Assembly: GCF_900109365.1 (NCBI RefSeq)
Contig: NZ_FNZR01000010.1
Coordinates: 1 to 64,000, forward strand
DNA length: 64,000 nucleotides
Source of the DNA: Parapedobacter koreensis
GTDB taxonomy: Bacteria > Bacteroidota > Bacteroidia > Sphingobacteriales > Sphingobacteriaceae
Direction of reading: 5' to 3'
Shown here: positions 1 to 64,000 of the stretch, piece by piece
How positions within the stretch are numbered: position 1 is the stretch's first letter
How the letters are laid out: every line of letters starts with the position of its first letter
Notes under the pieces: model-generated
Told to the model about the DNA's origin: nothing
Databases searched by the model: none
Seen by the model: the letters and a program-made list of their open reading frames with translations, nothing else
Translations under genes and position numbers: made by a program

Positions 1-22
1 AAGCAGTGCGGATAAGAAAACG

Positions 23-568
23 ATGCAGTATAGTTTGGTGAAAACAGAAGACGGTAAGTATTTCAAGAGCAATCATTGCCTGGCCGAGTTTTTCTTCACT
101 GACACCTATCCACCTTTATTTAATATACCTTATGGAACCATCAATATTGGACAAGACACCTTGAGTATTCAAGGGATGGCTGATGTTTATTGGAAAGGAT
201 TGAACCTACCCAGCCATTGGCCTTTTCCGCTTGATCTCCGCATCGAGACCACGTTGATGCCAAATCGATGGCTGCTCCAGCGGGAATACCTGTCCAAAAA
301 ATTTGAGAACAATGGGGAATCGGCCTACCAGTTTTGGACGTTTACCGATTGGAGCACCCAAGATGGTTATAATCTCCACCGGGGCATTGATAGGTTTGTT
401 TATATCCCGGATAAGGGAATCGTTGGCGGCTCTTACGATTTCTATTTCCTGTTTGAGGAGAATTGGGGCTTCATCGAAAAGGGGCGAGACCGCCATACCA
501 AAACCAGGGACGAGCTATGGCAAAACGTGCTGGAAGAAAAAGTGATGCTGGCCGAAGAGTTAAAATAA
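23..568 (+). CDS. Hypothetical protein, possibly 5'-truncated by the window edge
   Basis: I do not recognise this 181-residue protein. It is rich in Trp, Tyr and Phe, has no visible signal peptide or membrane segment, and looks like a soluble single-domain protein. The reading frame stays open upstream of the ATG to base 2, so the true start may lie outside the window. The next gene on the same strand is another orphan 530 bp away, with gene debris between them. Small unrelated orphan genes of this kind are common in toxin-immunity or other accessory loci, but nothing in the sequence proves that role. Confidence 0.6.
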   Translation: MQYSLVKTEDGKYFKSNHCLAEFFFTDTYPPLFNIPYGTINIGQDTLSIQGMADVYWKGLNLPSHWPFPLDLRIETTLMPNRWLLQREYLSKKFENNGESAYQFWTFTDWSTQDGYNLHRGIDRFVYIPDKGIVGGSYDFYFLFEENWGFIEKGRDRHTKTRDELWQNVLEEKVMLAEELK

Positions 569-1097
569 AGATATCAACCTACCATCCTATAAGATTGTCA
601 ACAGCGGCTGCATATTAGGTATTCCGAAGCTGATATTAAAAAAATTCATCGCTTATAGACTGAATTGAGGAATTGATAGAGACGTTAGCATTAAATTATT
701 TAGCCTGTATTTCAGATTTCACCTTATTTACAAACTCTAAAGAGACGGAAGCCAAATCAGCAATTTTTTCATCACTAAAATTAGTGCCTTCGATTAGATT
801 CTTAACAAAAGAAAAATCTTTCTTCAATCCAATTTCTTTGGAAACTTCGTTTATCGCATAGTCCAATACGGCCTTGTTGTATATAACCCGCTTTGAAGCA
901 TGACTCTGCGATTAACGGATTTCGCGGCCTGGAGTTGTGTTCTGTACGCGAGCGGTATGTTCGGCATGACATTTGCCAAGTTAGCTAAAATTCATTTAGA
1001 AGCGATAATTCCAGGGGCGAGAATAACCCCCAGTTTTAATGCAACAGGAGTCACTCCAACAAACCCTATTTCCTCAACAAACTGCCAATAGTGTGCG
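569..1097. other. Gap with gene debris on the minus strand
   Basis: No intact gene is visible in this 529-bp stretch. The minus strand carries two open fragments in different frames. One ends at 696 and is listed separately. The other ends at 992 and runs up to about 1125; it encodes a short hydrophobic peptide containing EEIGFVGVTPVALKLG and has no plausible start. Together they suggest one or two decayed genes. The base composition is AT-rich compared with the housekeeping regions. Confidence 0.4.
696..911 (-). pseudogene. C-terminal gene fragment with a helix-turn-helix-like tail
   Basis: The minus strand is open from a stop at about 927 to a TAA at 696-698 and encodes about 71 residues with no ATG at its front. 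The end contains NLIEGTNFSDEKIADLASVS followed by a charged tail. That pattern (short linker, SDEKIA, S-E-V) resembles the HTH-like C-terminus of Rpn-family nucleases and related proteins, but this is only a pattern match. With no start codon and no N-terminal domain it is best read as a truncated relic. Confidence 0.35.
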
Positions 1098-1628
1098 ATG
1101 ACTGAGCTAAAAAAGATAGTCAATGATTACTTCGACCGCGATTATATATATGAAATGGATTCCGCAAAGCGGAGTCTAATCCTTCAGCAAATAGCAGATT
1201 TCCAAACAAGTTATCCCAATTTCTCAGCCACATTTAAGGAGTGTTTCAGTCTACATTTTCTAGACTGGGAATTAATTGACTGGTCGCAGTTCTATCTTGG
1301 AGAACGATGTTTACGTTTTTTAGTAACGAAAGGGCAGAGTGATGAGCGGTATGTTTTCCTGATAAGCATCTTTGGGTTTTTTGCCGTATATCGCATGTCA
1401 TTGACCAAAATTGGTGACCGGTATGTGTATGGTGACCTTATCTTTATAAATAACGGCGAAAATGAATTTTGCGATAACGTATACGAAACCTGCATGCCGC
1501 AAAAGTTTCCCTGGTTGGACAGCCAGACGCTGAATACGGTAATTGAAGAGCTCAGCGCAAGAAATCCATACCATAGCATACTGATCACCTATGCGAAGCT
1601 GCTATTTACGTTTCACTATAATATCTGA
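1098..1628 (+). CDS. Hypothetical protein, 176 aa
   Basis: I do not recognise this protein. It is acidic to neutral and rich in Phe and Tyr, with a hydrophobic stretch around residues 85-97 that is more likely a buried strand or helix than a membrane anchor. There is no signal peptide. It lies alone on the plus strand between gene debris and the 3' end of the TonB receptor gene. Its size and isolation resemble immunity-type orphan proteins near decayed toxin genes, but no toxin is visible. The start at 1098 is the only in-frame ATG near the front. Confidence 0.55.
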   Translation: MTELKKIVNDYFDRDYIYEMDSAKRSLILQQIADFQTSYPNFSATFKECFSLHFLDWELIDWSQFYLGERCLRFLVTKGQSDERYVFLISIFGFFAVYRMSLTKIGDRYVYGDLIFINNGENEFCDNVYETCMPQKFPWLDSQTLNTVIEELSARNPYHSILITYAKLLFTFHYNI

Positions 1629-1990
1629 AAAAGATTAGCTCTATGGTGGTTCCACTGCTTAATGATAAACTGCCGAAAACTATGTGATGACTAATTGAAT
1701 GATAATGAATATCATACTAAAATGGCTGCTTATTGGCCGGTGCTGTGGAATTGGGCCCGGTGCCGTGTGGCAAGAGAAAAAATACATCATGCTGGACATG
1801 TTGGACGGAGAGAACTCTTGTCAAAGCTGTTTCGGATTTGGTCAAAAACATGAAGCGACTACAGAGGATAGAAAACCCATGTCCTCAGCCTGCGGAGGTT
1901 TCTTCCGCCGTCAAAAGCATGCCAAAACAAAAAACCGCCGCCGATTCACATCAGCGGCGGTCGAACCACAAATTTATATGCCCAAACACA
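1629..1990. other. Intergenic gap, no convincing gene
   Basis: Open frames exist on the plus strand here, but their composition (Cys/Arg/Lys-rich, overlapping each other and running into the antisense of the TonB receptor) is not protein-like. The stretch holds the terminator of the TonB receptor gene (1923-1961) and a Fur-box-like sequence at 1700-1714. Confidence 0.5.
1923..1961 (-). terminator. Intrinsic terminator of the TonB receptor gene
   Basis: Read on the minus strand, an 8-bp perfect stem (ACCGCCGC with GCGGCGGT; 1934-1961) is followed by a T-run interrupted by one G. It begins about 30 bp after the receptor stop codon, as expected for a rho-independent terminator. Confidence 0.85.
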
Positions 1991-4432
1991 CTAAGGCATA
2001 TTTATACGGCTTTTTTCCTCACTCTGTGTATCATTACGGCGGGCGCCGTTTTTCATGTTACCAAAGTTGTAGGTGAAGGTAAGCCGCGCAACCCTTGTTT
2101 CGTTCTTCTGACTGATAATCGTATTCAAATTGGCGTACTGCGTACGTACATCCTGCAAACGCGTATCAAAGACATCGCTCACCGAGAGCTTCAAATTTGC
2201 TTTTTTGTTATAGAGGGATTTGTTCAGCCCCGCATCGATGGACCATTGCGATCCAATGCGGTAGATGCTGTAAACCAGTGACGACTGGTAATTGACGGAA
2301 GCCTCCGCCGTGAGGGTAGGCAGGATGGTGAAGGTATGGTTGCTTCTCAATTGCCAAGCGAATTGCCCTTGGCTGAGGTGCTGGCCACCCAACGGCCCGT
2401 CGAAGCCCATATAGAAGGCATTCAAATTGGTATTGGTATTCCAAAATTTGGCCACTTTCACGGGTACGTTCAGATTGCCATACCATATTTCCTGCTTGGC
2501 CAGGTTTGCCCGTGTCACCCACGTCCGTTTGGTCGCATTATCTTGCCCCATCGACTCGGCAATCACGTCATTGGTGCGGCTATATCCCGCACTCAAATGG
2601 TATTGCTGCATGAGCGTATAGGAAAAATCGAATGCATGCGTATATTCAGGCCTCAAGTAGGGATTGCCTTGCTCGGAGGTATACTGGTCAAGGAAATATT
2701 CAAACGGATTAAGGTTCCCGTAATTCGGCCGATTAATCCGTTTGCTGTACGACAAGCCCGTCTGGTGATTGTCTGAGATGTTGTAGTTGAGGAATACGCT
2801 CGGGAAAAAATTGAGGTAATCCCGTTTGATCCGGTTGGCCATCGTTATCGAATTGCCATCGGATATGGTATATTCGCTTCGCAATCCCGCTTGGATGCCC
2901 AATTTACCTACTTTGGTGCTGTAGTTTACATAGGCCGCGGCGACCTGTTCTTCATACAGGAAATGGTTGGTGCGCCCCGCGTCATTTTGCCAAGCACCTT
3001 CCACCTGGTTTTCAAACCGCATATCGTTGTCTGACGATACGTTGCTGTACTTTAGACCGGTTTCTATTTTATTTTTATTATCCTTCCCGAAAGGATGGGT
3101 GTAGTCTACCTTGGCCACACGGATATCGATTAGGGTGGGCATATTGCTGCGCGATAGCAGGGGCTGCCCCTTTATATCGCCCGATGGAAGGTAAAACGTA
3201 TTGTTGTAATCCGCATTATTCCGGTTTGAAAAACGCGATATATCCACGTCGGCCACCAATTTCCTTCCGTTGCTGTCGATGGTAAACTGGTTGTTTGCAT
3301 TGACGGCAAAACTGGTATAGCTTCCATCAAACACGGAGGATGTAAATAGCGTAGAGTCTGGCGACAGGATAGTACGGCCTATCAGCGTATTGCTGGCGTT
3401 GTTATTGTCGTTGCCGCTTGCATAGCCGCTCAATAAAAGCCCCACCACGTTGCGGTCGGACGTATTGTAGTCTGCCCCGGCACGGTACGAGTGGTTCCTG
3501 TTCCTACGGTTAAAGTCTGTATATTGCTGGAAATCGGTATTGCTCTCTTGTTGTACAATCGAGCGGAAAATATCGATCTCATTGCCACCCCGGTTGTTCA
3601 TGTAACTATACGTACCGAACAGATTGAGGCGGTCTACCTTGTGGTTAATGTTCAGCGAAGTATTTGCCTTGTGGCCGAATCCGTAGCCCGTGCCAGCGGT
3701 GAATGTGCCGTTTGTACCGGCCATCCGGTTTTTTTTGAGCACGATGTTGATCATCCCCGCCGTACCGGAGGCATCATATTTGGAAGACGGATTGGTGATC
3801 AACTCAATGGATTTGATGGTATTGCCATCGGTGTTGCGCAGGAAGTTGGCCAGCTGCTCGGCAGACAGGTAGGTCTGCTTGCCGTCGATCATCACGGTGA
3901 CGCCCTGCTTCCCCATCAAACTGATGTTATCATCCTTGTCTACCGTCACACCCGGGGAACGCTCCAGGATATCCATAGCCGTGTTGCCTGCCGCCAAGGT
4001 GGAGTTTTCCACGTTGACCACCATCATGTCGGGCCTCCGTTCCACCAATGGACGCTGCGGAGCCGTCACCGCCACCTCGGCCAATACCGTATTGGCATTT
4101 TTCAGTACCAATGGGGCAAGATTTTTTGTAGCCGTTGCCGATGTTATCTCCACAATTTCGCTCGTCGCATCGTCATATCCCACCAAGACAGCCGTAATGA
4201 AATATTTTCCGTGTTGCACGCCGGCAAACGTAAAGCTTCCCTGGCTATCCGGGAAGACTGTTTTTACCAATGCCGAATCTTTTGCGTTTAATAGATTAAT
4301 CGTGGCCAAGTCCAGCGGCGCATGTTGCTCATCGACGACCTTGCCGGTAATAGAGACCTGCTGCGCGTGTGCCGCCACGGCCCATAATGTGGTAATGATA
4401 AGTGTTATAAAAATATGTCGAAAATTCTTCAT
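1991..4432 (-). CDS. TonB-dependent outer membrane receptor, CarboxypepD_reg plus barrel
   Basis: An 813-residue outer membrane protein. Residues 1-23 form a signal peptide ending AHA. Residues 24-110 match the carboxypeptidase-regulatory-like beta-sandwich common on Bacteroidota receptors (TGKVVDEQHAPLDLATINLL). A plug domain follows (IDGKQTYLSAEQLANFLRNT, then GTAGMINIVLKK), and the rest is strand-rich barrel of the OMP_b-brl_3 type. After the last strand (RLTFTYNFG) a polar tail of about 25 residues remains. Family members import siderophores, peptides or other ligands using TonB energy; the ligand cannot be read here. The gene stands alone, with its own terminator and a hairpin in its leader. 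Confidence 0.85.
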   Translation of the reverse strand: MKNFRHIFITLIITTLWAVAAHAQQVSITGKVVDEQHAPLDLATINLLNAKDSALVKTVFPDSQGSFTFAGVQHGKYFITAVLVGYDDATSEIVEITSATATKNLAPLVLKNANTVLAEVAVTAPQRPLVERRPDMMVVNVENSTLAAGNTAMDILERSPGVTVDKDDNISLMGKQGVTVMIDGKQTYLSAEQLANFLRNTDGNTIKSIELITNPSSKYDASGTAGMINIVLKKNRMAGTNGTFTAGTGYGFGHKANTSLNINHKVDRLNLFGTYSYMNNRGGNEIDIFRSIVQQESNTDFQQYTDFNRRNRNHSYRAGADYNTSDRNVVGLLLSGYASGNDNNNASNTLIGRTILSPDSTLFTSSVFDGSYTSFAVNANNQFTIDSNGRKLVADVDISRFSNRNNADYNNTFYLPSGDIKGQPLLSRSNMPTLIDIRVAKVDYTHPFGKDNKNKIETGLKYSNVSSDNDMRFENQVEGAWQNDAGRTNHFLYEEQVAAAYVNYSTKVGKLGIQAGLRSEYTISDGNSITMANRIKRDYLNFFPSVFLNYNISDNHQTGLSYSKRINRPNYGNLNPFEYFLDQYTSEQGNPYLRPEYTHAFDFSYTLMQQYHLSAGYSRTNDVIAESMGQDNATKRTWVTRANLAKQEIWYGNLNVPVKVAKFWNTNTNLNAFYMGFDGPLGGQHLSQGQFAWQLRSNHTFTILPTLTAEASVNYQSSLVYSIYRIGSQWSIDAGLNKSLYNKKANLKLSVSDVFDTRLQDVRTQYANLNTIISQKNETRVARLTFTYNFGNMKNGARRNDTQSEEKSRINMP

Positions 4433-4750
4433 TCTTGTTTTATTGCCGACAAAATCCCCCCTTATTAAAAAGCCCGCAGCTTTTTAATCAACTGAAAATC
4501 TGATCGTTTATGTGAGTTTGTTTGTTAGTGTTGTTTGGTTCTTTTTTGTAATTTCCTATGCGCTGATCATATCATCTGTCTTTTTTTGTTCATATGACGC
4601 AACAAGGGGACAAAAAGTTGCATAACGTGTTAATTAATTTTTTAAAATCATTGTTATATTTGATTTTCTGACACAAAAAAGCTCATTCTGTCCGTTGTCA
4701 CCAAACAATGTTGACGAATTGCACCTTTGCTGTGACGAATGTGTATCCGA
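4433..4750. other. Intergenic leader region of the TonB receptor gene
   Basis: This 318-bp AT-rich stretch separates the receptor start from the end of the PspC-like gene. It must hold the receptor promoter, but I find no exact TAnnTTTG element on the minus strand. It contains a perfect hairpin at 4464-4488. A TATATTTG at 4655-4662 faces the wrong way and has no gene downstream. Confidence 0.5.
4464..4488 (-). promoter_or_regulatory. Hairpin in the 5' leader of the TonB receptor gene
   Basis: A perfect 10-bp inverted repeat (ATTAAAAAGC / GCTTTTTAAT) with a 5-nt loop sits 32 bp upstream of the receptor ATG, inside the likely leader RNA. It could be an attenuator or mRNA stability element, or the end of upstream pspC-like transcription. 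No U-run follows the stem on the minus strand (the next bases are AAGGGGGG), which argues against a plain terminator. Confidence 0.45.
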
Positions 4751-6403
4751 TCATGGATTTGTCGCCGCCGTATCTACAATTACGCTATCTGCACGTACGG
4801 TATCTACAGCCCCCGGACTTTCTTCCACAGCCGGTGCCGGTGGTGCGATGCCGCATTTCAAACCAGACTCGGTCATTATCCATTCCGTTTTATCGGGTAT
4901 ATTTCCATCCGTGTATCCGTAATTCGCTTCACACTGGTTGAGCGGCAAGTCCGAGATTTGGCGGCGCAGTTCCCTATCGATAATGAGTTTGGTACCCACG
5001 GGTATATTCAATTTGAGGTAAAGCTGCTGGTCGCGCATCAATTCCTGAGCAGCGATATTAAAATGGCTGTCGAATATCAAGCTATCTCCCTGTTGCTGGA
5101 AGTGGTAGTCGATTTTACCGGCGCGTTCGGCAGCCAGCTCGTAGGTTGCACCCCGCGCCATATATTCATACGTGACCGATGGGCTTTGGAGCGAATCCAC
5201 CTTCACAATACGCATACGCATGCGGCTTTGCCATTCCAAGATGTTGCGGTTGCGGATGGTTGCGCGGTGCCGGATGCGCGAGGCTCTATCCAACGAATCG
5301 TTTTGGAGCCGGATGACGGTGAGGTCGTTTCTGGATAAGTAATAAACCGGCTGCTTTTCCAGCGGCTGTTCTTCCACTACCGTGCTCTCCTCCCGGAAGT
5401 CATTGATGGTGCGCGTAGCATATACGGTAGTAAATCCCGCCGCTACCAACCAGGCCGCCAACAAGATAAATCCGGTATACTGGCCCATTGCAGGTCTGTT
5501 AAACAAGATGCGGATGATCAATGCTACCAGTGCGACGAATGGAATCACTGCCACTACCAAGGCGCTAATCAATACGGGATTCCGAGAGTCCGGCTCAATG
5601 ACATTCAGCGGAAACATGGCCATATCGGCGTCCGCCCCGAAAAACCCGAAGGAAGCCACAATACTGATGACCAGTACCACTAAACCACCGCATAGGCCGA
5701 CGATGAATAACACGCCGATTACCTTAGCCAATACGACAAATGCCTTTACAAAAAAATTGCCGGCCGAGTCCAAGCCTCTTCTAAGCCCTTCCTCGGCCCC
5801 GGTAAAATTTGTCCGGAGGCCCTCCATTTCCTCTTGGAAGCTGCGTTTGAAATTCTGCAAATTAGGCGCTTCTCCCCGCATCGCCATCCGGTCTGCACGT
5901 GTGCGGGCAATGGGCATCACTATCCACAGGATAATATAGAGCAGGAGACCGGTACCTCCGAAGACGAACAGCAGCACCAAGATAAGCCGTATCCAACGGG
6001 ACTCGATACCGAAGTAATGCCCCAAGCCGCTACACACCCCGCCAAACACTTTGTCGTCCGGATCACGCATTAATTTCCGCTGTCCACTCGTTGGCGGGAT
6101 ATCGTACGATGCTTCGTCATATGCCTCTTGTGGCTCGCCAGTCTCAAAATCGCTCACACGCCCCATCTGAGCGATGACGTCATTCACATCCTCCATGGTG
6201 ATGACTTCCTTTTTACCCTGGACAATCCGCTCATTGAACATTTCGGCAATCCGGTTTTCGATGTCGCCCACGATTTCATGGCTGTCTATCGTATGTCCAA
6301 AGTGTTTCTTCACATCTATCATATACGAGCGGAGCACTTCGTAAGCATCCTCCTCGATGTGAAATACGATGCCGTTTATATTGATGATGATAGTTCTGTT
6401 CAT
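4751..6403 (-). CDS. PspC-domain membrane protein
   Basis: A 550-residue membrane protein. Residues 1-90 form a soluble N-terminal domain (IININGIVFHIEEDAYEVL) typical of Bacteroidota PspC proteins. Residues 109-168 are the PspC domain (KVFGGVCSGLGHYFGI, then a membrane segment). Three further hydrophobic segments lie near residues 230-255, 280-305 and 312-332. The last 210 residues are soluble and probably extracytoplasmic. PspC proteins sense or buffer membrane stress in the phage-shock response. The gene lies 62 bp downstream of a PadR-family regulator on the same strand, a common pairing in this phylum, so PadR probably controls both. Confidence 0.85.
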   Translation of the reverse strand: MNRTIIININGIVFHIEEDAYEVLRSYMIDVKKHFGHTIDSHEIVGDIENRIAEMFNERIVQGKKEVITMEDVNDVIAQMGRVSDFETGEPQEAYDEASYDIPPTSGQRKLMRDPDDKVFGGVCSGLGHYFGIESRWIRLILVLLFVFGGTGLLLYIILWIVMPIARTRADRMAMRGEAPNLQNFKRSFQEEMEGLRTNFTGAEEGLRRGLDSAGNFFVKAFVVLAKVIGVLFIVGLCGGLVVLVISIVASFGFFGADADMAMFPLNVIEPDSRNPVLISALVVAVIPFVALVALIIRILFNRPAMGQYTGFILLAAWLVAAGFTTVYATRTINDFREESTVVEEQPLEKQPVYYLSRNDLTVIRLQNDSLDRASRIRHRATIRNRNILEWQSRMRMRIVKVDSLQSPSVTYEYMARGATYELAAERAGKIDYHFQQQGDSLIFDSHFNIAAQELMRDQQLYLKLNIPVGTKLIIDRELRRQISDLPLNQCEANYGYTDGNIPDKTEWIMTESGLKCGIAPPAPAVEESPGAVDTVRADSVIVDTAATNP

Positions 6404-6420
6404 TTTCTTGTGGTTTTTAT

Positions 6421-6490
6421 TATCTGATATCTAATGTCTGTTGTCTCTAGTCTCTTGTCTAACATCTACTGCCCAGTGTCTGACGTCTTC
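6421..6490. repeat. Degenerate 7-bp tandem repeat, ten units
   Basis: Between padR and the pspC-like gene the plus strand divides cleanly into ten 7-bp units, for example TATCTGA, TATCTAA, TGTCTGT, TGTCTCT, AGTCTCT, TGTCTAA. The core TCT keeps its phase in nine of the ten units (one reads CCC). The tract runs into the last eight codons of padR, so the C-terminal residues of that protein are encoded by repeat units. Confidence 0.75.
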
Positions 6491-6816
6491 CGGCCTTCCA
6501 TAGACGTCTGTACGGCGAAGACCAGCTCTTCCCAAGTCGTATCCAATTTGCCGAGTACCTCCAGCCCTGCCGGAGTAATCTGGTAATACTTACGGGGCGG
6601 GCCGGACGTTGATTCTTTCCATGCGTAACTCAATAAACCATTATTTTTAAGCCGTGTAAGCAACGGATATAAGGTGCCCTCCACCACCAGCAGGCGGGCT
6701 TTTTTAAGCTCGCCGATGATGTCTGAGGCATATATCTCGCCCCGCGAGATAATCGAGAGGATACAGTATTCAAGTATCCCTTTCCTCATTTGGGTCTGCG
6801 TGTTATCTACTATCAT
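6466..6816 (-). CDS. PadR-family transcriptional regulator
   Basis: A 116-residue winged-helix protein. Residues 10-90 carry the PadR fold: RKGILEYCILSIISRGEIYA for the first helices, VVEGTLYPLLTRLKNNGLLS for the recognition helix and GPPRKYYQITPAGLEVL for the wing. PadR proteins repress their own operon and a membrane or efflux gene and release on a small ligand or stress. A perfect inverted repeat at 6843-6861, just upstream of its promoter element, is a likely operator. The PspC-like gene lies downstream. The C-terminus is encoded by the 7-bp repeat tract. Confidence 0.88.
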   Translation of the reverse strand: MIVDNTQTQMRKGILEYCILSIISRGEIYASDIIGELKKARLLVVEGTLYPLLTRLKNNGLLSYAWKESTSGPPRKYYQITPAGLEVLGKLDTTWEELVFAVQTSMEGRKTSDTGQ

Positions 6817-6830
6817 AATACAAAGATATA

Positions 6831-6861
6831 TGTTTTAGTTTGTACTATGCAATACATAGTA
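6831..6861 (-). promoter_or_regulatory. padR promoter element with likely PadR operator
   Basis: On the minus strand TATCTTTG (6831-6838) matches the Bacteroidota -7 element TAnnTTTG, 15 bp before the padR ATG. Directly upstream is a perfect 7-bp inverted repeat (TACTATG, 5-bp spacer, CATAGTA; 6843-6861) placed where a repressor would block the polymerase. A well-spaced -33 TTG is not present. Autoregulation by PadR is inferred from position. Confidence 0.6.
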
Positions 6862-6914
6862 GTATATAAAATCATAAACACTTGTTAATCAGTGATAAAA
6901 AATTAACAACCCGA

Positions 6915-6974
6915 TAAAAAACATAAGAAAAGCTGCCCCACTGGTGTGGAGCAGCTCCATACCAGTGGGGCAGC
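6915..6974 (-). terminator. Intrinsic terminator of the susCD operon
   Basis: A perfect 14-bp stem (GCTGCCCCACTGGT / ACCAGTGGGGCAGC; 6932-6974) is followed on the minus strand by TTTTC and, after a few bases, a run of six T. It lies 32 bp past the susD stop codon. Confidence 0.92.
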
Positions 6975-7005
6975 CTATACTTATTCTTTGTTCCTTACTC
7001 CTTTG

Positions 7006-8556
7006 TCAATATCCCGGATTCTGCTCCAGGTTGGGATTGACCGCTATCTGCTGGCTGGGAAGTGGGTATACTAAATGATGAGGTTCCGAAAGGGTCGTCC
7101 TCACCTGCCCCGGCTCCAGGAACTTGCCAAAGCGTATCAAATCTTGTCTTCTCCAACCCTCCCAGTAAAGCTCACGACCACGCTCATCGATTAAATCATC
7201 TAACGTGAGCGTCGCGAAAGGGGCTACACCGCGATTGGTCCGTATGGTATTGACCAAAGCAAGCGCCTCAGCAGGAGTACCTGTGCCACCACGCAATATC
7301 GCTTCGGCTTTCATCAGTAAGACGTCCGCATACCGAAAGACTACCCAGTCGTTATTGCGTTGTCCAGAAGGCACACTATAGTCGAACGCGTATTTCATGA
7401 CACGGATGCCTGCGGTCTCCAACGTATTGCCTGACGTGCGGATGGTAATCTCGCGCGTGTAAGACAGCGGCTGGCTGGATGGGTTTCGTGCGTTCAATGG
7501 CTGGCCGGTAGTCATGTTGTATTGTTGCCCAATGAAGAAGCCTACGTTTTTCCGCTGATCGGGATTACGCATCGTATCCGCCGGATATTCGTAATAAATG
7601 CCCAGGCGTTCGTCGCCTTCCTCATACAGATCATAGTAATCCGAAAGGGTACACCAGCCGTTCCACCCGCCCGGCACCACGTTGTAATGGGAAACGGTAT
7701 TCCACGTGCGGTCTACGTTGCCGCCCCGCACCCCATTCTCGTTGTATAGCGTAAAGATGTTTTCGGAGGATACGGCATCGTTGTTTGGCGCAAAATTATC
7801 GAAGTACCGGCCCGGGGCCGAGATGGTGTATCGATTGCTGGCTTCAACCTGGTTGGCCAGCTCAATCACAAGGTTCATATCGGCTGCCTCAAAGGTAGGG
7901 CTCTGCCGGTTAAGGAACGCGCCCTTGTTCAGGTGCAGCTTCATCAACAAGGTCCTTGCTGCATTTTGGTTAGCGACATAGGCCGCGCCGGTGCTCGGCA
8001 AATCGCTTATAATTGCATTTAATTCACTGGCAATAAAATCGATAGCCTCCTGCGTTTGGAGGGTGATGGGATCTGCACGGAAATCTTCCAAATCTTCCCG
8101 ATAGGGCACCACACCCCAAAAATTCAACACATCATACATGGCAAGTGCCCGGATAAACCGTGCCTCTGCTGCTTGCTGTGCCGATGGATTGTTGCGCAGT
8201 ACATTGGACGCTTGGAAAACGGCTGTCAACAGGCGAACAAACGTGTTGTTCATATACGAATTATCGGCATTCCACGTATGGAGGTGGATAGCGCGGTGTA
8301 TCCCGTTGTCATCCCAGTCGCCCCCACGGGTAGGAGCGATGGCAGCATCCGTTGAGATCTCTTCCAATACCCAGCGTTGTTCCTGCTGATAGGGTTCATT
8401 CAGCGCCGTGTAGGCACCAATCAACAAATCTGCCGTATTCACGGTTGACACGCCTTGCTCCAGCTCGCTCCGGAGCTGCTCGTCCAAGTTGGTACAAGAA
8501 ATTGCCAATCCCGCAATAACCAAGAAAATGGTACGATATATTTTAATTGTGTTCAT
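7006..8556 (-). CDS. susD: SusD/RagB-family surface lipoprotein
   Basis: A 516-residue outer-membrane lipoprotein. The signal peptide ends in a lipobox with Cys near residue 21 (LAISC), after which the SusD helical fold begins. The family hallmarks are RFIRALAMYDVLNFWG, a TPR-like helical body, and a C-terminal RGRELYWEGWRRQDLIRFGKF. SusD binds glycans or peptides at the cell surface and acts as a lid on its SusC partner, encoded 15 bp upstream. No glycan-degrading enzyme or sigma/anti-sigma pair is beside it, so the substrate is unknown. Confidence 0.93.
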   Translation of the reverse strand: MNTIKIYRTIFLVIAGLAISCTNLDEQLRSELEQGVSTVNTADLLIGAYTALNEPYQQEQRWVLEEISTDAAIAPTRGGDWDDNGIHRAIHLHTWNADNSYMNNTFVRLLTAVFQASNVLRNNPSAQQAAEARFIRALAMYDVLNFWGVVPYREDLEDFRADPITLQTQEAIDFIASELNAIISDLPSTGAAYVANQNAARTLLMKLHLNKGAFLNRQSPTFEAADMNLVIELANQVEASNRYTISAPGRYFDNFAPNNDAVSSENIFTLYNENGVRGGNVDRTWNTVSHYNVVPGGWNGWCTLSDYYDLYEEGDERLGIYYEYPADTMRNPDQRKNVGFFIGQQYNMTTGQPLNARNPSSQPLSYTREITIRTSGNTLETAGIRVMKYAFDYSVPSGQRNNDWVVFRYADVLLMKAEAILRGGTGTPAEALALVNTIRTNRGVAPFATLTLDDLIDERGRELYWEGWRRQDLIRFGKFLEPGQVRTTLSEPHHLVYPLPSQQIAVNPNLEQNPGY

Positions 8557-8571
8557 GATTCCAAGTTTTTG

Positions 8572-11500
8572 CTACAATGAGAAATTAACACCTAAAAGAA
8601 ACGTCCTGGCAGGTGGATAGGGGATATATTCAATCCCCAAGGAAGGCACCCCATTAGATGTTCCGTCTGTATTCACTTCCGGGTCAAAGCCGTTGTAACC
8701 CGTAAGGACAAATAAATTCTGGCCGGTAAGGGACACATTCAGGTTTCTAATGGTGCTTCCGATGTTGCCCACATTATAACTCAGTGTAAGGTTTGACATT
8801 TTAAGGAAATCCCCCTTTTCAAGATACCGATTGGATGGCGATGCTGAATTGGACGTAGACTCGCCCGCCTGCGGGTCAAAGAATATATGACCGATATTCC
8901 GGTTCGATAGGTTATTTACGCCCAGTACCGTGGCCATGGTATTGTTGAACAGGTAGTGGCCAAACGCACCGTGCATGTTGATGGTGGCCGACAACCGTTT
9001 GTAGCTGACAGCGGTGGTGATGCCCAACAGGTATTTGGGGTTGGGGCTACCGAGGTAAAATTTGTTTAGTGCGGGGTCAACATCCGTGCCCACTTCCCCA
9101 TCGAGCCCTCGGTACATGCTGGTTCCCGTTGTCGGATCAATACCCTCGAACTGGGCCAAATACCATACGTTGAGGGGTTGCCCGCTCACCATCCGCTGCC
9201 CCAGTACACCCGAAAACCCTTGCCCGCGGAGTTGGGCAGTTTCATAATAGCCCAGGAGACCACTTACCTCATTCTTGAGGTAAGTAGCGTTCACCCCGAG
9301 GTTCCAGTTCCAGTCCTCGCGCCGTACGATATCGCCTGCCAGTGCCAGCTCCACCCCTTCATTGATGATTTCGCCATCCAGATTCACCCATATCCGGCCG
9401 CTGGGCGCAGGCTGGGCAAGAGTCTGTTCAAACAGGGCATCCGTAGTTGTTTTTCGGAAATAATCAATCGAGCCGGAGAGCCTATTTTGGAATAGCCCGA
9501 AATCGATACCCGCATTGATGGTAGACGAGCTTTCCCACCGGAGGTCAGGATTGCCGAAATTGGCTTGCACGATACTCTGCGGATCGAATATATAGCGGTC
9601 TTTTGAAGCACCCGAGGGGAACTCCTGGTTACCAGTCTGCCCCCACCCCAGCCGCAGCTTGAGGTTGTTGAGGTGCTGGCTGCCTTCCAGAAACGACTCG
9701 TTGGAGATATTCCATGCAACGGCAAGCGATGGGAAGTTGGCGTATTTGTTGTTTTCACCAAATTTGGTGGATCCATCCCTACGAATGGTCCCGGTAATCA
9801 GGTATCGATCCTGATAGTTGAAGGCTACCCGGGCAAAGTACGATTGGAGTTCATTAGTGGGGCTTCTAAAGGATCTAACGTCCCTATTGTTGGCAATGGA
9901 ATACCGCAAATAGTCAAAATAATCAATATCTCCCAAATCAGAAAAACCACTTGCGCTTACTGAATTCCATCGGGTATCATAGCTCAGGTACTCATATCCC
10001 ACAACAGCATTCAGGTTTAAGTCAGCCGCTATATCTTTATTAAACGACAGCGTATGTGTCAATTGGTGATTGGTTTCGGCATCGTTGCGGATGAATGCGC
10101 CACCGTTGTTGACGTCGTTCGGATTGATCATCCCTGCGATAAAACGCCCCGTTCGCCGTCCCGCTTGGTGGGTGAGGCTGTACATCAGTTTGTATTCCAA
10201 TTCATCGGTAATCTTGAAGGATGGAGCAAAGCTGGCTAAAATCGTGTTGACTTTCGGATTGTCCTTATAAGCGGCCAACGAGGTCAGTGGATTGATCAGG
10301 TCGGACGATTGAAAAGCCAGCTCACCATCGCTTCCTCGCAACGGGAGTGTAGGGTTCCATTGCAACGCCTGGGAAATTACATTACCCGTAAAACCTACGC
10401 CCACATCGATAGGCGGGGCGTTTTCGTCAGTCTGCGCCGCCAGGATATTAATATCAAGTCCCAAGCGTTTGCTCTCCAGAAACCTGAAATTACTGCTCAC
10501 ATTGGCGGTGTACTTTTTGAACCGCGACGTCTCAATGATACCATTCTGGTCCAAATAACCGGCCGAAATGCGGTACCGGCCGTCTTCATTGCCGCCGGAG
10601 ATATCCACCGAGTAGTTTTGTGTAATCGCCGATCGGGTGATGGCATCAAACGCATATTCGCTACCCCCGAAATCCGAGGAAACGTCGTCCGGTGTGTAAA
10701 ACTGTAATGCCTGCCTGAACTCATCCGCGCTCAACACTTCAGGTTTTTTCAACAGATTGGAAAATCCAGTCGACGCCATCACGTTTAGCGTTGGTGTACC
10801 AGCCTGCCCGCGTTTGGTGGTGATGAGTACCACACCGTTGGCGCCCCGGGAGCCGTAGATCGCTGTGGCCGATGCGTCTTTCAAGATGTCCATGCTGGCG
10901 ATGTCATTGGGGTTGAGGTAGCTGAGCGGGTTGCCGCCATCCGACCCATAACCTCCAACACCATCCGGACGTCCGGAGCGTGCAGAAGTGCCAGACAAGG
11001 GGATGCCATCCACCACAAACAACGGATTATTTCCAGCACGGATGGATGAATTTCCCCGGATCCGAACGGTAGTGGATCCGCCAGGTTGCCCTGTATTGTT
11101 GATGACCATGACCCCTGCTGTACGCCCCTGTATCAATTGGTCCGGGGCAACGATTACACCTTTATTAAAATCCTTGGCCTGCACGGACGCCACCGATCCG
11201 GTAAGATCCCGCTTACGCGCTGTACCATAGCCGATGACCACCACTTCGTCCAGGCTTTCGCCACTGGATACCAAGCTGAAATCCACCAGTTGCTCCGCAC
11301 TTGAGAGCGTCACGCTGCGCTCGGCAGTCTGGTATCCGATAAATGACGCGGATAAGGTGTATGTCCCCTGCGGGACATTCGTAAAGGAGTAGAGCCCTTC
11401 GGCGTTGGTGGCCGCCTGCCTGTCCAGCTCCTTGATCATAACCGATGCGCCCGCCAAGGGGTTGCTGTTTTCATCAACGACTTTTCCTTGGATACCCCCT

Positions 11501-11595
11501 GTTTGGGCATGCCCGAGGGTAGGGCATGACAACGTCAGACACAGCAGGGCCATGCCGACGCCTAATTGTCGAATTGTTAATGGAAATGTGTTCAT
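8572..11595 (-). CDS. susC: SusC/RagA-family TonB-linked outer membrane transporter
   Basis: A 1007-residue protein with a signal peptide (residues 1-30), a CarboxypepD_reg domain (about 33-115, IQGKVVDENSNPLAGASVMI), the conserved SLDEVVVIGYGTARKRDLTG segment that precedes the plug, a plug domain (about 120-235) and a large beta barrel. It forms the transport channel for the SusD partner downstream. The operon is susC-susD, closed by a strong terminator. Its leader contains a 12-bp palindrome at 11681-11692. There is no N-terminal secretin/STN signalling domain, so sigma/anti-sigma control is not expected. Confidence 0.94.
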   Translation of the reverse strand: MNTFPLTIRQLGVGMALLCLTLSCPTLGHAQTGGIQGKVVDENSNPLAGASVMIKELDRQAATNAEGLYSFTNVPQGTYTLSASFIGYQTAERSVTLSSAEQLVDFSLVSSGESLDEVVVIGYGTARKRDLTGSVASVQAKDFNKGVIVAPDQLIQGRTAGVMVINNTGQPGGSTTVRIRGNSSIRAGNNPLFVVDGIPLSGTSARSGRPDGVGGYGSDGGNPLSYLNPNDIASMDILKDASATAIYGSRGANGVVLITTKRGQAGTPTLNVMASTGFSNLLKKPEVLSADEFRQALQFYTPDDVSSDFGGSEYAFDAITRSAITQNYSVDISGGNEDGRYRISAGYLDQNGIIETSRFKKYTANVSSNFRFLESKRLGLDINILAAQTDENAPPIDVGVGFTGNVISQALQWNPTLPLRGSDGELAFQSSDLINPLTSLAAYKDNPKVNTILASFAPSFKITDELEYKLMYSLTHQAGRRTGRFIAGMINPNDVNNGGAFIRNDAETNHQLTHTLSFNKDIAADLNLNAVVGYEYLSYDTRWNSVSASGFSDLGDIDYFDYLRYSIANNRDVRSFRSPTNELQSYFARVAFNYQDRYLITGTIRRDGSTKFGENNKYANFPSLAVAWNISNESFLEGSQHLNNLKLRLGWGQTGNQEFPSGASKDRYIFDPQSIVQANFGNPDLRWESSSTINAGIDFGLFQNRLSGSIDYFRKTTTDALFEQTLAQPAPSGRIWVNLDGEIINEGVELALAGDIVRREDWNWNLGVNATYLKNEVSGLLGYYETAQLRGQGFSGVLGQRMVSGQPLNVWYLAQFEGIDPTTGTSMYRGLDGEVGTDVDPALNKFYLGSPNPKYLLGITTAVSYKRLSATINMHGAFGHYLFNNTMATVLGVNNLSNRNIGHIFFDPQAGESTSNSASPSNRYLEKGDFLKMSNLTLSYNVGNIGSTIRNLNVSLTGQNLFVLTGYNGFDPEVNTDGTSNGVPSLGIEYIPYPPARTFLLGVNFSL

Positions 11596-11680
11596 AATTT
11601 ATTGTGTGTTTGATAATTAATTGGCAAGCCATCATGTGTGGTTCGTTATAAGTTATAATTGGAAAAGGCCACTTAAACGC

Positions 11681-11692
11681 ATAGCGCGCTAT
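11681..11692. promoter_or_regulatory. 12-bp palindrome upstream of susC
   Basis: ATAGCGCGCTAT is a perfect palindrome 86 bp before the susC ATG, in a 167-bp gap without genes. It could be an operator for an unlinked regulator. No clear TAnnTTTG promoter element was found in this gap. Confidence 0.3.
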
Positions 11693-11762
11693 ATAGCTGA
11701 CACAAGAACAACTACTGGAAGATATTGTTTTCTGGGGGGAGGTATTTTTTTTCGGCGACCGC

Positions 11763-11954
11763 TTAGTCCCGGTTTTTTAATAGGTATTTCCGGTAGCGGT
11801 GCACGACAAATAGGATAAGTCCGATGGATACGGCACAGGTGATCAGCGGGTGTCCTTGGGGCAACACCAGCAAGGCAATGATGCAGAAGACCACGACAAA
11901 AACATAAAGGTAGCTAAAATACGGGTGGGTGATGATTCGCTGTAATTTGTTCAT
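11763..11954 (-). CDS. Small two-helix membrane protein, 63 aa
   Basis: Unknown function. Two membrane segments (about residues 14-31 and 36-53) and a basic C-terminal tail (HRYRKYLLKNRD) are visible. It starts 19 bp after the gldH stop on the same strand, so it is probably the last gene of the phzF-map-holB-ricT-gldH run. It resembles in plan the 71-aa protein at 19033-19248. Confidence 0.65.
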   Translation of the reverse strand: MNKLQRIITHPYFSYLYVFVVVFCIIALLVLPQGHPLITCAVSIGLILFVVHRYRKYLLKNRD

Positions 11955-11973
11955 GTCCTATTGCAATACATTA

Positions 11974-12447
11974 TTATTCCAGCGGTGCAATCCGAATACC
12001 CACATCAGCAACTTCACGAAGGGGATTTTCGCGCATATTTTGCTCAATGATAAACACATAGCTGCCCGTATCCGGAAACCGGACGGACTCCTTGATGAGC
12101 TGCTGGTGTGTGTACAGGCTTCCGCCGCCACTGCCCAGCCAACGGCCGTCGGGTTCAGCAAGGCGCAATTCGAATCGTTCGGTAGTATCACTTCCGTCCG
12201 GATGGTGCTGGTGCAGCAGTATAAAAATATTGGAATACTTATAGTCCGGCGTATGCCGGAGATTGAGGTAAACATTATAGGGCCTACCGGCGTCCATGAT
12301 ATGTGCAGTCAACTTAGGCTGGTCGTCATAATGCCAGGTATGATTGGCAATGGGGACGTTTTGATCCAGCACTGCCGTGTCCGTACAAGACGTAGTGAGC
12401 ATTGCCACGCCAAAAAATCCGATCCATATGGTCAGCTGACTACGCAT
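11974..12447 (-). CDS. gldH: Gliding motility lipoprotein GldH
   Basis: A 157-residue lipoprotein with a signal peptide and lipobox LTTSC (Cys21). The body matches GldH: a beta-rich domain with YNVYLNLRHTPDYKYSNIFI and the glycine-rich RWLGSGGGSLY segment. GldH belongs to the set of lipoproteins required for gliding in flavobacteria, but it is also kept in non-gliding Sphingobacteriaceae, so motility should not be assumed. It lies 6 bp after ricT, in the conserved Bacteroidota order holB-ricT-gldH. Confidence 0.88.
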   Translation of the reverse strand: MRSQLTIWIGFFGVAMLTTSCTDTAVLDQNVPIANHTWHYDDQPKLTAHIMDAGRPYNVYLNLRHTPDYKYSNIFILLHQHHPDGSDTTERFELRLAEPDGRWLGSGGGSLYTHQQLIKESVRFPDTGSYVFIIEQNMRENPLREVADVGIRIAPLE

Positions 12448-12453
12448 CTTCCG

Positions 12454-13839
12454 TTAGCTGGCTGGGCCATTTTGTTGCTGCCCCCCTGGTTTTCCTTTTC
12501 TATTGCCCCGGAAGCGTTTTTTCGGCTTGGCAGGCTTCCCTTCTTGCGTTTTATTTTCCGGCGTTTTATTTTCTGCAGTTACTTGCTTTTTCACTGGTTC
12601 TTTACGGGTTTCCGGCTTGCTCCGGCCTTCTGGCTTGTCTGGCTTTTGCTGTTCCTGCCGTTGTTGCTCGGGCCCTGGCTTCGGTTTTTTCCCCTCAGGT
12701 TTACGTTTGCCTTTGGTCTGCTTGCGCTTTTTCTTGTTCCGGTCATCCAGGCGTGTCAGGCTATCCTGGCCCACTACATTTTCATAGTCATAGTTTACCA
12801 CCTTCTCGGCCACGGCCTCCATGACGACGGCGCCGATGTCTTCCGGTTTTACTCCCTCTTTATTCAAGTGGTGGATTTCTCTCACCCTATCGGTCGTGAG
12901 GGGGATCCAATTTTCCTCACCGGGGTAGCTAAACCACATCAGTTTCTTGAAAATGTCCGTCTTTTGGAGGAAAGCCACCCCCCGCTGGGTTTCTATCCGT
13001 TCAATATTATTGGGGATATCCTTTAAGGCATCCATGTAGCTATCCAGCTCGTAGTTGAGGCAGCATTTCAGCTTTCCGCATTGCCCGGCAAGTTTCAGCG
13101 TGTTGAGCGAAAGGTTCTGGTAGCGCGCAGCTGAGGTGGATACGGTCTTGAAGTCGGTGAGCCATGTAGAGCAGCATAGCTCCCTACCGCAAGAGCCAAT
13201 GCCGCCAAGCCTGCTGGCCTCCTGGCGCATGCCGATTTGCCGCATCTCAATGCGGATACGGAAAGCTTCTGCCATGCGCTTAATGAGTTCGCGGAAATCT
13301 ACCCGGCCGTCGGCCGTATAATAAAACGTAGCCTTGGATTTATCGCCCTGGTAATCCACGTCGCTGATTTTCATGGACAATCCCAAGTCCAGTGCCAGTT
13401 TACGTGCGCGGTGCATGGTCTCCCATTCCAGATCTTTGGCAGCCTGCCATTTTTTGATATCGATGTCGGTCACCTTACGGTACACCTTTTTGGTCACACT
13501 GGCAGGGTCTACGTTATTTTTCTTCAATTGCAGCCGCACCAATTCGCCGGTCATCGATATATGGCCGATGTCATATCCGCCGGTGCTGGGCTCCACGGCC
13601 ACCATTTCGCCCATTTCGAGGTACAGGTTTTCGTGGTTGATATAAAAATCTTTCCGCGATCCTTTAAACCGCACCTCCACAACGTCGAAGGGTTTATAGT
13701 TTGTTGGCATGTCCATGTGGGCCAGCCAATCGTATACATCCAATTTATTACATCCGCTCGTCATGCAAGCGCCATTATTCTGGCAACCTGCCGGTGTGCT
13801 TCCACACCCTCCGCCGGATGAGCAGCTGCTACATCCCAT
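12454..13839 (-). CDS. ricT: PSP1/RicT-family protein
   Basis: A 461-residue cytosolic protein. The first 30 residues are very rich in Cys (positions 3, 6, 12, 19, 25, 30). The PSP1 domain follows, with the conserved GSCGRELCCSTWL and LKLAGQCGKLKCCLNYE motifs, whose cysteines can bind an iron-sulfur cluster in Bacillus RicT. About 90 C-terminal residues are low-complexity Lys/Pro/Gln/Arg. In Bacillus the RicAFT complex assists RNase Y; the role in Bacteroidota is not established. Its start overlaps the end of holB by 11 bp, suggesting translational coupling. Confidence 0.88.
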   Translation of the reverse strand: MGCSSCSSGGGCGSTPAGCQNNGACMTSGCNKLDVYDWLAHMDMPTNYKPFDVVEVRFKGSRKDFYINHENLYLEMGEMVAVEPSTGGYDIGHISMTGELVRLQLKKNNVDPASVTKKVYRKVTDIDIKKWQAAKDLEWETMHRARKLALDLGLSMKISDVDYQGDKSKATFYYTADGRVDFRELIKRMAEAFRIRIEMRQIGMRQEASRLGGIGSCGRELCCSTWLTDFKTVSTSAARYQNLSLNTLKLAGQCGKLKCCLNYELDSYMDALKDIPNNIERIETQRGVAFLQKTDIFKKLMWFSYPGEENWIPLTTDRVREIHHLNKEGVKPEDIGAVVMEAVAEKVVNYDYENVVGQDSLTRLDDRNKKKRKQTKGKRKPEGKKPKPGPEQQRQEQQKPDKPEGRSKPETRKEPVKKQVTAENKTPENKTQEGKPAKPKKRFRGNRKGKPGGQQQNGPAS

Positions 13840-14992
13840 AGTTATCGCTATATGTTGAGTCCGCCAATTGGCGGAACGTTTGATATTTATAAATTAAAAC
13901 CAGCTGCAAAGATAAATCTAAAAATAATATTTTCGGATTCGCATTGCGTTCAATATGATAGTACGCCTCCTCAAACAGGCCGATGGCCTGCTCGATTTGC
14001 GTCAGTTGGTAATGCTTGCTGAATTTTTGCGCAAAATCCAATTCTGATCCGGGCAGGTGCACCAATTGGTGCATCCCTTCCTTCAGCAACACCACCTGCC
14101 GCATCATATTAATGGCGTAAAGTAAGAAACTTTTTTGGTTTTCACGTCCCAATTTTGATAATTCCTCTTCACAGGTTTTGATCAGCGACTGGCCAGCGTC
14201 TGTTACGCAATAGCGGAGCCAGCGAATCATCAAATCAAAATGACCGGTAGTATCTTCCCCCAATAGGTTGAGGGCTTGCTGTACGTTGCCATTACTGATG
14301 AATGCGATTTCGTCGGCTTGATGCGTGTTCAGTTGTTTACCATCCACCAAGTACGCACGAATATCCGCATCGGTAAGGCGGCTTATCTTTACCAGTTGTG
14401 TGCGCGAGATGATGGTATTCAATATTTTGTCCTGTTGCTCGGCCACCAGCAGGAAAAGCGTCTTTGCCGGGGGTTCTTCGATGAGTTTCAGCAAGGCATT
14501 GCCCTGCGTATCGAGGTATTCCGGCAGCCACATAATCAGCACTTTATATTCGGCCTCATAAGCCTTTAAACTTAGCTTCTTAATGATGTGATGCGCCTCG
14601 GCGATGTTGATGTTTGCTTGTTTATTTTCCGCATCGAGCTGGCTGCGCCAATGATCGAGACCGAGGTACGGATTATCTAAAAAGGCTTTCCGCCATTCCT
14701 CGGCATATGTCGCCGCCGTATCTTCCTTATGCTTGGCAAAGAAGGGATACGAAAAATGCAAGTCGGGGTGGATGAGTTTGTTGTATTTGCGGCATGATGC
14801 ACATTCGCCACAACTATCGTCGGGTTGCTTATTTTCGCAATTGATGTATTGCGCATATGCCACCGCCAGGGCCAAGCTTCCACTACCTTCGGGACCGAGG
14901 AAAAGTTGCGCATGGCTCACCCGGTTTTCTTTTACGGTGTTGATGAGGCTTCGTTTAATTGCCGCCTGTCCAATAATCTCGTTGAATAGCAT
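13829..14992 (-). CDS. holB: DNA polymerase III delta' subunit
   Basis: A 387-residue clamp-loader subunit. The AAA+ module begins at residue 1 (FNEIIGQAAIKRSLINTV). A four-Cys zinc module (Cys52, 61, 64, 67) is present as in bacterial delta' and tau subunits. The P-loop region reads GPEGSGSLA and lacks the Lys needed to bind ATP, which fits the non-ATPase delta' role. KLIEEPPAKTLFLLVAEQ is the typical sensor region. It lies between map and ricT. Confidence 0.9.
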   Translation of the reverse strand: MLFNEIIGQAAIKRSLINTVKENRVSHAQLFLGPEGSGSLALAVAYAQYINCENKQPDDSCGECASCRKYNKLIHPDLHFSYPFFAKHKEDTAATYAEEWRKAFLDNPYLGLDHWRSQLDAENKQANINIAEAHHIIKKLSLKAYEAEYKVLIMWLPEYLDTQGNALLKLIEEPPAKTLFLLVAEQQDKILNTIISRTQLVKISRLTDADIRAYLVDGKQLNTHQADEIAFISNGNVQQALNLLGEDTTGHFDLMIRWLRYCVTDAGQSLIKTCEEELSKLGRENQKSFLLYAINMMRQVVLLKEGMHQLVHLPGSELDFAQKFSKHYQLTQIEQAIGLFEEAYYHIERNANPKILFLDLSLQLVLIYKYQTFRQLADSTYSDNYGM

Positions 14993-15016
14993 CCCGTATC
15001 TAAGCCTTTCCTCCTG

Positions 15017-15781
15017 TCAGTTTCCGATTTCATTCATGGTGGTCAGGACAATAGGACTACCGTCTGTGACGACGATGGTATGCTCATGCTGTGCCACGAA
15101 ACCGCCTTTATCACCCACCAACGTCCAGCCATCGCCTGTGGTACGGGCAAACGTGGATCGGCTCGAGATAAACGTTTCGATGGCCACCACCGTATTTTTC
15201 CTGAACCGCTCACGGTTAAACCGATCGTAGTAGTTGGCGATTTCATGGGGTTCTTCATGCAGGTTTCTGCCCACGCCGTGGCCCGTAAGATTTTTAATAA
15301 CGGTATAGCCGGATTTTTTTGCTTCCGTTTCAATCAACCGGCCGACGTCGGCAATGCGCACACCGCCCCGGATATGGGCAACGGCCTTTTGCAGAATGCG
15401 CCTGGAAGCATCGACCAATCGTTGGTGCCCATGGATATCCTGCCCAAGGACAAACGAACCGCCATTATCGGCCCAATAGCCCTCAAGCATGGCCGACACG
15501 TCGATATTCACCAAATCGCCCTCCTGCATGACGCGGCGGGGGTCAGGTATACCATGTGCAATCTCGCCGTTCAGGCTGATGCAGGTGCATCCCGGAAACC
15601 CGTAGGTCAGCGTCGGTGCCGGCGTTGCCCCATGTGCCTCCAGGAGCTGCCTCCCAAAATCGTCCAGTTGCTTGGTGGTCATGCCGGGCTGGGCATATTC
15701 GCGCATCTCCCTCAGCGTCGTGGCGACCACCTCGCTGACTTGCTGCATTCCAATCCACTCGGATTCACTCGTGATTGACAT
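15017..15781 (-). CDS. map: Type I methionine aminopeptidase
   Basis: A 254-residue pita-bread-fold metalloprotease that removes the starting Met from new proteins. The metal ligands fall in the expected motifs: INIDVSAMLEGYWADNGGSF-like Asp pair (here VNIDVSAMLEG and ADNGGSF), GHGVGRNLHEEP His, AIETF Glu and QHEHTIVV Glu. Length is normal for the type Ia enzyme. It lies 24 bp upstream of holB. A CAAAGATA (minus-strand TATCTTTG) at 15804-15811, just before its start, could be an internal promoter. Confidence 0.93.
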   Translation of the reverse strand: MSITSESEWIGMQQVSEVVATTLREMREYAQPGMTTKQLDDFGRQLLEAHGATPAPTLTYGFPGCTCISLNGEIAHGIPDPRRVMQEGDLVNIDVSAMLEGYWADNGGSFVLGQDIHGHQRLVDASRRILQKAVAHIRGGVRIADVGRLIETEAKKSGYTVIKNLTGHGVGRNLHEEPHEIANYYDRFNRERFRKNTVVAIETFISSRSTFARTTGDGWTLVGDKGGFVAQHEHTIVVTDGSPIVLTTMNEIGN

Positions 15782-15803
15782 TGTTTTATCCTTCCAAATT
15801 TCA

Positions 15804-15811
15804 CAAAGATA
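15804..15811 (-). promoter_or_regulatory. Possible internal -7 element before map
   Basis: TATCTTTG on the minus strand matches TAnnTTTG 23 bp before the map start codon, but there is no TTG at the -33 spacing, so confidence is low. Confidence 0.35.
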
Positions 15812-15824
15812 CTAAAAAACAGGA

Positions 15825-16613
15825 CTACGCCACATGGATTTCGCCCGTGAGGTATCGCTTCGCCTGCCCGCTGATCGCCACCCTATCGCCCAAGTAGCTG
15901 CATTGGAGGTATCCACCACGCACCGAAAGCTGCCGGGCAGTCAGTTCGTTTTTACCCAATTTGCCGGCCCAATAAGGGATGAGTGTGGTATGCGCAGAAC
16001 CTGTCACGGGATCTTCATCAACTCCGGATTGCGGGCCAAAGAAGCGGGATACGAAATCTACTTCATTGCCCGGAGCTGTAATGATCACGCCCCGCGCGGC
16101 CAACTGTGCTATCCGCGCCAGATCTGGCTTGGCCGATTGGATATGGGCTTCGCTTTCGAAGATCAGCAGGTAGTCTGTTTTCCCTTTATAGGCCGCCAGG
16201 GGTGTCCCATCAAAAGATGCCGCCAGCTCAACGGTAAGCGGGACGGGCGCTATTACATCCGTCGGGAAATTCAAGGTGAGGTATTCGCCCTCACGCTTCA
16301 CGATGAGCGGTCCGCTGCGGGGCGAGTGGAAGCGGATGGTGTCCGCTTCGTAACCTTCGTGGTTGAACAGCACAAAGGCCGAAGCCAGGGTCGCATGGCC
16401 GCATAGATCGACCTCCACCGTAGGCGTAAACCACCGGATATCGTATTCGTCGTCCCGCTTTACATAGAAAGCCGTCTCGGCCAGGTTGTTCTCCATGGCG
16501 ATTTGCTGCATGAGCGTATCGTCCAGCCACGCGTCCAGTGGACATACCGCGGCGGGGTTTCCGGAAAATACACGATCGGTAAACGCGTCGATTTGATAGA
16601 GCTTTATGGTCAT
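15825..16613 (-). CDS. PhzF-family isomerase/epimerase-like protein
   Basis: A 262-residue protein of the PhzF/YddE family with the diaminopimelate-epimerase-like double fold. The N-terminal motif KLYQIDAFTDRVFSGNPAAV, the proposed catalytic Glu in NLAETAFYV and the late GSAHTTLIPYWA motif are all present. PhzF isomerises a phenazine precursor, but most family members have no known substrate and no phenazine genes are here. It is the first gene of the phzF-map-holB-ricT-gldH run. Confidence 0.85.
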   Translation of the reverse strand: MTIKLYQIDAFTDRVFSGNPAAVCPLDAWLDDTLMQQIAMENNLAETAFYVKRDDEYDIRWFTPTVEVDLCGHATLASAFVLFNHEGYEADTIRFHSPRSGPLIVKREGEYLTLNFPTDVIAPVPLTVELAASFDGTPLAAYKGKTDYLLIFESEAHIQSAKPDLARIAQLAARGVIITAPGNEVDFVSRFFGPQSGVDEDPVTGSAHTTLIPYWAGKLGKNELTARQLSVRGGYLQCSYLGDRVAISGQAKRYLTGEIHVA

Positions 16614-16647
16614 TTCTTTGCCAAGCGTTTTTTTTAAGCTAACGAAA

Positions 16648-16655
16648 CAAATATA
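16648..16655 (-). promoter_or_regulatory. Likely -7 element of the phzF operon
   Basis: TATATTTG on the minus strand is an exact TAnnTTTG match 35 bp before the phzF ATG. No TTG is seen at the -33 distance; a large palindrome lies further upstream at 16691-16718. Confidence 0.5.
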
Positions 16656-16690
16656 GGCATAATTCGCGATGCTGCGCGTCAGCCGTTTTT

Positions 16691-16718
16691 AAACGGATAT
16701 AATCGATTATACCCGTTT
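16691..16718. promoter_or_regulatory. 28-bp near-perfect palindrome between phzF and ssb
   Basis: The two 14-bp halves are complementary at 13 of 14 positions around a central ATCGAT. A further copy of the outer element (CCGTTT) lies at 16683-16688 and can pair with AAACGG at 16691-16696. It sits in the divergent promoter region of phzF and ssb, as expected for an operator, but no regulator gene is adjacent. Confidence 0.55.
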
Positions 16719-16823
16719 ATCATCCGGCTAATCGCTTCCTGTAATCCCACCTTTGCAATGTCGATGGCTAAGGAAACCCATCGTTCGTTAATCGCTTGTT
16801 TCATTTAATTAAATCAACACACC

Positions 16824-17165
16824 ATGAACACGTTAAAAAACAGTGTGCGCCTCACGGGATTCTTAGGTAGCAACCCTGAAGTAAAGACCTTTGGCAACAA
16901 CAGAAACTTTGCCCGCGTTTCCATTGCGACCAATGAGCGGTACCGCAACAGCCAGGGCGAGTGGGTCTCCGATACCCAATGGCACAACCTCGTCTTTTGG
17001 GGCAGGCAGGCTGTCTTTGCCGAGAAGAGCCTGACCAAGGGCTCGGAGATTGCCATTGAGGGGAAACTCATCAACCGCCAGTACGTAGATAAGGAGGGCA
17101 CCACGCGCTATGTCACTGAAGTCAACGTAAGCGAAGTGTTGCTGCTCAGCCGCAAGCCGGAGTAA
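16824..17165 (+). CDS. ssb: Single-stranded DNA-binding protein, short form
   Basis: A 113-residue OB-fold protein (VRLTGFLGSNPEVKTFGNN at the start, WHNLVFWGRQA in the middle, EVNVSEVLLLSRK at the end). It binds single-stranded DNA during replication and repair. It stops directly after the OB fold and lacks the flexible linker and acidic tip that recruit partner proteins in standard SSB. Bacteroidota often carry such a short paralogue beside a full-length SSB elsewhere. It is divergent from phzF and lies ahead of gcvT, separated by an inverted repeat. Confidence 0.88.
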   Translation: MNTLKNSVRLTGFLGSNPEVKTFGNNRNFARVSIATNERYRNSQGEWVSDTQWHNLVFWGRQAVFAEKSLTKGSEIAIEGKLINRQYVDKEGTTRYVTEVNVSEVLLLSRKPE

Positions 17166-17174
17166 TGCCACCCG

Positions 17175-17223
17175 CCTGCATGAATTATAGTTCTATTCTT
17201 TTTTGATTGGCAATTCATGCAGG
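17175..17223. promoter_or_regulatory. Perfect 12-bp inverted repeat spanning the gcvT promoter
   Basis: CCTGCATGAATT (17175-17186) and AATTCATGCAGG (17212-17223) are exact inverted copies 25 bp apart. The left arm follows the ssb stop by 9 bp and the right arm lies between the -33 and -7 elements of gcvT. It could be an ssb terminator stem, but no T-run follows on the plus strand, so an operator or dual use is also possible. Confidence 0.55.
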
Positions 17224-17237
17224 TTTCATTAGCTTTG
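17207..17237 (+). promoter_or_regulatory. gcvT promoter (Bacteroidota type)
   Basis: TTG at 17207-17209, a 20-bp spacer and TAGCTTTG at 17230-17237 match the Bacteroidota consensus TTG-N19-21-TAnnTTTG. Transcription would start near 17244, about 18 nt before the chosen gcvT ATG at 17262, and rules out the upstream in-frame ATG at 17217. Confidence 0.75.
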
Positions 17238-17261
17238 CCCCGAAATAAAACACTTGCATCC

Positions 17262-18344
17262 ATGATAAAAAACACCGCCCTCACCGACGTACACGTGGCC
17301 CTGGGAGCCAAGATGGTTCCTTTTGCCGGTTTCAACATGCCTGTTCAGTATTCGGGCATCAATGACGAACATGAGACTGTCCGCAACGGGGTGGGCGTGT
17401 TTGATGTAAGCCACATGGGCGAATTTATCCTTAAAGGCGACCATGCACTGGATTTGGTGCAGCAAATCAGCTCCAATGACGCATCCAAACTCTACGATGG
17501 CAAAGTACAATACGCTTATATCCCCAATGAGACGGGCGGGGTGGTAGACGACTTCCTCGTGTACCGCATCGATGAGAAGACGTATTTCCTGGTTGTCAAT
17601 GCATCCAATATCCAGAAAGACTGGGATTGGATCACTAAGTACAACACCAATGGGGTGACGATGAAAAACATCTCGGACGAAACGTCCCTATTTGCCATAC
17701 AGGGTCCCAAAGCTGCCGAAGCACTGGCTGGCCTTACGGATATCGATCTGGCCACCATGGAATATTATACTTTCAAAAAAGGCGTCTTTGCTGGCATCGA
17801 CAATGTGCTGGTCTCTGCCACTGGCTATACAGGGGCAGGCGGCTTCGAAGTGTATGTAGCCAACGAACATGCCAAGACAGTGTGGGATGCTATCTTTGAA
17901 GCCGGTGCGCCTTATGGCATCAAACCCATCGGATTAGGTGCGCGTGATACGCTGCGCCTGGAAATGGGCTTCTGCCTGTATGGCAATGATATTGACGATA
18001 CCACTTCACCGTTGGAAGCCGGATTGGGCTGGGTAACCAAGTTTACCAAGCCCTTTGTCAACGCCGAAGGCTTAAAGGCGCAAAAGGAAGCGGGCCTGAA
18101 AAACAAGCTGGTCGGGTTTGAACTGATTGACCGTGGCATCGCCCGCCATGGCTATAGCATCGTGGATGCCGAGGGACACCCCATTGGGCACGTCACATCG
18201 GGCACCCAATCACCTACGCTCAAGAAGTCCATCGGATTGGGCTACGTCACCATTGACCATGCCAAGGAAGGCAGCGAGATTTACATCGAGATACGCAACA
18301 ATCGGGTCAAAGCCGTCGTTACAAAGCCACCCTTTGTCAAATAA
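17262..18344 (+). CDS. gcvT: Glycine cleavage system aminomethyltransferase (T protein)
   Basis: A 360-residue enzyme that passes the methylene group of glycine to tetrahydrofolate and releases ammonia from lipoylated GcvH. Family motifs include [45 protein letters not shown] and [17 protein letters not shown]. The start at 17262 gives the normal family length and follows the promoter; an ATG 45 bp upstream would add a non-conserved extension that overlaps the promoter. Other gcv genes are not in the window. comB follows 9 bp downstream. Confidence 0.94.
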
Positions 18345-18353
18345 TCCCTGCGC

Positions 18354-19073
18354 ATGGCCCCCAAGAGTATTCGTGTTTGCCTGAGCCCAGCATTGCTGCC
18401 GTATTACGAACTCGATGATACCGTCGCCGTGGTCATCGACATTTTCAGGGCTACCTCTTCGATATGCTACGGACTGGCCAATGGCGCTCGGGCGATCATT
18501 CCGGTTGCCGAGGTTGAAGAGTGCCTGGCTTATCGGGACAATGGATACCTGTTGGCCGCTGAGCGCAACGGCGAAGTAGTGGCTGGATTTGACTTCGGCA
18601 ATTCGCCTTTTGCTTATACTGCGGATAAGGTGGACGGAAAAACCATCGTGCTCACTACCACCAATGGTACACGCGCTATTCAATGGTGCGCCGGAGCGAC
18701 GGCGGTAGTCGCTGGCTCTTTCTTGAATATCAGCGCATTGTCGGATTGGCTGCGGACGCAAAACCATCACATCTTATTGGTATGTGCGGGTTGGAAAAAC
18801 CAGTTCAGCTTGGAAGATACTGTCTTTGCGGGCGCATTGGTAGCCCGTCTCCGTGCTGAAGGCATTGAATTGGATGATGCGGCACATGCCGCTGAAAGCC
18901 TTTACCTGGAAGCTCAAGGCGATCTGGAAACTTACCTAAACAAGGCATCCCACAGCAAACGGATGCAACGGCTTCATATCACCGCAGACATCTCTTTCTG
19001 CTTGCAGCAGGATATCGTATCGGCCATTCCCGTTATGAACGGGCCCGAGCTTGTCCGGTTGGCTTGTCTTTAG
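18354..19073 (+). CDS. comB: 2-phosphosulfolactate phosphatase family protein (ComB)
   Basis: A 239-residue protein with the ComB signatures VVIDIFRATSSICYGLANGA near the start and TTTNGTRAI in the middle. In methanogens ComB dephosphorylates 2-phosphosulfolactate on the way to coenzyme M. Bacteroidota do not make coenzyme M, so the substrate here is unknown, perhaps a sulfolactate-type sulfonate. It starts 9 bp after gcvT and is probably cotranscribed. Its 3' end overlaps the convergent small membrane protein gene by 41 bp. Confidence 0.88.
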   Translation: MAPKSIRVCLSPALLPYYELDDTVAVVIDIFRATSSICYGLANGARAIIPVAEVEECLAYRDNGYLLAAERNGEVVAGFDFGNSPFAYTADKVDGKTIVLTTTNGTRAIQWCAGATAVVAGSFLNISALSDWLRTQNHHILLVCAGWKNQFSLEDTVFAGALVARLRAEGIELDDAAHAAESLYLEAQGDLETYLNKASHSKRMQRLHITADISFCLQQDIVSAIPVMNGPELVRLACL

Positions 19074-19248
19074 TCATTTGCCGTACCTGCTTCAGCAACC
19101 GGTATTTCAAGTAACCCAGCACGCAGACGATCACGACAGCAATCGCCAGTACTGGATACATCGCACTGTTATAGGCAGCTACGACACTGAATATCATTAA
19201 GATAAGTCCGATATTCAATAGTATATTGTACAAAAAATGCGTTTTCAT
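19033..19248 (-). CDS. Small two-helix membrane protein, 71 aa
   Basis: Two membrane segments (about residues 7-26 and 30-48) and a basic cytosolic tail (KYRLLKQVRQMTKDK). It resembles small conserved Sphingobacteriaceae membrane proteins of unknown function, possibly DUF6358, though I cannot confirm this by eye. The last 13 codons are antisense to the end of comB. It lies 23 bp downstream of the rhodanese gene and is probably cotranscribed with it. Confidence 0.6.
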   Translation of the reverse strand: MKTHFLYNILLNIGLILMIFSVVAAYNSAMYPVLAIAVVIVCVLGYLKYRLLKQVRQMTKDKPTGQARARS

Positions 19249-19271
19249 GGCATTGATTTCCCGCGTGCTGA

Positions 19272-19586
19272 TTAATACACCTGCATGTCCGGATCAAACG
19301 CATCACGCCACGCCAGAATCCCGCCTTTCAGGTTGGATAGGTTGTCAAATCCCTCCCGCTCAAGTAGCATAATAGCTTGCGCACTCCGTTTGCCACTGCG
19401 GCAATGCACTACCACTGGTTTATCACGGGCAATTTTATCTTGCTCAAGCACCACTTCCGCCAGTGGGATGTTTTCGCCGTCGAGATTTGATGTCTCATAT
19501 TCAAACTCTTCCCGCACATCGATCAACTGGAAATCTTCATTATTGTCTATTTTCGCTTTGAGCTCCTCTACCGTAATTTCTTTCAT
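19272..19586 (-). CDS. Rhodanese-like domain protein
   Basis: A single rhodanese domain of 104 residues. The active-site loop is VVHCRSGKRSAQA with the catalytic Cys, and the family opening LIDVREEFEYE is present. Such single-domain rhodaneses move sulfane sulfur or act in sulfur or cyanide handling. I choose the ATG at 19586 because the upstream in-frame ATG at 19610 overlaps a promoter -7 element (19608-19615). A small membrane protein gene follows. Confidence 0.88.
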   Translation of the reverse strand: MKEITVEELKAKIDNNEDFQLIDVREEFEYETSNLDGENIPLAEVVLEQDKIARDKPVVVHCRSGKRSAQAIMLLEREGFDNLSNLKGGILAWRDAFDPDMQVY

Positions 19587-19607
19587 GTCTGATTTACTAT
19601 TAGTATA

Positions 19608-19639
19608 CAAATATAGCGGTTATCCCGCAAAGCTAGCAA
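19608..19639 (-). promoter_or_regulatory. Rhodanese gene promoter
   Basis: Minus strand: TTG at 19639-19637, a 21-bp spacer, then TATATTTG at 19615-19608, a good Bacteroidota promoter. The predicted start of transcription near 19602 fits the ATG at 19586. Confidence 0.65.
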
Positions 19640-19657
19640 GATAATCAGGAAATTGCA

Positions 19658-19665
19658 TACATTTG
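19658..19665 (+). promoter_or_regulatory. -7 element of the M28 peptidase gene
   Basis: TACATTTG matches TAnnTTTG 20 bp before the ATG at 19686. There is no TTG at the -33 distance. It overlaps the far end of the divergent rhodanese promoter region. Confidence 0.5.
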
Positions 19666-19685
19666 ACTATTCAAAATCGTCGATT

Positions 19686-20993
19686 ATGTTCAGGATAGCC
19701 AGCCGTTATGTCTTAGTTGTATACCTATTAGCCGGCTGTGCCGTACACCAGCCCTCCGATCAGGTGGTAGACACCAAGGAAGTATCCAGGATATTAAACA
19801 CCTTGGCAGCAGACGATATGGAAGGGCGGGCTTCGTTTACGCCGGGTATTGAGCGCGCCGCAGATTTCATTGCTACGGAATTCAACAAGATCGGTCTGCA
19901 GCCTTACGTAGGGAACGACTATCGGCAGACGTTCCAGGTGACGCGCATTAGTCCGGCCACATGGGAAGTCACCTTTGACGGTACGGAGATTCCATCAAAT
20001 CATATCATCGTATCGAGCAATAGGCCCGGTGTCAATTGGAATACCGAGCCGGGCATATCGTTTGTCCAGATAAAGGCCAGCGACGATTTTGCCCAACGTT
20101 TCCGTGACGTATCCACGGGGGGCAAGGATGCTATTGTGGTGGTCGATCCGAGTTTCAGTCAGCTGTTTGAGCGTTACAGGGGGTTTATGATGCAAGGCCG
20201 GATCAACCAGCAGGCCAACGCCACGCCGCCCACGCCTTCGGTGGTGTATGTATTGGCCAGTGCAATCCCCCAGTCATTCCGCGTCAGTTTTACCAACACG
20301 GTAGAAGAATTGCCTTTGTTCAACCTGGTGGGCATGCTTCCAGGCAAGTCCAAGCCCAATGAATACGTGATATTCTCAGCACATTATGATCACATCGGCA
20401 TCCTTCAGCCCGTGGGGCAGGATTCCATTGCCAATGGGGCAGATGACGATGCTTCCGGCGTATCAGCGGTCATCAGCCTGGCCAACTATTATAAAAAGCG
20501 GAATGACAACGCGCGCACATTGCTTTTTGCCGCTTTTACCGCCGAAGAACTTGGGTTGGTAGGATCCAAATACTTTTCCCAGCAACTCAACGCCGATGAG
20601 GTAGTGGCGATGATCAACGTCGAGATGATTGGCAAAGATGCGCCCTTCGGGCCCAGCTCGCTATATGTGACCGGATACAACCAGTCCAACCTGGCCGAGC
20701 TGATGCAGCAGCAAGTAAAGGGAACGGATTTTACCTTTCACCCAGATCCATATCCTACCCAAAATCTATTTTATCGCAGTGACAATGCTTCGTTGGCGGC
20801 ATTAGGCGTACCGGCTCATACGTTTTCTACGGTCCAGATTGACAAGGATCAATATTACCATACCGTGAAGGATGAGGTGGGAACCCTAAATGTTGAAAAT
20901 ATCGCTTCGTCCATTAAAGCCCTCGCCTTGGGTGCAAACGGCATTGTCATGGGTGAAGCTACACCAACCAGGGTTCCCAAGCTCGAACGTTAG
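19686..20993 (+). CDS. M28-family zinc metallopeptidase, lipoprotein
   Basis: A 435-residue secreted lipoprotein. The signal peptide ends in the lipobox LLAGC. The M28 catalytic domain shows the zinc-ligand motifs FSAHYDHIG, NGADDDASGVSAV, FTAEELGLVGSKYF and INVEMIGKD, and a late His in YHTVKDE. M28 enzymes are aminopeptidases or related hydrolases acting outside the cytoplasm. I chose the ATG at 19686 because it begins the signal peptide and lies after the promoter element; the in-frame ATG at 19653 precedes it. Confidence 0.9.
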   Translation: MFRIASRYVLVVYLLAGCAVHQPSDQVVDTKEVSRILNTLAADDMEGRASFTPGIERAADFIATEFNKIGLQPYVGNDYRQTFQVTRISPATWEVTFDGTEIPSNHIIVSSNRPGVNWNTEPGISFVQIKASDDFAQRFRDVSTGGKDAIVVVDPSFSQLFERYRGFMMQGRINQQANATPPTPSVVYVLASAIPQSFRVSFTNTVEELPLFNLVGMLPGKSKPNEYVIFSAHYDHIGILQPVGQDSIANGADDDASGVSAVISLANYYKKRNDNARTLLFAAFTAEELGLVGSKYFSQQLNADEVVAMINVEMIGKDAPFGPSSLYVTGYNQSNLAELMQQQVKGTDFTFHPDPYPTQNLFYRSDNASLAALGVPAHTFSTVQIDKDQYYHTVKDEVGTLNVENIASSIKALALGANGIVMGEATPTRVPKLER

Positions 20994-20995
20994 TG

Positions 20996-21184
20996 TCACC
21001 ATATCATCCCATCACAGGAAGGCTTGGTGATACCTGTGTACCACTTGGGGATCAAGTCTTTCGTGATACTTTCCTGATCACGGCTGTGCTGCAACCTGTC
21101 CGTCTCCCGCTCGCTTTTTTTCCTTTTCTTAATCGCTGGCTCCGCTAACTGGAACGGATGGGCAACTTTTTGGTTTTTACTCAT
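20996..21184 (-). CDS. Small basic hypothetical protein, 62 aa
   Basis: Unknown function. A highly charged, Lys/Arg-rich soluble peptide (PAIKKRKKSERETDRLQ) ending KPSCDGMIW. The ATG at 21184 is chosen; the longer open frame to 21295 would overlap the start of treZ antisense and adds an unlikely extension. It is convergent with the M28 gene, with only 2 bp between the two stops, and divergent from treZ. Confidence 0.5.
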   Translation of the reverse strand: MSKNQKVAHPFQLAEPAIKKRKKSERETDRLQHSRDQESITKDLIPKWYTGITKPSCDGMIW

Positions 21185-21270
21185 GGTAGTTATTCTATTT
21201 ACGGGGCTAACATTCCGGTTTGACCTTTTGTTTTCCAAACAAAATAAAAATACGGCTGTTGGCTTCATTG

Positions 21271-23100
21271 ATGTACAAATCAACGCATCATGCAATTGCA
21301 GGCGCCCATCTTCACGCCGATGGGAAATGTCTTTTCCGTATATGGGCTCCCTTGAAGCAAACGGTGGCGCTGCATATCGTTTCGCCGGAGGAAAGACGGA
21401 TTCCCTTGACGCGGAGTACCGATGGTTATTTTGAGACGGAGGTGGCCGATTGTCCGGCAGCTACACATTATTATTTCAATCCCGATGGGGAAGGCGATTT
21501 TCCCGATCCGGCCTCGCATTTCCAGCCGGAGGGTGTGCACGGCCCTTCGGCAGTGGTCGACCATGGCACATTCACATGGTCAGATCAGGCTTGGGAAAAT
21601 CCCGCGCTCAGCGAACTGATTTTATACGAACTCCACGTGGGTACGTTTACCGAGGCCGGTACGTTTGACGCCATCATCCCCTACTTGGAAGACCTTGCCG
21701 CGATGGGTATCAACGCCATCGAGCTCATGCCCGTAGCCCAGTTTCCCGGCCACCGCAATTGGGGATACGACGGGACATTCCCCTACGCTGTGCACGCCTC
21801 TTACGGTGGTCCGGATGGGCTGAAGCGGTTGGTCGATGCCTGCCATCGGCGGGGCATCGCCGTCATCCTCGACGTCGTGTACAACCATTTGGGGCCCGAG
21901 GGCAATTATTTCAACGCATTCGCCCCCTATTTTACTGATGCTTATCGGACACCCTGGGGATCGGCTTTGAATTTCGATGGTCCATGGTCAGACGGCGTAC
22001 GCGATTACTTCACCGCCAACGCCATCCATTGGTTCCACCATTACCATATCGATGGCCTGCGGTTGGATGCCATACACGCGATAATTGACACCGGTGCGAC
22101 TCATGCGCTGCAATACATCAACGAAGTAGTGGCCAGCTATGCACAGCAAGCCCGGAAACCCCTACACCTGATCGCCGAAAGCGACCTGAACGCACCACGG
22201 GTCATCCAAAGCACGAAGACCAACGGATATGGTTTCGATGCGCAATGGCTAGATGATTTCCACCACGCGCTGTTTGTTTTGCTTTATCCTGTCGGTAAGG
22301 AACAGTACGAAGATTTCGGTACGTTGGCCCAGCTGGCCAAGGCCTACACGGAGGGGTTTGTGCACAGCGGCGAGTACGTCAGTGCACGACAGCGGAAATA
22401 CGGTGCCTCATCAGCCGGTATCCCCGGATTCAAATTCGTCGCCTTTATCCAAAATCACGACCAAGTGGGCAACCATAAAAACGGGGAGCGCCTATCGGTA
22501 TTACTCTCGGGCGCCCAATTGCGTATCGCCGCAGCGGCCCTGCTCCTATCGCCCTATATCCCAATGCTCTTTATGGGCGAAGAATATGGTGAGGAAAGGC
22601 CCTTTCTTTACTTCACCAGCCACGACGACCCGCAACTTGTGGAACAAATAAGGGAAGGGCGCAGGCAGGAATTCGCGCATTTCTTTGGCGATGGAGAGCC
22701 ACCCGATCCGCAGGACGAGAAGACCTTCAAAGCAAGTATACTCGATTGGCCGAAGCGTGGGCAAGGAAAATACCAGCAGTTGCTAATGTGGTATCAACGG
22801 CTTATCCACCTGCGCCGTACCCATACGGCATTGCACAACTTCAATAAAACCGGCACGGAGGTAGACGTGTTGAGTGAAAGCGCCTGGAGCCTCCTTAGGC
22901 AGGATGAGACCGGACAATCACAGATACTGGCGTTGTTCAACCTCGCAGACCGGCCATTTCCCTATACACTTCCGCAAAACACTACCTGGATCTGTTTGTT
23001 AGACTCCACGATGGCAGATCCACAAGCTGGTTCTACCGTCAATCCGGATGTACTCGTCCTACCTCCGGTCTGTGTACTGATATTTGCTTCCACAACATGA
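21271..23100 (+). CDS. treZ: Malto-oligosyltrehalose trehalohydrolase (TreZ)
   Basis: A 609-residue GH13 enzyme (EC 3.2.1.141) that cuts trehalose from the end of maltooligosyl-trehalose made by TreY. Residues 1-95 form the N-terminal beta domain (CLFRIWAPLKQTVALHI); the barrel follows (NAIELMPVAQFPGHRNWGYD, the TreZ/GlgB-type signature). Catalytic residues lie in GLRLDAIHAI (about 264), HLIAESDLN (about 301) and QNHDQVGNH (about 395). The ATG at 21271 gives normal length. The next gene overlaps its stop by 4 bp (ATGA). The partner treY is encoded convergently at 27521-31579. Confidence 0.95.
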   Translation: MYKSTHHAIAGAHLHADGKCLFRIWAPLKQTVALHIVSPEERRIPLTRSTDGYFETEVADCPAATHYYFNPDGEGDFPDPASHFQPEGVHGPSAVVDHGTFTWSDQAWENPALSELILYELHVGTFTEAGTFDAIIPYLEDLAAMGINAIELMPVAQFPGHRNWGYDGTFPYAVHASYGGPDGLKRLVDACHRRGIAVILDVVYNHLGPEGNYFNAFAPYFTDAYRTPWGSALNFDGPWSDGVRDYFTANAIHWFHHYHIDGLRLDAIHAIIDTGATHALQYINEVVASYAQQARKPLHLIAESDLNAPRVIQSTKTNGYGFDAQWLDDFHHALFVLLYPVGKEQYEDFGTLAQLAKAYTEGFVHSGEYVSARQRKYGASSAGIPGFKFVAFIQNHDQVGNHKNGERLSVLLSGAQLRIAAAALLLSPYIPMLFMGEEYGEERPFLYFTSHDDPQLVEQIREGRRQEFAHFFGDGEPPDPQDEKTFKASILDWPKRGQGKYQQLLMWYQRLIHLRRTHTALHNFNKTGTEVDVLSESAWSLLRQDETGQSQILALFNLADRPFPYTLPQNTTWICLLDSTMADPQAGSTVNPDVLVLPPVCVLIFASTT

Positions 23101-23294
23101 AAAACGATAAAACGATGAAAATGCTAATCATAATAATTACCTGTGTGGTCTTACTCTCATGCACCCATACCCCGCCACGTGGAAATGATCCTGTGCGCAG
23201 GGACAGCATCAGCGACTCCATCCATCCGCTGGATACCACCGTCGACAGGCTGGATCCCGATTCGGTCGCCGATACACCCAAGGTAAGGTTTTAG
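23097..23294 (+). CDS. Small lipoprotein in the treZ operon, 65 aa
   Basis: A signal peptide with lipobox VLLSC (Cys22 from this start, Cys16 if the ATG at 23115 is used) is followed by about 44 polar residues rich in Asp, Pro and Ser. No domain is recognised. The ATGA overlap with treZ and the 12-bp gap to the GH13 gene make cotranscription nearly certain. A membrane-anchored peptide of this kind inside a cytosolic sugar operon is unexpected; its function is unknown. Confidence 0.7.
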   Translation: MKNDKTMKMLIIIITCVVLLSCTHTPPRGNDPVRRDSISDSIHPLDTTVDRLDPDSVADTPKVRF

Positions 23295-23306
23295 CAATAC
23301 GTCATC

Positions 23307-24941
23307 ATGGCCTCTTCGATCACAGCATCACCCTGGTGGAAGACCGGTGTCATCTACCAAATCTATCCACGCTCATTCCGGGACGCCAACGGCGACGGCA
23401 TTGGCGATTTACAGGGGATTGCCCTCCAATTGGATTACCTCCAATGGTTGGGTATACAAGCCCTCTGGATTTCGCCATTTTATCCCTCGCCCATGGCCGA
23501 TTTTGGCTATGACATTGCCAACTATACCGATATCGATCCAATCTTCGGCACGATGGCCGATTTTGACCACCTGTTGCAGGAAGCGCACCAGCGGGGACTG
23601 AAGGTTATCCTGGATTTCGTACCCAATCACACGTCAGACCTCCATCCGTGGTTTGTGGAGTCGAAAAGCACAAAAACAGCTCCTAAGCGCGACTGGTACA
23701 TCTGGCATGACGGCAAGCCGGACGGCAGTGCGCCCAACAATTGGAAAAGCGTATTCGGTGGCAGCGCCTGGGAGTGGGATGCCCATACGCGGCAGTACTA
23801 TTACCACGGTTTCCTGAAGGAACAGCCAGATCTCAACTGGCGCAATGAAGCCGTGCAGGAAGCCATGTACGGCGTGATGCGCTTCTGGCTCGATAAGGGT
23901 GTCGACGGCTTTCGGGTAGATGTGATGTGGCACCTCATCAAAGATACCCAGTTGCGCGACAATCCAGTGAACCCTGACTATACCGACAATCAACCGACTT
24001 ACGACCAGCTGCTGCCCGTCTATTCTACCGACCAACCCGAAGTGCATACCATTGTAGCACGCATGCGGCAGGTGACTGAAGCGTATGACGCACGTGTGCT
24101 CATCGGTGAGGTATACCTACCCATACAGCAGCTCATGATGTACTATGGTGCACAGAACGACGGTGCACATATGCCTTTCAACTTCCTACTGGTGCGGCTG
24201 CCCTGGCAACCCCGGGAAATCGCCGCCACAATCGACCAATATGAAGGCGCACTCCCTGCCGAGGGCTGGCCCAACTGGGTATTGGGCAACCATGACAACC
24301 CCCGCATTGCAAGCCGCGTAGGTGAACCCCAGGCGCGCATCGCCGCGATGTTGTTGCTCACGTTGCGAGGTACCCCCACATTGTATTACGGGGATGAGAT
24401 CGGCATGCGCGATGTGGCCATACCGGCAGAAGAAATACAAGACCCCCAGGGGCTGAATATGCCCGATAAGGATTTGAGCCGCGATCCCTGCCGCACGCCC
24501 ATGCAATGGTCCGGCGGGGATAATGCCGGGTTTTCACCTGCCACGCCCTGGCTTCGGATAGACAAACGTTATCCCCGCGTCCATGTGGAACGGCAACGCG
24601 ACGACCCGTTCTCTATGTTGTCATTGTACTACAAACTTATTCAATTGCGAAATACGGAACCTGCATTGAACAAAGGAACTTATATGCCGGTGTATTCCAA
24701 TGACCAACTGATTGCTTACCGCCGCGATTCGCCCGATGGAGACAGTTTTTTGGTGGTGATGAATTTGACGCCGCGGCCCTGCCGATACCGGCAAACCGGG
24801 GAACCTATCTTAAGCGGGCAAGTGATTGTTGCGACGTCACCCGAACTGGAAAACACACACATCGGCGAAAATATTTACCTCAGTGGAGACGAAGGCATCG
24901 TCGCACGCTTAGCGCGGACCGATGACCGTCCCACTACTTAA
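23307..24941 (+). CDS. GH13 alpha-glucosidase/oligo-glucosidase
   Basis: A 544-residue cytosolic GH13 enzyme. The opening WWKTGVIYQIYPRSFRDANG and DLQGIALQLDYLQWLGIQAL are typical of the alpha-glucosidase and oligo-1,6-glucosidase subfamilies. Catalytic residues lie in GFRVDVMWHL (Asp about 201), VLIGEVYLP (Glu about 265) and LGNHDNPR (Asp about 327). It probably releases glucose from short maltodextrins or from trehalose/isomaltose-type sugars. Exact linkage preference cannot be read. It sits 12 bp after the small lipoprotein gene and 11 bp before the copper-binding protein gene. Confidence 0.9.
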   Translation: MASSITASPWWKTGVIYQIYPRSFRDANGDGIGDLQGIALQLDYLQWLGIQALWISPFYPSPMADFGYDIANYTDIDPIFGTMADFDHLLQEAHQRGLKVILDFVPNHTSDLHPWFVESKSTKTAPKRDWYIWHDGKPDGSAPNNWKSVFGGSAWEWDAHTRQYYYHGFLKEQPDLNWRNEAVQEAMYGVMRFWLDKGVDGFRVDVMWHLIKDTQLRDNPVNPDYTDNQPTYDQLLPVYSTDQPEVHTIVARMRQVTEAYDARVLIGEVYLPIQQLMMYYGAQNDGAHMPFNFLLVRLPWQPREIAATIDQYEGALPAEGWPNWVLGNHDNPRIASRVGEPQARIAAMLLLTLRGTPTLYYGDEIGMRDVAIPAEEIQDPQGLNMPDKDLSRDPCRTPMQWSGGDNAGFSPATPWLRIDKRYPRVHVERQRDDPFSMLSLYYKLIQLRNTEPALNKGTYMPVYSNDQLIAYRRDSPDGDSFLVVMNLTPRPCRYRQTGEPILSGQVIVATSPELENTHIGENIYLSGDEGIVARLARTDDRPTT

Positions 24942-24952
24942 CTTTTTGAGTC

Positions 24953-25294
24953 ATGGACGAACGCTATCACGCCCTCATGGAAAAACTATGGCACTGTGCA
25001 CTCACCAGTGAGAAATGCGCTACTGCCTGCCTGACCTCCGAGCACGTCAGTGAATTGGCCACTTGCATCCGCCTTAGCCAGGACTGTGCTGAAATATGCA
25101 TGCTGCTGATACGCTCTGTGAAGCGACAGTCAGCACTCGTGCCATTATTGCTGACACTATGTGATTTCATCTGCCAGCTATGTGCGGAAGAATGCGAGAA
25201 GCACGAAGAAGACCATTGCCAGCAATGCTCCGCAGCCTGTCTGCTATGCAGTCAGGCTTGCATCGAATTGCAACGTGCAGAAGCCCAGCAGTGA
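24953..25294 (+). CDS. Cys-rich four-helix-bundle copper-binding protein (DUF326/Csp-like)
   Basis: A 113-residue all-helical protein with 15 Cys spaced as CxxxC and CxxxxxxC along the helices (EKCATAC, QDCAEIC, CDFICQLCAEEC, CQQCSAACLLCSQAC). This is the pattern of Csp copper-storage proteins, whose Cys-lined core stores Cu(I). There is no signal peptide, so it resembles the cytosolic Csp3 type. It is the last gene of the treZ-lipoprotein-GH13 operon (11-bp gap) and converges with glgX. The link of copper storage to trehalose synthesis is unexplained; shared stress induction is the simplest reading. Confidence 0.85.
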   Translation: MDERYHALMEKLWHCALTSEKCATACLTSEHVSELATCIRLSQDCAEICMLLIRSVKRQSALVPLLLTLCDFICQLCAEECEKHEEDHCQQCSAACLLCSQACIELQRAEAQQ

Positions 25295-25304
25295 TCCATT
25301 GGTC

Positions 25305-27422
25305 TTACTCTACCTGGCGGTACACGTGGATTGATCGCCCCGTTATTTGGATAGCTTTCCCGGCAGCATAGGTCTCTTGGGAAGTTTCATCGCCATCGTA
25401 GCTGGTATCAATCACTTTTTCCCACACTTGTCCGTATTTCCTGTTTTTGGGAAAGACAAACTTCAGCATCTCATGATGGGCATTAAAAATCAAGTAAAAG
25501 CTATCGTCTACAATCCGTTCGCCCTTGTCTCCCAGGGAATGAATACCTTGCCCGCTCAGGAAGACGGCCAGTGAGCGGGCAAAATCATGTTCCCAGCTTT
25601 CATCCGGCATTTCCCGGCCATCGGGCAGAAACCACGCGATATCTTCCACGCCGATACCTTTTATAGGGCGTCCGGTAAACCATTTCCGTCGGCAGAAGAC
25701 CGGATGTCCGCGCCGGAGTGCGATGAGTTTGCGGGTAAACCGTAGCAGTGCCTGATCCAGCTTATCCCAATGGAGCCATGAAATCTCGTTGTCCTGGCAA
25801 TAGGCGTTATTATTCCCCTGCTGTGTCCGGCCCACCTCATCACCAGCCAGCAGCATGGGCACGCCCTGCGAGAGCAGCAGTGTCGTCAGGAAATTGCGCT
25901 TCTGCTGCGCACGCAGCGCATTGATAGTCTCATCGTCGGTAGGCCCCTCGGCGCCGCAATTCCATGAGCGGTTATGGCTTTCGCCATCACGGTTGCCTTC
26001 GGCATTCGCATCATTATGCTTCTCGTTATACGATACCAGATCATGAAGCGTAAAACCATCATGGGCGGTCATGAAGTTGATGCTGGCCGTAGGCCGACGG
26101 TAATCATCCTGATAAAGGTCGGAGCTTCCCGTGAAGCGCTCCGCAAATTCAGACAGCGTACTCTCTGCACCGCGCCAGTAGTCCCGTACGCAATCCCGGT
26201 ATTTGCCATTCCATTCAGCCCAGCCGGGAGGAAACTTACCCACCTGGTAACCCCCTTCGCCCAAGTCCCAGGGCTCGGCGATGAGCTTCACCTGCGAGAT
26301 TACAGGATCTTGGTGGATGATGTCAAAAAAAGCACTCAGGCGGTTGACCTCGTGCAGTTCGCGCGCCAAGGTGGCCGCCAGATCAAAACGGAATCCATCG
26401 ACGTGCATATCCGTGATCCAATACCGCAGGCTATCCATGATGAGCCGCAGCACATTCGGGAAATTTGCATTAAGGGTATTGCCCGTCCCGGTGTAATCCA
26501 TGTAATAGCGTGGATCATCCGTAAGCCGGTAATAATTAGCATTATCGATGCCTTTGAAGCACAGCGTGGGGCCCATATGATTGCCCTCCGCCGTATGGTT
26601 GTACACCACATCCAATATCACTTCAATACCCGCAGCATGCAGCGCTTTCACCATATGCTTAAATTCCAGCACTTGCTCGCCCATGGTTCCAGAAGCCGAA
26701 TACCGTGCTTCCGGGGCAAAAAAACCAATTGAATTATATCCCCAGTAGTTAGACAATCCGCCAGTCCGATCGTTGACAAACTGATGGACAGGCATAAGTT
26801 CGATGGTGGTTATTCCCAAGTCTTTCAGATAGGACACCGTAGCCGGATGTGCAATACCCGCATACGTTCCCCGTAGTTCTTTGGGAATTTGTTTGTTGAG
26901 CTTGGTAAAACCCTTCACATGGGCCTCGTAAATGACGGTCTTGTGAAAAGGAATATTGAGCTGTTTGTCACCTTCCCAATCAAATGCAGGGTCTATGACC
27001 ACCGATTTGGGCACATAGGGGGCACTGTCGATGTTGCTGAAGCTCAAATCGCTATCCGGATGTTCCACCTCATACGCCAAATGTGCTTGATGGGCATCAA
27101 TGACGCCGGATATCGCTTTTGCATAGGGGTCGATCAAGAGTTTATGCGAATTATATCGATGCCCTTCATTAGGGACAAACGGGCCATACACCCGATAGCC
27201 ATACCGTTGGCCCGGCCCCAGACCGGGTACATAGCCATGCCATACCTGATGCGTACGCTCCGTAAGGATGATTACTTCCTCACGGGCATCAGCCAAATCG
27301 CCATCAAACAAGCACAACTGTACTTTGGTTGCATTTTCAGCGTAAAGGGAGAAATTGACCCCTTCTCCATCCCACGTGGCACCCAAGGGATAAGGTTTCC
27401 CAGGATAGATTAAACGTTCCAT
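25305..27422 (-). CDS. glgX: Glycogen debranching enzyme GlgX
   Basis: A 705-residue GH13 enzyme of the GlgX/TreX type that cuts alpha-1,6 branches of glycogen or limit dextrin. The N-terminal CBM48-like domain (PYPLGATWDGEGVNFSLYAENA) is followed by the barrel with catalytic residues in GFRFDLAATLARE (about 340), LIAEPWDLGEGGYQVG (about 384) and MTAHDGFTLHDLV (about 452). It is encoded 98 bp downstream of treY-malQ on the same strand and feeds linear chains to that enzyme. Archaeal and bacterial treX-treY-treZ clusters show the same partnership. Confidence 0.94.
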   Translation of the reverse strand: MERLIYPGKPYPLGATWDGEGVNFSLYAENATKVQLCLFDGDLADAREEVIILTERTHQVWHGYVPGLGPGQRYGYRVYGPFVPNEGHRYNSHKLLIDPYAKAISGVIDAHQAHLAYEVEHPDSDLSFSNIDSAPYVPKSVVIDPAFDWEGDKQLNIPFHKTVIYEAHVKGFTKLNKQIPKELRGTYAGIAHPATVSYLKDLGITTIELMPVHQFVNDRTGGLSNYWGYNSIGFFAPEARYSASGTMGEQVLEFKHMVKALHAAGIEVILDVVYNHTAEGNHMGPTLCFKGIDNANYYRLTDDPRYYMDYTGTGNTLNANFPNVLRLIMDSLRYWITDMHVDGFRFDLAATLARELHEVNRLSAFFDIIHQDPVISQVKLIAEPWDLGEGGYQVGKFPPGWAEWNGKYRDCVRDYWRGAESTLSEFAERFTGSSDLYQDDYRRPTASINFMTAHDGFTLHDLVSYNEKHNDANAEGNRDGESHNRSWNCGAEGPTDDETINALRAQQKRNFLTTLLLSQGVPMLLAGDEVGRTQQGNNNAYCQDNEISWLHWDKLDQALLRFTRKLIALRRGHPVFCRRKWFTGRPIKGIGVEDIAWFLPDGREMPDESWEHDFARSLAVFLSGQGIHSLGDKGERIVDDSFYLIFNAHHEMLKFVFPKNRKYGQVWEKVIDTSYDGDETSQETYAAGKAIQITGRSIHVYRQVE

Positions 27423-27520
27423 AGTTTTTTATTTACGATTTAGGAGGGCCTCCTTTTTGCATGGGCCTTTCCTTTCAAAGGAACAACCAAAGAACATTTC
27501 CTTTTGTTTTTTTAAATTCC

Positions 27521-30500
27521 CTACCGACCATACAGCTGCACCCACTTGCGAAGTTGCCGCTGCAAACGGGGAGTCAGTTGCCCGGCCTCCAGCCGCCACT
27601 GCCAGTTGGCCTGCGGCGCTGCGGGCACATTCATCCGCGCCTCGCTGCCCAATTTCAGCAGGTCCTGCATCGGCACGATGGCCAGCCCTGCCGGAGACGC
27701 ATACGCCATCCGGCAAAGCGCCAAGCTGGCCTGCTGCGGATTCAGGCGCCCTGCGCCGATGTAAGCTTTCAATTGTACTTTACCCTGTGCCGACAATTCG
27801 TCCCGATACCAGCCTGCCGCCGTATTATTGTCATGCGTACCGGTAAACACCACATCACTGGCGGCATGGTGGTGAGGTGCATGGAGGTTTGCGCCCACGT
27901 CATTGCCAAAGGCAAATTGCAGCACCTTCATGCCCGGGAGGCCCAGCTCATCGCGCAGTTGGTAGACGCCTTCGTGGATGTCGCCCAAATCTTCCGCAAT
28001 AAAGGGGAGCCCACCTATCGCCTCCTCAACCGCCTTGAACAGCGCAACTCCGGGCCCTACGTGCCAGCTACCCTGCTTAGCGCTCTCTGCCCCTTTGGGA
28101 ATCTCCCAATAGTCATGGAATGCCCGGAAATGGTCGAGCCTCAGGAGATCATACAGCTCCAGATTTTTGCGTATGCGATCTATCCACCAGCTATACCCCT
28201 GCGCAGCATGGTTTTCCCATCGGTATACCGGCATTCCCCATGCCTGTCCTTCGGCATTGAAATAATCAGGCGGTACGCCAGCCATACCCACCGTACGGCC
28301 ACGGCCATCCAGACTGAATAATTCGGGATGGGCCCATACATCCGCAGCATCGTGGTTGATGTAGAAGGGCAAATCGCCTATCAGCTTGATGCCTGCCTGG
28401 TGACAATATGCTTTGAGGCGCTGCCACTGCACCTGAAATTGGTATTGCAGCCATTTTACCTGTTGAAGCGCATGAGCATGCTTGCTGCGGAATACTGCCA
28501 TGGCCCGTTCGTCCCGGTGGCGATAAGCAAGCGGCCATGCATACCAGGGCTTACCCTGATGAAGCTCGCGCAGCGTCACATAGTCGGCATAGTCATCCAA
28601 CCAACTGGCCTCGCGTATGCAGAAATCGCCGAATGCCGGTTCTTCCTTGCCATCCCATTGCTGCAAGTAATTGCGGAAGGCCTTGCCAAAGAAAAAATGT
28701 TTCAACGCACGGGCTTTGCCGTAGTCCACGCGGGCAGTTGCCGGGAGGTGGTTCGCCGCCAGTTCGCTTTCGGTAATCCACCCCTGCCGCTGAAATTCGT
28801 CCAGACTGAGCCATAGCGTATTGCCCGCCATCGCCGAATGGGTGCTGTAGGGCGAATGCGCCACGCCCTTGTCCGTAGGGTTGTGGGGTAGCATCAGCCA
28901 ATAGCGCTGACGCGCCCCCCGCAGGAAGTCGGCAAATCGGTAGGCTCCCGTACCCAGATCGCCCACACCATAGGGCCCCGGCAGCGAAAACAACGGCAGC
29001 AGCACCCCTGCGGCACGTTTATTTTCACGCGGTGCTTCAGAGGCCATCCATACGCCTACAGGCAACCGCTGAAGGGCATCGGCCAGTGGCAGCGTGCCGC
29101 TAGCCTCGCTTACCTCGTCCGTGATCGCATTGTGCCATTGCGTCGGCGCCCCTTCCGGCAGCTGTATCCGTGTGTTGGCCCAGTCGATTTGTCTTGCGCC
29201 GCCGCTACCGTCCATCATCGCCTGCCGCAGGTGGATCGGGACGACGACCAGCAGCCACGCATTGCCCTGCCGTCGCAGAAACGAAAGCACGTGGTTTCGT
29301 CGTCTACCCGCTATGGCGATGGGTGCGTAGTCCCCGATTTGGAAAAGCGCCTTATGCGACAGCCACAGTTTCGCCAACCGCTCGGTAATGCCGTATTTCA
29401 GCAGTCCACTGTACCGCGCCCGCCACCATTCACCTACGGCATCCGCCCCCCGGCGTTTCAACCGATCGAGCTTTTGCTGCCACTTGCGGCGCATGCCGAA
29501 ATCTACCGGTCGCCGGTTGTCCGGATCTACAAACGACAGATCCCACCCTTCGCAGCCCTGGTATACATCGGGCACACCGGGGCAGGTAAACTTCAGTACC
29601 ACCTGTGTGAGCGAATTGACGATGGCCACATCCACCAATTCGGCATGCAAAGCGCTGAATTGGTGGAAAAATGGCGTATCAGTTCGTAGCATCCGGTGGA
29701 TAAAGCCGCGGGTTGCCGCCTCATATGTCTGGTCGGGGTTCGTCCAATCCGTATGCCGCTTGGCCTCCCGCAGGGCTTTTACCAGATACTCCTCCAGCCG
29801 GGCGCGGTACTCCTTCATCGGCTGGCCTGGCATGGGGAATGTGCCCCATAGCGCCTGGTAGATGAAATATTCATCATTCACATCCGGCATCCCACCGGTT
29901 TTATAGGGCGCGTTTAGCTTCATCCAAGCCTTTACCGCCTTCATCCACGTGCGCGGAAATGCGGTGATGGTCTGCAAGCGGGCCCGTACATCCTCCCCGC
30001 GCTTCGTATCGTGTGTCGCCGTGGCATTCAACGCATGCGGATGCTGCGCCGCACGCTGCCGCATGAAGCGATGAAAATCAGCCACAGGCACGTTGAACAT
30101 TGCCGGTGTACCCCCCACCTCGTTGGCACCGATATAGCGGAGATAAGTATACATGAGCGTATCTTCCAGCCCTTTGGCCATCAGCACCCCGGTGAGCTGC
30201 ATGCACCGCTGATAAAATACGGTCAAGTCCTTCGCCTGCCGCTTGGATCCCGTCAGAAAAGTAGGTACCAGGAGATTTTCCAGGAAGCTCAGCGCCTCCC
30301 GCAATCCGGGCTCGCTCAGTGCCGCCTGTTGGAGCGTATGCCGCACTTCCGTTGCTTCTGATTCGGCAAGCGGAAAGGTACGGCCATACCAGCGGTATAC
30401 CGGGCAATGTACCACGAATGAAGCCACCGCAGCCTTCAGCGCGACGTCATCGAGGTTTTCCGGCAGCCCGTCGGCATCCACTATCCTATCACGGAGAAAA

Positions 30501-31579
30501 TGGAAAAGATTGTTCAGTTCACCCTTCATTGCGTGATACAGCTGTGCACGCTTCGCTTCGCGAAGCAGTAGCGGCGGGGCCGCCCGCCCAACCAGCTTGT
30601 CGTAAAACCGGGACATCCGCCGTTCGTTGCTGCCAGTTGTCAGCAAACCATTGACCATGGCCAGGAATTCGTAGCCTGTGGCTCCTTGGATAGGCCAATG
30701 ACCGGGGAGCGCTTCCCCTTGCTGAAGAATTTTTTCGACCACCATATAGGTATCTCCGCCCACCAGTTGGCGCAGCCGGAGCAGGTAACCCGTCGGGTCG
30801 GCCAAGCCATCCACATGGTCTATCCGCAATCCCGTAAATATTCCTTCCTTTATCAGTTTGGCAATCGTACGATGTGTGGCTTGAAATACGCGGTAGTCCT
30901 GCACGTTGACGGCAATAAGCCCATTCACCGTAAAAAACCGCCGATAATTGATCCGTCGTTCGGTCTCTTGCCAATGGCAGGGCTCATAGTATTGGCAGGC
31001 CAGCACCTCGCGGATGAGCGCTTCCGTCAGGGGTTGCCGGCCAATAAGTGTACTCCCTGCTTCATTGATGGGCCATTGCTGCCCGTTGTATTCCAAAACC
31101 AGCTTCCCCTCCGCTTCCTGCACCTTCAGCCTGCCTGCCACTAACACCTCGTCCAATGGCGCATCCAGAAAAGGCAGCATTAGCCGCCCCTTGAAGTAAT
31201 GGGGAGAAGCTATCGGCGTATCAAAAAAGTGGCTAAACTGCGAATCCGGCCCTTTTTCCAGCACGTCCCAAAGCCATGTATTTTCCGGATGGAAGGCCAT
31301 ATGGTTGGGCACGATATCCTGTATCCAGCCAATACCTGCTTCGGCCAGCTTTTTGGCCACGGTCTTCAACTGTTCAAGTGTTCCGATTTCAGGGTTGATT
31401 TGCAGGGGATCCGTCTGATCGTATCCATGTGCACTATTTGGCACGGCTTGGAAAATCGGCGATGCATATATTGCACCAATACCCAGCCGCCGGAGATAGG
31501 GGATCAACTGCTCCAAATCCAAGAGCGTAAAATCCTTGTTTAATTGAACCCGGTAAGTCGTAGCAGGCGCATTGTCCAT
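27521..31579 (-). CDS. treY-malQ: Fused malto-oligosyltrehalose synthase (TreY) and 4-alpha-glucanotransferase (MalQ)
   Basis: A single 1352-residue reading frame with two enzymes. Residues 1 to about 850 are TreY (EC 5.4.99.15): TTYRVQLNKDFTLLDLEQLI at the start, WIQDIVPNHMAF and GLRIDHVDGLADP in the barrel, and CPGVPDVYQGCEGWDLS near its end. About residue 856 onward is MalQ/GH77 (EC 2.4.1.25): GVLLPLFSLPGPYGVGDLG, LIGDLPFYINHDAADVWA, LLRLDHFRAFHDYWEIP and FTGTHDNNTAAGW. No stop or frameshift separates them. TreY makes maltooligosyl-trehalose; MalQ re-lengthens the short maltodextrins that TreY cannot use. glgX lies downstream and treZ is on the facing strand. Confidence 0.93.
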   Translation of the reverse strand: MDNAPATTYRVQLNKDFTLLDLEQLIPYLRRLGIGAIYASPIFQAVPNSAHGYDQTDPLQINPEIGTLEQLKTVAKKLAEAGIGWIQDIVPNHMAFHPENTWLWDVLEKGPDSQFSHFFDTPIASPHYFKGRLMLPFLDAPLDEVLVAGRLKVQEAEGKLVLEYNGQQWPINEAGSTLIGRQPLTEALIREVLACQYYEPCHWQETERRINYRRFFTVNGLIAVNVQDYRVFQATHRTIAKLIKEGIFTGLRIDHVDGLADPTGYLLRLRQLVGGDTYMVVEKILQQGEALPGHWPIQGATGYEFLAMVNGLLTTGSNERRMSRFYDKLVGRAAPPLLLREAKRAQLYHAMKGELNNLFHFLRDRIVDADGLPENLDDVALKAAVASFVVHCPVYRWYGRTFPLAESEATEVRHTLQQAALSEPGLREALSFLENLLVPTFLTGSKRQAKDLTVFYQRCMQLTGVLMAKGLEDTLMYTYLRYIGANEVGGTPAMFNVPVADFHRFMRQRAAQHPHALNATATHDTKRGEDVRARLQTITAFPRTWMKAVKAWMKLNAPYKTGGMPDVNDEYFIYQALWGTFPMPGQPMKEYRARLEEYLVKALREAKRHTDWTNPDQTYEAATRGFIHRMLRTDTPFFHQFSALHAELVDVAIVNSLTQVVLKFTCPGVPDVYQGCEGWDLSFVDPDNRRPVDFGMRRKWQQKLDRLKRRGADAVGEWWRARYSGLLKYGITERLAKLWLSHKALFQIGDYAPIAIAGRRRNHVLSFLRRQGNAWLLVVVPIHLRQAMMDGSGGARQIDWANTRIQLPEGAPTQWHNAITDEVSEASGTLPLADALQRLPVGVWMASEAPRENKRAAGVLLPLFSLPGPYGVGDLGTGAYRFADFLRGARQRYWLMLPHNPTDKGVAHSPYSTHSAMAGNTLWLSLDEFQRQGWITESELAANHLPATARVDYGKARALKHFFFGKAFRNYLQQWDGKEEPAFGDFCIREASWLDDYADYVTLRELHQGKPWYAWPLAYRHRDERAMAVFRSKHAHALQQVKWLQYQFQVQWQRLKAYCHQAGIKLIGDLPFYINHDAADVWAHPELFSLDGRGRTVGMAGVPPDYFNAEGQAWGMPVYRWENHAAQGYSWWIDRIRKNLELYDLLRLDHFRAFHDYWEIPKGAESAKQGSWHVGPGVALFKAVEEAIGGLPFIAEDLGDIHEGVYQLRDELGLPGMKVLQFAFGNDVGANLHAPHHHAASDVVFTGTHDNNTAAGWYRDELSAQGKVQLKAYIGAGRLNPQQASLALCRMAYASPAGLAIVPMQDLLKLGSEARMNVPAAPQANWQWRLEAGQLTPRLQRQLRKWVQLYGR

Positions 31580-31710
31580 AAGTAAGGGATTAACCCGCTA
31601 ACCGCATGATTGTTCGGAATAGTTTTTTCAAAAAAAATTATCATTTTTTTGCGGCTATACCAAACAAAGCCAGCCTCTCAGATGTTGGCGCAGAAAAGAG
31701 GGACAAACTA

Positions 31711-31980
31711 ATGAAAACGCTTGATAGGCATCAACTCGAATTGATGGGATTCAACCCGCCGGAAGGCCCTTGCTTCGCCAACAACGGCCGTTTACTCCGC
31801 TTTTTCATCCTGCGCAGTAAACCCTGGCTGGGCGTGGAAGAGTATTTGCCGGCCGATGGGGATGCAGCGGGCGATAAGGATGCCGAAGTTTACGCGGTCA
31901 ACTACGGCACACACTGCATGGAACCGATCCAATCGTTGGAAGATTTGCGCTTTTTTCTTTATAAACATTTATTGGCTTAA
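31711..31980 (+). CDS. Hypothetical protein, 89 aa
   Basis: Unknown function. A small acidic soluble protein (GFNPPEGPCFANNGRLLRFF, then a Glu/Asp/Ala-rich middle). It is divergent from treY-malQ and its last 12 bp are antisense to the 3' end of the SRPBCC gene. The ATG at 31711 is chosen; the open frame to 31606 has a poly-Lys/Phe composition that is not protein-like. Confidence 0.55.
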   Translation: MKTLDRHQLELMGFNPPEGPCFANNGRLLRFFILRSKPWLGVEEYLPADGDAAGDKDAEVYAVNYGTHCMEPIQSLEDLRFFLYKHLLA

Positions 31981-32649
31981 TGGATCCGGCTCTTCAACGA
32001 GGAGGTCGCCTGCTTCGATTACTCGCTTGAAGCGGTATATTTCCTCTTCGATAATTTGCTTGAAAAAGGGGTTGAGCAGCTTGGCTATTCCGGTGCCCAA
32101 TCCGCCAGCGGGCGGATGGTAGCTGAAGACTACCCTCATTTCCGTCGCCAACCGATCAGGCGAGTCATATAGTTGCACCTTTCCCGCATTCTCGATGGGC
32201 GACCCACTGACGGACTGCCAGCCAATGAGGTAGCCAGGTTCGTCCTTCACAATTTCGGCATCCCACTCAATAGTACCCGCCGTGCCGGGCATCTTTGCCA
32301 GCCAATGCGAACGCTTTTCATCCAACTCTTTTACTTCAATCAAGTGTGACATAAAGGTGGGCAGGTTTTGCAGCGATCGCCAGTATCGGTATACCGCGTC
32401 ACGGGGTTTGTTCACCGTGATGAATGTCTGGATGTTAATGGCGGGATTATGCGGTTCCTTTTTACCTATCCAGCGGCTTAGTGGGCAGTAGCCCGTCGCC
32501 GCACGGAACAGCAGGTATCCACTTGATACCAGCATCGCAATGGGTCTGCGGCGCACATCCCTTAATCCCTGATATAGCAGGTATCCTCCTATTGCAGCAG
32601 ATATTACACGTTCTGCGGTTCCTACGTTTTTAGCGAATTTTTCACTCAT
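31969..32649 (-). CDS. DUF2892 plus SRPBCC-domain membrane protein
   Basis: A 226-residue two-part protein. Residues 7-60 are a YgaP-like DUF2892 segment (NVGTAERVISAAIGGYLLYQ, ending GYCPLSRWIG) with two short membrane helices. Residues 75-210 are an SRPBCC/polyketide-cyclase fold (INIQTFITVNKPRDAVYRYW, RVVFSYHPPAGG). This architecture is common in stress-linked clusters of Bacteroidota and Proteobacteria. The SRPBCC pocket probably binds a hydrophobic ligand; the ligand is unknown. Confidence 0.8.
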   Translation of the reverse strand: MSEKFAKNVGTAERVISAAIGGYLLYQGLRDVRRRPIAMLVSSGYLLFRAATGYCPLSRWIGKKEPHNPAINIQTFITVNKPRDAVYRYWRSLQNLPTFMSHLIEVKELDEKRSHWLAKMPGTAGTIEWDAEIVKDEPGYLIGWQSVSGSPIENAGKVQLYDSPDRLATEMRVVFSYHPPAGGLGTGIAKLLNPFFKQIIEEEIYRFKRVIEAGDLLVEEPDPLSQ

Positions 32650-32731
32650 TTCTTACCGTTTCTTCACCAAAGAGACAACGGCAGGCTAAAAAGGTTTGCT
32701 AAAAGTTTCCGAAGATGCCCCCTTTTGTTTG

Positions 32732-34162
32732 CTAACTGGAGACAGGAACTTCGTTCCTTTCGAACCAGTGGGGAGTACTGGGGCCGTGGGCTTTGCCATT
32801 GTCATATAGGGGCAGCGCCAGAGAAAAAGCGGAGCCTTTACCCAACTCGCTTTCCGCCCAGATTTTGCCATTCAGCCGGAGCGTGAGTTCGCGGCATAGA
32901 AACAGGCCGAGGCCTACCCCTTTTTCGCTTTCGGTACCATAGGTTGATTGGATGTGGCCATTGAAAATATCCTTCACATCTTCATCGGTCATGCCCACGC
33001 CATCATCACGCACGGAAATCGTGCACTGCTTATTTGCGCGGTCTGCCATTACCGACACCGTGATCGTACCGTTTTGGGGGGTAAATTTCAGGGCGTTATT
33101 TATGAGGTTACGGATGATCACTTCGAGCATTTCGGCATCCGAAAGTACCTTAATGTCCTTTTCGATATTCAGGCAGATGGCTATCCCTTTCTTTTCAGCC
33201 ATGAATCGTTGTACGGCCAATATGCGATCGATCACCATATCGGGCTCCACCCAGGTAAGCAGCGGACGGATACCCTTGATTTGTCCGGATACCCAGGCTA
33301 GCAAATTATTCAGCAAGTCGGCGGTATTATGGGCCGCACCTAATAAATCCTCCTTGAGTTTCTTTGTCACATCGGGAGGGAGATCTTCTTTGGTCAGGAT
33401 TTCCAGTGAGCCGATGATGGCACTCAGGGGATTCCGCAGGTCATGGCCCAAGATGGATATCAACTCGATTTTTTCGCGGTTGGCTTTGGTCAATAGTTCA
33501 TTCTGTAGCCGGATTCGCTCGTTCTGCTGCTGGATTTGCTTAGCGTGTGCCTCGGCGGCGGCCCGTTCGCGCTCATACCCTTTGCGGAGGTAGCTCGTGG
33601 CTGCCAAGGTACAGATGACGATAATGGGTACAGAGGTCATAAGGTCTGCAAAACGTGCACTCCTGGAATCATATACATCAATGATTACCGCTGGATGGAT
33701 GTATTCCATCAGCAGCAAGCTCACAGGCAGCAGGAGGTGCAATACCGTCCAGACCCACTGTAGGCGGCTGCTGGTAAACGCAATAAGGAGTTGGTATGTG
33801 AGCAGAAAAAAGTAAAGCGCAGGTCCCGTGCTGCCGCCGTTGTAGCGGTAGGTAACGATGAGCAGCAAGTAGCTGTAGATAGCATATACGTGCAGTCCCG
33901 CACGATGCAGGCCACGGTAGCGCGACAAGCTGAACATCGTGATCAGCATGGCCTCGGTCACGACTAACGCGATTGCAATATCCTGCAGGCCCAGGTAAAA
34001 ATCCAAGGGGATCAGGATTGCCAGCAAGGCGATCATATAGAGCGACACGACATTGAAGCTGCGGTTTTCACGCGGCAACGCGCCTGGTTTTCCCACCAGA
34101 TCCAGCCAGCATTCCCTAAGCAAGGCCAAAAACGAACGCCTATGTTTGCTTTTCAACAGCAA
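32732..34162 (-). CDS. Membrane sensor histidine kinase
   Basis: A 476-residue kinase. Residues 35-190 contain about six membrane segments with no large periplasmic loop, so it probably senses within the membrane. A short coiled linker (AEAHAKQIQQQNERIRLQNE) leads to HisKA with the phospho-accepting His in ILGHDLRNPLSAI (about 237). The ATPase domain has LINNALKFTPQNG (N box), DDGVGMTDEDV (G1) and KGVGLGLFLCREL (G2). No response regulator is adjacent; the lone receiver protein at 43779-44141 is a possible but unproved partner. Confidence 0.9.
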   Translation of the reverse strand: MLLKSKHRRSFLALLRECWLDLVGKPGALPRENRSFNVVSLYMIALLAILIPLDFYLGLQDIAIALVVTEAMLITMFSLSRYRGLHRAGLHVYAIYSYLLLIVTYRYNGGSTGPALYFFLLTYQLLIAFTSSRLQWVWTVLHLLLPVSLLLMEYIHPAVIIDVYDSRSARFADLMTSVPIIVICTLAATSYLRKGYERERAAAEAHAKQIQQQNERIRLQNELLTKANREKIELISILGHDLRNPLSAIIGSLEILTKEDLPPDVTKKLKEDLLGAAHNTADLLNNLLAWVSGQIKGIRPLLTWVEPDMVIDRILAVQRFMAEKKGIAICLNIEKDIKVLSDAEMLEVIIRNLINNALKFTPQNGTITVSVMADRANKQCTISVRDDGVGMTDEDVKDIFNGHIQSTYGTESEKGVGLGLFLCRELTLRLNGKIWAESELGKGSAFSLALPLYDNGKAHGPSTPHWFERNEVPVSS

Positions 34163-34287
34163 TCTTCCAACTTATATGTGCAATCTTTGCAAAAATTGCT
34201 GAAAATAATTTAATTTTCTTGTAATGAAGGTCAAAATTCTGTCAATTTGGACGAACTGCGGCTTCCGATTGATGAATCAATAGCTAA

Positions 34288-34425
34288 CTCAAACGAACGA
34301 TCTTGGACACACAACCCATAACTGTTCAGTATGAGTTTACAGAACATGGCAAAACACTACAGATCATCATCAACAACCTGACCGATTGGGGGATTGAACA
34401 TCGAAAGAAAATTATCCGGAAATAG
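34288..34425 (+). pseudogene. C-terminal relic of an HxlR-family regulator
   Basis: The plus strand encodes TVQYEFTEHGKTLQIIINNL followed by TDWGIEHRKK and a stop at 34423-34425. This is the conserved wing and last helix of HxlR winged-helix regulators (consensus V-E-Y-S-L-T-E-x-G, then W-G). A TAA at 34285 closes the frame upstream and the DNA-recognition half is missing, so this is a truncated remnant. HxlR regulators are often divergent from SDR or reductase genes like the one at 34530-35423. Confidence 0.75.
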
Positions 34426-34460
34426 TTGTGTGATTGCCTTGGGTGTTGCTCCTGGCTGCG

Positions 34461-34495
34461 CCACATCACGCTGGTACCTGAACAGCGTGATGTGG
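34461..34495. terminator. Perfect hairpin downstream of the SDR gene
   Basis: CCACATCACGCTG (34461-34473) pairs exactly with CAGCGTGATGTGG (34483-34495) across a 9-nt loop. It lies 35 bp past the SDR stop (minus strand) and 36 bp past the HxlR relic (plus strand). No T-run follows on either strand, so a classical terminator is not certain. Confidence 0.4.
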
Positions 34496-34529
34496 TGCTA
34501 AAGATGGCAACGCCTGAAGAACAGTGCAG

Positions 34530-35423
34530 TCATGCCAAGTACCCCGCATGGGTGATGTCTGCGAGCAGGCCACTTCCCGAGGGCATCCAACCCAAGGTTT
34601 TGCGTGTTTTCTCACTCGACGCTGTACAACCCATTGCGGCAAAATGAGCAAACCAGCCGAAATGCGCGGTGATGGCATCACCCGTTTTTCCGACTATGGG
34701 TAATCCCAGCCCTTTGCCAATTTCTTCCGCGATTTCTCGGAAGGGGATACCATCCTCGGCCACGGCATGGAAAACCTTAAGGATAGGCCGTTTTTCGACA
34801 ATCAAGCGATATACAGCTGCCGCATCGAAGCGGTGCACTGCAGGCCAGCGGTTGGCACCTTCAGCCACATAGGCCGATTCGCCTTTTTCCCGGGCCAGCC
34901 CGATGAGGATGGGGATAAAGCCATGGTCGCCAACTCCGTGCACGCTTGCTGGCAGGCGCACGGTATACACATCTACGCCTTTAGCTGCCGCTACGGCTGC
35001 AGCCTCTTCAGATGCTGCCCGTGGCACCACATCCGAGCCGTCCGATACGCGGTCGTCTTCGGTAACCGCCCGATCAGCGCGTAATAGGCCAGTACCGGAA
35101 GTGATTACCAGAGGCTTGTCGGTGCCTACCAGTGCCTCTCCTAGCGTCTCGATGACCTTACGATCGGCCTCACAATTGGCCTTGAACTGGGAAAAATCAT
35201 GATTAAAAGCAGTATGGATAACGGCATCGCATGTACTGGCCCCTTGCCAGAGAATTTCCGGATCATTCACATCGCCCCGCAATACGGCTGCACGGGTAGC
35301 GGTCAGTTGTATGGTAGCCTGCTCCGAACGGACAAGGCCGAGCACTTCGTGCCCACGCTGTAAAAGTTGTTGTACAATGGCGGAACCGACAAATCCCGAG
35401 GCTCCAGTGATAAATATTCGCAT
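34530..35423 (-). CDS. NAD(P)-binding extended-SDR family protein with altered active site
   Basis: A 297-residue Rossmann protein. The N-terminus MRIFITGASGFVGSAIVQQL is the NAD(P)-binding motif. The usual catalytic Tyr-xxx-Lys is replaced: the aligned stretch reads PRAASEEAA, with Arg for Tyr and Glu for Lys. It may be an atypical reductase or a non-catalytic NADP-sensing protein. The ATG at 35423 starts exactly at the Rossmann strand, and the upstream in-frame ATG (35483) would add unrelated residues. A Crp/Fnr regulator is encoded 76 bp upstream on the same strand. Confidence 0.85.
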   Translation of the reverse strand: MRIFITGASGFVGSAIVQQLLQRGHEVLGLVRSEQATIQLTATRAAVLRGDVNDPEILWQGASTCDAVIHTAFNHDFSQFKANCEADRKVIETLGEALVGTDKPLVITSGTGLLRADRAVTEDDRVSDGSDVVPRAASEEAAAVAAAKGVDVYTVRLPASVHGVGDHGFIPILIGLAREKGESAYVAEGANRWPAVHRFDAAAVYRLIVEKRPILKVFHAVAEDGIPFREIAEEIGKGLGLPIVGKTGDAITAHFGWFAHFAAMGCTASSEKTRKTLGWMPSGSGLLADITHAGYLA

Positions 35424-35499
35424 TGGATTTTTAATTTTGTTTGCAACAAAATTGGTGGGTATCCGATGGCTAAACAAGGTCATTTGACCATACTTTCAT

Positions 35500-36078
35500 T
35501 TAACGTCGGTACTGTGCATGGCGGATGCGGGTAAGGGTCTTGAGCGAAATACCGAGGTAAGCAGCAATCATGCGCAACGGCAGGCGGGAAAGAAACCCCG
35601 GGAAACGCTGCACAAAATCTTCATAACGTTCTTCGGGTGTACCACTCAGCATGGTCAGCATCCGCTGCCGACTGTAGTAAGTATTGCGTGATATCAGCTG
35701 TTCTGCAAACTGCTTGAGCGCGGGAAGTTCAGCCAGCAACGTGTCGAAATCGGTTTTGCGCCAACACAAAATTTCACTGCGTTCCACCGCGGCGATACTG
35801 ACCCGCGAAGGCACCTGCCGATCATAGCTTTCGACATCCAACGTCCAGCTCTGCTCGGGCGAGAATTGCAGAATATGTTCGTGGCCGTCTGTTGTGGTAT
35901 GGTACGTCTTGAGCAGGCCTTTCATGACAAAGACCTTATGGCGGCAAATTTCACCTGTACCCAGGATGGATTCATTGCGACGAAGCACCTTTGGCTTGGC
36001 CAGGTAGCATACCTGCCTGATGGTTTCGTCCGGTAGATCGGTCTGCCCAAAAAGGTATTGTTGGAATTCGGTGTGCAT
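35500..36078 (-). CDS. Crp/Fnr-family transcriptional regulator
   Basis: A 192-residue regulator. Residues 10-125 form the cyclic-nucleotide-binding beta-roll (RNESILGTGEICRHKVFVMK, HILQFSPEQSW). Residues 140-192 form the helix-turn-helix (LPLRMIAAYLGISLKTLTRI), with the short C-terminus typical of Bacteroidota members. The effector cannot be read; these proteins often respond to cAMP, redox or quinone state. Its promoter at 36083-36114 predicts a nearly leaderless mRNA. It probably regulates one or both neighbouring SDR-type genes. Confidence 0.88.
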   Translation of the reverse strand: MHTEFQQYLFGQTDLPDETIRQVCYLAKPKVLRRNESILGTGEICRHKVFVMKGLLKTYHTTTDGHEHILQFSPEQSWTLDVESYDRQVPSRVSIAAVERSEILCWRKTDFDTLLAELPALKQFAEQLISRNTYYSRQRMLTMLSGTPEERYEDFVQRFPGFLSRLPLRMIAAYLGISLKTLTRIRHAQYRR

Positions 36079-36082
36079 TGAC

Positions 36083-36114
36083 CAAACTTAAGCAACTTGC
36101 GCTAGATGTGCAAA
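36083..36114 (-). promoter_or_regulatory. Promoter of the Crp/Fnr gene
   Basis: Minus strand: TTTG at 36114-36111, a 20-bp spacer and TAAGTTTG at 36090-36083, an excellent Bacteroidota promoter match. The -7 element ends 5 bp before the ATG, so transcription would start at or next to the start codon. Confidence 0.7.
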
Positions 36115-36121
36115 TTGTAGG

Positions 36122-36152
36122 AAAAAAGCCGGCCGCATCCGTGCGTGCCGGC
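36122..36152 (-). terminator. Intrinsic terminator of the NAD(P)-binding protein gene
   Basis: On the minus strand GCCGGC pairs with GCCGGC and the inner CGCA pairs with TGCG (36128-36152), followed by six T (36127-36122). It lies 35 bp past the stop of the gene at 36188-36832 and upstream of the Crp/Fnr gene. Confidence 0.88.
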
Positions 36153-36187
36153 CGACTTCCACCAAGTAGTGTTGACAATAAAACCGC

Positions 36188-36832
36188 CTATGGTACCTGA
36201 CGATCGTATAAAAATGGGCTGGCCCGGATAAATCGGTGCTCTTCCAGCGCAGAAACTAAGAACGAAGCCAGATCAGCAGCACCAATGGAATCGCCAGCAC
36301 AATTAATCGGGTTGGCTTCGGTGCTGTGTTGTTGGTTGGTTTGCTGGATCAGCGGAAGGCGCACCATCGTCCAATCCAACTTACTCTCTTCGAGCAGCTC
36401 GTATTCCCGCTGCTTATCGGTTGTGGTTTCGGGATAATGCGCGTACATCCATGCGGTAGCGGCTTTTACGCTGTCGCTTTTCTGATCGCCGGGGACGTCG
36501 ACACTGAGCCCCGTTGTAACGAGGTAACGGCTGATGCCACAGGCTTCCATTGCCTTGATGACATTCGTGGTGGCGTCGCTGAAAATGGATCGCTCACCTT
36601 TAGGTTGCCCCAACGTGCTGATAACGGCCTCGCATCCGGCCACCAATGTATAAACGCTTTGGTAGTCACGGGCGTCGCCTACCAAGACTTCCACCTGCTC
36701 GTGATGGATGGTCAACCGATTTGGTTGACGCAAGAGCAACTTGAGCACATACCCTTTTTCCAATAGGTGGCGTACAACGTATACGCCTGATTTTCCTGTG
36801 CCGCCAATGACGGCTATTTTATGATGTATCAT
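36188..36832 (-). CDS. NAD(P)-binding atypical SDR (NmrA/SDR_a5-like)
   Basis: A 214-residue Rossmann protein: IAVIGGTGKSGVYVVRHLLE at the start, GDARDYQSVYTLVAGCEAVI in the middle and SRYLVTTGLSVDVPGD later. This short class lacks the Tyr-xxx-Lys catalytic pair and includes flavin reductases, epimerase-like and regulatory NADP-binding proteins; I cannot choose among them. It is a single-gene unit with a clear promoter 111 bp upstream and a terminator. Confidence 0.82.
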   Translation of the reverse strand: MIHHKIAVIGGTGKSGVYVVRHLLEKGYVLKLLLRQPNRLTIHHEQVEVLVGDARDYQSVYTLVAGCEAVISTLGQPKGERSIFSDATTNVIKAMEACGISRYLVTTGLSVDVPGDQKSDSVKAATAWMYAHYPETTTDKQREYELLEESKLDWTMVRLPLIQQTNQQHSTEANPINCAGDSIGAADLASFLVSALEEHRFIRASPFLYDRQVP

Positions 36833-36942
36833 GATTTACCTCTTAAAGTTATTGAATATAAACGGTTCCCGGCCTCCAGTGAAGCCGGATATCCAAGCGA
36901 ATACTTGGCTTACAGGTATGCTATAAAGAGGTTTTAATGATC

Positions 36943-36975
36943 CAAAGGTAAAAAACGAACGGCAAATTTGCAAAA
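36943..36975 (-). promoter_or_regulatory. Promoter of the NAD(P)-binding protein gene, with structured leader
   Basis: Minus strand: TTTTG at 36975-36971, a 20-bp spacer and TACCTTTG at 36950-36943. Transcription would begin near 36936, giving a leader of about 104 nt. Within that leader two small stems can form: CCGGC with GCCGG (36869-36888) and CCAAG with CTTGG (36893-36908). Confidence 0.7.
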
Positions 36976-37068
36976 CAATGCACTAAAAAGTAACGGTGTA
37001 GAAGTGTTTTAGCTGTGCGGTTATAGTTTAGGGAAAGCAAAAGTTTCAAGAAACTAAAACTAATCATG

Positions 37069-37410
37069 CTACCACACTTTCTTGTTAGATGCCTGTAGCA
37101 TGTCTATGGCATAAAGCGCCACCTCATCTCGATCATCCGGATTCCTCATCCGTCTTTTCATCGCGTCTTCCCAGTTTGCCAAAGCCTCTTGAATGGTGTC
37201 GCCGTACCCTGCTACGCCTGCTTGCGTATCAGGCCCCAAAACACAGCAATAGCCCTCATTTTTTTGAAAAACCACGGGCTGAAGTTCTTTGATAAGCAAC
37301 GAGACAGCCTTGTCCTCGTAATTAAGCTGAATAATACGGTCTTCAGCAACTTTCATTTGTTTCATACCAATCCTATTAAAAACGGCCATGTCTTCACTCA
37401 TTTTCTGCAA
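37069..37410 (-). CDS. HicB-like orphan protein, 113 aa
   Basis: The core of this protein (VFQKNEGYCCVLGPDTQAGV, then GYGDTIQEALANWEDAM) resembles the partial RNase-H fold of HicB antitoxins, where a G-Y-x-A-x-x-P strand is followed by S-x-G-D-T-x-x-E-A. No HicA toxin (a short double-stranded-RNA-binding-like protein) is encoded beside it, and no DNA-binding C-terminal domain is evident. Several in-frame ATGs near the front (37410, 37401, 37389, 37365) leave the start uncertain. It follows the 164-aa membrane-tail protein by 13 bp. Confidence 0.6.
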   Translation of the reverse strand: MQKMSEDMAVFNRIGMKQMKVAEDRIIQLNYEDKAVSLLIKELQPVVFQKNEGYCCVLGPDTQAGVAGYGDTIQEALANWEDAMKRRMRNPDDRDEVALYAIDMLQASNKKVW

Positions 37411-37423
37411 CGAAGTCTAGGTG

Positions 37424-37918
37424 CTACTTATCCCGTTTCTTTGCTAATATCGCCGCTACAATCCCAACAGCTAACACGGTGCCCACCACCATTCGGGTGA
37501 TAACACCTTTGCGGTTGTGCTTCCAAGCCGCTTTCCATCCGCTTTCAATAAAAATGTTGGGAATATGGCCCCGTCTAAGATCATCCACAAAACCTTCCAC
37601 CACATTGATCCGATCGGCCAGCAGCAAGGGCAGCCAATGACCGAAACTTGACTCGCTGTATTTAAAAGCCTGTCGGCGTATTGCCCCGCTCAGTCCCGAA
37701 GGTGGATGTGGGGCACCAAACACGGCCGATACCGTGGGTCTTTCACTGGAATGCAGCACTTCAATATTTTCTAACTGTTGCGGAGGCCGTTCCCAATCGA
37801 GCCTGCGGTGATCATCGCCGGTGTAATGTTTCATGGGATAAGTAGGTTCGTTCTCCGGATCAGCGTCTATACCCCATCCTTTGATATGCGAATAATTGTT
37901 TGACAAGTTGTTTTCCAT
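37424..37918 (-). CDS. Hypothetical tail-anchored membrane protein, 164 aa
   Basis: I recognise no domain. The first 130 residues are soluble and contain many Pro, His and Trp (DPENEPTYPMKHYTGDDHRR, WERPPQQLENIEVLHSSERP). One membrane segment lies near the C-terminus (residues 140-158, MVVGTVLAVGIVAAILA) followed by a short basic tail KKRDK, so it is probably anchored by its C-terminus with the body facing the cytoplasm. It starts 13 bp after the zinc alcohol dehydrogenase gene and is probably cotranscribed with it. Confidence 0.6.
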   Translation of the reverse strand: MENNLSNNYSHIKGWGIDADPENEPTYPMKHYTGDDHRRLDWERPPQQLENIEVLHSSERPTVSAVFGAPHPPSGLSGAIRRQAFKYSESSFGHWLPLLLADRINVVEGFVDDLRRGHIPNIFIESGWKAAWKHNRKGVITRMVVGTVLAVGIVAAILAKKRDK

Positions 37919-37931
37919 GATATGCTTCTTT

Positions 37932-39086
37932 TTAGTTCCTCGCGGAAGGCGGTATCAATACAGTCTTAATGCAGTTATCAAGTTTTGATGAGAAAATGTG
38001 GTAAGCATCGGCGATCTCTTCGAGTGGTATTCGGTGGGTGATTAGCCCTTTGGGATCGATGTAGCCGTCTTGTACATGCTTGATCAGTCGAGGAAGCAAA
38101 CGCTTGACCGACGCTTGATTGGCACGGACGGTAAGCCCTTTATTCACTACATTTCCAATGGGCACCAAGTTGCCGGTAGGCCCGTATACGCCGACTATGG
38201 ATAAGATACCACCTTTTTTGACTGAATTTATTGCCCAATGAAGCGCTATGGCTGAGCCTGCCTGAAGCATAAGTTTTTTTCCTGTAATGGTGTGCAGTGC
38301 ACTTCCCGCCGCATCCGCTCCCACAGCGTCTATGCACACGTCGGCGCCCAACCATCCAGTCTCCCGCTTCAGAAACAACACGGGATCTTCCAACGACCGG
38401 AAGTTGTATGCTTCACACTGCGCATAATGGCGGGCAAACTCCAGCCGATATTCCAAATGGTCTATGATAATGACACGGCCTGCACCAAAAAGCCATGCAC
38501 ACTTAGCAGCCATAATGCCGATGGGACCCGCACCGAAAACCACTACGGTATCTCCCGGTTTAATCCCGCCCATTTCTGCCGCTTGATACCCGGTAGGCAC
38601 CACATCAGTCAACAGCACAGCATCGTCGGGATCCATATCATCTGGTATAACGGTAGGCCCTATATCAGCATAAGGCACACGCACGTATTCTGCCTGTCCC
38701 CCGTCATAGCCGCCAGCCGTGTGTGAATAGCCAAATATCCCACCAACCGCCGTGGCTTCCGGGTTGGACTCGTGGCAGTTGCCATACAATTCCTGCTTAC
38801 AGAAAGCGCACTTACCACAGGCAATATTGAAAGGCACAAGCACTTGGTCTCCCTTTTTTAGATTTTGCACAGAAGACCCTATTTCTTCGACAATGCCAAT
38901 AAACTCATGACCAAAGGTGGTACCCACTCGTGTATCGGGAACCATTCCATGGTATAGATGTAGATCTGAGCCACAAATACACGTACGAATCACACGCACG
39001 ATGGCGTCACCAGGGTGAAGGATTTCTGGATAGGGTTTGTGATCTACGCGTATGCGACGCGGTCCCCGGTAGTTCATTGCTAACAT
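37932..39086 (-). CDS. Zinc-dependent alcohol/formaldehyde dehydrogenase
   Basis: A 384-residue MDR-family dehydrogenase. Catalytic zinc ligands are Cys38 (CGSDLHLYHG) and His60-Glu61 (TTFGHEFIG); the structural zinc site has Cys90, 93, 96 and 104 (CGKCAFCKQELYGNC). The NAD-binding motif VVFGAGPIGIMAAKCAWLFG follows. It resembles the glutathione-independent formaldehyde dehydrogenase branch. I chose the ATG at 39086, preceded by an AAAAGGA-like ribosome site; an upstream ATG at 39194 would add 36 poorly conserved residues. Two small genes follow on the same strand. Confidence 0.88.
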   Translation of the reverse strand: MLAMNYRGPRRIRVDHKPYPEILHPGDAIVRVIRTCICGSDLHLYHGMVPDTRVGTTFGHEFIGIVEEIGSSVQNLKKGDQVLVPFNIACGKCAFCKQELYGNCHESNPEATAVGGIFGYSHTAGGYDGGQAEYVRVPYADIGPTVIPDDMDPDDAVLLTDVVPTGYQAAEMGGIKPGDTVVVFGAGPIGIMAAKCAWLFGAGRVIIIDHLEYRLEFARHYAQCEAYNFRSLEDPVLFLKRETGWLGADVCIDAVGADAAGSALHTITGKKLMLQAGSAIALHWAINSVKKGGILSIVGVYGPTGNLVPIGNVVNKGLTVRANQASVKRLLPRLIKHVQDGYIDPKGLITHRIPLEEIADAYHIFSSKLDNCIKTVLIPPSARN

Positions 39087-39865
39087 AACGATCGATTTAA
39101 AACATCCTTTTATTGCTAAACGGATAATATTCAGTATGTGGAAGCCAAGCCTCAAATTCGACAGTTGCGCAGCTTCCATTAAAGATGACAGCAAAATCCA
39201 TCAATTGTTGGCTTTGATTGAAAATAACCGGTAAAAAATTGGTCCAGCTATTAAATATTGACCAAACCAGTAACCCATTTCTCTGTCATACTCACCCTTC
39301 GCAATAAAGGCGATAGCCAGTTCACTGGCGACCCTTATGCGCTGCTGGAGACATGGCGATCGGCTGTATTGCAGCACAACGAACAGGCCATACTTATTGG
39401 TGAAGCCGATGTGGAGCCGGAAGCATAATGCACTCCTGCACCTTCAGTTCATTGCGGACAGACGCTACCTCAATTTTTTGCGGAACCATGATGAAACTAG
39501 CCATGAGCTTGCTTTTCTCTTTGCCCGGCGTACCTGTAATACGATATGGCGAGGAGACAGGAATGGGAGACGGCCTCAACCTGCCCGAGCGGAGAAGTGT
39601 CCGTACAGCTACATCACTGTTGAATCTGCTTATCGGCCTATGGGCATAGCTGGCTTGTCATCCGTGGCCAACATATACATGGATACGCGAAATAAATGTA
39701 GATACAATAAACTTTTTTAAAATAATCAAAACAATTTTAGGGGGATTTTTGTCTGCTTCTCTGCCAAACAGGTAATAAATGGCATCAATGAATCCTCGAT
39801 TTATGAAAAAGTAGCAGAGACACCAAGTTATAATTTGTAAAACACACGACACCAGAAAGCAGATT
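39087..39865. other. 779-bp gap with a GH13 relic
   Basis: No intact gene is visible. The first 200 bp are the upstream region of the zinc dehydrogenase gene. A shattered TreS-like GH13 gene occupies 39301-39649. The last 215 bp are the leader of the ECF sigma factor gene; a TATAATTTG 23 bp before its ATG resembles the -7 element but has one extra base. Confidence 0.6.
39301..39649 (+). pseudogene. Relic of a trehalose-synthase-like GH13 enzyme (TreS type)
   Basis: Three reading frames in order carry conserved pieces of one GH13 enzyme. First, DPYALLETWRSAVLQHNEQA followed by ILIGEADVEPEA (catalytic Glu region) ends in a stop at 39426. Second, LHLQFIADRRYLNFLRNHDE (catalytic Asp region). Third, SLLFSLPGVPVIRYGEETGM followed by GDGLNLPERRSVRT. 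The last piece is the hallmark of TreS and close relatives. Compared with an intact enzyme of 500 or more residues most of the gene is deleted and two frameshifts remain, so it is dead. Confidence 0.8.
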
Positions 39866-40378
39866 ATGAATAAGATTGAATTTAACACCAAGGTAGTACA
39901 GGAAGTAGGCTCATTAAACAACTACGCACGTTATTTTACCCGCGATCCTGAAAATGCAAGTGATTTGGTCCAAGACACGATGTTAAAGGCTTTTTCTTAT
40001 TATAACAAGTTCAAGGAAGGCACAAATTTGCAGGCATGGCTCTATACGATATTGAAAAACACATTTATCAATTATTATCGAAGAAAAGTAAAAACGAATG
40101 CTATCATCCTTAAAACGGAAACGATTTCTTCGTCCGACCTGTATAAGAGCTCTTTGCTTAATGGGGCAGAGGGAAAGTTCGTCATGAAAGATATCGAATA
40201 TGCGTTGTCAAAACTTTCTGAAGAATATTATTATCCCTTTACGATGTATTACGAGGGTTATAAATACCATGAAATTGCCGAACAATTCCAAATCCCGATA
40301 GGCACAGTAAAAACCCGTATACACGTAGCCAGGCAACAGCTCAAGAAAAAACTCAAACCATACGCTAAAGGCAAATAA
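39866..40378 (+). CDS. ECF-family RNA polymerase sigma factor
   Basis: A 170-residue sigma-70 factor with only regions 2 and 4. Region 2 reads [20 protein letters not shown] and [20 protein letters not shown]; region 4 reads [20 protein letters not shown] and [13 protein letters not shown]. No anti-sigma factor gene is adjacent, unlike many Bacteroidota ECF genes that precede fecR and susC. It is followed by an intrinsic terminator, so it is transcribed alone. Its place among stress-type genes suggests it directs a stress regulon, but no target promoter can be derived here. Confidence 0.92.
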
Positions 40379-40404
40379 GCGAGTATATCTGCACACACAG
40401 CAGG

Positions 40405-40438
40405 CAGTCGGTATCCATAGGATATCGACTGTTTTTTT
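40405..40438 (+). terminator. Intrinsic terminator of the sigma factor gene
   Basis: CAGTCG-TATCC pairs with GGATA-CGACTG (40405-40431; one internal mismatch) and is followed by seven T. It begins 27 bp after the stop codon. Confidence 0.9.
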
Positions 40439-40572
40439 GTTTTCTGCAAAAAACACCTCGCCATTTTTATTCCGAAAGGCCTGTATGAATATTAAAATTA
40501 TTAAAAACTCCGTATCCCATCTTATTGTTATCCGATCAGGAGTGGAGGGAGACAGATTAAAAATTTGAATAT

Positions 40573-41322
40573 ATGGAAACACAAGTTGAAAAAGAAGCTC
40601 CATCAGGATTGGAGTTATTCTATCAGACATTGCTGCAGGAGATTTATTGGAGTGAACTGCATCTACGCGATGTTTTGGAAAGCATGGAGGAGCGCGCGAG
40701 CACGGACGAACTAAAATCAGCCTTCCGCAACCACCGCGAAGAGACAAGCAACCAGATAAGCCGACTGGAAAAAATTTTTTACCTAGAGGGCATGGGAGCA
40801 CAGCCGATGTTTTGTGTAGGAATGCAAGGCTTGTTTGACGAGGGTTGGCAGGTGATTGACGAAACGGAAGAGGGCTCGGCACATCGCGATGCAGCGTTGA
40901 TCGTGGCAGCGCAAAAAGTAGAGCATTATGAAATCGCTACGTATGGTAGCTTGAGCACATTGGCGAAAACTTTGGGCTTCCAAGAAGCTGTCGACCTGCT
41001 GGAACAAACCTTGGCCGAGGAAAAGAAAGCCGATGGTACGCTGACGGCATTGGCCGAAAGGGACATCAATGCCGAGGCCAGCATTGAAGCGGTGTCTGAA
41101 GAGCAGTTTCCGGTTCCTGATACAGCCAACATTACGACCGAATCCGAACCCTCCGTAAATACCATGAAAGCGGGAATAACCGGTGTTGATGCGGGCGCGG
41201 GATCTAAATCTACACGCGAGGGCACCGAAGCCAGCACGCCGGGATCTGCCGAGGCGCTACTGGTAAATGATGACGGAACACCTAAAGCCAAAAAAAAGAA
41301 CACACGCAAGGCAAAGGTTTAA
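40573..41322 (+). CDS. YciE/DUF892 ferritin-like protein with a long low-complexity tail
   Basis: Residues 10-160 form the DUF892 (YciE) ferritin-like helical bundle (GLELFYQTLLQEIYWSELHL, KVEHYEIATYGSLSTLAKTL) with Glu and His residues placed for a di-metal site. Members are induced by osmotic and general stress. Residues 165-249 are low complexity, rich in Glu, Ser, Thr and Ala, and end in a very basic stretch (KAKKKNTRKAKV) that could bind nucleic acid. That tail is longer than in typical YciE. The gene has its own upstream terminator (from the sigma gene) and a hairpin at its end. Confidence 0.85.
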   Translation: METQVEKEAPSGLELFYQTLLQEIYWSELHLRDVLESMEERASTDELKSAFRNHREETSNQISRLEKIFYLEGMGAQPMFCVGMQGLFDEGWQVIDETEEGSAHRDAALIVAAQKVEHYEIATYGSLSTLAKTLGFQEAVDLLEQTLAEEKKADGTLTALAERDINAEASIEAVSEEQFPVPDTANITTESEPSVNTMKAGITGVDAGAGSKSTREGTEASTPGSAEALLVNDDGTPKAKKKNTRKAKV

Positions 41323-41326
41323 AAGG

Positions 41327-41362
41327 GAAAGGGGCTGCAAAATAATTTTGCGGTCCCCTTTC
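41327..41362. terminator. Hairpin between convergent genes
   Basis: GAAAGGGG (41327-41334) pairs with CCCCTTTC (41355-41362), with inner pairing of GCAAAAT and ATTTTGC. It sits between the convergent YciE-like and DUF421 genes and could end transcription from both sides, although T-runs are weak. Confidence 0.55.
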
Positions 41363-41367
41363 TGTTG

Positions 41368-41829
41368 TTATTCCCCAGTTTTTCCTTCTGCCAGCGGTAT
41401 AATGGAAATCTGCCCATCCCGCTCCAAAACTGCATATTTTATCTGGTTCATCTGTTCAAGCCCATGCGTGAGCCGCGCAGCTTCCATGATATCTTCGGTA
41501 TCCACCCTAGCCTCTTTCATCCTTCCTTTAAGGGGTTTTCCATGATCCACTAATATCAGCGGGGTACCTTCCAGTAGCCTATCAAGCTTTTTGTACCGAC
41601 CCTTCAACTTCACAAATACCATATCTATACCCATAAGCACTGTAATTAATACAAGTGCATTTGTCACTGAAAAATCATTGCCCAGAAGTGCTTGTTGAGT
41701 GGCTTCGCCGACAATCAGCAGCAGCACAAAATCAAACGTGGTCGTTTCTGCCAGGCTACGTTTGCCGAGCACACGGAACAACGCCAAGAGGAATAGGTAT
41801 ACGGCAACTCCACGAAGAAAAAGTTCCAT
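41368..41829 (-). CDS. DUF421 (YetF/YcaP) membrane protein
   Basis: A 153-residue protein with three membrane segments (about residues 5-22, 30-48 and 54-72) and a C-terminal soluble DUF421 domain (RLLEGTPLILVDHGKPLKGR, MNQIKYAVLERDGQISIIPL). The motif ETTTFDFVLLLIVGEA is typical of the family. The role is unknown; in Bacillus, YetF-type proteins affect spores and membrane. It follows the gene at 41831 by 1 bp and is probably translationally linked to it. Confidence 0.85.
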   Translation of the reverse strand: MELFLRGVAVYLFLLALFRVLGKRSLAETTTFDFVLLLIVGEATQQALLGNDFSVTNALVLITVLMGIDMVFVKLKGRYKKLDRLLEGTPLILVDHGKPLKGRMKEARVDTEDIMEAARLTHGLEQMNQIKYAVLERDGQISIIPLAEGKTGE

Positions 41830-41830
41830 A

Positions 41831-42346
41831 CTATGGATAGATAAAATGTGCTATCTTGAAATCTTGACCATTGATCTGCCACGTCTCTACCACTGTACCC
41901 GTTTTTTGTGGGTTTAAGTAAAAATAGATGGTCGCCTCACCGCCGTTTTCTACCTTAAACGTATAAACCACGTTTCTATCGGCAAGATGTGTTTCATGGC
42001 TTTCGGGAATTATTTTCTCGATTTTGAAAGCATCCAAGTAATCCATTGGGATGAGCAACTCGATTTCATCCTTTCCACTTACCCGCCAAGTGACGGTCAT
42101 CTCCTTTTCGTAACGCAGAAATTTTTCATACTGAAGGGTCGCTCCGCCGCTTGCCAGCTGTTTCCTGCTTAGCCATCCATTGCCAAAAAGCCCTAATGTA
42201 GTAAGTACAATCACCGTCAGAATCAGTACACTGCAAGCCCGCTGCACGTTCCACCCTTTCAACTGGTGGCTCAGCTTCTCATCTAGTTCAAGCGTATGTT
42301 CAATCTTTTCAATCCTATGGAACGTTCGCATATCATGAGAAATCAT
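41831..42346 (-). CDS. Hypothetical single-pass membrane protein, 171 aa
   Basis: A short cytosolic N-terminus (FHRIEKIEHTLELDEKLSHQ) precedes one membrane segment (about residues 38-58), after which a beta-rich extracytoplasmic domain follows. It ends 1 bp before the DUF421 gene on the same strand, so the two proteins probably work together, for example as an envelope pair. The ATG at 42346 is used; the ATG at 42331 (MRTFHRIEK) is an alternative. I do not recognise the domain. Confidence 0.65.
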   Translation of the reverse strand: MISHDMRTFHRIEKIEHTLELDEKLSHQLKGWNVQRACSVLILTVIVLTTLGLFGNGWLSRKQLASGGATLQYEKFLRYEKEMTVTWRVSGKDEIELLIPMDYLDAFKIEKIIPESHETHLADRNVVYTFKVENGGEATIYFYLNPQKTGTVVETWQINGQDFKIAHFIYP

Positions 42347-42495
42347 TGGGCATATCGCCCTCTACTACCTGTATTGCAAGAACTCGTCCTTAACGTTAGG
42401 TATAACAAATAGGTATAAGTAAATAGCATAGTGTACTATTTTTTAGCCTTGATGTTTACTAAAGTGGATTCTTTGCCATGTAGATGTACACTACG

Positions 42496-42519
42496 TTACA
42501 CTAACCACGGTTGGTGTAA
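42496..42519. promoter_or_regulatory. 24-bp near-palindrome upstream of an SDR gene
   Basis: TTACACTAACC and GGTTGGTGTAA flank a central AC and pair at 10 of 11 positions. It lies 34 bp before the SDR start codon. A further half-site (TACACTA) lies at 42488-42494. No regulator is adjacent. Confidence 0.5.
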
Positions 42520-42553
42520 AGTTTGCAGCGCATAATACAATGGAGGAAGGATC

Positions 42554-43345
42554 ATGAATACAAAAAAATTTGCGCTGGTGACTGGGGGAACGAGCGGCAT
42601 TGGATTAGAACTAGCTAAGCTATTGGCGGCAGATGGTTACAACTTGGTTATCATCGCACGCGATCAGCGAGAATTGGATCGCGTCAGCGGTGAACTCTCA
42701 CAGCTACACCCTATAGAGGTAATAACTATTCAAAAGGATCTGTTCAATCCTGAAGCTCCCCGCGAAGTGATTGACGCAATAAAGGCAAAAAACATCCCTG
42801 TGGATATCCTCATCAACAATGCAGGGCAAGGGGTGTACGGTGAATTTATTGACACCGATTTAGACAGGGAACTGGCTATCATTCAACTAAACATCAACGC
42901 GTGCATCGTGCTTACGAAATCCATTTTAAAGGACATGGTAGCCCGTAATTCGGGAAAAATACTCAACGTTTCTTCCATAGCGGGGAAGATACCCGGACCT
43001 TATCAGGCCGTTTATCATGGCACAAAGGCATTCGTCCATTTCTTTAGTGAAGCGATTCGCAACGAAACCCGAAATACCCACGTTACCATCACGTCGCTAT
43101 TGCCCGGTGCTACGGATACGGACTTCTTCAACAAAGCGGATATGGAAGCATCAAAAATAGTTCAGGAAGGTGATTTGGCCGATCCTGCTGATGTAGCCAA
43201 AGATGGATACAAAGCCATGATGGACGGAAAAGACCTGATCGTATCGGGTTTTAAAAACAAAATGCAGGTGGCGATAGGTAATGTATTGACCGATGCCAAA
43301 GCGACAGATACATTGCGCAAGCAACAAGAGCCGGCAGACGAGTAG
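42554..43345 (+). CDS. SDR-family oxidoreductase
   Basis: A 263-residue classical short-chain dehydrogenase. Cofactor motif ALVTGGTSGIGLELAKLLA, NAG motif ILINNAGQGVYGE, catalytic Ser in NVSSIAGKIPGP and catalytic Tyr-xxx-Lys in VYHGTKAFVHF are all present. The substrate is unknown. It is a single gene with a palindromic upstream site, convergent with the SemiSWEET gene. Confidence 0.92.
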   Translation: MNTKKFALVTGGTSGIGLELAKLLAADGYNLVIIARDQRELDRVSGELSQLHPIEVITIQKDLFNPEAPREVIDAIKAKNIPVDILINNAGQGVYGEFIDTDLDRELAIIQLNINACIVLTKSILKDMVARNSGKILNVSSIAGKIPGPYQAVYHGTKAFVHFFSEAIRNETRNTHVTITSLLPGATDTDFFNKADMEASKIVQEGDLADPADVAKDGYKAMMDGKDLIVSGFKNKMQVAIGNVLTDAKATDTLRKQQEPADE

Positions 43346-43369
43346 CAGGGTAATCCCCAACCGCGCAAC

Positions 43370-43636
43370 TCAAGATTTGGCCTTCCGATAATTGTATTTT
43401 AAGACTATCATAACCACATTGAGCGACAGTGCCAGTATATTGGTAGCAATAATTGGCATATCGCTTTTTTCAACCCCATAATATATCCATAAACTATTGC
43501 CCGTGCTGAGCACAACAAACATAAATACCGACACATCCTTAGCCTTTTTCCGTTTAATCGTGGTGATGATTTGAGGAATAATAGCTGACGAAGTGCAGAT
43601 ACCTGCAATGAGTCCTAATATTTCGATAAAACCCAT
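43370..43636 (-). CDS. SemiSWEET sugar transporter
   Basis: An 88-residue protein with three membrane helices, the half-size unit of eukaryotic SWEET transporters. The Pro-Gln motif lies at residues 21-22 (SAIIPQIITTIKRKKAKDVS) and the second helix contains GNSLWIYYG. SemiSWEETs dimerise to carry sugars such as sucrose or glucose down a gradient. Its presence in a trehalose-rich neighbourhood suggests a sugar export or uptake role, which is inference. Confidence 0.9.
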   Translation of the reverse strand: MGFIEILGLIAGICTSSAIIPQIITTIKRKKAKDVSVFMFVVLSTGNSLWIYYGVEKSDMPIIATNILALSLNVVMIVLKYNYRKAKS

Positions 43637-43729
43637 AACAAGGATAACATCATGCCGGTAAAATAGTTCTCTGTGAGAAGATATATCAAAAAAAATTAAG
43701 AACTATTATATTCTAATGGGCTCATGTGT

Positions 43730-43737
43730 TAAATTTG
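43730..43737 (+). promoter_or_regulatory. -7 element of the receiver-domain gene
   Basis: TAAATTTG matches TAnnTTTG, with predicted start near 43743, 36 nt before the ATG at 43779. No -33 TTG is visible. It argues against the in-frame ATG at 43716 as start. Confidence 0.45.
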
Positions 43738-43778
43738 CTCACGAGGTATGCCCCATGGATGGGCAGTGGAAATTGACT

Positions 43779-44141
43779 ATGGCGAAAAAAATCCTGTATG
43801 TGGAAGATGATGGCGACATGTTAGACATCGTTTCGGAATTTATGCAGTTTGAAGATTATGAGGTAATAACCGATAATGGAAAAGCGATCAAGAAAAAATT
43901 GAAACAACACCAAATCGGATTAATACTTTTAGATGAAAACTTAAATTGGGGTTGGGGAAGCGATCTTTGCAGAGAACTGCGAGCAGATGAAGAAACCGCT
44001 GGTATACCCATCGTGCTTATTTCTGCCTTGCAGGATATCGATAAAATAGCCGAACAGTGTGGAGCGACGACGTATATCCGTAAGCCGTTTGATATCTATG
44101 ATGTGATTGACGTGGTCAACCTACATTATCTACCCCAGTAG
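43779..44141 (+). CDS. Single-domain response regulator (receiver only)
   Basis: A 120-residue CheY-like receiver without an output domain. The acidic pocket is LYVEDDGDM, the phospho-accepting Asp is in LILLDENLNWG, the switch Ser is in VLISALQ and the invariant Lys is in IRKPFD. Such lone receivers relay phosphate or bind a protein partner. No kinase is adjacent; the nearest is at 32732-34162. I chose the ATG at 43779, which starts the first strand (AKKILYVEDD). Confidence 0.88.
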   Translation: MAKKILYVEDDGDMLDIVSEFMQFEDYEVITDNGKAIKKKLKQHQIGLILLDENLNWGWGSDLCRELRADEETAGIPIVLISALQDIDKIAEQCGATTYIRKPFDIYDVIDVVNLHYLPQ

Positions 44142-44152
44142 ATACGTCGCTA

Positions 44153-44929
44153 TCAGGCACCTTGTCCGAGATGAATCATTAATCCACCGTCTACCACGTA
44201 GGTTGCGCCGGTGACATAATCGCTATCGGCGGAAGCGAGGAATACGGCGATTTGCGCGACGTCCTCCGGTTTTCCCGCTCGCTTCATGGGAATGTATTGC
44301 TCCTTTTCTTTTCTCACCGTATCGTCTTCTACGGCTTCTTGGTTCATCTCCGTTAATATCATGCCCGGTGCAATGTTATTGACGCGGATATTTTTATCGG
44401 CAAGTTCCAAGGCGAGACTCCGGCTGAAATTCTTTACCCCGGCCTTGGAGGCGTTGTAGTCTGCATTTCCAGCGGTATTGACTTCTTCATGAATAGAGCT
44501 GACAAAAATGATATTACCGCCAGACGTGATGCCCTTCCGCCTTTGGAGATATGCTCTCGTACAAAAAAAAGAACCATAAAGATTGGTCTTTATACATCTG
44601 TCAAACGTTGAGGTATCCATTTCCGCGACAGGCACATTACTACCGTTGATACCCGCATTATTGACCAAGAGGTCTATTTTCCCATATTTTTGGATAACTT
44701 CATCAAATACCTGCGCTACTTTAGCTTCGTCGCTTACATCCAGCTGAAGGCATATCGCTTCTCCCCCGGCAGCGATGATATCGGCTGTCGTACGCTTGCC
44801 CCCCTCCTCATCCGAACGATACGTAACCACCACGTTTGCCCCTTCTTTGCCGTAAGCAATCGCAATAGCCCGGCCTATTCCTGAATCGGATCCGGTAATT
44901 AATGCCACTTTGGTTTTTAGTCTCGCCAT
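44153..44929 (-). CDS. SDR-family oxidoreductase (glucose 1-dehydrogenase-like)
   Basis: A 258-residue classical SDR: ALITGSDSGIGRAIAIAYGK (cofactor), LVNNAGINGSNVP, catalytic Ser in FVSSIHEEV and Tyr-xxx-Lys in ADYNASKAGVKNFSRSL, with the family ending DYVTGATYVVDGGLMI. It belongs to the glucose-1-dehydrogenase-like group that is often annotated with stress clusters; the substrate is not certain. It converges with the receiver gene. Confidence 0.92.
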   Translation of the reverse strand: MARLKTKVALITGSDSGIGRAIAIAYGKEGANVVVTYRSDEEGGKRTTADIIAAGGEAICLQLDVSDEAKVAQVFDEVIQKYGKIDLLVNNAGINGSNVPVAEMDTSTFDRCIKTNLYGSFFCTRAYLQRRKGITSGGNIIFVSSIHEEVNTAGNADYNASKAGVKNFSRSLALELADKNIRVNNIAPGMILTEMNQEAVEDDTVRKEKEQYIPMKRAGKPEDVAQIAVFLASADSDYVTGATYVVDGGLMIHLGQGA

Positions 44930-45043
44930 TTGGTTTTTTCATTAATGCTGTATAAAAATAACAGGAGACACCGCCATTTGTTTCGGTAGCACCCACCAAA
45001 CAAACCTTCATGCAGGAGGTTACTCACAGTAGACAAGTAAGAT

Positions 45044-45241
45044 ATGCCATCAAGCGTTATTAAATATATGGACTACAATGAAGGCAATAGCATTTTGAAA
45101 ATTACCTTTCAGACCGGGGCGGTTTATCTTTATTACGATGTCCCTGAAATGATCTATATTGGATTGAGGCAGGCCCGATCCAAGGGAAAATATTTTAACA
45201 GGTATATTGCTCAACAATATCCGTTCGACCGGGTTGGTTAA
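45044..45241 (+). CDS. KTSC-domain protein
   Basis: A 65-residue single-domain protein: SSVIKYMDYNEGNSILKITF, then GAVYLYYDVPEMIYIGL and SKGKYFNRYI. The KTSC domain is found alone in small proteins or at the end of lysyl-tRNA-synthetase-like proteins and its function is unknown. It is followed 85 bp later by the pyruvyl transferase gene on the same strand. Confidence 0.85.
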   Translation: MPSSVIKYMDYNEGNSILKITFQTGAVYLYYDVPEMIYIGLRQARSKGKYFNRYIAQQYPFDRVG

Positions 45242-45326
45242 AATATTTTTACCGTTTGGTTCCTTTGGGAAACAAACAGCCAATATCAATTGTAGACTAT
45301 TCAGCTATCACCTCACTTTGCTTGTT

Positions 45327-46457
45327 ATGCTTAATCGACAACTCAAAATTGGAATCTCCGGATCTTATGGTGGCATGAACCTGGGCGACGAAGCCATACT
45401 ACAGGTAATGCTCCATCAAATAAAGGGCTCATTGGATGCCGAAATCACCGTTTTCTCCCGCCACGCGGATGACACAAACAATAGGCATCAGGCCGATAAT
45501 GTAGTCAGCGTAAGGGATCTTTCGCTCAATGAAATAAAACCTTATATTGCCGATTTGGACCTATTTATCTTGGGTGGGGGAGGCATTTTGTATGATCAGG
45601 ACATTTTGCTGTACCTACGCGAGGTAAAGATTGCCAATGAACAGGGTGTGCCAGTGATGTTATACGCTATCGGTGCAGGGCCGCTGGAAAACCGCTCGCT
45701 ATATCCCGAAATCAGTGATACCTTAAACAAGGTAAACCTCATTACCGTTCGTGATGTCGATTCAAAACATTTATTGGAAAGCATCGGCGTGACCAAAGCA
45801 ATACATGTAACTACCGATCCGGCATTCCTCCTTACGCCCGAGCCCATAGACCAAGCTACGTTGGTAAAGGAACAACTCAACACGGAGCGTAGGCTGATCG
45901 CGATGTCCGTAAGGGAGCCGGGGGGCGCAGCCCCTGATTTAGATGAAGAAAAATACCATTCCCTGCTCGCCAACGCCGCAGATTACATGGTCGATCGCTT
46001 TGGCGCTGACATCCTCTTCATTCCAACGGAGCGCCATCATCGCGACCTCCAACATTCCCATGCAGTCATTTCATTGATGCTCCGCCCGCAGTATGCCCAT
46101 GTGCTGAAAGGCGAATACTCACCGGGCCAGTTGCTGTCCATTATGAAGCACTGCGATTTTGCTGTGGGCATGCGCTTACATTTCCTGATTTTCGCTGCCC
46201 TGCAAAACGTGCCCTTTGTCGCTCTGCCATACGCCGCTAAAGTAAAAGGATTATTGTCCGAACTGGGCATTGACATGCCACCACTACATTTGGTAAACGC
46301 TGGCAGACTTATTGCCTACATTGATCAGTTTTGGGACAACCAAGAGGATATCCGCAAGCAAATAAGTGAAAAATTACCCGCTATTCAAACCAAATCAAAG
46401 CTTACCCATCAGCTCATGCTGGATATCATGGAAAACTGCGCTACATTTCGATGTTAA
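45327..46457 (+). CDS. Polysaccharide pyruvyl transferase family protein (CsaB-like)
   Basis: A 376-residue GT-B-like enzyme. It begins LKIGISGSYGGMNLGDEAIL, has a strong LDLFILGGGGILYDQDI motif and ends with DFAVGMRLHFLIFAALQNVP, all typical of the CsaB/WcaK family that adds pyruvate ketals to cell-surface sugars. The ATG at 45327 is chosen because the preceding 40 residues overlap the KTSC gene end in another frame. Its last codons overlap the Rieske-FAD gene end by 4 bp. It is alone, without an exopolysaccharide cluster. Confidence 0.88.
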   Translation: MLNRQLKIGISGSYGGMNLGDEAILQVMLHQIKGSLDAEITVFSRHADDTNNRHQADNVVSVRDLSLNEIKPYIADLDLFILGGGGILYDQDILLYLREVKIANEQGVPVMLYAIGAGPLENRSLYPEISDTLNKVNLITVRDVDSKHLLESIGVTKAIHVTTDPAFLLTPEPIDQATLVKEQLNTERRLIAMSVREPGGAAPDLDEEKYHSLLANAADYMVDRFGADILFIPTERHHRDLQHSHAVISLMLRPQYAHVLKGEYSPGQLLSIMKHCDFAVGMRLHFLIFAALQNVPFVALPYAAKVKGLLSELGIDMPPLHLVNAGRLIAYIDQFWDNQEDIRKQISEKLPAIQTKSKLTHQLMLDIMENCATFRC

Positions 46458-48016
46458 GCAAGGGGAATAACTTCCAGATCTTTTCGGGGTGGGCCGGTAA
46501 GCACTTGTCCATTGGTGTCATAGCGCCCTCCGTGGCAAGGGCAATCCCAGCTTTTCTCCGCGTCATTCCAAACCACGATGCAACCTGCGTGTGTACACAC
46601 AGGACTCAGGGCCTTGACAGCTCCTGTGGCTGATTTATACACCGCTATTTGCTTATCTTCATACTTCACCACGGCTCCTGTCTCTGGAGCCAGCGCGACC
46701 AACGCGTCCAGCCGCTCGACCGCTATCCTATCCGCCACAAACCGATAGGCGACATCTGCATTTTCCTTCACAAAATTGGCAAACCCGGCAATGGGCTTGA
46801 TGCGCGACGGTGAAAATAGTTTTTCATAGGGACTTTCCTTACCCAAGATGAGATCGGTCAGTAATAACCCAGAAAAACTTCCAAATAAAATACCGTTTCC
46901 ACTGAATCCCGTGGCCACATAGGTTTCTTCGTCTCCTGGCAGTTTGCCGATATAAGGCAATCCGTCTGATGGCTCAAAATATTGGGCCGACCACCGATAG
47001 TCAATGGATGCGACCTGAAAGTGTTTGCGTATATAAATTTCCAATTCTTGGAAGGCCATGCGGGGATCTCCATGTCCGGTCTTATGGTCTGCTCCGCCAA
47101 AAATTAGATAAGGCTTACCATCAAGCAGGTGGCTACGGAAGTAATGGTAAGGATCCTGCATATCGTAAGCCAGCTCACTTGGATAGTCGCCGTCTACAAG
47201 TTGTGCACCCAACACATAACTACGGTAGGGTGCACACCGTAAATGCAACATATTCATCCCGGGAGGGATATGTGTGGCATACACCAATCGCTGGGCACGG
47301 ATAAGGCCGCCGCTTGTCTGTACCTGATGAATGTCATTCTCGCGGACAGCGTCTTCGACCCTTGCATTTTCTATTATCACACCTCCTTTTTTTACAAAGG
47401 CGTCCGCAAGCGCATGCAAATAATCGATGGGATGCATCTGCGCTTGTTTACGATATTGAATGGCTTGGACGAAATCCAACGGAAGCGGTATGCTTGTGGT
47501 ACGCTCGACTTCTACGCCAGCCCGTAGGGATGCCTGATAGATTTTTTCAAGTTCCCCGGCTTCTTTCTCCGTCTGGGCGAAGAGCACTCCGTCTTTGTAT
47601 GCAAAGTCACAACCGATTTGGTAGGCTGATACGTTACGGGCGATGAGATCCCGCGCCATACGCGCAGCGTTGGCCACCAATTTAGCTCCCGAAGTACCAA
47701 AATTATTTTCGATGGTATGGTACGGTGTGTCAAGCATCGTATTAATGTGCGATGTCGTCCCACCCGTGGTGCCAAATCCGACATGACGGGCTTCGGCGAT
47801 TATACAAGCCAAACCGGCCTCTTGCAAAAGCAATGCCGTAGTCAATCCAGTAATGCCCCCTCCGGCGATAAGCACATCCCACGTCCTGTCCGCTGCCGTA
47901 TTTTCCCTTCCTGTCCGCTGTGCCCATGCTGTAGCGGATGATTGCCATGGGCTGGATAGTACCCCATCTCTCTTCAAAGAATTCATCGTGGATGTGTCAG
48001 CCGAACTGATTTTCAT
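46454..48016 (-). CDS. FAD-dependent oxidoreductase with C-terminal Rieske domain
   Basis: A 520-residue fusion. Residues 45-405 are a DAO-type FAD domain (VLIAGGGITGLTTALLLQEA, then ATGFSGNGILFGSFSG). Residues 430-520 are a Rieske [2Fe-2S] domain with ligands Cys474, His476, Cys492 and His495 and a likely disulfide between Cys479 and Cys494. The family oxidises amine or amino-acid-like substrates and passes electrons on through the cluster. No redox partner is adjacent. It is divergent from the otsAB region. Confidence 0.9.
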   Translation of the reverse strand: MKISSADTSTMNSLKRDGVLSSPWQSSATAWAQRTGRENTAADRTWDVLIAGGGITGLTTALLLQEAGLACIIAEARHVGFGTTGGTTSHINTMLDTPYHTIENNFGTSGAKLVANAARMARDLIARNVSAYQIGCDFAYKDGVLFAQTEKEAGELEKIYQASLRAGVEVERTTSIPLPLDFVQAIQYRKQAQMHPIDYLHALADAFVKKGGVIIENARVEDAVRENDIHQVQTSGGLIRAQRLVYATHIPPGMNMLHLRCAPYRSYVLGAQLVDGDYPSELAYDMQDPYHYFRSHLLDGKPYLIFGGADHKTGHGDPRMAFQELEIYIRKHFQVASIDYRWSAQYFEPSDGLPYIGKLPGDEETYVATGFSGNGILFGSFSGLLLTDLILGKESPYEKLFSPSRIKPIAGFANFVKENADVAYRFVADRIAVERLDALVALAPETGAVVKYEDKQIAVYKSATGAVKALSPVCTHAGCIVVWNDAEKSWDCPCHGGRYDTNGQVLTGPPRKDLEVIPLA

Positions 48017-48142
48017 AGCGTGTTGTTTTCAATGATAACATGGGAAGTTTCGTATTGTTTATTGCAAATGCGACCAAACTTTTTGCTTTTTGCTTGTTTA
48101 TTCTTATATTGTGAGCATTGAATCAAATCGGCATTCCTAATT

Positions 48143-48247
48143 ATGCCGTATACCTCCTGCACCGGATTAGGCATCAATGTTTTTTATGAATCACCCGTCT
48201 ATCCGCAAACAGGCAGGCGTGTAAACATATTTATTGAGGTAAAGTGA
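48143..48247 (+). CDS. Possible 34-aa leader ORF overlapping the otsAB start
   Basis: A short open frame (MPYTSCTGLGINVFYESP at the start, NIFIEVK at the end) stops at TGA 48245-48247, overlapping the GTG start of otsAB at 48244 in a GTGA arrangement typical of translational coupling. It has no obvious ribosome site. It may be a leader peptide or a chance or decayed frame. Confidence 0.35.
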   Translation: MPYTSCTGLGINVFYESPVYPQTGRRVNIFIEVK

Positions 48248-50439
48248 GTAAAACAATCATTGTATCTAATCGGTTGCCCATTAAAATCATCACAGAAGGA
48301 GACAGCTATACCTTACAACCCAGTGAAGGCGGACTGGCCACTGGGCTTGCTTCCATTCATGCACAAGGGGAAAATAGTTGGATAGGCTGGCCGGGTGTTT
48401 CTGTAGAAGATACCGACCAACAAGCGTATTTCACATCCAAGTTGAAAGAAAAACGATTAATTCCGCTTTTTCTGAATGATGAAGAAATCAAAGGGTTTTA
48501 TGAGGGATTTTCCAACGAAGTATTGTGGCCCATTTTTCATTACCTCCCTTCTTATGCCAATTATGATTTGGGCAATTGGGAAACGTATGTCAATGTAAAT
48601 GAAAAATTCAGGGACCTGGTACTTGAGCATGCCGCTCCAGATGATACGATTTGGGTACATGATTACCAGCTATTGCTACTCCCAGGGTTGCTCAGAAAAG
48701 CTCTTCCGGAAGCGTCCATCGGCTTTTTCCAGCACATCCCCTTTCCTTCACAAGAGCTCTTCCGGCTTATTCCATGGCGTCGGGAATTATTGGAAGGCAT
48801 GCTGGGTGCTGATCTGCTGGGCTTCCATACCTTTGATGATGTACGCCATTTTATCAGCTCGGCTACCCGCCTTACTGCGACCAACAACAATTCAAACCGC
48901 TTGGAAGTGGATGATCGCACCGTGTTTGTAGAACCTTTTCCAATGGGCATTGATAGCAAGCGGTTTTCAGCCTTGTCGTCAGATGAAGCCGTATTGAATC
49001 GGGTTGCTGAACTAAAAGCTGCTTTTGCTGAGCAGAAAATCATCCTTTCCATCGATAGGCTGGATTACAGCAAAGGCATTACACAACGGCTTGAGGCTTT
49101 CGATTTATTCCTGCAGGAGAATCCCGACTTTCATAAGCGGGTCACACTATATATGATCGTTGTGCCTTCCCGGGATACCGTACCCCGGTACAAGGAACTT
49201 AAGGACCAGATAGACCGGTTGGTGGGCCATATCAATGCCAAGTATGGGTTATATGATTGGTATCCTGTAGCCTACTTCTATCACGGATACCCGGTTGAAG
49301 AGATTTCGGCATTGTATAATGTGGCTGATGTCTGTTTAGTGACGCCCATGCGTGACGGGATGAACTTGGTTAGTAAAGAGTATATCGCCAGCAGAAACGA
49401 TGAAACCGGCGTGCTCATCCTGAGTGAAATAGCAGGGGCGGCCAAAGAGCTCATCGACGCACTCATCGTCAACCCAAATGATATCCACGATATCCGTAAT
49501 GCGTTGTTGACTGCCTTGAATATGCCAACAGCAGAAATGAAAAAACGCATGAAATCCATGCGTGCGCTCGTATTTAAGTTTAATGTACAACATTGGGCGA
49601 CCTTATTCATGAATAAATTACAAGACACTAAAAACGTACAATCTACGACCAAAGCCAGGTTGGTTGGTGCAAACATCGAACGAGACATCATTACCCAATA
49701 TAAAAATGCCAGCAGTAGATTATTACTGCTCGATTATGATGGCACGCTGGTGGGATTCCAAGACGATATTGACAAAGCATTCCCGGATGAAGAGCTTTAT
49801 CAACTGCTTGACGAGTTGGAAGCCGACATGCATAACCATTTGGTCATCATCAGTGGGCGGAAACATGGCACCTTGGAAAAATGGTTCCACGGCCGGCCGT
49901 ATAGCCTGATAGCCGAACACGGCGTCTGGACGAAGGAGCCGGAATCGGATTGGAAACTCAAGAGCGGACTCTCCAGCGCTTGGAAGGATGAGGTAAGTGC
50001 GCTAATGGAATCATATGCCGACCGCACACCGGGGGCTTTTGTGGAAGAAAAGAGCTTCTCATTAGCTTGGCATTATCGCAAAGTACAACGGGATTTGGGC
50101 GCATTGCGGGCGCACGAACTCATTGAAAACCTACGCGATTATTCTGCCGCCTATGGCTTACAGCTATTGGACGGTGACAAGGTAGTAGAAATACGAAGTG
50201 CAGAAGTAAACAAGGGCCGGGCGACCTTGGATATCCTTCATGAAAACCGATATGACTTCATCCTGTCTATCGGAGATGATCGCACAGATGAGGATACCTT
50301 TCAAGTGCTGCCACCGGAGGCCTGTACCATCAAGGTTGGAACAGAAGTATCCGCAGCAAAATTTTATCTGAAACAACAACGTGATGTGCGTGTCTTGCTG
50401 ACCAAACTTGCGGCAATGGGTAAGCCGGTTAGCCAATAA
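48244..50439 (+). CDS. otsAB: Trehalose-6-phosphate synthase/phosphatase fusion
   Basis: A 731-residue fusion. Residues 1 to about 470 are OtsA (GT20): VSNRLPIKI, EGGLATGLASIHAQGENSWI, WVHDYQLLLLPGLLRKA and DRLDYSKGITQRLEAFDLFL. It joins UDP-glucose to glucose-6-phosphate. Residues about 490-731 are OtsB (HAD family) with LLLDYDGTLVGF (nucleophile Asp about 495) and SIGDDRTDEDTF (about 676), which removes the phosphate to give trehalose. It starts with GTG, and a GAGGT motif precedes it. Its 3' end overlaps the convergent GH15 gene by 11 bp. Confidence 0.95.
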   Translation: MSKTIIVSNRLPIKIITEGDSYTLQPSEGGLATGLASIHAQGENSWIGWPGVSVEDTDQQAYFTSKLKEKRLIPLFLNDEEIKGFYEGFSNEVLWPIFHYLPSYANYDLGNWETYVNVNEKFRDLVLEHAAPDDTIWVHDYQLLLLPGLLRKALPEASIGFFQHIPFPSQELFRLIPWRRELLEGMLGADLLGFHTFDDVRHFISSATRLTATNNNSNRLEVDDRTVFVEPFPMGIDSKRFSALSSDEAVLNRVAELKAAFAEQKIILSIDRLDYSKGITQRLEAFDLFLQENPDFHKRVTLYMIVVPSRDTVPRYKELKDQIDRLVGHINAKYGLYDWYPVAYFYHGYPVEEISALYNVADVCLVTPMRDGMNLVSKEYIASRNDETGVLILSEIAGAAKELIDALIVNPNDIHDIRNALLTALNMPTAEMKKRMKSMRALVFKFNVQHWATLFMNKLQDTKNVQSTTKARLVGANIERDIITQYKNASSRLLLLDYDGTLVGFQDDIDKAFPDEELYQLLDELEADMHNHLVIISGRKHGTLEKWFHGRPYSLIAEHGVWTKEPESDWKLKSGLSSAWKDEVSALMESYADRTPGAFVEEKSFSLAWHYRKVQRDLGALRAHELIENLRDYSAAYGLQLLDGDKVVEIRSAEVNKGRATLDILHENRYDFILSIGDDRTDEDTFQVLPPEACTIKVGTEVSAAKFYLKQQRDVRVLLTKLAAMGKPVSQ

Positions 50440-52222
50440 ATATAGGCCGATCCAGTTTCATCGAAATGCGATAGGCGGCATTCATCAGTCCTACATGACT
50501 ATATGCTTGGGGAAAGTTGCCCCATTGGCTCCCGTTAGATTCGTCGATATCCTCACTGAATAGCATCAGGTGATTGCCATAGGTCAGCAATCGTTCAAAG
50601 GTAGCGACGGCCTCGTCCACGCGGCCTACACAGGCCAACGCTTCCACATACCAAAAGGCACAAATCAGAAACGTCGATTTTGGCTTGCCAAAATCGTCCG
50701 AGTGGAGGTATCGGTAAAAAAGCCCTTGCGGCGTCTTCAGCTCACGCTCCAAGGCGGCAAGATGATTGCGCGCCCTTTCGGAAGCTGGATCCAAGTAATG
50801 CATCATGATGAGCTGCAACGTACTGGCATCCAGGTGCGGACTACTCGCAGCGTTGGTGTATACCTGCCGCTCCGCGTCATAACAAGCTTCGATATATTGG
50901 GCAGCCCGGTTCATCAACGCCGCTGCTTTGTCTACCATTTGTTGGTCGCCAATCGTCCGGCCAATCTTACAAGCCGCTGAACTACCCGCCCATTGAAAGA
51001 GGTTTGAATAACAATGATGGTTGGCGAAATTTCGAAATTCCCATATTCCCGCGTCTTTTTCATCCATGGTCTTCTCGATTTTCTGAAGGATATAATCTAC
51101 CCAACGGCCTGCATCCGAACGCTCGTTGAAAACAAAGCGGTAGTCGGTATATAAAGGCAATAAGGCAATCATTGCCTGCCCATATACATCATTTTGGATA
51201 TGCTCGTAGGCTTGGTTTCCTATTCGCACAGGTTTGTTCCCCTGATAACCATCCAAATCATCTAAAATATGCTCCGTCAATTCAATTTGGCCATTTATGC
51301 CATAGAGCGGCTGAAGCCTGCCGGTATCCACGTGGGTAATATTGGTGATGTAATTGGCATACTGCTCCATTTCTTCAAATTGCCCGATATGGTTTAGCGC
51401 TGTGATGACATAGTAGCTATCGCGTAGCCAGCAATACCGGTAATCCCAATTGCGCCCGCTCCCAGGATGTTCGGGCAAACTTGTGGTACCTGCGGCAATG
51501 ATGGCCCCCGTATCTTCATACTGGTGGATTTTTAAGGCAAGTGCGGAGCGAATTACAGCTGCTTGATAAAAGGATGATATCGTTGCATGCTTTATCCATG
51601 TACGCCAATAACCGATGGTCTCACGAAGAAAGTGCTCGACAGTACGTTCAAGGGGTGCTTCGAGCGGTTGTCCATATGTCAATACCAAATACTTGGTTTC
51701 ACTCAACACGAAAGATTCCTCCCCAAAAAAATGGCTTATCGGTACGTTGGTCGTCAGCCGTAGTTGTTCTATACCATTGCCAAATTCCACATGGTTGCTT
51801 CCACGGTATTTAGTAAACGAACGCTGCCCATATGCACTTACTGGATCGCACACCACGCGGATACGGGGGCGATTGTCTAACGGCTCGATTTTCCGGATAA
51901 ACATCAGTGGTTTGAAATAGCGTTCATATTGCCTGAAACGTGGGGCAAAATCCGTAATCCGGTAGCTTCCATCAGCCGTAGTGATCTCCGTACGCAGCAC
52001 ATTTGTATTTTCAATATAATATTGTTTGCTGCTGTACTCATTTGCAGGTTGGATAGAAAACCGGCCTCCTTTAGTGGCATCCAAAAGACTACCAAAAATG
52101 AATGAGCTATCAAAAGACGGCCAACACAACCAAGAAACATTCGTATCCTTTTGAATATGTGCCAGATAAGCACAATTTCCAATTATTCCACTGTTATAAA
52201 CGTGTCGTTTATCCATATACAT
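50429..52222 (-). CDS. GH15 family glycoside hydrolase (glucoamylase/trehalase-like)
   Basis: A 597-residue cytosolic protein with an N-terminal beta-sandwich (NSGIIGNCAYLAHIQKDTNV, LCWPSFDSSFIFGSLLDATK) and a C-terminal (alpha/alpha)6 barrel (GSGRNWDYRYCWLRDSYYVI, RGLWLLRD-type motif). GH15 proteins release glucose from glucans; a bacterial subgroup acts on trehalose. Facing otsAB so closely fits a trehalose-related role, but substrate is not proved. It is the last gene of an operon with the metallophosphoesterase (12-bp gap). Confidence 0.9.
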   Translation of the reverse strand: MYMDKRHVYNSGIIGNCAYLAHIQKDTNVSWLCWPSFDSSFIFGSLLDATKGGRFSIQPANEYSSKQYYIENTNVLRTEITTADGSYRITDFAPRFRQYERYFKPLMFIRKIEPLDNRPRIRVVCDPVSAYGQRSFTKYRGSNHVEFGNGIEQLRLTTNVPISHFFGEESFVLSETKYLVLTYGQPLEAPLERTVEHFLRETIGYWRTWIKHATISSFYQAAVIRSALALKIHQYEDTGAIIAAGTTSLPEHPGSGRNWDYRYCWLRDSYYVITALNHIGQFEEMEQYANYITNITHVDTGRLQPLYGINGQIELTEHILDDLDGYQGNKPVRIGNQAYEHIQNDVYGQAMIALLPLYTDYRFVFNERSDAGRWVDYILQKIEKTMDEKDAGIWEFRNFANHHCYSNLFQWAGSSAACKIGRTIGDQQMVDKAAALMNRAAQYIEACYDAERQVYTNAASSPHLDASTLQLIMMHYLDPASERARNHLAALERELKTPQGLFYRYLHSDDFGKPKSTFLICAFWYVEALACVGRVDEAVATFERLLTYGNHLMLFSEDIDESNGSQWGNFPQAYSHVGLMNAAYRISMKLDRPIFIG

Positions 52223-52234
52223 TCAAAAATAGCA

Positions 52235-53014
52235 TTATTTAATCGGTGTTCCTTCAAATTCTTCGGGTATGGCTTCCACTTCCAGAAGATGGAAAGGAAC
52301 GGCCTTCCCTTGACGGGCTAGAATGGGTAATGATACATTCCACACCTTAGTCCCGTCCGGAGTTTGCCCTTCATACTTACCCATATGTGCATGTCCGTGG
52401 AAGACGGCTTCCACCTTGGTTCGTTGCAATGGCTCCAACAGCCTTGAAGATCCCAGAAACGGATAAATTTCCAAAGGCTCTCCCTCTACGGTCTCGGGGA
52501 TAGGAGCATAGTGCATGATAGCTATTTTCGGGATTTCTCCTTGGTGTTGCCCCAGCCTGGACAATGCCCGTTCCAGCTTCAATCCTTCATCAACGGCCTC
52601 CTGTACAAATGATTTCATCATGTCCTCACCAAATCGGGAGAGCATCCTTGGCCCAAATCCGCCACCAAACCCTTTAATACCGGCAAAGCCTATGCCTGCT
52701 ATCACGGTGGATTCACCATCTAATACCTGCATATTAGCTTGCTGAAGCACCTCCTTAATGATTTTATGACGCCCCTTCTCATAATCATGGTTGCCCAACA
52801 CACCGACCAATTGGATACTGCTGCCCTTCAGCTCTTCGGCGAACAACATGGCCTCATCCTCATCACCTGTATCCGTAATATCCCCCGCAATGACCAAAAT
52901 ATCTGCTTCTTTGTTGATTGCTGCAAAATAGTCCTTCCATTTTCCCCGGTCTGTTTCCCGTACATGCAGATCTCCTATCGCAGCTATCCGTATTGATTTC
53001 TTCGTTGTTTCCAT
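52235..53014 (-). CDS. Calcineurin-like metallophosphoesterase
   Basis: A 259-residue enzyme with the full metal-binding set: IAAIGDLHVRE, LVIAGDITDTGD, GVLGNHDYEKG and VFHGHAHMGKYEG. No signal peptide or membrane segment is seen, so it acts in the cytoplasm. The substrate could be a nucleotide, a sugar phosphate or a protein. It lies 10 bp after the nucleotidyltransferase gene and 12 bp before the GH15 gene, all on the minus strand. Confidence 0.88.
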   Translation of the reverse strand: METTKKSIRIAAIGDLHVRETDRGKWKDYFAAINKEADILVIAGDITDTGDEDEAMLFAEELKGSSIQLVGVLGNHDYEKGRHKIIKEVLQQANMQVLDGESTVIAGIGFAGIKGFGGGFGPRMLSRFGEDMMKSFVQEAVDEGLKLERALSRLGQHQGEIPKIAIMHYAPIPETVEGEPLEIYPFLGSSRLLEPLQRTKVEAVFHGHAHMGKYEGQTPDGTKVWNVSLPILARQGKAVPFHLLEVEAIPEEFEGTPIK

Positions 53015-53024
53015 AAGCTTTCGA

Positions 53025-53753
53025 TTAAACCGTCATGATGGTATATGCTTTATAATTCCAATCTTTGATATCCACTTCATACTGCGTCTGATCGATCAGC
53101 GGCCCCCGACATACTTTCTCCAAGGAAGGAGGCAAATCATATTGCTCTTTTGCCCGACTAATTAAATCATGGAACAACCAATCCGGTATAATGCTGCGGT
53201 AATCGGACGGGTAGACGAACTGGAAAATCAACAGTTGCGCCAGCAACAGGTGCCAATGGGTATCCAGTCGTTTCCATAGCCGTGCCCAATCCAACCCGTG
53301 ACCAGTCTTCAACAGCAGGTGGTTTACGTCGGCGCTATCGTTCCGCTCCCGATTCTGCACATATATCTTGCACCAAACCAATTCTTCCGGTGGGACAAAT
53401 TTGACAGGTATGCCGCAGAAGTCTCCTTCTTCAGCATACGCATACCACGTGTCATCCACCTTGCAGATATTATTTACCGTATCGAAAATAATGTCAATAA
53501 AATAATCCCCTTTAAATACTTTGGCCAACCACCTCGAATCGGTCAGTTCCGTACGATACCCATTCTCTGCAAAACACTTTAAGATCTTCGGATATTCCTG
53601 CGGCTGGCAGAAGATATCTAAATCTTTGGTAGCCCGATGGATACCGGTATAATGGACAACCGCATGCCCGCCCCCGATCATAAAGTCACATTGGTTATTT
53701 TTCAATAATGTCAGTGCATCACAATAAAAGGTTGTTGTTTTTTCGTTAATCAT
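53025..53753 (-). CDS. Nucleotidyltransferase-fold protein
   Basis: A 242-residue protein of the minimal/AbiEii-like nucleotidyltransferase superfamily. Residues 24-49 carry the G-G-G-H-A motif and the metal-binding DLDIF (Asp44, Asp46) in RATKDLDIFCQ. A helical C-terminal part follows. The family includes nucleotide or NMP transferases and toxin-like proteins. It is the first gene of the NTase-metallophosphoesterase-GH15 operon (10-bp gap). The target and whether the enzyme opposes the phosphoesterase are unknown. Confidence 0.78.
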   Translation of the reverse strand: MINEKTTTFYCDALTLLKNNQCDFMIGGGHAVVHYTGIHRATKDLDIFCQPQEYPKILKCFAENGYRTELTDSRWLAKVFKGDYFIDIIFDTVNNICKVDDTWYAYAEEGDFCGIPVKFVPPEELVWCKIYVQNRERNDSADVNHLLLKTGHGLDWARLWKRLDTHWHLLLAQLLIFQFVYPSDYRSIIPDWLFHDLISRAKEQYDLPPSLEKVCRGPLIDQTQYEVDIKDWNYKAYTIMTV

Positions 53754-53879
53754 TGCTCTTGTGAACTATCGCAATTCCCAATAGGGTACTATGCTTCCCT
53801 GTTGAGAGACAATCTTCGGGATGCCATTGTTTGGAATTACGACAAAAAAGCAGGCATTTAGGGAATTTACCGGTCTTAG

Positions 53880-54377
53880 TTATAGTTGTTTTTGCATAAT
53901 GTAATCGTTCAGCATATAGCCATGATAAGGAATCTCCACGGCCGTTACAATGGCAAAACCTTGCTTTTCATAAAAGGCCTTTGCCGGGTTATGCCGGTAT
54001 ACATTTAACTCCAGGCAGTCCATACCGACCGCCAATGCGTGTTGGGCAACGTGGTCGATCAGTAGCTTTCCTATTCCATGCCCCTGCATGGAGGGGAGGA
54101 TATACAGTTTTTCAATACGCATGGTGCGGATAGCTAATGGTTTGGGTTGGAAGCCGACAAACCCAATCGGTTTACGGTCTTTCACAGCAAAGGAAAAACA
54201 TTGGCCCGCTTCCATTTGGTTTAACAAAGCATCTGCCGAATAAATCTGCTCCAACATGAAGCTGATTTGGGCGGCAGTCAATAGCTTATTGTATGTGGGC
54301 CACCAAATTTCATGGGCCAACCGATGGATAGTTTCCACATCGGACAATGTCGCAGCCTGGATGGTAATCGTATTCAT
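53880..54377 (-). CDS. GNAT-family N-acetyltransferase
   Basis: A 165-residue acetyltransferase. The acetyl-CoA loop is MRIEKLYILPSMQGHGIGKL, followed by LLIDHVAQHA, and the later strand NVYRHNPAKAFYEKQGFAIV is typical. The acceptor is unknown. It is the last gene of the secA operon, 3 bp after the TPK-like gene. Confidence 0.9.
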   Translation of the reverse strand: MNTITIQAATLSDVETIHRLAHEIWWPTYNKLLTAAQISFMLEQIYSADALLNQMEAGQCFSFAVKDRKPIGFVGFQPKPLAIRTMRIEKLYILPSMQGHGIGKLLIDHVAQHALAVGMDCLELNVYRHNPAKAFYEKQGFAIVTAVEIPYHGYMLNDYIMQKQL

Positions 54378-54380
54378 GAT

Positions 54381-54938
54381 TTATATACATTCGCCCACTA
54401 ACCCACGCTGTACTGCAAAATAGAGGGAATAAAAACCATCTTTTTCAGTGATATAATGGTTTTCCTGCTGAAGAATCAGACCCATGGTATAGCTTACTGC
54501 AGTGTATGCATATACCGATTCACCTTGAGGCTTCCATTTACGGAAACCGGACTTAGCCGCAAATACGCGTCTACCATTACCCAATAAAACGACATTCATG
54601 TCGGCATACCGAAGCAGCACCTCTAAATCCACGTTATTGGATACAATATTAACTGCTTTGCATCCCCTTCTCAATAGGTAAGCCAGCGCAGTATCTAAAA
54701 ATGTACCCGCCAAAGGTAAGGTGATGATGTCGCTTTGGGGCAAAACCAACTGCCCATCGGTGATAAGTATATCCACGTGAACACCCAGCTCGGCTATGGG
54801 TTTAACCGTCTCGCCATTAGTGACCACAATGGGATTCCATTCCATCAATTGGTTTAATTGGGGCCATGCGACACCCTCAATATCTGCAATGATTAGCGCA
54901 GGTTCTTGGTCTTCCTTGACAATGTGATGCGAAGACAT
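54381..54938 (-). CDS. Thiamine pyrophosphokinase-like protein, divergent
   Basis: A 185-residue cytosolic protein. The start at 54938 gives SSHHIVKEDQEPALIIADIE, similar to the N-terminus of Sphingobacteriaceae proteins labelled thiamine pyrophosphokinase. The nucleotide-binding D-x-D-S motif expected there is not evident; the aligned stretch reads LITDGQLVLPQ. A Rossmann-like pattern (VVLLGNGRRVFAAKSGFRKW) remains. It may be a divergent TPK or a paralogue that lost activity. It lies between the M20 and GNAT genes. Confidence 0.5.
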   Translation of the reverse strand: MSSHHIVKEDQEPALIIADIEGVAWPQLNQLMEWNPIVVTNGETVKPIAELGVHVDILITDGQLVLPQSDIITLPLAGTFLDTALAYLLRRGCKAVNIVSNNVDLEVLLRYADMNVVLLGNGRRVFAAKSGFRKWKPQGESVYAYTAVSYTMGLILQQENHYITEKDGFYSLYFAVQRGLVGECI

Positions 54939-54954
54939 GGGTTGGAACGTAGAT

Positions 54955-56136
54955 TTAATTGCCCAATTGGCGCAATGCAATATAGGCCATCAAACCCGTG
55001 CTTACGGCCAATGCACTTTCGTCGATGTCAAACGTGGGCGTGTGGACAGCCGACGTGATGCCTTTGGCCTCATTGCCGGTACCCAAGCGATAAAAACAGG
55101 CATCAGCCGCCTGCGAATAATACGCAAAATCCTCGCCTGCAAGCCAAAGGTCAAGGTCAATTACGTTTTCCTTGCCGAGGAACTCTTCGGCATATCCTTT
55201 CACCCTGGCGGTTAATTTCTCTTCATTGACCAGGAATGGATACCCTACACGGACTTCAAAATCGCATGTGCCGCCCATGCTTTCAGCAATGCCGACAGCA
55301 ATTTTCTGCATCCGTACATGGGCCTCTTTACGCCATTTTTCGTCAAACGTACGAAAAGTCCCTTCCATATAAACCTCGTTGGGTATGACATTAGTCGCCC
55401 CATTGGCAATTACCTTGCCTATGGATAGCACACTTGGCATTTTTGGGTCGGCAATGCGGCTCACGACTTGCTGTAGCGCGGTAATGATATGCGCCGTGAT
55501 CACCACGGGATCGATATTTTGCTGGGGTTGTGCACCATGCCCGCCCTTACCTTTTACCGTGATGTACAACTCATCTGTTGATGCCATGTATTTACCGGCA
55601 CGAAAACCCACCTTACCAGCAGGAATCAAGGGCATCACATGCTGTCCGATCACAGCTTGCGGGATGGGGTTCTGCAATACGCCCTCCTTAATCATCAGGC
55701 TCGCGCCTCCCGGCAACCGCTCTTCACCCGGTTGGAAAATCAGTTTGACGGTACCCCCGAAATTCGCTTTCAACGACTGCAGGATATCGGCCGTCCCCAA
55801 TAATGATGCCGTGTGCGCATCATGCCCACACGCGTGCATTACACCTCTGTGTTTCGAACCGTATTCACGTCCTTCAACTTCCGTGATCGGCAGTGCATCC
55901 ATGTCTGCCCGCAGGGCTACCACCCTATCCGAAGGTTGTTCGCCGACAATCTGTGCAACCAATCCGGTGTTGGCCATGGGACGATAAGGGATCGCTAACC
56001 GTTCCAATTCAGCCTTTACAAAAGCCGAGGTCTGGTATTCTTCGAATGACAGTTCGGGATGTTGATGTAAGTGCCTCCGCCGGGCTACAGTCTTTTCATA
56101 AATTTGGGTAGCAAGAACGCCGATCGTATTTTTCAT
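54955..56136 (-). CDS. M20-family amidohydrolase
   Basis: A 393-residue M20D metallohydrolase similar to N-acyl-amino-acid and hippurate hydrolases. Zinc-site motifs are present: RADMDALPITEVEGREYGSK, VMHACGHDAHTAS, FQPGEERLPGGA and the late WLAGEDFAYYSQAA. It removes an acyl group from an amino acid; the substrate is unknown. It starts 15 bp after the SPOR gene in the secA operon. Confidence 0.92.
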   Translation of the reverse strand: MKNTIGVLATQIYEKTVARRRHLHQHPELSFEEYQTSAFVKAELERLAIPYRPMANTGLVAQIVGEQPSDRVVALRADMDALPITEVEGREYGSKHRGVMHACGHDAHTASLLGTADILQSLKANFGGTVKLIFQPGEERLPGGASLMIKEGVLQNPIPQAVIGQHVMPLIPAGKVGFRAGKYMASTDELYITVKGKGGHGAQPQQNIDPVVITAHIITALQQVVSRIADPKMPSVLSIGKVIANGATNVIPNEVYMEGTFRTFDEKWRKEAHVRMQKIAVGIAESMGGTCDFEVRVGYPFLVNEEKLTARVKGYAEEFLGKENVIDLDLWLAGEDFAYYSQAADACFYRLGTGNEAKGITSAVHTPTFDIDESALAVSTGLMAYIALRQLGN

Positions 56137-56151
56137 CTTCCGTGTTGCCCT

Positions 56152-56592
56152 TTATTGGTAAATATAAATTTCCTCGGTAAAGATAAACACATTGTTGAAT
56201 TGCCTACGCAATCCTTGCATGAGCTCCTGTGCCTCTGCACGACTTCTAAAATCCCCTACCTTCACCCGATAATTGGGCTCTTCATAACTGACATAGGTGT
56301 CAATATCTTTGTATAGGCTTTTAAAACGTGCCTGTTCGGCATAGGCTTCCGTCCGATTGGATCCGGAATAAACCTGGACGCGAAAGCCCATCGCTGTCGT
56401 ACGTGTAGCATTTTTTCTGTCTACAGGTGGAGCATTGGTCGTTGCAGCCGTGATATTGGTGCCTTTTCGACTGCGCTGCATCAAGCTGATCAACGGGTCT
56501 GCCACAATTTCTACCTCTCCACGTTGCTGCGCATAACTTGCTACACAACCCGTACAGAACAACAGCGCAGTAAATACAAGACTTTTTACCAT
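56152..56592 (-). CDS. SPOR-domain envelope protein
   Basis: A 146-residue exported protein with an N-terminal signal peptide (LVFTALLFCTGCVASYAQQ; a Cys is present but cleavage at AYAQ-like site is more likely). The C-terminal 80 residues are a SPOR domain (GFRVQVYSGSNRTEAYAEQA, YRVKVGDFRSRAEAQELMQG), which binds denuded peptidoglycan at division sites. The middle is a flexible linker. It lies 22 bp after secA and is probably cotranscribed. Confidence 0.88.
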   Translation of the reverse strand: MVKSLVFTALLFCTGCVASYAQQRGEVEIVADPLISLMQRSRKGTNITAATTNAPPVDRKNATRTTAMGFRVQVYSGSNRTEAYAEQARFKSLYKDIDTYVSYEEPNYRVKVGDFRSRAEAQELMQGLRRQFNNVFIFTEEIYIYQ

Positions 56593-56614
56593 TATCTATA
56601 CTCCTTATTTTGGC

Positions 56615-59600
56615 TTATGCGCCATGGCAATTTTTATATTTTTTGCCACTGCCGCAAGGACAAGGATCATTTCTTCCCACTTTCTGTTCGTTACGTACCG
56701 GCTGGGTACGCTGTAACTCACGGGTATCTTCTGCAGGCGCGCCGCCCCCAGATGCCACCAATTCAGGCTTGGATGTCCGTACCTTAGCTTCCTGGCGGGG
56801 CAATGGCCGTGCCTCTCGTACATCCTGCGGCTGTTGATTAGGTATTTCGCCCTTAAATAGGAATCCCACAACGTCTTTATTCATGCTCACCAGCATCTGC
56901 TTAAACAGGTTGAAGGCCTCCATTTTATAAATGATAATCGGATCCTTTTGTTCATACACCGCATTCTGCACGGATTGCTTCAACTCATCCATGTCCCTGA
57001 GATGCTCCTTCCAAGCCTCATCAATCAACGCAAGAACAACACCTTTCTCAAATGATTTAAATACTTCCTTACCACCGGATTCTACCGCTTTTTTCAGGTT
57101 GGTAGCTACCTGTATTCCCCTCAAACCATCGGAGAAGGGTACGACGATATTTTCAATTTGCCCGCCCCTTGAGGCAAATACGTCGGTCAGTACAGGTAAT
57201 GTCTGTTTTGCTATTTTGTTCGCTTTCTCGTGGTAGTAGCTAATGACTTGGGCAAACAGCTTATCGGTGAGTGTCACCAAGTTGCTATGTGCAAATTCAT
57301 CTGCATCAATTTCGGGATCCAGGGAAAATACCCGAATCACTTCCAGTTGAAAATCATCGTAAGTGCCAGACTCCTTATACGTTGCCACGATATCTTCCAC
57401 CACGTCGAAAATCGTATTATTCAAATCGACATCCAGGCGCTCGCCAAACAGTGCATTTTTACGTTTGGCATAAATGACAGTCCGTTGGGAATTCATGACG
57501 TCGTCATATTCCAACAGCCGTTTGCGTATTCCAAAATTATTTTCCTCTACCTTTTTTTGCGCCCGTTCAATGGATTTGGTGAGCATGCTATGCTGCATCA
57601 CTTCGCCCTCCTGCACGCCCATGCGCACCATAATGTTGGAAATACGTTCAGAAGCAAACAAACGCATCAAGGGGTCTTCGAGCGATACAAAAAACTGGGA
57701 AGACCCCGGATCCCCTTGCCGCCCTGCCCGTCCGCGCAATTGCCGGTCTACCCGGCGCGACTCATGACGTTCGGTACCGATAATTGCCAAACCACCGACC
57801 TCTTTTACTCCCGGGCCAAGCTTGATATCTGTACCCCTGCCGGCCATATTGGTAGCAATGGTAACCATCCCAGCCTGTCCAGCCTCGGCAACAATGTCTG
57901 CCTCGCGTTGGTGCAATTTAGCATTCAGCACATTGTGTTTTACACCACGGAGTTTAAGCATACGGCTTAACAATTCTGAAATCTCCACGGAGGTCGTACC
58001 TACCAGCACCGGACGGCCCTCTTGGGTGAGTTGATGAATCTCCTCCGCCACGGCATTATATTTTTCACGGGCGGTACGGTAAATCAGGTCGTGCTTATCT
58101 TCACGCTGGGTAAGTACGTTCGTCGGAATCTCCACCACGTCCAACTTGTAAATCTGCCAAAGCTCCCCGGCTTCTGTAACTGCTGTACCGGTCATACCGG
58201 CCAGCTTATGGTACATACGGAAGTAGTTTTGTAACGTAATGGTGGCGTAAGTTTGGGTTGCATCCTCCACCTTTACATTTTCCTTGGCCTCAATCGCTTG
58301 ATGCAAGCCATCCGAATAGCGGCGCCCTTCCATAATCCGGCCCGTCTGTTCATCCACTATTTTCACCTTGCCTTCATCAATGATATACTCATCGTCCCGT
58401 TCAAATAAGGTATACGCTTTCAGCAGTTGATTTACGGAATGGATACGCTCAGACTTGACAGAAAAATCACGCATCAATTCTTCTTTTTTAGTCAACTTGT
58501 CTTCCGGATTCAGCCCCGATTTTTCAATCTCCGCGACCTCCGTGCCTACATCCGGCATGATAAAGAAATTGGGATCTTCGCCAGAGGCCGTGATGAGTTC
58601 GATGCCCTTCTCGGTGAGTTCCACCTGATTGTTCTTCTCGTCAATCACAAAATAAAGCTCGGCATCCACCTTGGGCATATTCTTGCTTTGCTCCTGCAAG
58701 TAATAGTTTTCTGTTTTCTGAAGGATCTGCCGGTTGCTGCCTTCGCTGAGAAACTTGATCAGCGCTTTATTTTTAGGCAGGCCACGATGAGCACGTAGGA
58801 GCGCAAGTCCACCACTTTCCACACCGGCATCACCGGAAACGATTGCTTTTTTTGCTTCGTTCAGCACGCCGTTTATAAACGCTTTTTGGGTATTGACCAA
58901 CCGTTCTATCCGCGGCTTGAGTTCGTAAAATTCATGCTGGTCGCCCCGGGGAATCGGGCCTGAAATAATCAACGGCGTACGTGCATCATCTATCAACACC
59001 GAGTCTACCTCATCCACCATGGCAAAGTGCAATTTTCGTTGTACTAACGCATCAGGTGATTGCGCCATATTGTCACGCAGGTAATCAAAACCAAACTCAT
59101 TATTGGTGCCAAATACGATATCTGCTGCATAGGCATTACGCCGGGCAAGTGAATTCGGTTGATGCTTATCGATGCAATCTACCCGCAGCCCATGGAATTC
59201 AAACAACGGGCCGTTCCATTCGGAGTCACGGCGCGCAAGGTAATCGTTTACCGTGACGATGTGTACGCCCTGGCCAGACAATGCGTTTAGGTATGCAGGA
59301 AGCGTACCTACCAACGTTTTACCTTCACCTGTAGCCATTTCAGCAATTTTCCCTTCATGGAGCACGATACCCCCGATAAGCTGCACATCATAATGCACCA
59401 TATTCCATGTCACTTCATTGCCGGCAGCTATCCACTTATTCTTCCATAGGGCTTTATCTCCATCTCCGACAATCTGTATATGGGGCTTTGATGCTGCCAA
59501 TTCCCGATCAAAATCTGAAGCTGTCACTTCCAATTCCGTATTTTCAGTAAATCGACGTGCCGTTTCTTTCACGACAGCAAAGGCCTCGGGAAGAATTTGC

Positions 59601-59911
59601 ATCAATACTTCTTCCAGCTTTTGATCGCGTTCTTTTCCCAACTTATCCACTTTGTCATAAATGGCCGTCTTCTGGATCATATCCACCTCCTCCTGATCGG
59701 CTTCCGCCTTCAGGTTACTGATTTCCTTATCGATATCGGCAAGGTATTCGGTGATACGTTGTTTGAAGTCTGCCGTTTTAGCGCGGAGCTCATCATTGGT
59801 CAAACCTTCAAGTTTTACATATTCTGCTTTGATCTTTTCTACCAAAGGTTGTATATGTTTAATATCTCGGTCAGACTTGCTACCAAATATTTTACTTAAG
59901 AATGTTAACAT
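56615..59911 (-). CDS. secA: Preprotein translocase ATPase SecA
   Basis: A 1098-residue SecA, long compared with the roughly 900 of E. coli but usual for Bacteroidota. It pushes unfolded preproteins through SecYEG. Seen: Walker A in [16 protein letters not shown] (about 194), DEAD-type [17 protein letters not shown] (about 300), the helicase motif [20 protein letters not shown] and the C-terminal zinc module [20 protein letters not shown]. It heads a minus-strand operon with SPOR, M20, TPK-like and GNAT genes. A TAACTTTG on the minus strand at 59994-60001 is a possible -7 element. Confidence 0.97.
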
Positions 59912-59993
59912 CAGCTAATTGTTTACTAAAATAATACACCAACATCGTCAATAATAGCACCAAAACACATTACCGTCATTATGGCATATCGGG

Positions 59994-60001
59994 CAAAGTT
60001 A
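59994..60001 (-). promoter_or_regulatory. Possible -7 element of the secA operon
   Basis: TAACTTTG on the minus strand matches TAnnTTTG 82 bp before secA. The -33 region is occupied by the 7-bp repeat tract at 60005-60039 and has no TTG at the right spacing. Confidence 0.35.
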
Positions 60002-60004
60002 GTT

Positions 60005-60039
60005 ATTAGATTTGAGATTTGGGATAGGAGATGTGAGAT
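60005..60039. repeat. Degenerate 7-bp tandem repeat, five units
   Basis: Five units in exact phase: ATTAGAT, TTGAGAT, TTGGGAT, AGGAGAT, GTGAGAT. Read on the other strand each unit begins ATCT or ATCC, the same TCT-based heptad style as the tract at 6421-6490. It lies between mqnD and secA, directly upstream of a possible secA promoter element. Confidence 0.65.
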
Positions 60040-60073
60040 AGCCTTTCCAAGAATGGCCGCGTATCAGCCGAAT

Positions 60074-60913
60074 CTAAGATAGGAATAGGTCTTTGGTCGT
60101 CCGGGGCACCACACCCAATTCCCACGCTTTATTAAACAAGGTAAGTATCGCAGCGCGGCCTTCCACACCAAGCGATATTGAAAAACGATTGACGTATAAC
60201 TCAATATGCTTATACATGACGTCTTCGCTCATCTCCTGGGCGTGCGAACGGATAAATTCAATACCAGATTTAGGGTTGGCGAAGGCATATTCTACACTTC
60301 TGCGAATGACCTTATCGATCCGATGTTTTACCTCATCTGGCAATTGCCGTTTCGCTACGATTCCTCCTAATGGTATGGGTGCGCTCGCCATTTTTTCCCA
60401 ATAGTCGCCCAGATCAATTACTTTATACAATCCTTTGTCCTGATAAGTAAATCGGTTTTCATGAATAATAAGCCCCAAATCGATATTCCCATCGACCAAA
60501 GCCTGTTCAATGCTTGAAAACACCAGCTCTTGCTTATTTTTCAATTCAGGAAAGGCCAAGCCCAACAAAAAATTGGCCGTGGTATACTTCCCCGGTATAC
60601 CTACCTTGAGGTCGGATCCAGCGGATAGCTGCGCTACCAATTCGGGGCGTTGGCAGATAAGCAATGGTCCTACCCCGAAACCTAACGCACTTCCTGCATC
60701 CAACAGCACATAATTTTCTACCGCATATGCATAAGCATGATAGCTTAGTTTAGTGATGTCCAGCTCCCCTTGGAATGCTTTATGATTCAACGTTTCTACA
60801 TCTTCATAAGACACCTCAAATTCCAAACCTTCCGTATCAATTTTATGATGGATTAATGCGTCAAAAATAAACGTATCGTTGGGGCAAGGGGAAAAACCGA
60901 GGGATAGCTTCAT
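60074..60913 (-). CDS. mqnD: 1,4-dihydroxy-6-naphthoate synthase (MqnD)
   Basis: A 279-residue periplasmic-binding-protein-fold enzyme of the futalosine menaquinone pathway, converting cyclic dehypoxanthine futalosine to dihydroxynaphthoate. Signatures: LSLGFSPCPNDTFIFDALIH at the start, VGIPGKYTTANFLLGLAFPE and LGLIIHENRFTYQDKGLYKV. Presence implies menaquinone is made by this route rather than by MenFDHCEB. Its start overlaps the upstream small membrane protein gene by 4 bp. Confidence 0.95.
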   Translation of the reverse strand: MKLSLGFSPCPNDTFIFDALIHHKIDTEGLEFEVSYEDVETLNHKAFQGELDITKLSYHAYAYAVENYVLLDAGSALGFGVGPLLICQRPELVAQLSAGSDLKVGIPGKYTTANFLLGLAFPELKNKQELVFSSIEQALVDGNIDLGLIIHENRFTYQDKGLYKVIDLGDYWEKMASAPIPLGGIVAKRQLPDEVKHRIDKVIRRSVEYAFANPKSGIEFIRSHAQEMSEDVMYKHIELYVNRFSISLGVEGRAAILTLFNKAWELGVVPRTTKDLFLS

Positions 60914-61191
60914 ATCAGCGACAACTTCTCTATAAAAATCAACAGTAATACGGACACAAAGGTAACCAAAATGACGCCACGAGCGCTCCGTTCAAGCCCG
61001 TTTCGGTAGAAAAAACGGACAAACAACAGGTTAATTAACGCTGCGATGACATATAATCCCAAGGGTTTGCCCCCGATAATTATATTGAACGAAGCAAACC
61101 AAGCTGTAATGACGTAGGCAACGATTGGTGCCAGTAAACCGACCAGACAACCAAACGGGAAAGAATTCCTTTGCAATCTTGATAATTTCAT
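60910..61191 (-). CDS. Small membrane protein between surE and mqnD
   Basis: About 93 residues with three membrane segments (about 14-32, 38-57 and 68-88) and short basic loops. Unknown function. The ATG at 61191 is chosen since the upstream in-frame part (to 61239) overlaps surE. It overlaps mqnD by 4 bp (ATGA) and follows surE by 7 bp, so the three genes form one operon. Confidence 0.7.
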   Translation of the reverse strand: MKLSRLQRNSFPFGCLVGLLAPIVAYVITAWFASFNIIIGGKPLGLYVIAALINLLFVRFFYRNGLERSARGVILVTFVSVLLLIFIEKLSLI

Positions 61192-61198
61192 TGGCTCG

Positions 61199-61969
61199 TT
61201 AAACTTCAAAATCCCAGGAGTTGAGCTCGGGAATTGCATGATGGGCGGTCATATCAAATTGCACGGGCACGATCGAGGCATACTCATTATGCAACGCCCA
61301 TACATCGGTATCTTCCCCTCTATCCCGTAGCTGGAATACCCCTGTAAGCCAATAATAGCTTCGGTTGCTGGGGTCTGTCCGTTCATCAAACTCTTCCGCC
61401 CATTTCGCATCCGCCTGCCTACAGATTTTAATTCCCTTGATGTGTCCCTTGGGAAAATTCACATTCAACAATGTTCCTTTCTGCAACTTATTAGCGAGCA
61501 CTTGCTTTGTTATCGCACTTACATAAGGCCTGCATCGGGTAAAATCGGCATCGTACTCCAGATCGTCATATGAAAAACCGATGGAGGGGATATCTTCGAT
61601 GGCTCCTTCCACCGCTGCTGACATGGTACCGGAATACAGCACATTGATGGAATTATTGAGCCCGTGATTGATACCCGACACACAAATATCCGGCTTCCTC
61701 CCTTTAAACACCTTATTCACTGCCAACTTCACACAATCCACCGGCGTACCTGAACACTTATACATTTCGACCTCTGGATATATATAAATGCGATCAATAC
61801 GCAGCGGCTTACCAATGGTAATGGCGTGGCCGGTGCCGGATTGTGGCCCTTCGGGTGCCACCACCGTCACGTCGCCGATTTTTTGCATTTCTTCAATCAA
61901 TACCTTAATGCCTGGTGCTGTGATTCCGTCGTCATTAACGACGAGTATAGCAGGTCTTTTCTTTGTCAT
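61199..61969 (-). CDS. surE: 5'/3'-nucleotidase SurE
   Basis: A 256-residue metal-dependent nucleoside-5'/3'-monophosphate phosphatase. Conserved sites: ILVVNDDGITAPGIKVLIEE (metal-binding Asp pair), APEGPQSGTGHAIT, and CVSGINHGLNNSINVLYSGT. It is a survival/stress-related housekeeping enzyme. It heads the surE-membrane protein-mqnD operon. A terminator separates it from csbD upstream. Confidence 0.95.
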   Translation of the reverse strand: MTKKRPAILVVNDDGITAPGIKVLIEEMQKIGDVTVVAPEGPQSGTGHAITIGKPLRIDRIYIYPEVEMYKCSGTPVDCVKLAVNKVFKGRKPDICVSGINHGLNNSINVLYSGTMSAAVEGAIEDIPSIGFSYDDLEYDADFTRCRPYVSAITKQVLANKLQKGTLLNVNFPKGHIKGIKICRQADAKWAEEFDERTDPSNRSYYWLTGVFQLRDRGEDTDVWALHNEYASIVPVQFDMTAHHAIPELNSWDFEV

Positions 61970-61980
61970 GGGACTAAGTT

Positions 61981-62017
61981 AAAAAGAAAAGCGTTACGGA
62001 CAATTATCCGTAACGCT
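61981..62017 (-). terminator. Intrinsic terminator of csbD
   Basis: A perfect 11-bp stem (AGCGTTACGGA / TCCGTAACGCT; 61990-62017) is followed on the minus strand by TTTTCTTTTT. It begins 24 bp past the csbD stop. Confidence 0.93.
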
Positions 62018-62040
62018 CCCCCCTCAACTATTGGCGTTAT

Positions 62041-62226
62041 CTACAACTTATTAAGCCAATCGACCACTTCGTCACGTGCCTTGCCGGTCTTCTTTTGGAT
62101 ACGACCGACCAATTCATCTTCCTTGCCTTCTTCATACAGCAAATCGTCATCCGTCAATTCCGCATACTGCTGTTTGACCTTCCCTTTCAACTCATTCCAA
62201 TTTCCTTTTAACTTCAAGTTGCTCAT
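62041..62226 (-). CDS. CsbD-family stress protein
   Basis: A 61-residue soluble protein with the CsbD opening [20 protein letters not shown] and an acidic middle. CsbD proteins are abundant, induced by general stress in Bacillus and Gram-negative bacteria, and of unknown biochemical role. It stands alone between terminators. Confidence 0.9.
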
Positions 62227-62302
62227 AATCCAATTTTTAATTTATCTCTGATTGGTAAACAATGGGGCATTTGAAAAGTTTCGAAAAAGAGCGTTTTGAG
62301 TC

Positions 62303-62337
62303 AAAAAAAACGGCCACCTTCAACAGGTGGCCGTTTT
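62303..62337 (-). terminator. Intrinsic terminator of the OmpA-family gene
   Basis: A perfect 13-bp stem (AAAACGGCCACCT / AGGTGGCCGTTTT) with a 5-nt loop is followed on the minus strand by eight T. It begins 30 bp past the stop codon. Confidence 0.95.
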
Positions 62338-62366
62338 ATTAGGCGGATTCTAAACGAAGAACCTAC

Positions 62367-63758
62367 TTATTTTTTGATTTCGACACGGCGGTTAAGCACG
62401 CGGCCTTCTTCAGTTGCGTTTGAAGCAATCGGAGCTGATTCACCGAAAGCTTGAACGTTAACTTTAGCTGCATCTACGCCAGAGTTCACTAAGTATTGTT
62501 TTACTGAATTAGCGCGATCCCTTGACAAATTCAAGTTGTAAGCTTCAGAACCTTCAGCAGAAGCGTGGCCATCCAACGTTACCGTTGCACCACTTTCCCG
62601 CAATTCAGAAGACAACCGATCAAGCGTAGCATAAGATTCAGTTTTCAATACTGAGCTATCAAACTCAAACTGGATGTTCGAATAAGTAGCTGATACTGTT
62701 TCTTTTACTACCGGCTCAGGGAATTTGATTGGGCAACCAGCACCATCTACTTGAGTACCAGCAGGAGTACCTGGGCACTTGTCAAATTTATCAGATACAC
62801 CGTCACCATCTTCGTCACGGCTCAACTCGTCAACAAGGCCTTCCAATGTAGAAACACGTTGTTTCAACGCTTCAAGCTCGTTGCGCAATGAAGGGTCTTT
62901 CAACTCGTCATACAAGGTAGACACCGGATTGTGCCAAGTCAAATCTGGTTTTGAAGAAGAACCCAAAGAGAATTCTAAACCAGCGTAAGTGTAAGAGAAC
63001 TTATCGTTCGTAGCACGGTCAAGTACTGGACCATACAACGTCTTGTCGTCTACAAAGTTCATGGTGTAACCCAAGTTCAGGGCTACGCGATCGGACAATT
63101 TGAACTTCACACCAACGCCAACAGGAATGTTAGTTGCTTTCTTGTAATCCTTATCGCCGGTCAATTCTGCACCGTCGCTGCGCTCTTGTCCCCAGTTGCC
63201 ACCATTGTCCCAAGCACCGGTAGAACCTTCAGCATCGGTATAGCCAACTGGATTGTAAGCCAATAAGCCCAAACCTACGCTTGCATAGAAATTAACTGCA
63301 TTTTCCCTTCTCAGGAAATCGATGGTTGCAAATTGGAATACACCATTGATGCTTGCAGAATACTGTACTGAAGTCTCAGCAGATTCGTATCCTGCTGGAT
63401 CTACGCCTGGCCAAGAGGTGTTATACCAAGTTTTAGCACCGCCTTCGTTATGGGCGAAAATGCGTCCACGGTTTACATTACCTTCTAATCCAAACCAGTT
63501 TGAGAATTGCTTGCGGAGTGAAATTCCATAGTACTCACGAAGCTTATATTCAAAAAGACCCAATTCCTTGCCAAAAGAATTAGAACCACCGATAAGCACC
63601 GATGGCGTAGTAAAACCACCATTAACGCCAATTGTCCACGTCCTGTATTGGGATCTTCCTCCAAATACAGTCGGCTCCTGAGCTTGTGCTGTTTCAGCAA
63701 ACCCTAAGGCCGCAACGAGCGAGCAAGCAACCGCCGTTTTGATTGTAGAATAATTCAT
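62367..63758 (-). CDS. OmpA-family outer membrane protein
   Basis: A 463-residue protein with a signal peptide (residues 1-26, ending AQA), an N-terminal beta barrel of about 250 residues (WTIGVNGGFTTPSVLIGGSN), a short coiled segment (LRNELEALKQRVSTLEGLVD), a calcium-binding TSP3-type DEDGDGVSDKFDKCPGTP repeat and a C-terminal OmpA peptidoglycan-binding domain (LDGHASAEGSEAYNLNLSRD, NRRVEIKK). It anchors the outer membrane to the wall. It has a canonical promoter and its own terminator and is probably highly expressed. Confidence 0.93.
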   Translation of the reverse strand: MNYSTIKTAVACSLVAALGFAETAQAQEPTVFGGRSQYRTWTIGVNGGFTTPSVLIGGSNSFGKELGLFEYKLREYYGISLRKQFSNWFGLEGNVNRGRIFAHNEGGAKTWYNTSWPGVDPAGYESAETSVQYSASINGVFQFATIDFLRRENAVNFYASVGLGLLAYNPVGYTDAEGSTGAWDNGGNWGQERSDGAELTGDKDYKKATNIPVGVGVKFKLSDRVALNLGYTMNFVDDKTLYGPVLDRATNDKFSYTYAGLEFSLGSSSKPDLTWHNPVSTLYDELKDPSLRNELEALKQRVSTLEGLVDELSRDEDGDGVSDKFDKCPGTPAGTQVDGAGCPIKFPEPVVKETVSATYSNIQFEFDSSVLKTESYATLDRLSSELRESGATVTLDGHASAEGSEAYNLNLSRDRANSVKQYLVNSGVDAAKVNVQAFGESAPIASNATEEGRVLNRRVEIKK

Positions 63759-63804
63759 ACTCTGTTTTTTTAAGGTTAAAAATTTTTAATTGTCTAATTT
63801 CTCG

Positions 63805-63834
63805 CAAAAATAACCAATAGTTTGATTCACGCAA
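63805..63834 (-). promoter_or_regulatory. Promoter of the OmpA-family gene
   Basis: Minus strand: TTG at 63834-63832, a 19-bp spacer and TATTTTTG at 63812-63805, a textbook Bacteroidota promoter. Transcription would start near 63798, giving a leader of about 40 nt. Confidence 0.85.
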
Positions 63835-63949
63835 TATTTGCAAATACTATTCCAGTTTTTTCTTTTTTTTATGATTTTATAAAAAAAACGGGGCGTGAAT
63901 AGCCGCTAAATCATAAAAAAAAGAACTTATCTATTTACTATACAGCTAT

Positions 63950-64000
63950 TTATATAGGCCCCCTGGCTTTGTTGAAACCGAATCCGTTCATCCAGCTGTC
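63950..64000 (-). CDS. Possible C-terminal end of a gene leaving the window
   Basis: The minus strand is open from the window edge to a TAA at 63950-63952 and encodes DSWMNGFGFNKARGPI. With only 16 residues it cannot be identified and may be chance. The 100 bp after it hold only A/T-runs and an imperfect inverted repeat (TTATGATTT / AAATCATAA at 63869-63916). Confidence 0.25.
   Translation of the reverse strand, partial: DSWMNGFGFNKARGPI

What the first reader, a model, noticed from the sequence alone, without database searches (positions are those of the whole stretch)
6421..6490. Ten-unit degenerate heptad repeat that runs into the padR coding end
The sequence divides into ten 7-bp units with TCT (once CCC) in fixed phase while other positions vary. 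The last units encode the C-terminus of PadR. Strict period with loose sequence suggests either selection on spacing (a structural or binding array) or an old, drifted tandem expansion.
Basis: seen in the sequence. Interest (0 to 1): 0.55.

Follow-up and report, generated by a model that had tools for sequence, protein, structure and literature searches.

The report
Decayed heptad array beside padR
The ten-unit, 7-base repeat is real and belongs to a scattered family of loosely conserved 7-base arrays which, in related and in distant bacteria, flank a small ring-protein gene (S23) as a facing pair, so a puzzling class of bacterial repeats looks like the ends and leftovers of a little-known mobile element.

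Summary
The tract is real: 39 of 63 positions match at lag 7, reached by 0 of 100,000 shuffles. On the coding strand it is an AGACNNN array running from the padR stop towards the pspC start. The genome holds 27 such tracts; GTCTNNNx4 has 20 hits against 0 for the reversed control. In the same gene gap one congener has a longer, cleaner array; others have decayed traces or none.

Genes for PF05635 (S23, 23S-rRNA-IVP, four-helix bundle) are flanked by degenerate 7-bp (sometimes 8-bp) arrays at 70 of 71 genes examined, in Bacteroidota, cyanobacteria, one proteobacterium and one gemmatimonad; control 1 of 20. Most arm pairs face each other and share a locus-specific motif; empty sites lack gene and arrays together. 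In congeners the dispersed motif is that of the local S23 gene.

I read the window tract as an old, one-armed, gene-less relic of such an element. Against it: this genome has no S23 gene, and in G096 the S23 motif does not match the dispersed one. That S23 binds heptads is inferred.

The parts
6421..6490 (+). Degenerate heptad tract, TCTNNNN on + (AGANNNN on the coding strand); best part 6421-6460
6466..6816 (-). padR (PF03551); its last codons and stop lie inside the tract
4751..6403 (-). PspC-domain gene (PF04024, LiaI-LiaF-TM, Toast-rack) downstream of the tract
6404..6419 (-). Leader TAAAAACCACAAGAAA before the pspC start, kept in congeners with and without the array, so it marks the edge of the array
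   Evidence: read from the printed gaps; alignment with G007
59999..60039 (+). Second degenerate heptad tract of the window, another motif (GAGATNT)

Best explanation
The tract is an old, decaying, one-armed member of a dispersed family of degenerate AGACNNN heptad arrays. Arrays of this type are the flanks of small mobile elements built as: heptad array, S23/IVP four-helix-bundle gene (PF05635), heptad array in inverted orientation. Gene-less copies (facing pairs or single arrays) stand in gene gaps, often flush with stop or start codons, vary in unit number and drift. Shown by computation: the association of S23 genes with arrays, the mostly inverted pairing, the locus-specific motif, empty sites, and in five S23-bearing congeners that the motif at the S23 gene is the one found repeated in that genome. 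Inferred: that S23, a pentameric ring in a solved relative, recognises the repeat units (as RNA or single-stranded DNA), that this underlies spreading, and that an S23 gene with the AGAC motif once existed in this lineage.
For: Tract and family. Orthologous gap with longer, decayed and absent arrays. S23 loci with arrays: genus 8 of 8 on both sides; 20 of 20 in 12 other genera, 13 of them on both sides, against 1 of 20 control stretches; plasmids 21 of 21 examined (of 31 records), 18 with period 7 and 3 with period 8 only; 21 of 22 further genes. Own arms share 6.0 8-mers in inverted sense, arms swapped between loci 0.76. 71 of 79 arms have more G than C reading inward. Motif similarity rises with S23 similarity, Mantel rho 0.21, 0 of 2000 permutations as high. 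Motifs from S23 flanks are repeated in the predicted genomes of the genus. G007 has an S23 gene flanked by AGACAAT/GTCTATT arrays and 111 GTCT hits. Empty sites.
Against: The own genome has no PF05635 match, yet has 27 tracts; G004-G006, also without one, have no GTCT hit. G096 has 57 GTCT hits but its only PF05635 gene carries AGTATTN arrays, so AGAC arrays there lack a cognate gene; GTCTGAN arrays of several g21 genomes also have no clear match among the S23 loci I took. G003 has its S23 motif only at the S23 locus itself. The window tract has one arm only. Some S23 loci have arms that match better in direct than in inverted sense (L287, L289, L295, L334). One S23 gene, L353 in G098, has no array at the threshold used. 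Protein-motif correlation may be mere common descent. No binding or transposition has been measured.
Confidence: 0.66

Rival explanations
1. Plain replication slippage: a chance 7-bp duplication in a gene gap expanded, drifted and decayed, with no link to S23 (the polymerase-slippage idea reported for bacterial heptamers).
For: Heptamer excess is known in many bacteria and slippage was proposed for it (passages of PMC4679880 and PMC4692102). The own genome has no S23 gene. Alternating unit variants suggest local slippage.
Against: Does not predict arrays at 70 of 71 S23 genes against 1 of 20 controls, inverted arms sharing a motif, period 8 at some S23 loci, or motif matching in congeners.
Confidence: 0.2
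2. A protein-binding or regulatory array for padR or the pspC gene, selected for spacing.
For: Strict phase with part of each unit constant; tract flush with the gene edges.
Against: Array absent in four congeners with the same two genes; the same family occurs at 27 places next to unrelated genes.
Confidence: 0.06
3. Selection for nucleic-acid structure: facing arrays form intergenic hairpins, or G-rich arrays form quadruplexes, that protect or separate transcripts.
For: Gaps of G007 with facing arrays fold at -47.6, -33.7 and -45.8 kcal/mol (L199, L204, L210, no shuffle control was run). GGGAATC oligonucleotides form quadruplexes (PMC4692102, section 16 read).
Against: AGACNNN, AGTATTG and AAATCNN units have no G runs; the window tract has a single arm.
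Confidence: 0.06

Closest known systems
IVS elements in 23S rRNA genes with S23p ORF (Coxiella IVS, PMC4990558; passages read)
   Same: S23/PF05635 ORF between terminal inverted repeats; that paper reports two or three tandem heptameric repeats before the S23p ORF, varying between strains
   Different: The loci here lie between protein genes, have long degenerate arrays on both sides and gene-less copies; the window tract has no ORF
GGGAATC / GGGGA(C/T)T heptads of Xanthomonas and Nostoc (PMC4692102; sections 10, 11, 16 read)
   Different: No G runs here; that paper does not mention S23 in the parts I read
TAACTGA direct repeats (PMC4679880; abstract, section 12 and passages read) and Calothrix heptanucleotides (named in PMC4692102; the name STRR is recalled)
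   Same: Intergenic heptads, several units; ACTGATA/TAACTGA arrays flank the S23 gene of L295
   Different: Other motif than AGACNNN; no gene was linked to them in the parts I read
REPIN-RAYT systems (search listing only)
   Same: Works like it: one gene flanked by short repeats plus gene-less copies in gene gaps
   Different: S23 is not a Y1 transposase (recalled); heptad arrays instead of short palindromes

Membership tests
Degenerate bacterial heptad arrays (GGGAATC / TAACTGA / Calothrix heptanucleotide kind) | Period 7 with several units | tested here: met
Degenerate bacterial heptad arrays (GGGAATC / TAACTGA / Calothrix heptanucleotide kind) | Dispersed in the genome, mostly intergenic | tested here: met
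   27 tracts, 4 of them overlapping an ORF call; 464-kb scan
Degenerate bacterial heptad arrays (GGGAATC / TAACTGA / Calothrix heptanucleotide kind) | Fixed orientation at gene edges and facing pairs | tested here: met
   20 of 22 and 19 of 26 tracts; 13 of 13 facing pairs in G096 and G126. For arrays of other motifs a purine or G/C rule was not found
Degenerate bacterial heptad arrays (GGGAATC / TAACTGA / Calothrix heptanucleotide kind) | G-quadruplex potential (GGGAATC subtype only) | tested here: not met
   no runs of three G in units of the tract (sequence)
S23/IVP element | PF05635 gene between the arrays | tested here: not met
   no such ORF at the site; no PF05635 match in the genome, 0 of 12 candidates
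S23/IVP element | Inverted pair of arrays | tested here: not met
   one arm only in this gap
S23/IVP element | Same motif at an S23 gene of the lineage | tested here: inconclusive
   met in congener G007 (L281 AGACAAT/GTCTATT); no S23 gene in the own genome; not met in G096
23S rRNA IVS | Insertion in a 23S rRNA gene | tested here: not met
   the tract lies between padR and the pspC gene
REPIN-RAYT | RAYT Y1 transposase gene in the genome | not tested
   no search made; works-like comparison only

The most novel reading that the evidence does not exclude
The long-unexplained degenerate heptad repeats of bacteria (Calothrix and Nostoc heptanucleotides, Xanthomonas GGGAATC, TAACTGA of Beggiatoa and Bacteroidetes, the AGACNNN arrays here) are one thing: recognition arrays, and gene-less offspring, of mobile S23 elements. 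The pentameric S23 ring reads successive units, which fixes the period (7, sometimes 8) while leaving part of each unit free, and each S23 lineage has its own unit.
Probability: 0.42. Interest if true: 0.88.

Novelty: new variant of a known kind. Interest (0 to 1): 0.74.

Why it matters
Heptamer excess in bacterial genomes has been described repeatedly without a cause, and S23 proteins, relatives of the Avd protein of diversity-generating retroelements, have no known function. Tying the two together gives S23 a candidate substrate and the repeats a candidate source, and makes both testable with one binding assay. It also warns that such tracts at gene ends need not be regulatory sites.

Tried and rejected
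Chance: rejected. Period 7 in all gene gaps: absent, lag 7 = 0.2733 against 0.2713 at lags 6 and 8 in 181 gaps (that script stopped with an error after printing this table, and its phylum half did not run), so the feature is discrete tracts. The control equals the pattern itself and tells nothing. Supply of stop or start codons in three frames was considered for the orientation rule and dropped, because the AAAGCNN...GCTTTNN pair of L063 lacks such codons in most units. Purine or G/C polarity for arrays in general: not supported, 22 de novo arrays, p 0.41 and 1.0. Prediction that the S23 gene of G096 carries AGACANN arrays: failed. GTCTGAN arrays of g21 genomes: no clear match among the S23 loci taken. 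Target-site duplication: one site suggests about 8 bp, the others do not agree; left open. Array length own (median 31 bp, n 23) against G007 (52 bp, n 34) is not used as evidence: the G007 tracts were picked with a stricter pattern from a capped list. In one search four gene neighbourhoods with arrays are shared with G007, but on recounting against only three are the same gap (padR-pspC, upstream of the 364-aa gene of L165, upstream of the 280-aa gene of L195); in the fourth (L191/L214) the arrays stand in adjacent gaps. My notebook still says four. A regex for S23 proteins missed 14 of 49 loci; an HMM search then found 49 of 49. Flanks of the Xanthomonas S23 gene were not fetched. No structure prediction was run.

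Full report
Observation. The ten units are there as described, TCT in nine and CCC in one. 39 of 63 positions match at lag 7; 0 of 100,000 composition shuffles and 1 of 100,000 Markov sequences reach that. padR ends at 6466 inside the tract and the PspC-domain gene starts at 6403. On the coding strand the tract reads AGACNNN away from the padR stop.

Family in the genome. TCTNNNNx4 has 51 hits, which I reduced to 27 tracts, 4 of them overlapping an ORF call. GTCTNNNx4 has 20 hits here, 111 in congener G007, 2, 3 and 1 in G001-G003 and none in G004, G005, G006 and G008; the reversed control has 0 in all nine. 38 of 201 genomes of the family have a hit; in genus g21 and a few other genomes the control also has hits, since GTCTG-type arrays match both. 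A scan of 464 kb of this genome finds 11 intergenic lag-7 segments of score 12 or more (3 more in coding sequence) and at most 5 intergenic ones at any other lag from 4 to 28; G007 has 4 in 400 kb, one of them 317 bp long, G006 has 1 in 400 kb. Motifs other than AGAC occur too (GAGAT, GCTT and others).

History of this site. In the padR-pspC gap the own genome has 62 bp with heptads; G007 84 bp with a cleaner array; G004 and G006 decayed AGAC traces; G001 28 bp, unclear; G002, G003, G005 and G008 13-19 bp without array. Own and G007 gaps align with 81% mean column identity including the flanks. Heptads of other motifs stand in the same gap in three of 80 more distant loci, L055, L063 and L080. 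Own and G007 share arrays in three orthologous gaps among those fetched. So the tract is probably old and decaying.

Arrangement. Between co-directional genes of own and G007, 20 of 22 TCT-sense tracts are nearer the start codon and 19 of 26 AGA-sense tracts nearer the stop, Fisher p 8e-6; in the own genome alone p is 0.06. Not all are independent: six of the own TCT-sense tracts stand before paralogous genes beginning MIKN, and three G007 arrays in L203 are copies of one larger repeat. Read from the gene edge into the gap, both kinds are AGAC. Facing pairs are AGAC...GTCT in 13 of 13 adjacent opposite-strand pairs closer than 700 bp in the listings of G096 (6) and G126 (7). This is the arrangement reported for Xanthomonas GGGAATC, here without G runs. 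A general purine or G/C rule for arrays of all motifs was not found.

The S23 link. Arrays of G007 flank a 119-aa PF05635 protein. All 8 PF05635 loci found in the genus have lag-7 arrays on both sides. I then chose 20 loci in 12 other genera from the listing: 20 of 20 have a lag-7 array within 600 bp, 13 of them on both sides, against 1 of 20 stretches about 30 kb away on the same contigs (the controls come from 16 of the 20 genomes, four of them used twice, and three had no ORF at the middle). On plasmids 21 of 21 examined loci have an array, 18 with period 7 and 3 with period 8 only: Nostoc, Calothrix, Anabaena, Stanieria, Pseudanabaena, Geminocystis, Aulosira, Trichormus, Scytonema, Azospirillum and Riemerella with 7; Gemmatirosa, Leptolyngbya and Picosynechococcus with 8 (several are close relatives and two are copies). 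A last set, S23 loci of genomes with GTCT arrays, gave 23 HMM hits for 22 genes (one split), 21 genes with arrays, one of them with period 8 as the best lag; L353 of G098 has none. Together 70 of 71 genes; thresholds were score 10 or 11 and 220, 450 or 600 bp.

The arms belong together. The left arm and the reverse-complemented right arm of a locus share 6.0 8-mers on average, in direct sense 2.95, and arms swapped between loci 0.76; 34 of 40 loci share at least one in inverted sense, 18 in direct sense. 71 of 79 arms have more G than C reading inward, 6 fewer. Motif similarity follows S23 similarity: mean cosine 0.02-0.04 below 50% identity, 0.12 at 50-60%, 0.33 at 60-80%, 0.79 above 80%; rho 0.21, 0 of 2000 permutations (47 loci). 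Common descent may explain part of this.

Dispersed motif and local S23 motif. Three patterns taken from S23 flanks were searched in all nine genomes: ATTRACCx4, G007 64 and G003 4, others 0; TCACYNNx4, G002 18 and G001 8, others 0; AAATCNNx4, G008 35, and G000, G002, G004 and G007 1 each, others 0. Without hits at the S23 locus itself, counted from the listings: G007 51, G003 0, G002 15, G001 6, G008 29. The own genome (AGAC arrays, no S23) and G096 (AGAC arrays, S23 with AGTATTN arrays) do not fit. The 27-contig assembly may miss a repeat-flanked gene, but that was not tested.

Mobility. Two genes that stand six bases apart in the own genome (L121) have an S23 gene with both arrays between them in G007, and the next junction has a second one. 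Trichormus and Scytonema plasmids carry the element where a 97.9%-identical Microchaete stretch has none. A Nostoc plasmid has it between two ribonucleotide reductase genes, a Calothrix plasmid not. In one Nostoc plasmid operon two different S23 genes sit at different junctions in different plasmids, and a neighbouring gap of several of them holds gene-less facing arrays of the GGAGTCAG type. Gene and arrays come and go together, so the arrays are not merely the target.

How it may work. Known elsewhere: Xanthomonas S23 is a homopentamer of four-helix bundles (passage of PMC4990558; its structure 2gsc is found by sequence), and PF05635 resembles Avd (passages of PMC10053308; weak bAvd and Avd hits below their cut-offs). 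Inferred: the ring reads successive repeat units, as the TRAP ring reads its triplets (recalled comparison), which would keep spacing strict and sequence loose; slippage changes unit number; the copying step is unknown. Once the gene is lost, arrays decay.

Print status. My ten searches of the open-access library listed no paper, among the rows shown, that joins S23 genes with dispersed heptads; the Coxiella IVS paper alone reports heptamers before its S23 ORF. Subscription journals and preprints are not covered, so this is no proof of novelty.

Noticed in passing
window 59999-60039: A second degenerate heptad tract (GAGATTT/GAGATGT type) between two genes on the minus strand; GAGATNT is also the motif at an S23 gene of G007 (L286).
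   Followed up: partly
window 48079-48105: Short CTTTTTG tract of period 7 in a divergent gene gap.
   Followed up: no
L007, L182, L184, L187, L188, L189 (own genome), L218 (G007): Several TCT-sense arrays end just before genes starting MIKNYxKTA (by recall MacB/FtsX-type permeases; not tested), perhaps copied along with these paralogues.
   Followed up: no
L333, L334, L343: On cyanobacterial plasmids S23 genes with arrays sit inside CRISPR-Cas operons, between cas6 and cas4 or after cas10.
   Followed up: no
L338, L339, L343, L352: S23 loci whose arrays have period 8 as the only or best lag, which could show that the protein sets the period.
   Followed up: partly
L203 (G007:C90:13400-16600): A larger tandem repeat of about 275 bp that contains AGAC heptads.
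   Followed up: no
80 padR loci L030-L109: Lag-17 segments are in excess in gene gaps (11 at score >=12), perhaps a conserved operator at padR; not located.
   Followed up: no
L262, L264, L266, L271, L274, L277 (G126): Large gene gaps bounded by AGAC...GTCT arrays are filled with other repeat families.
   Followed up: no
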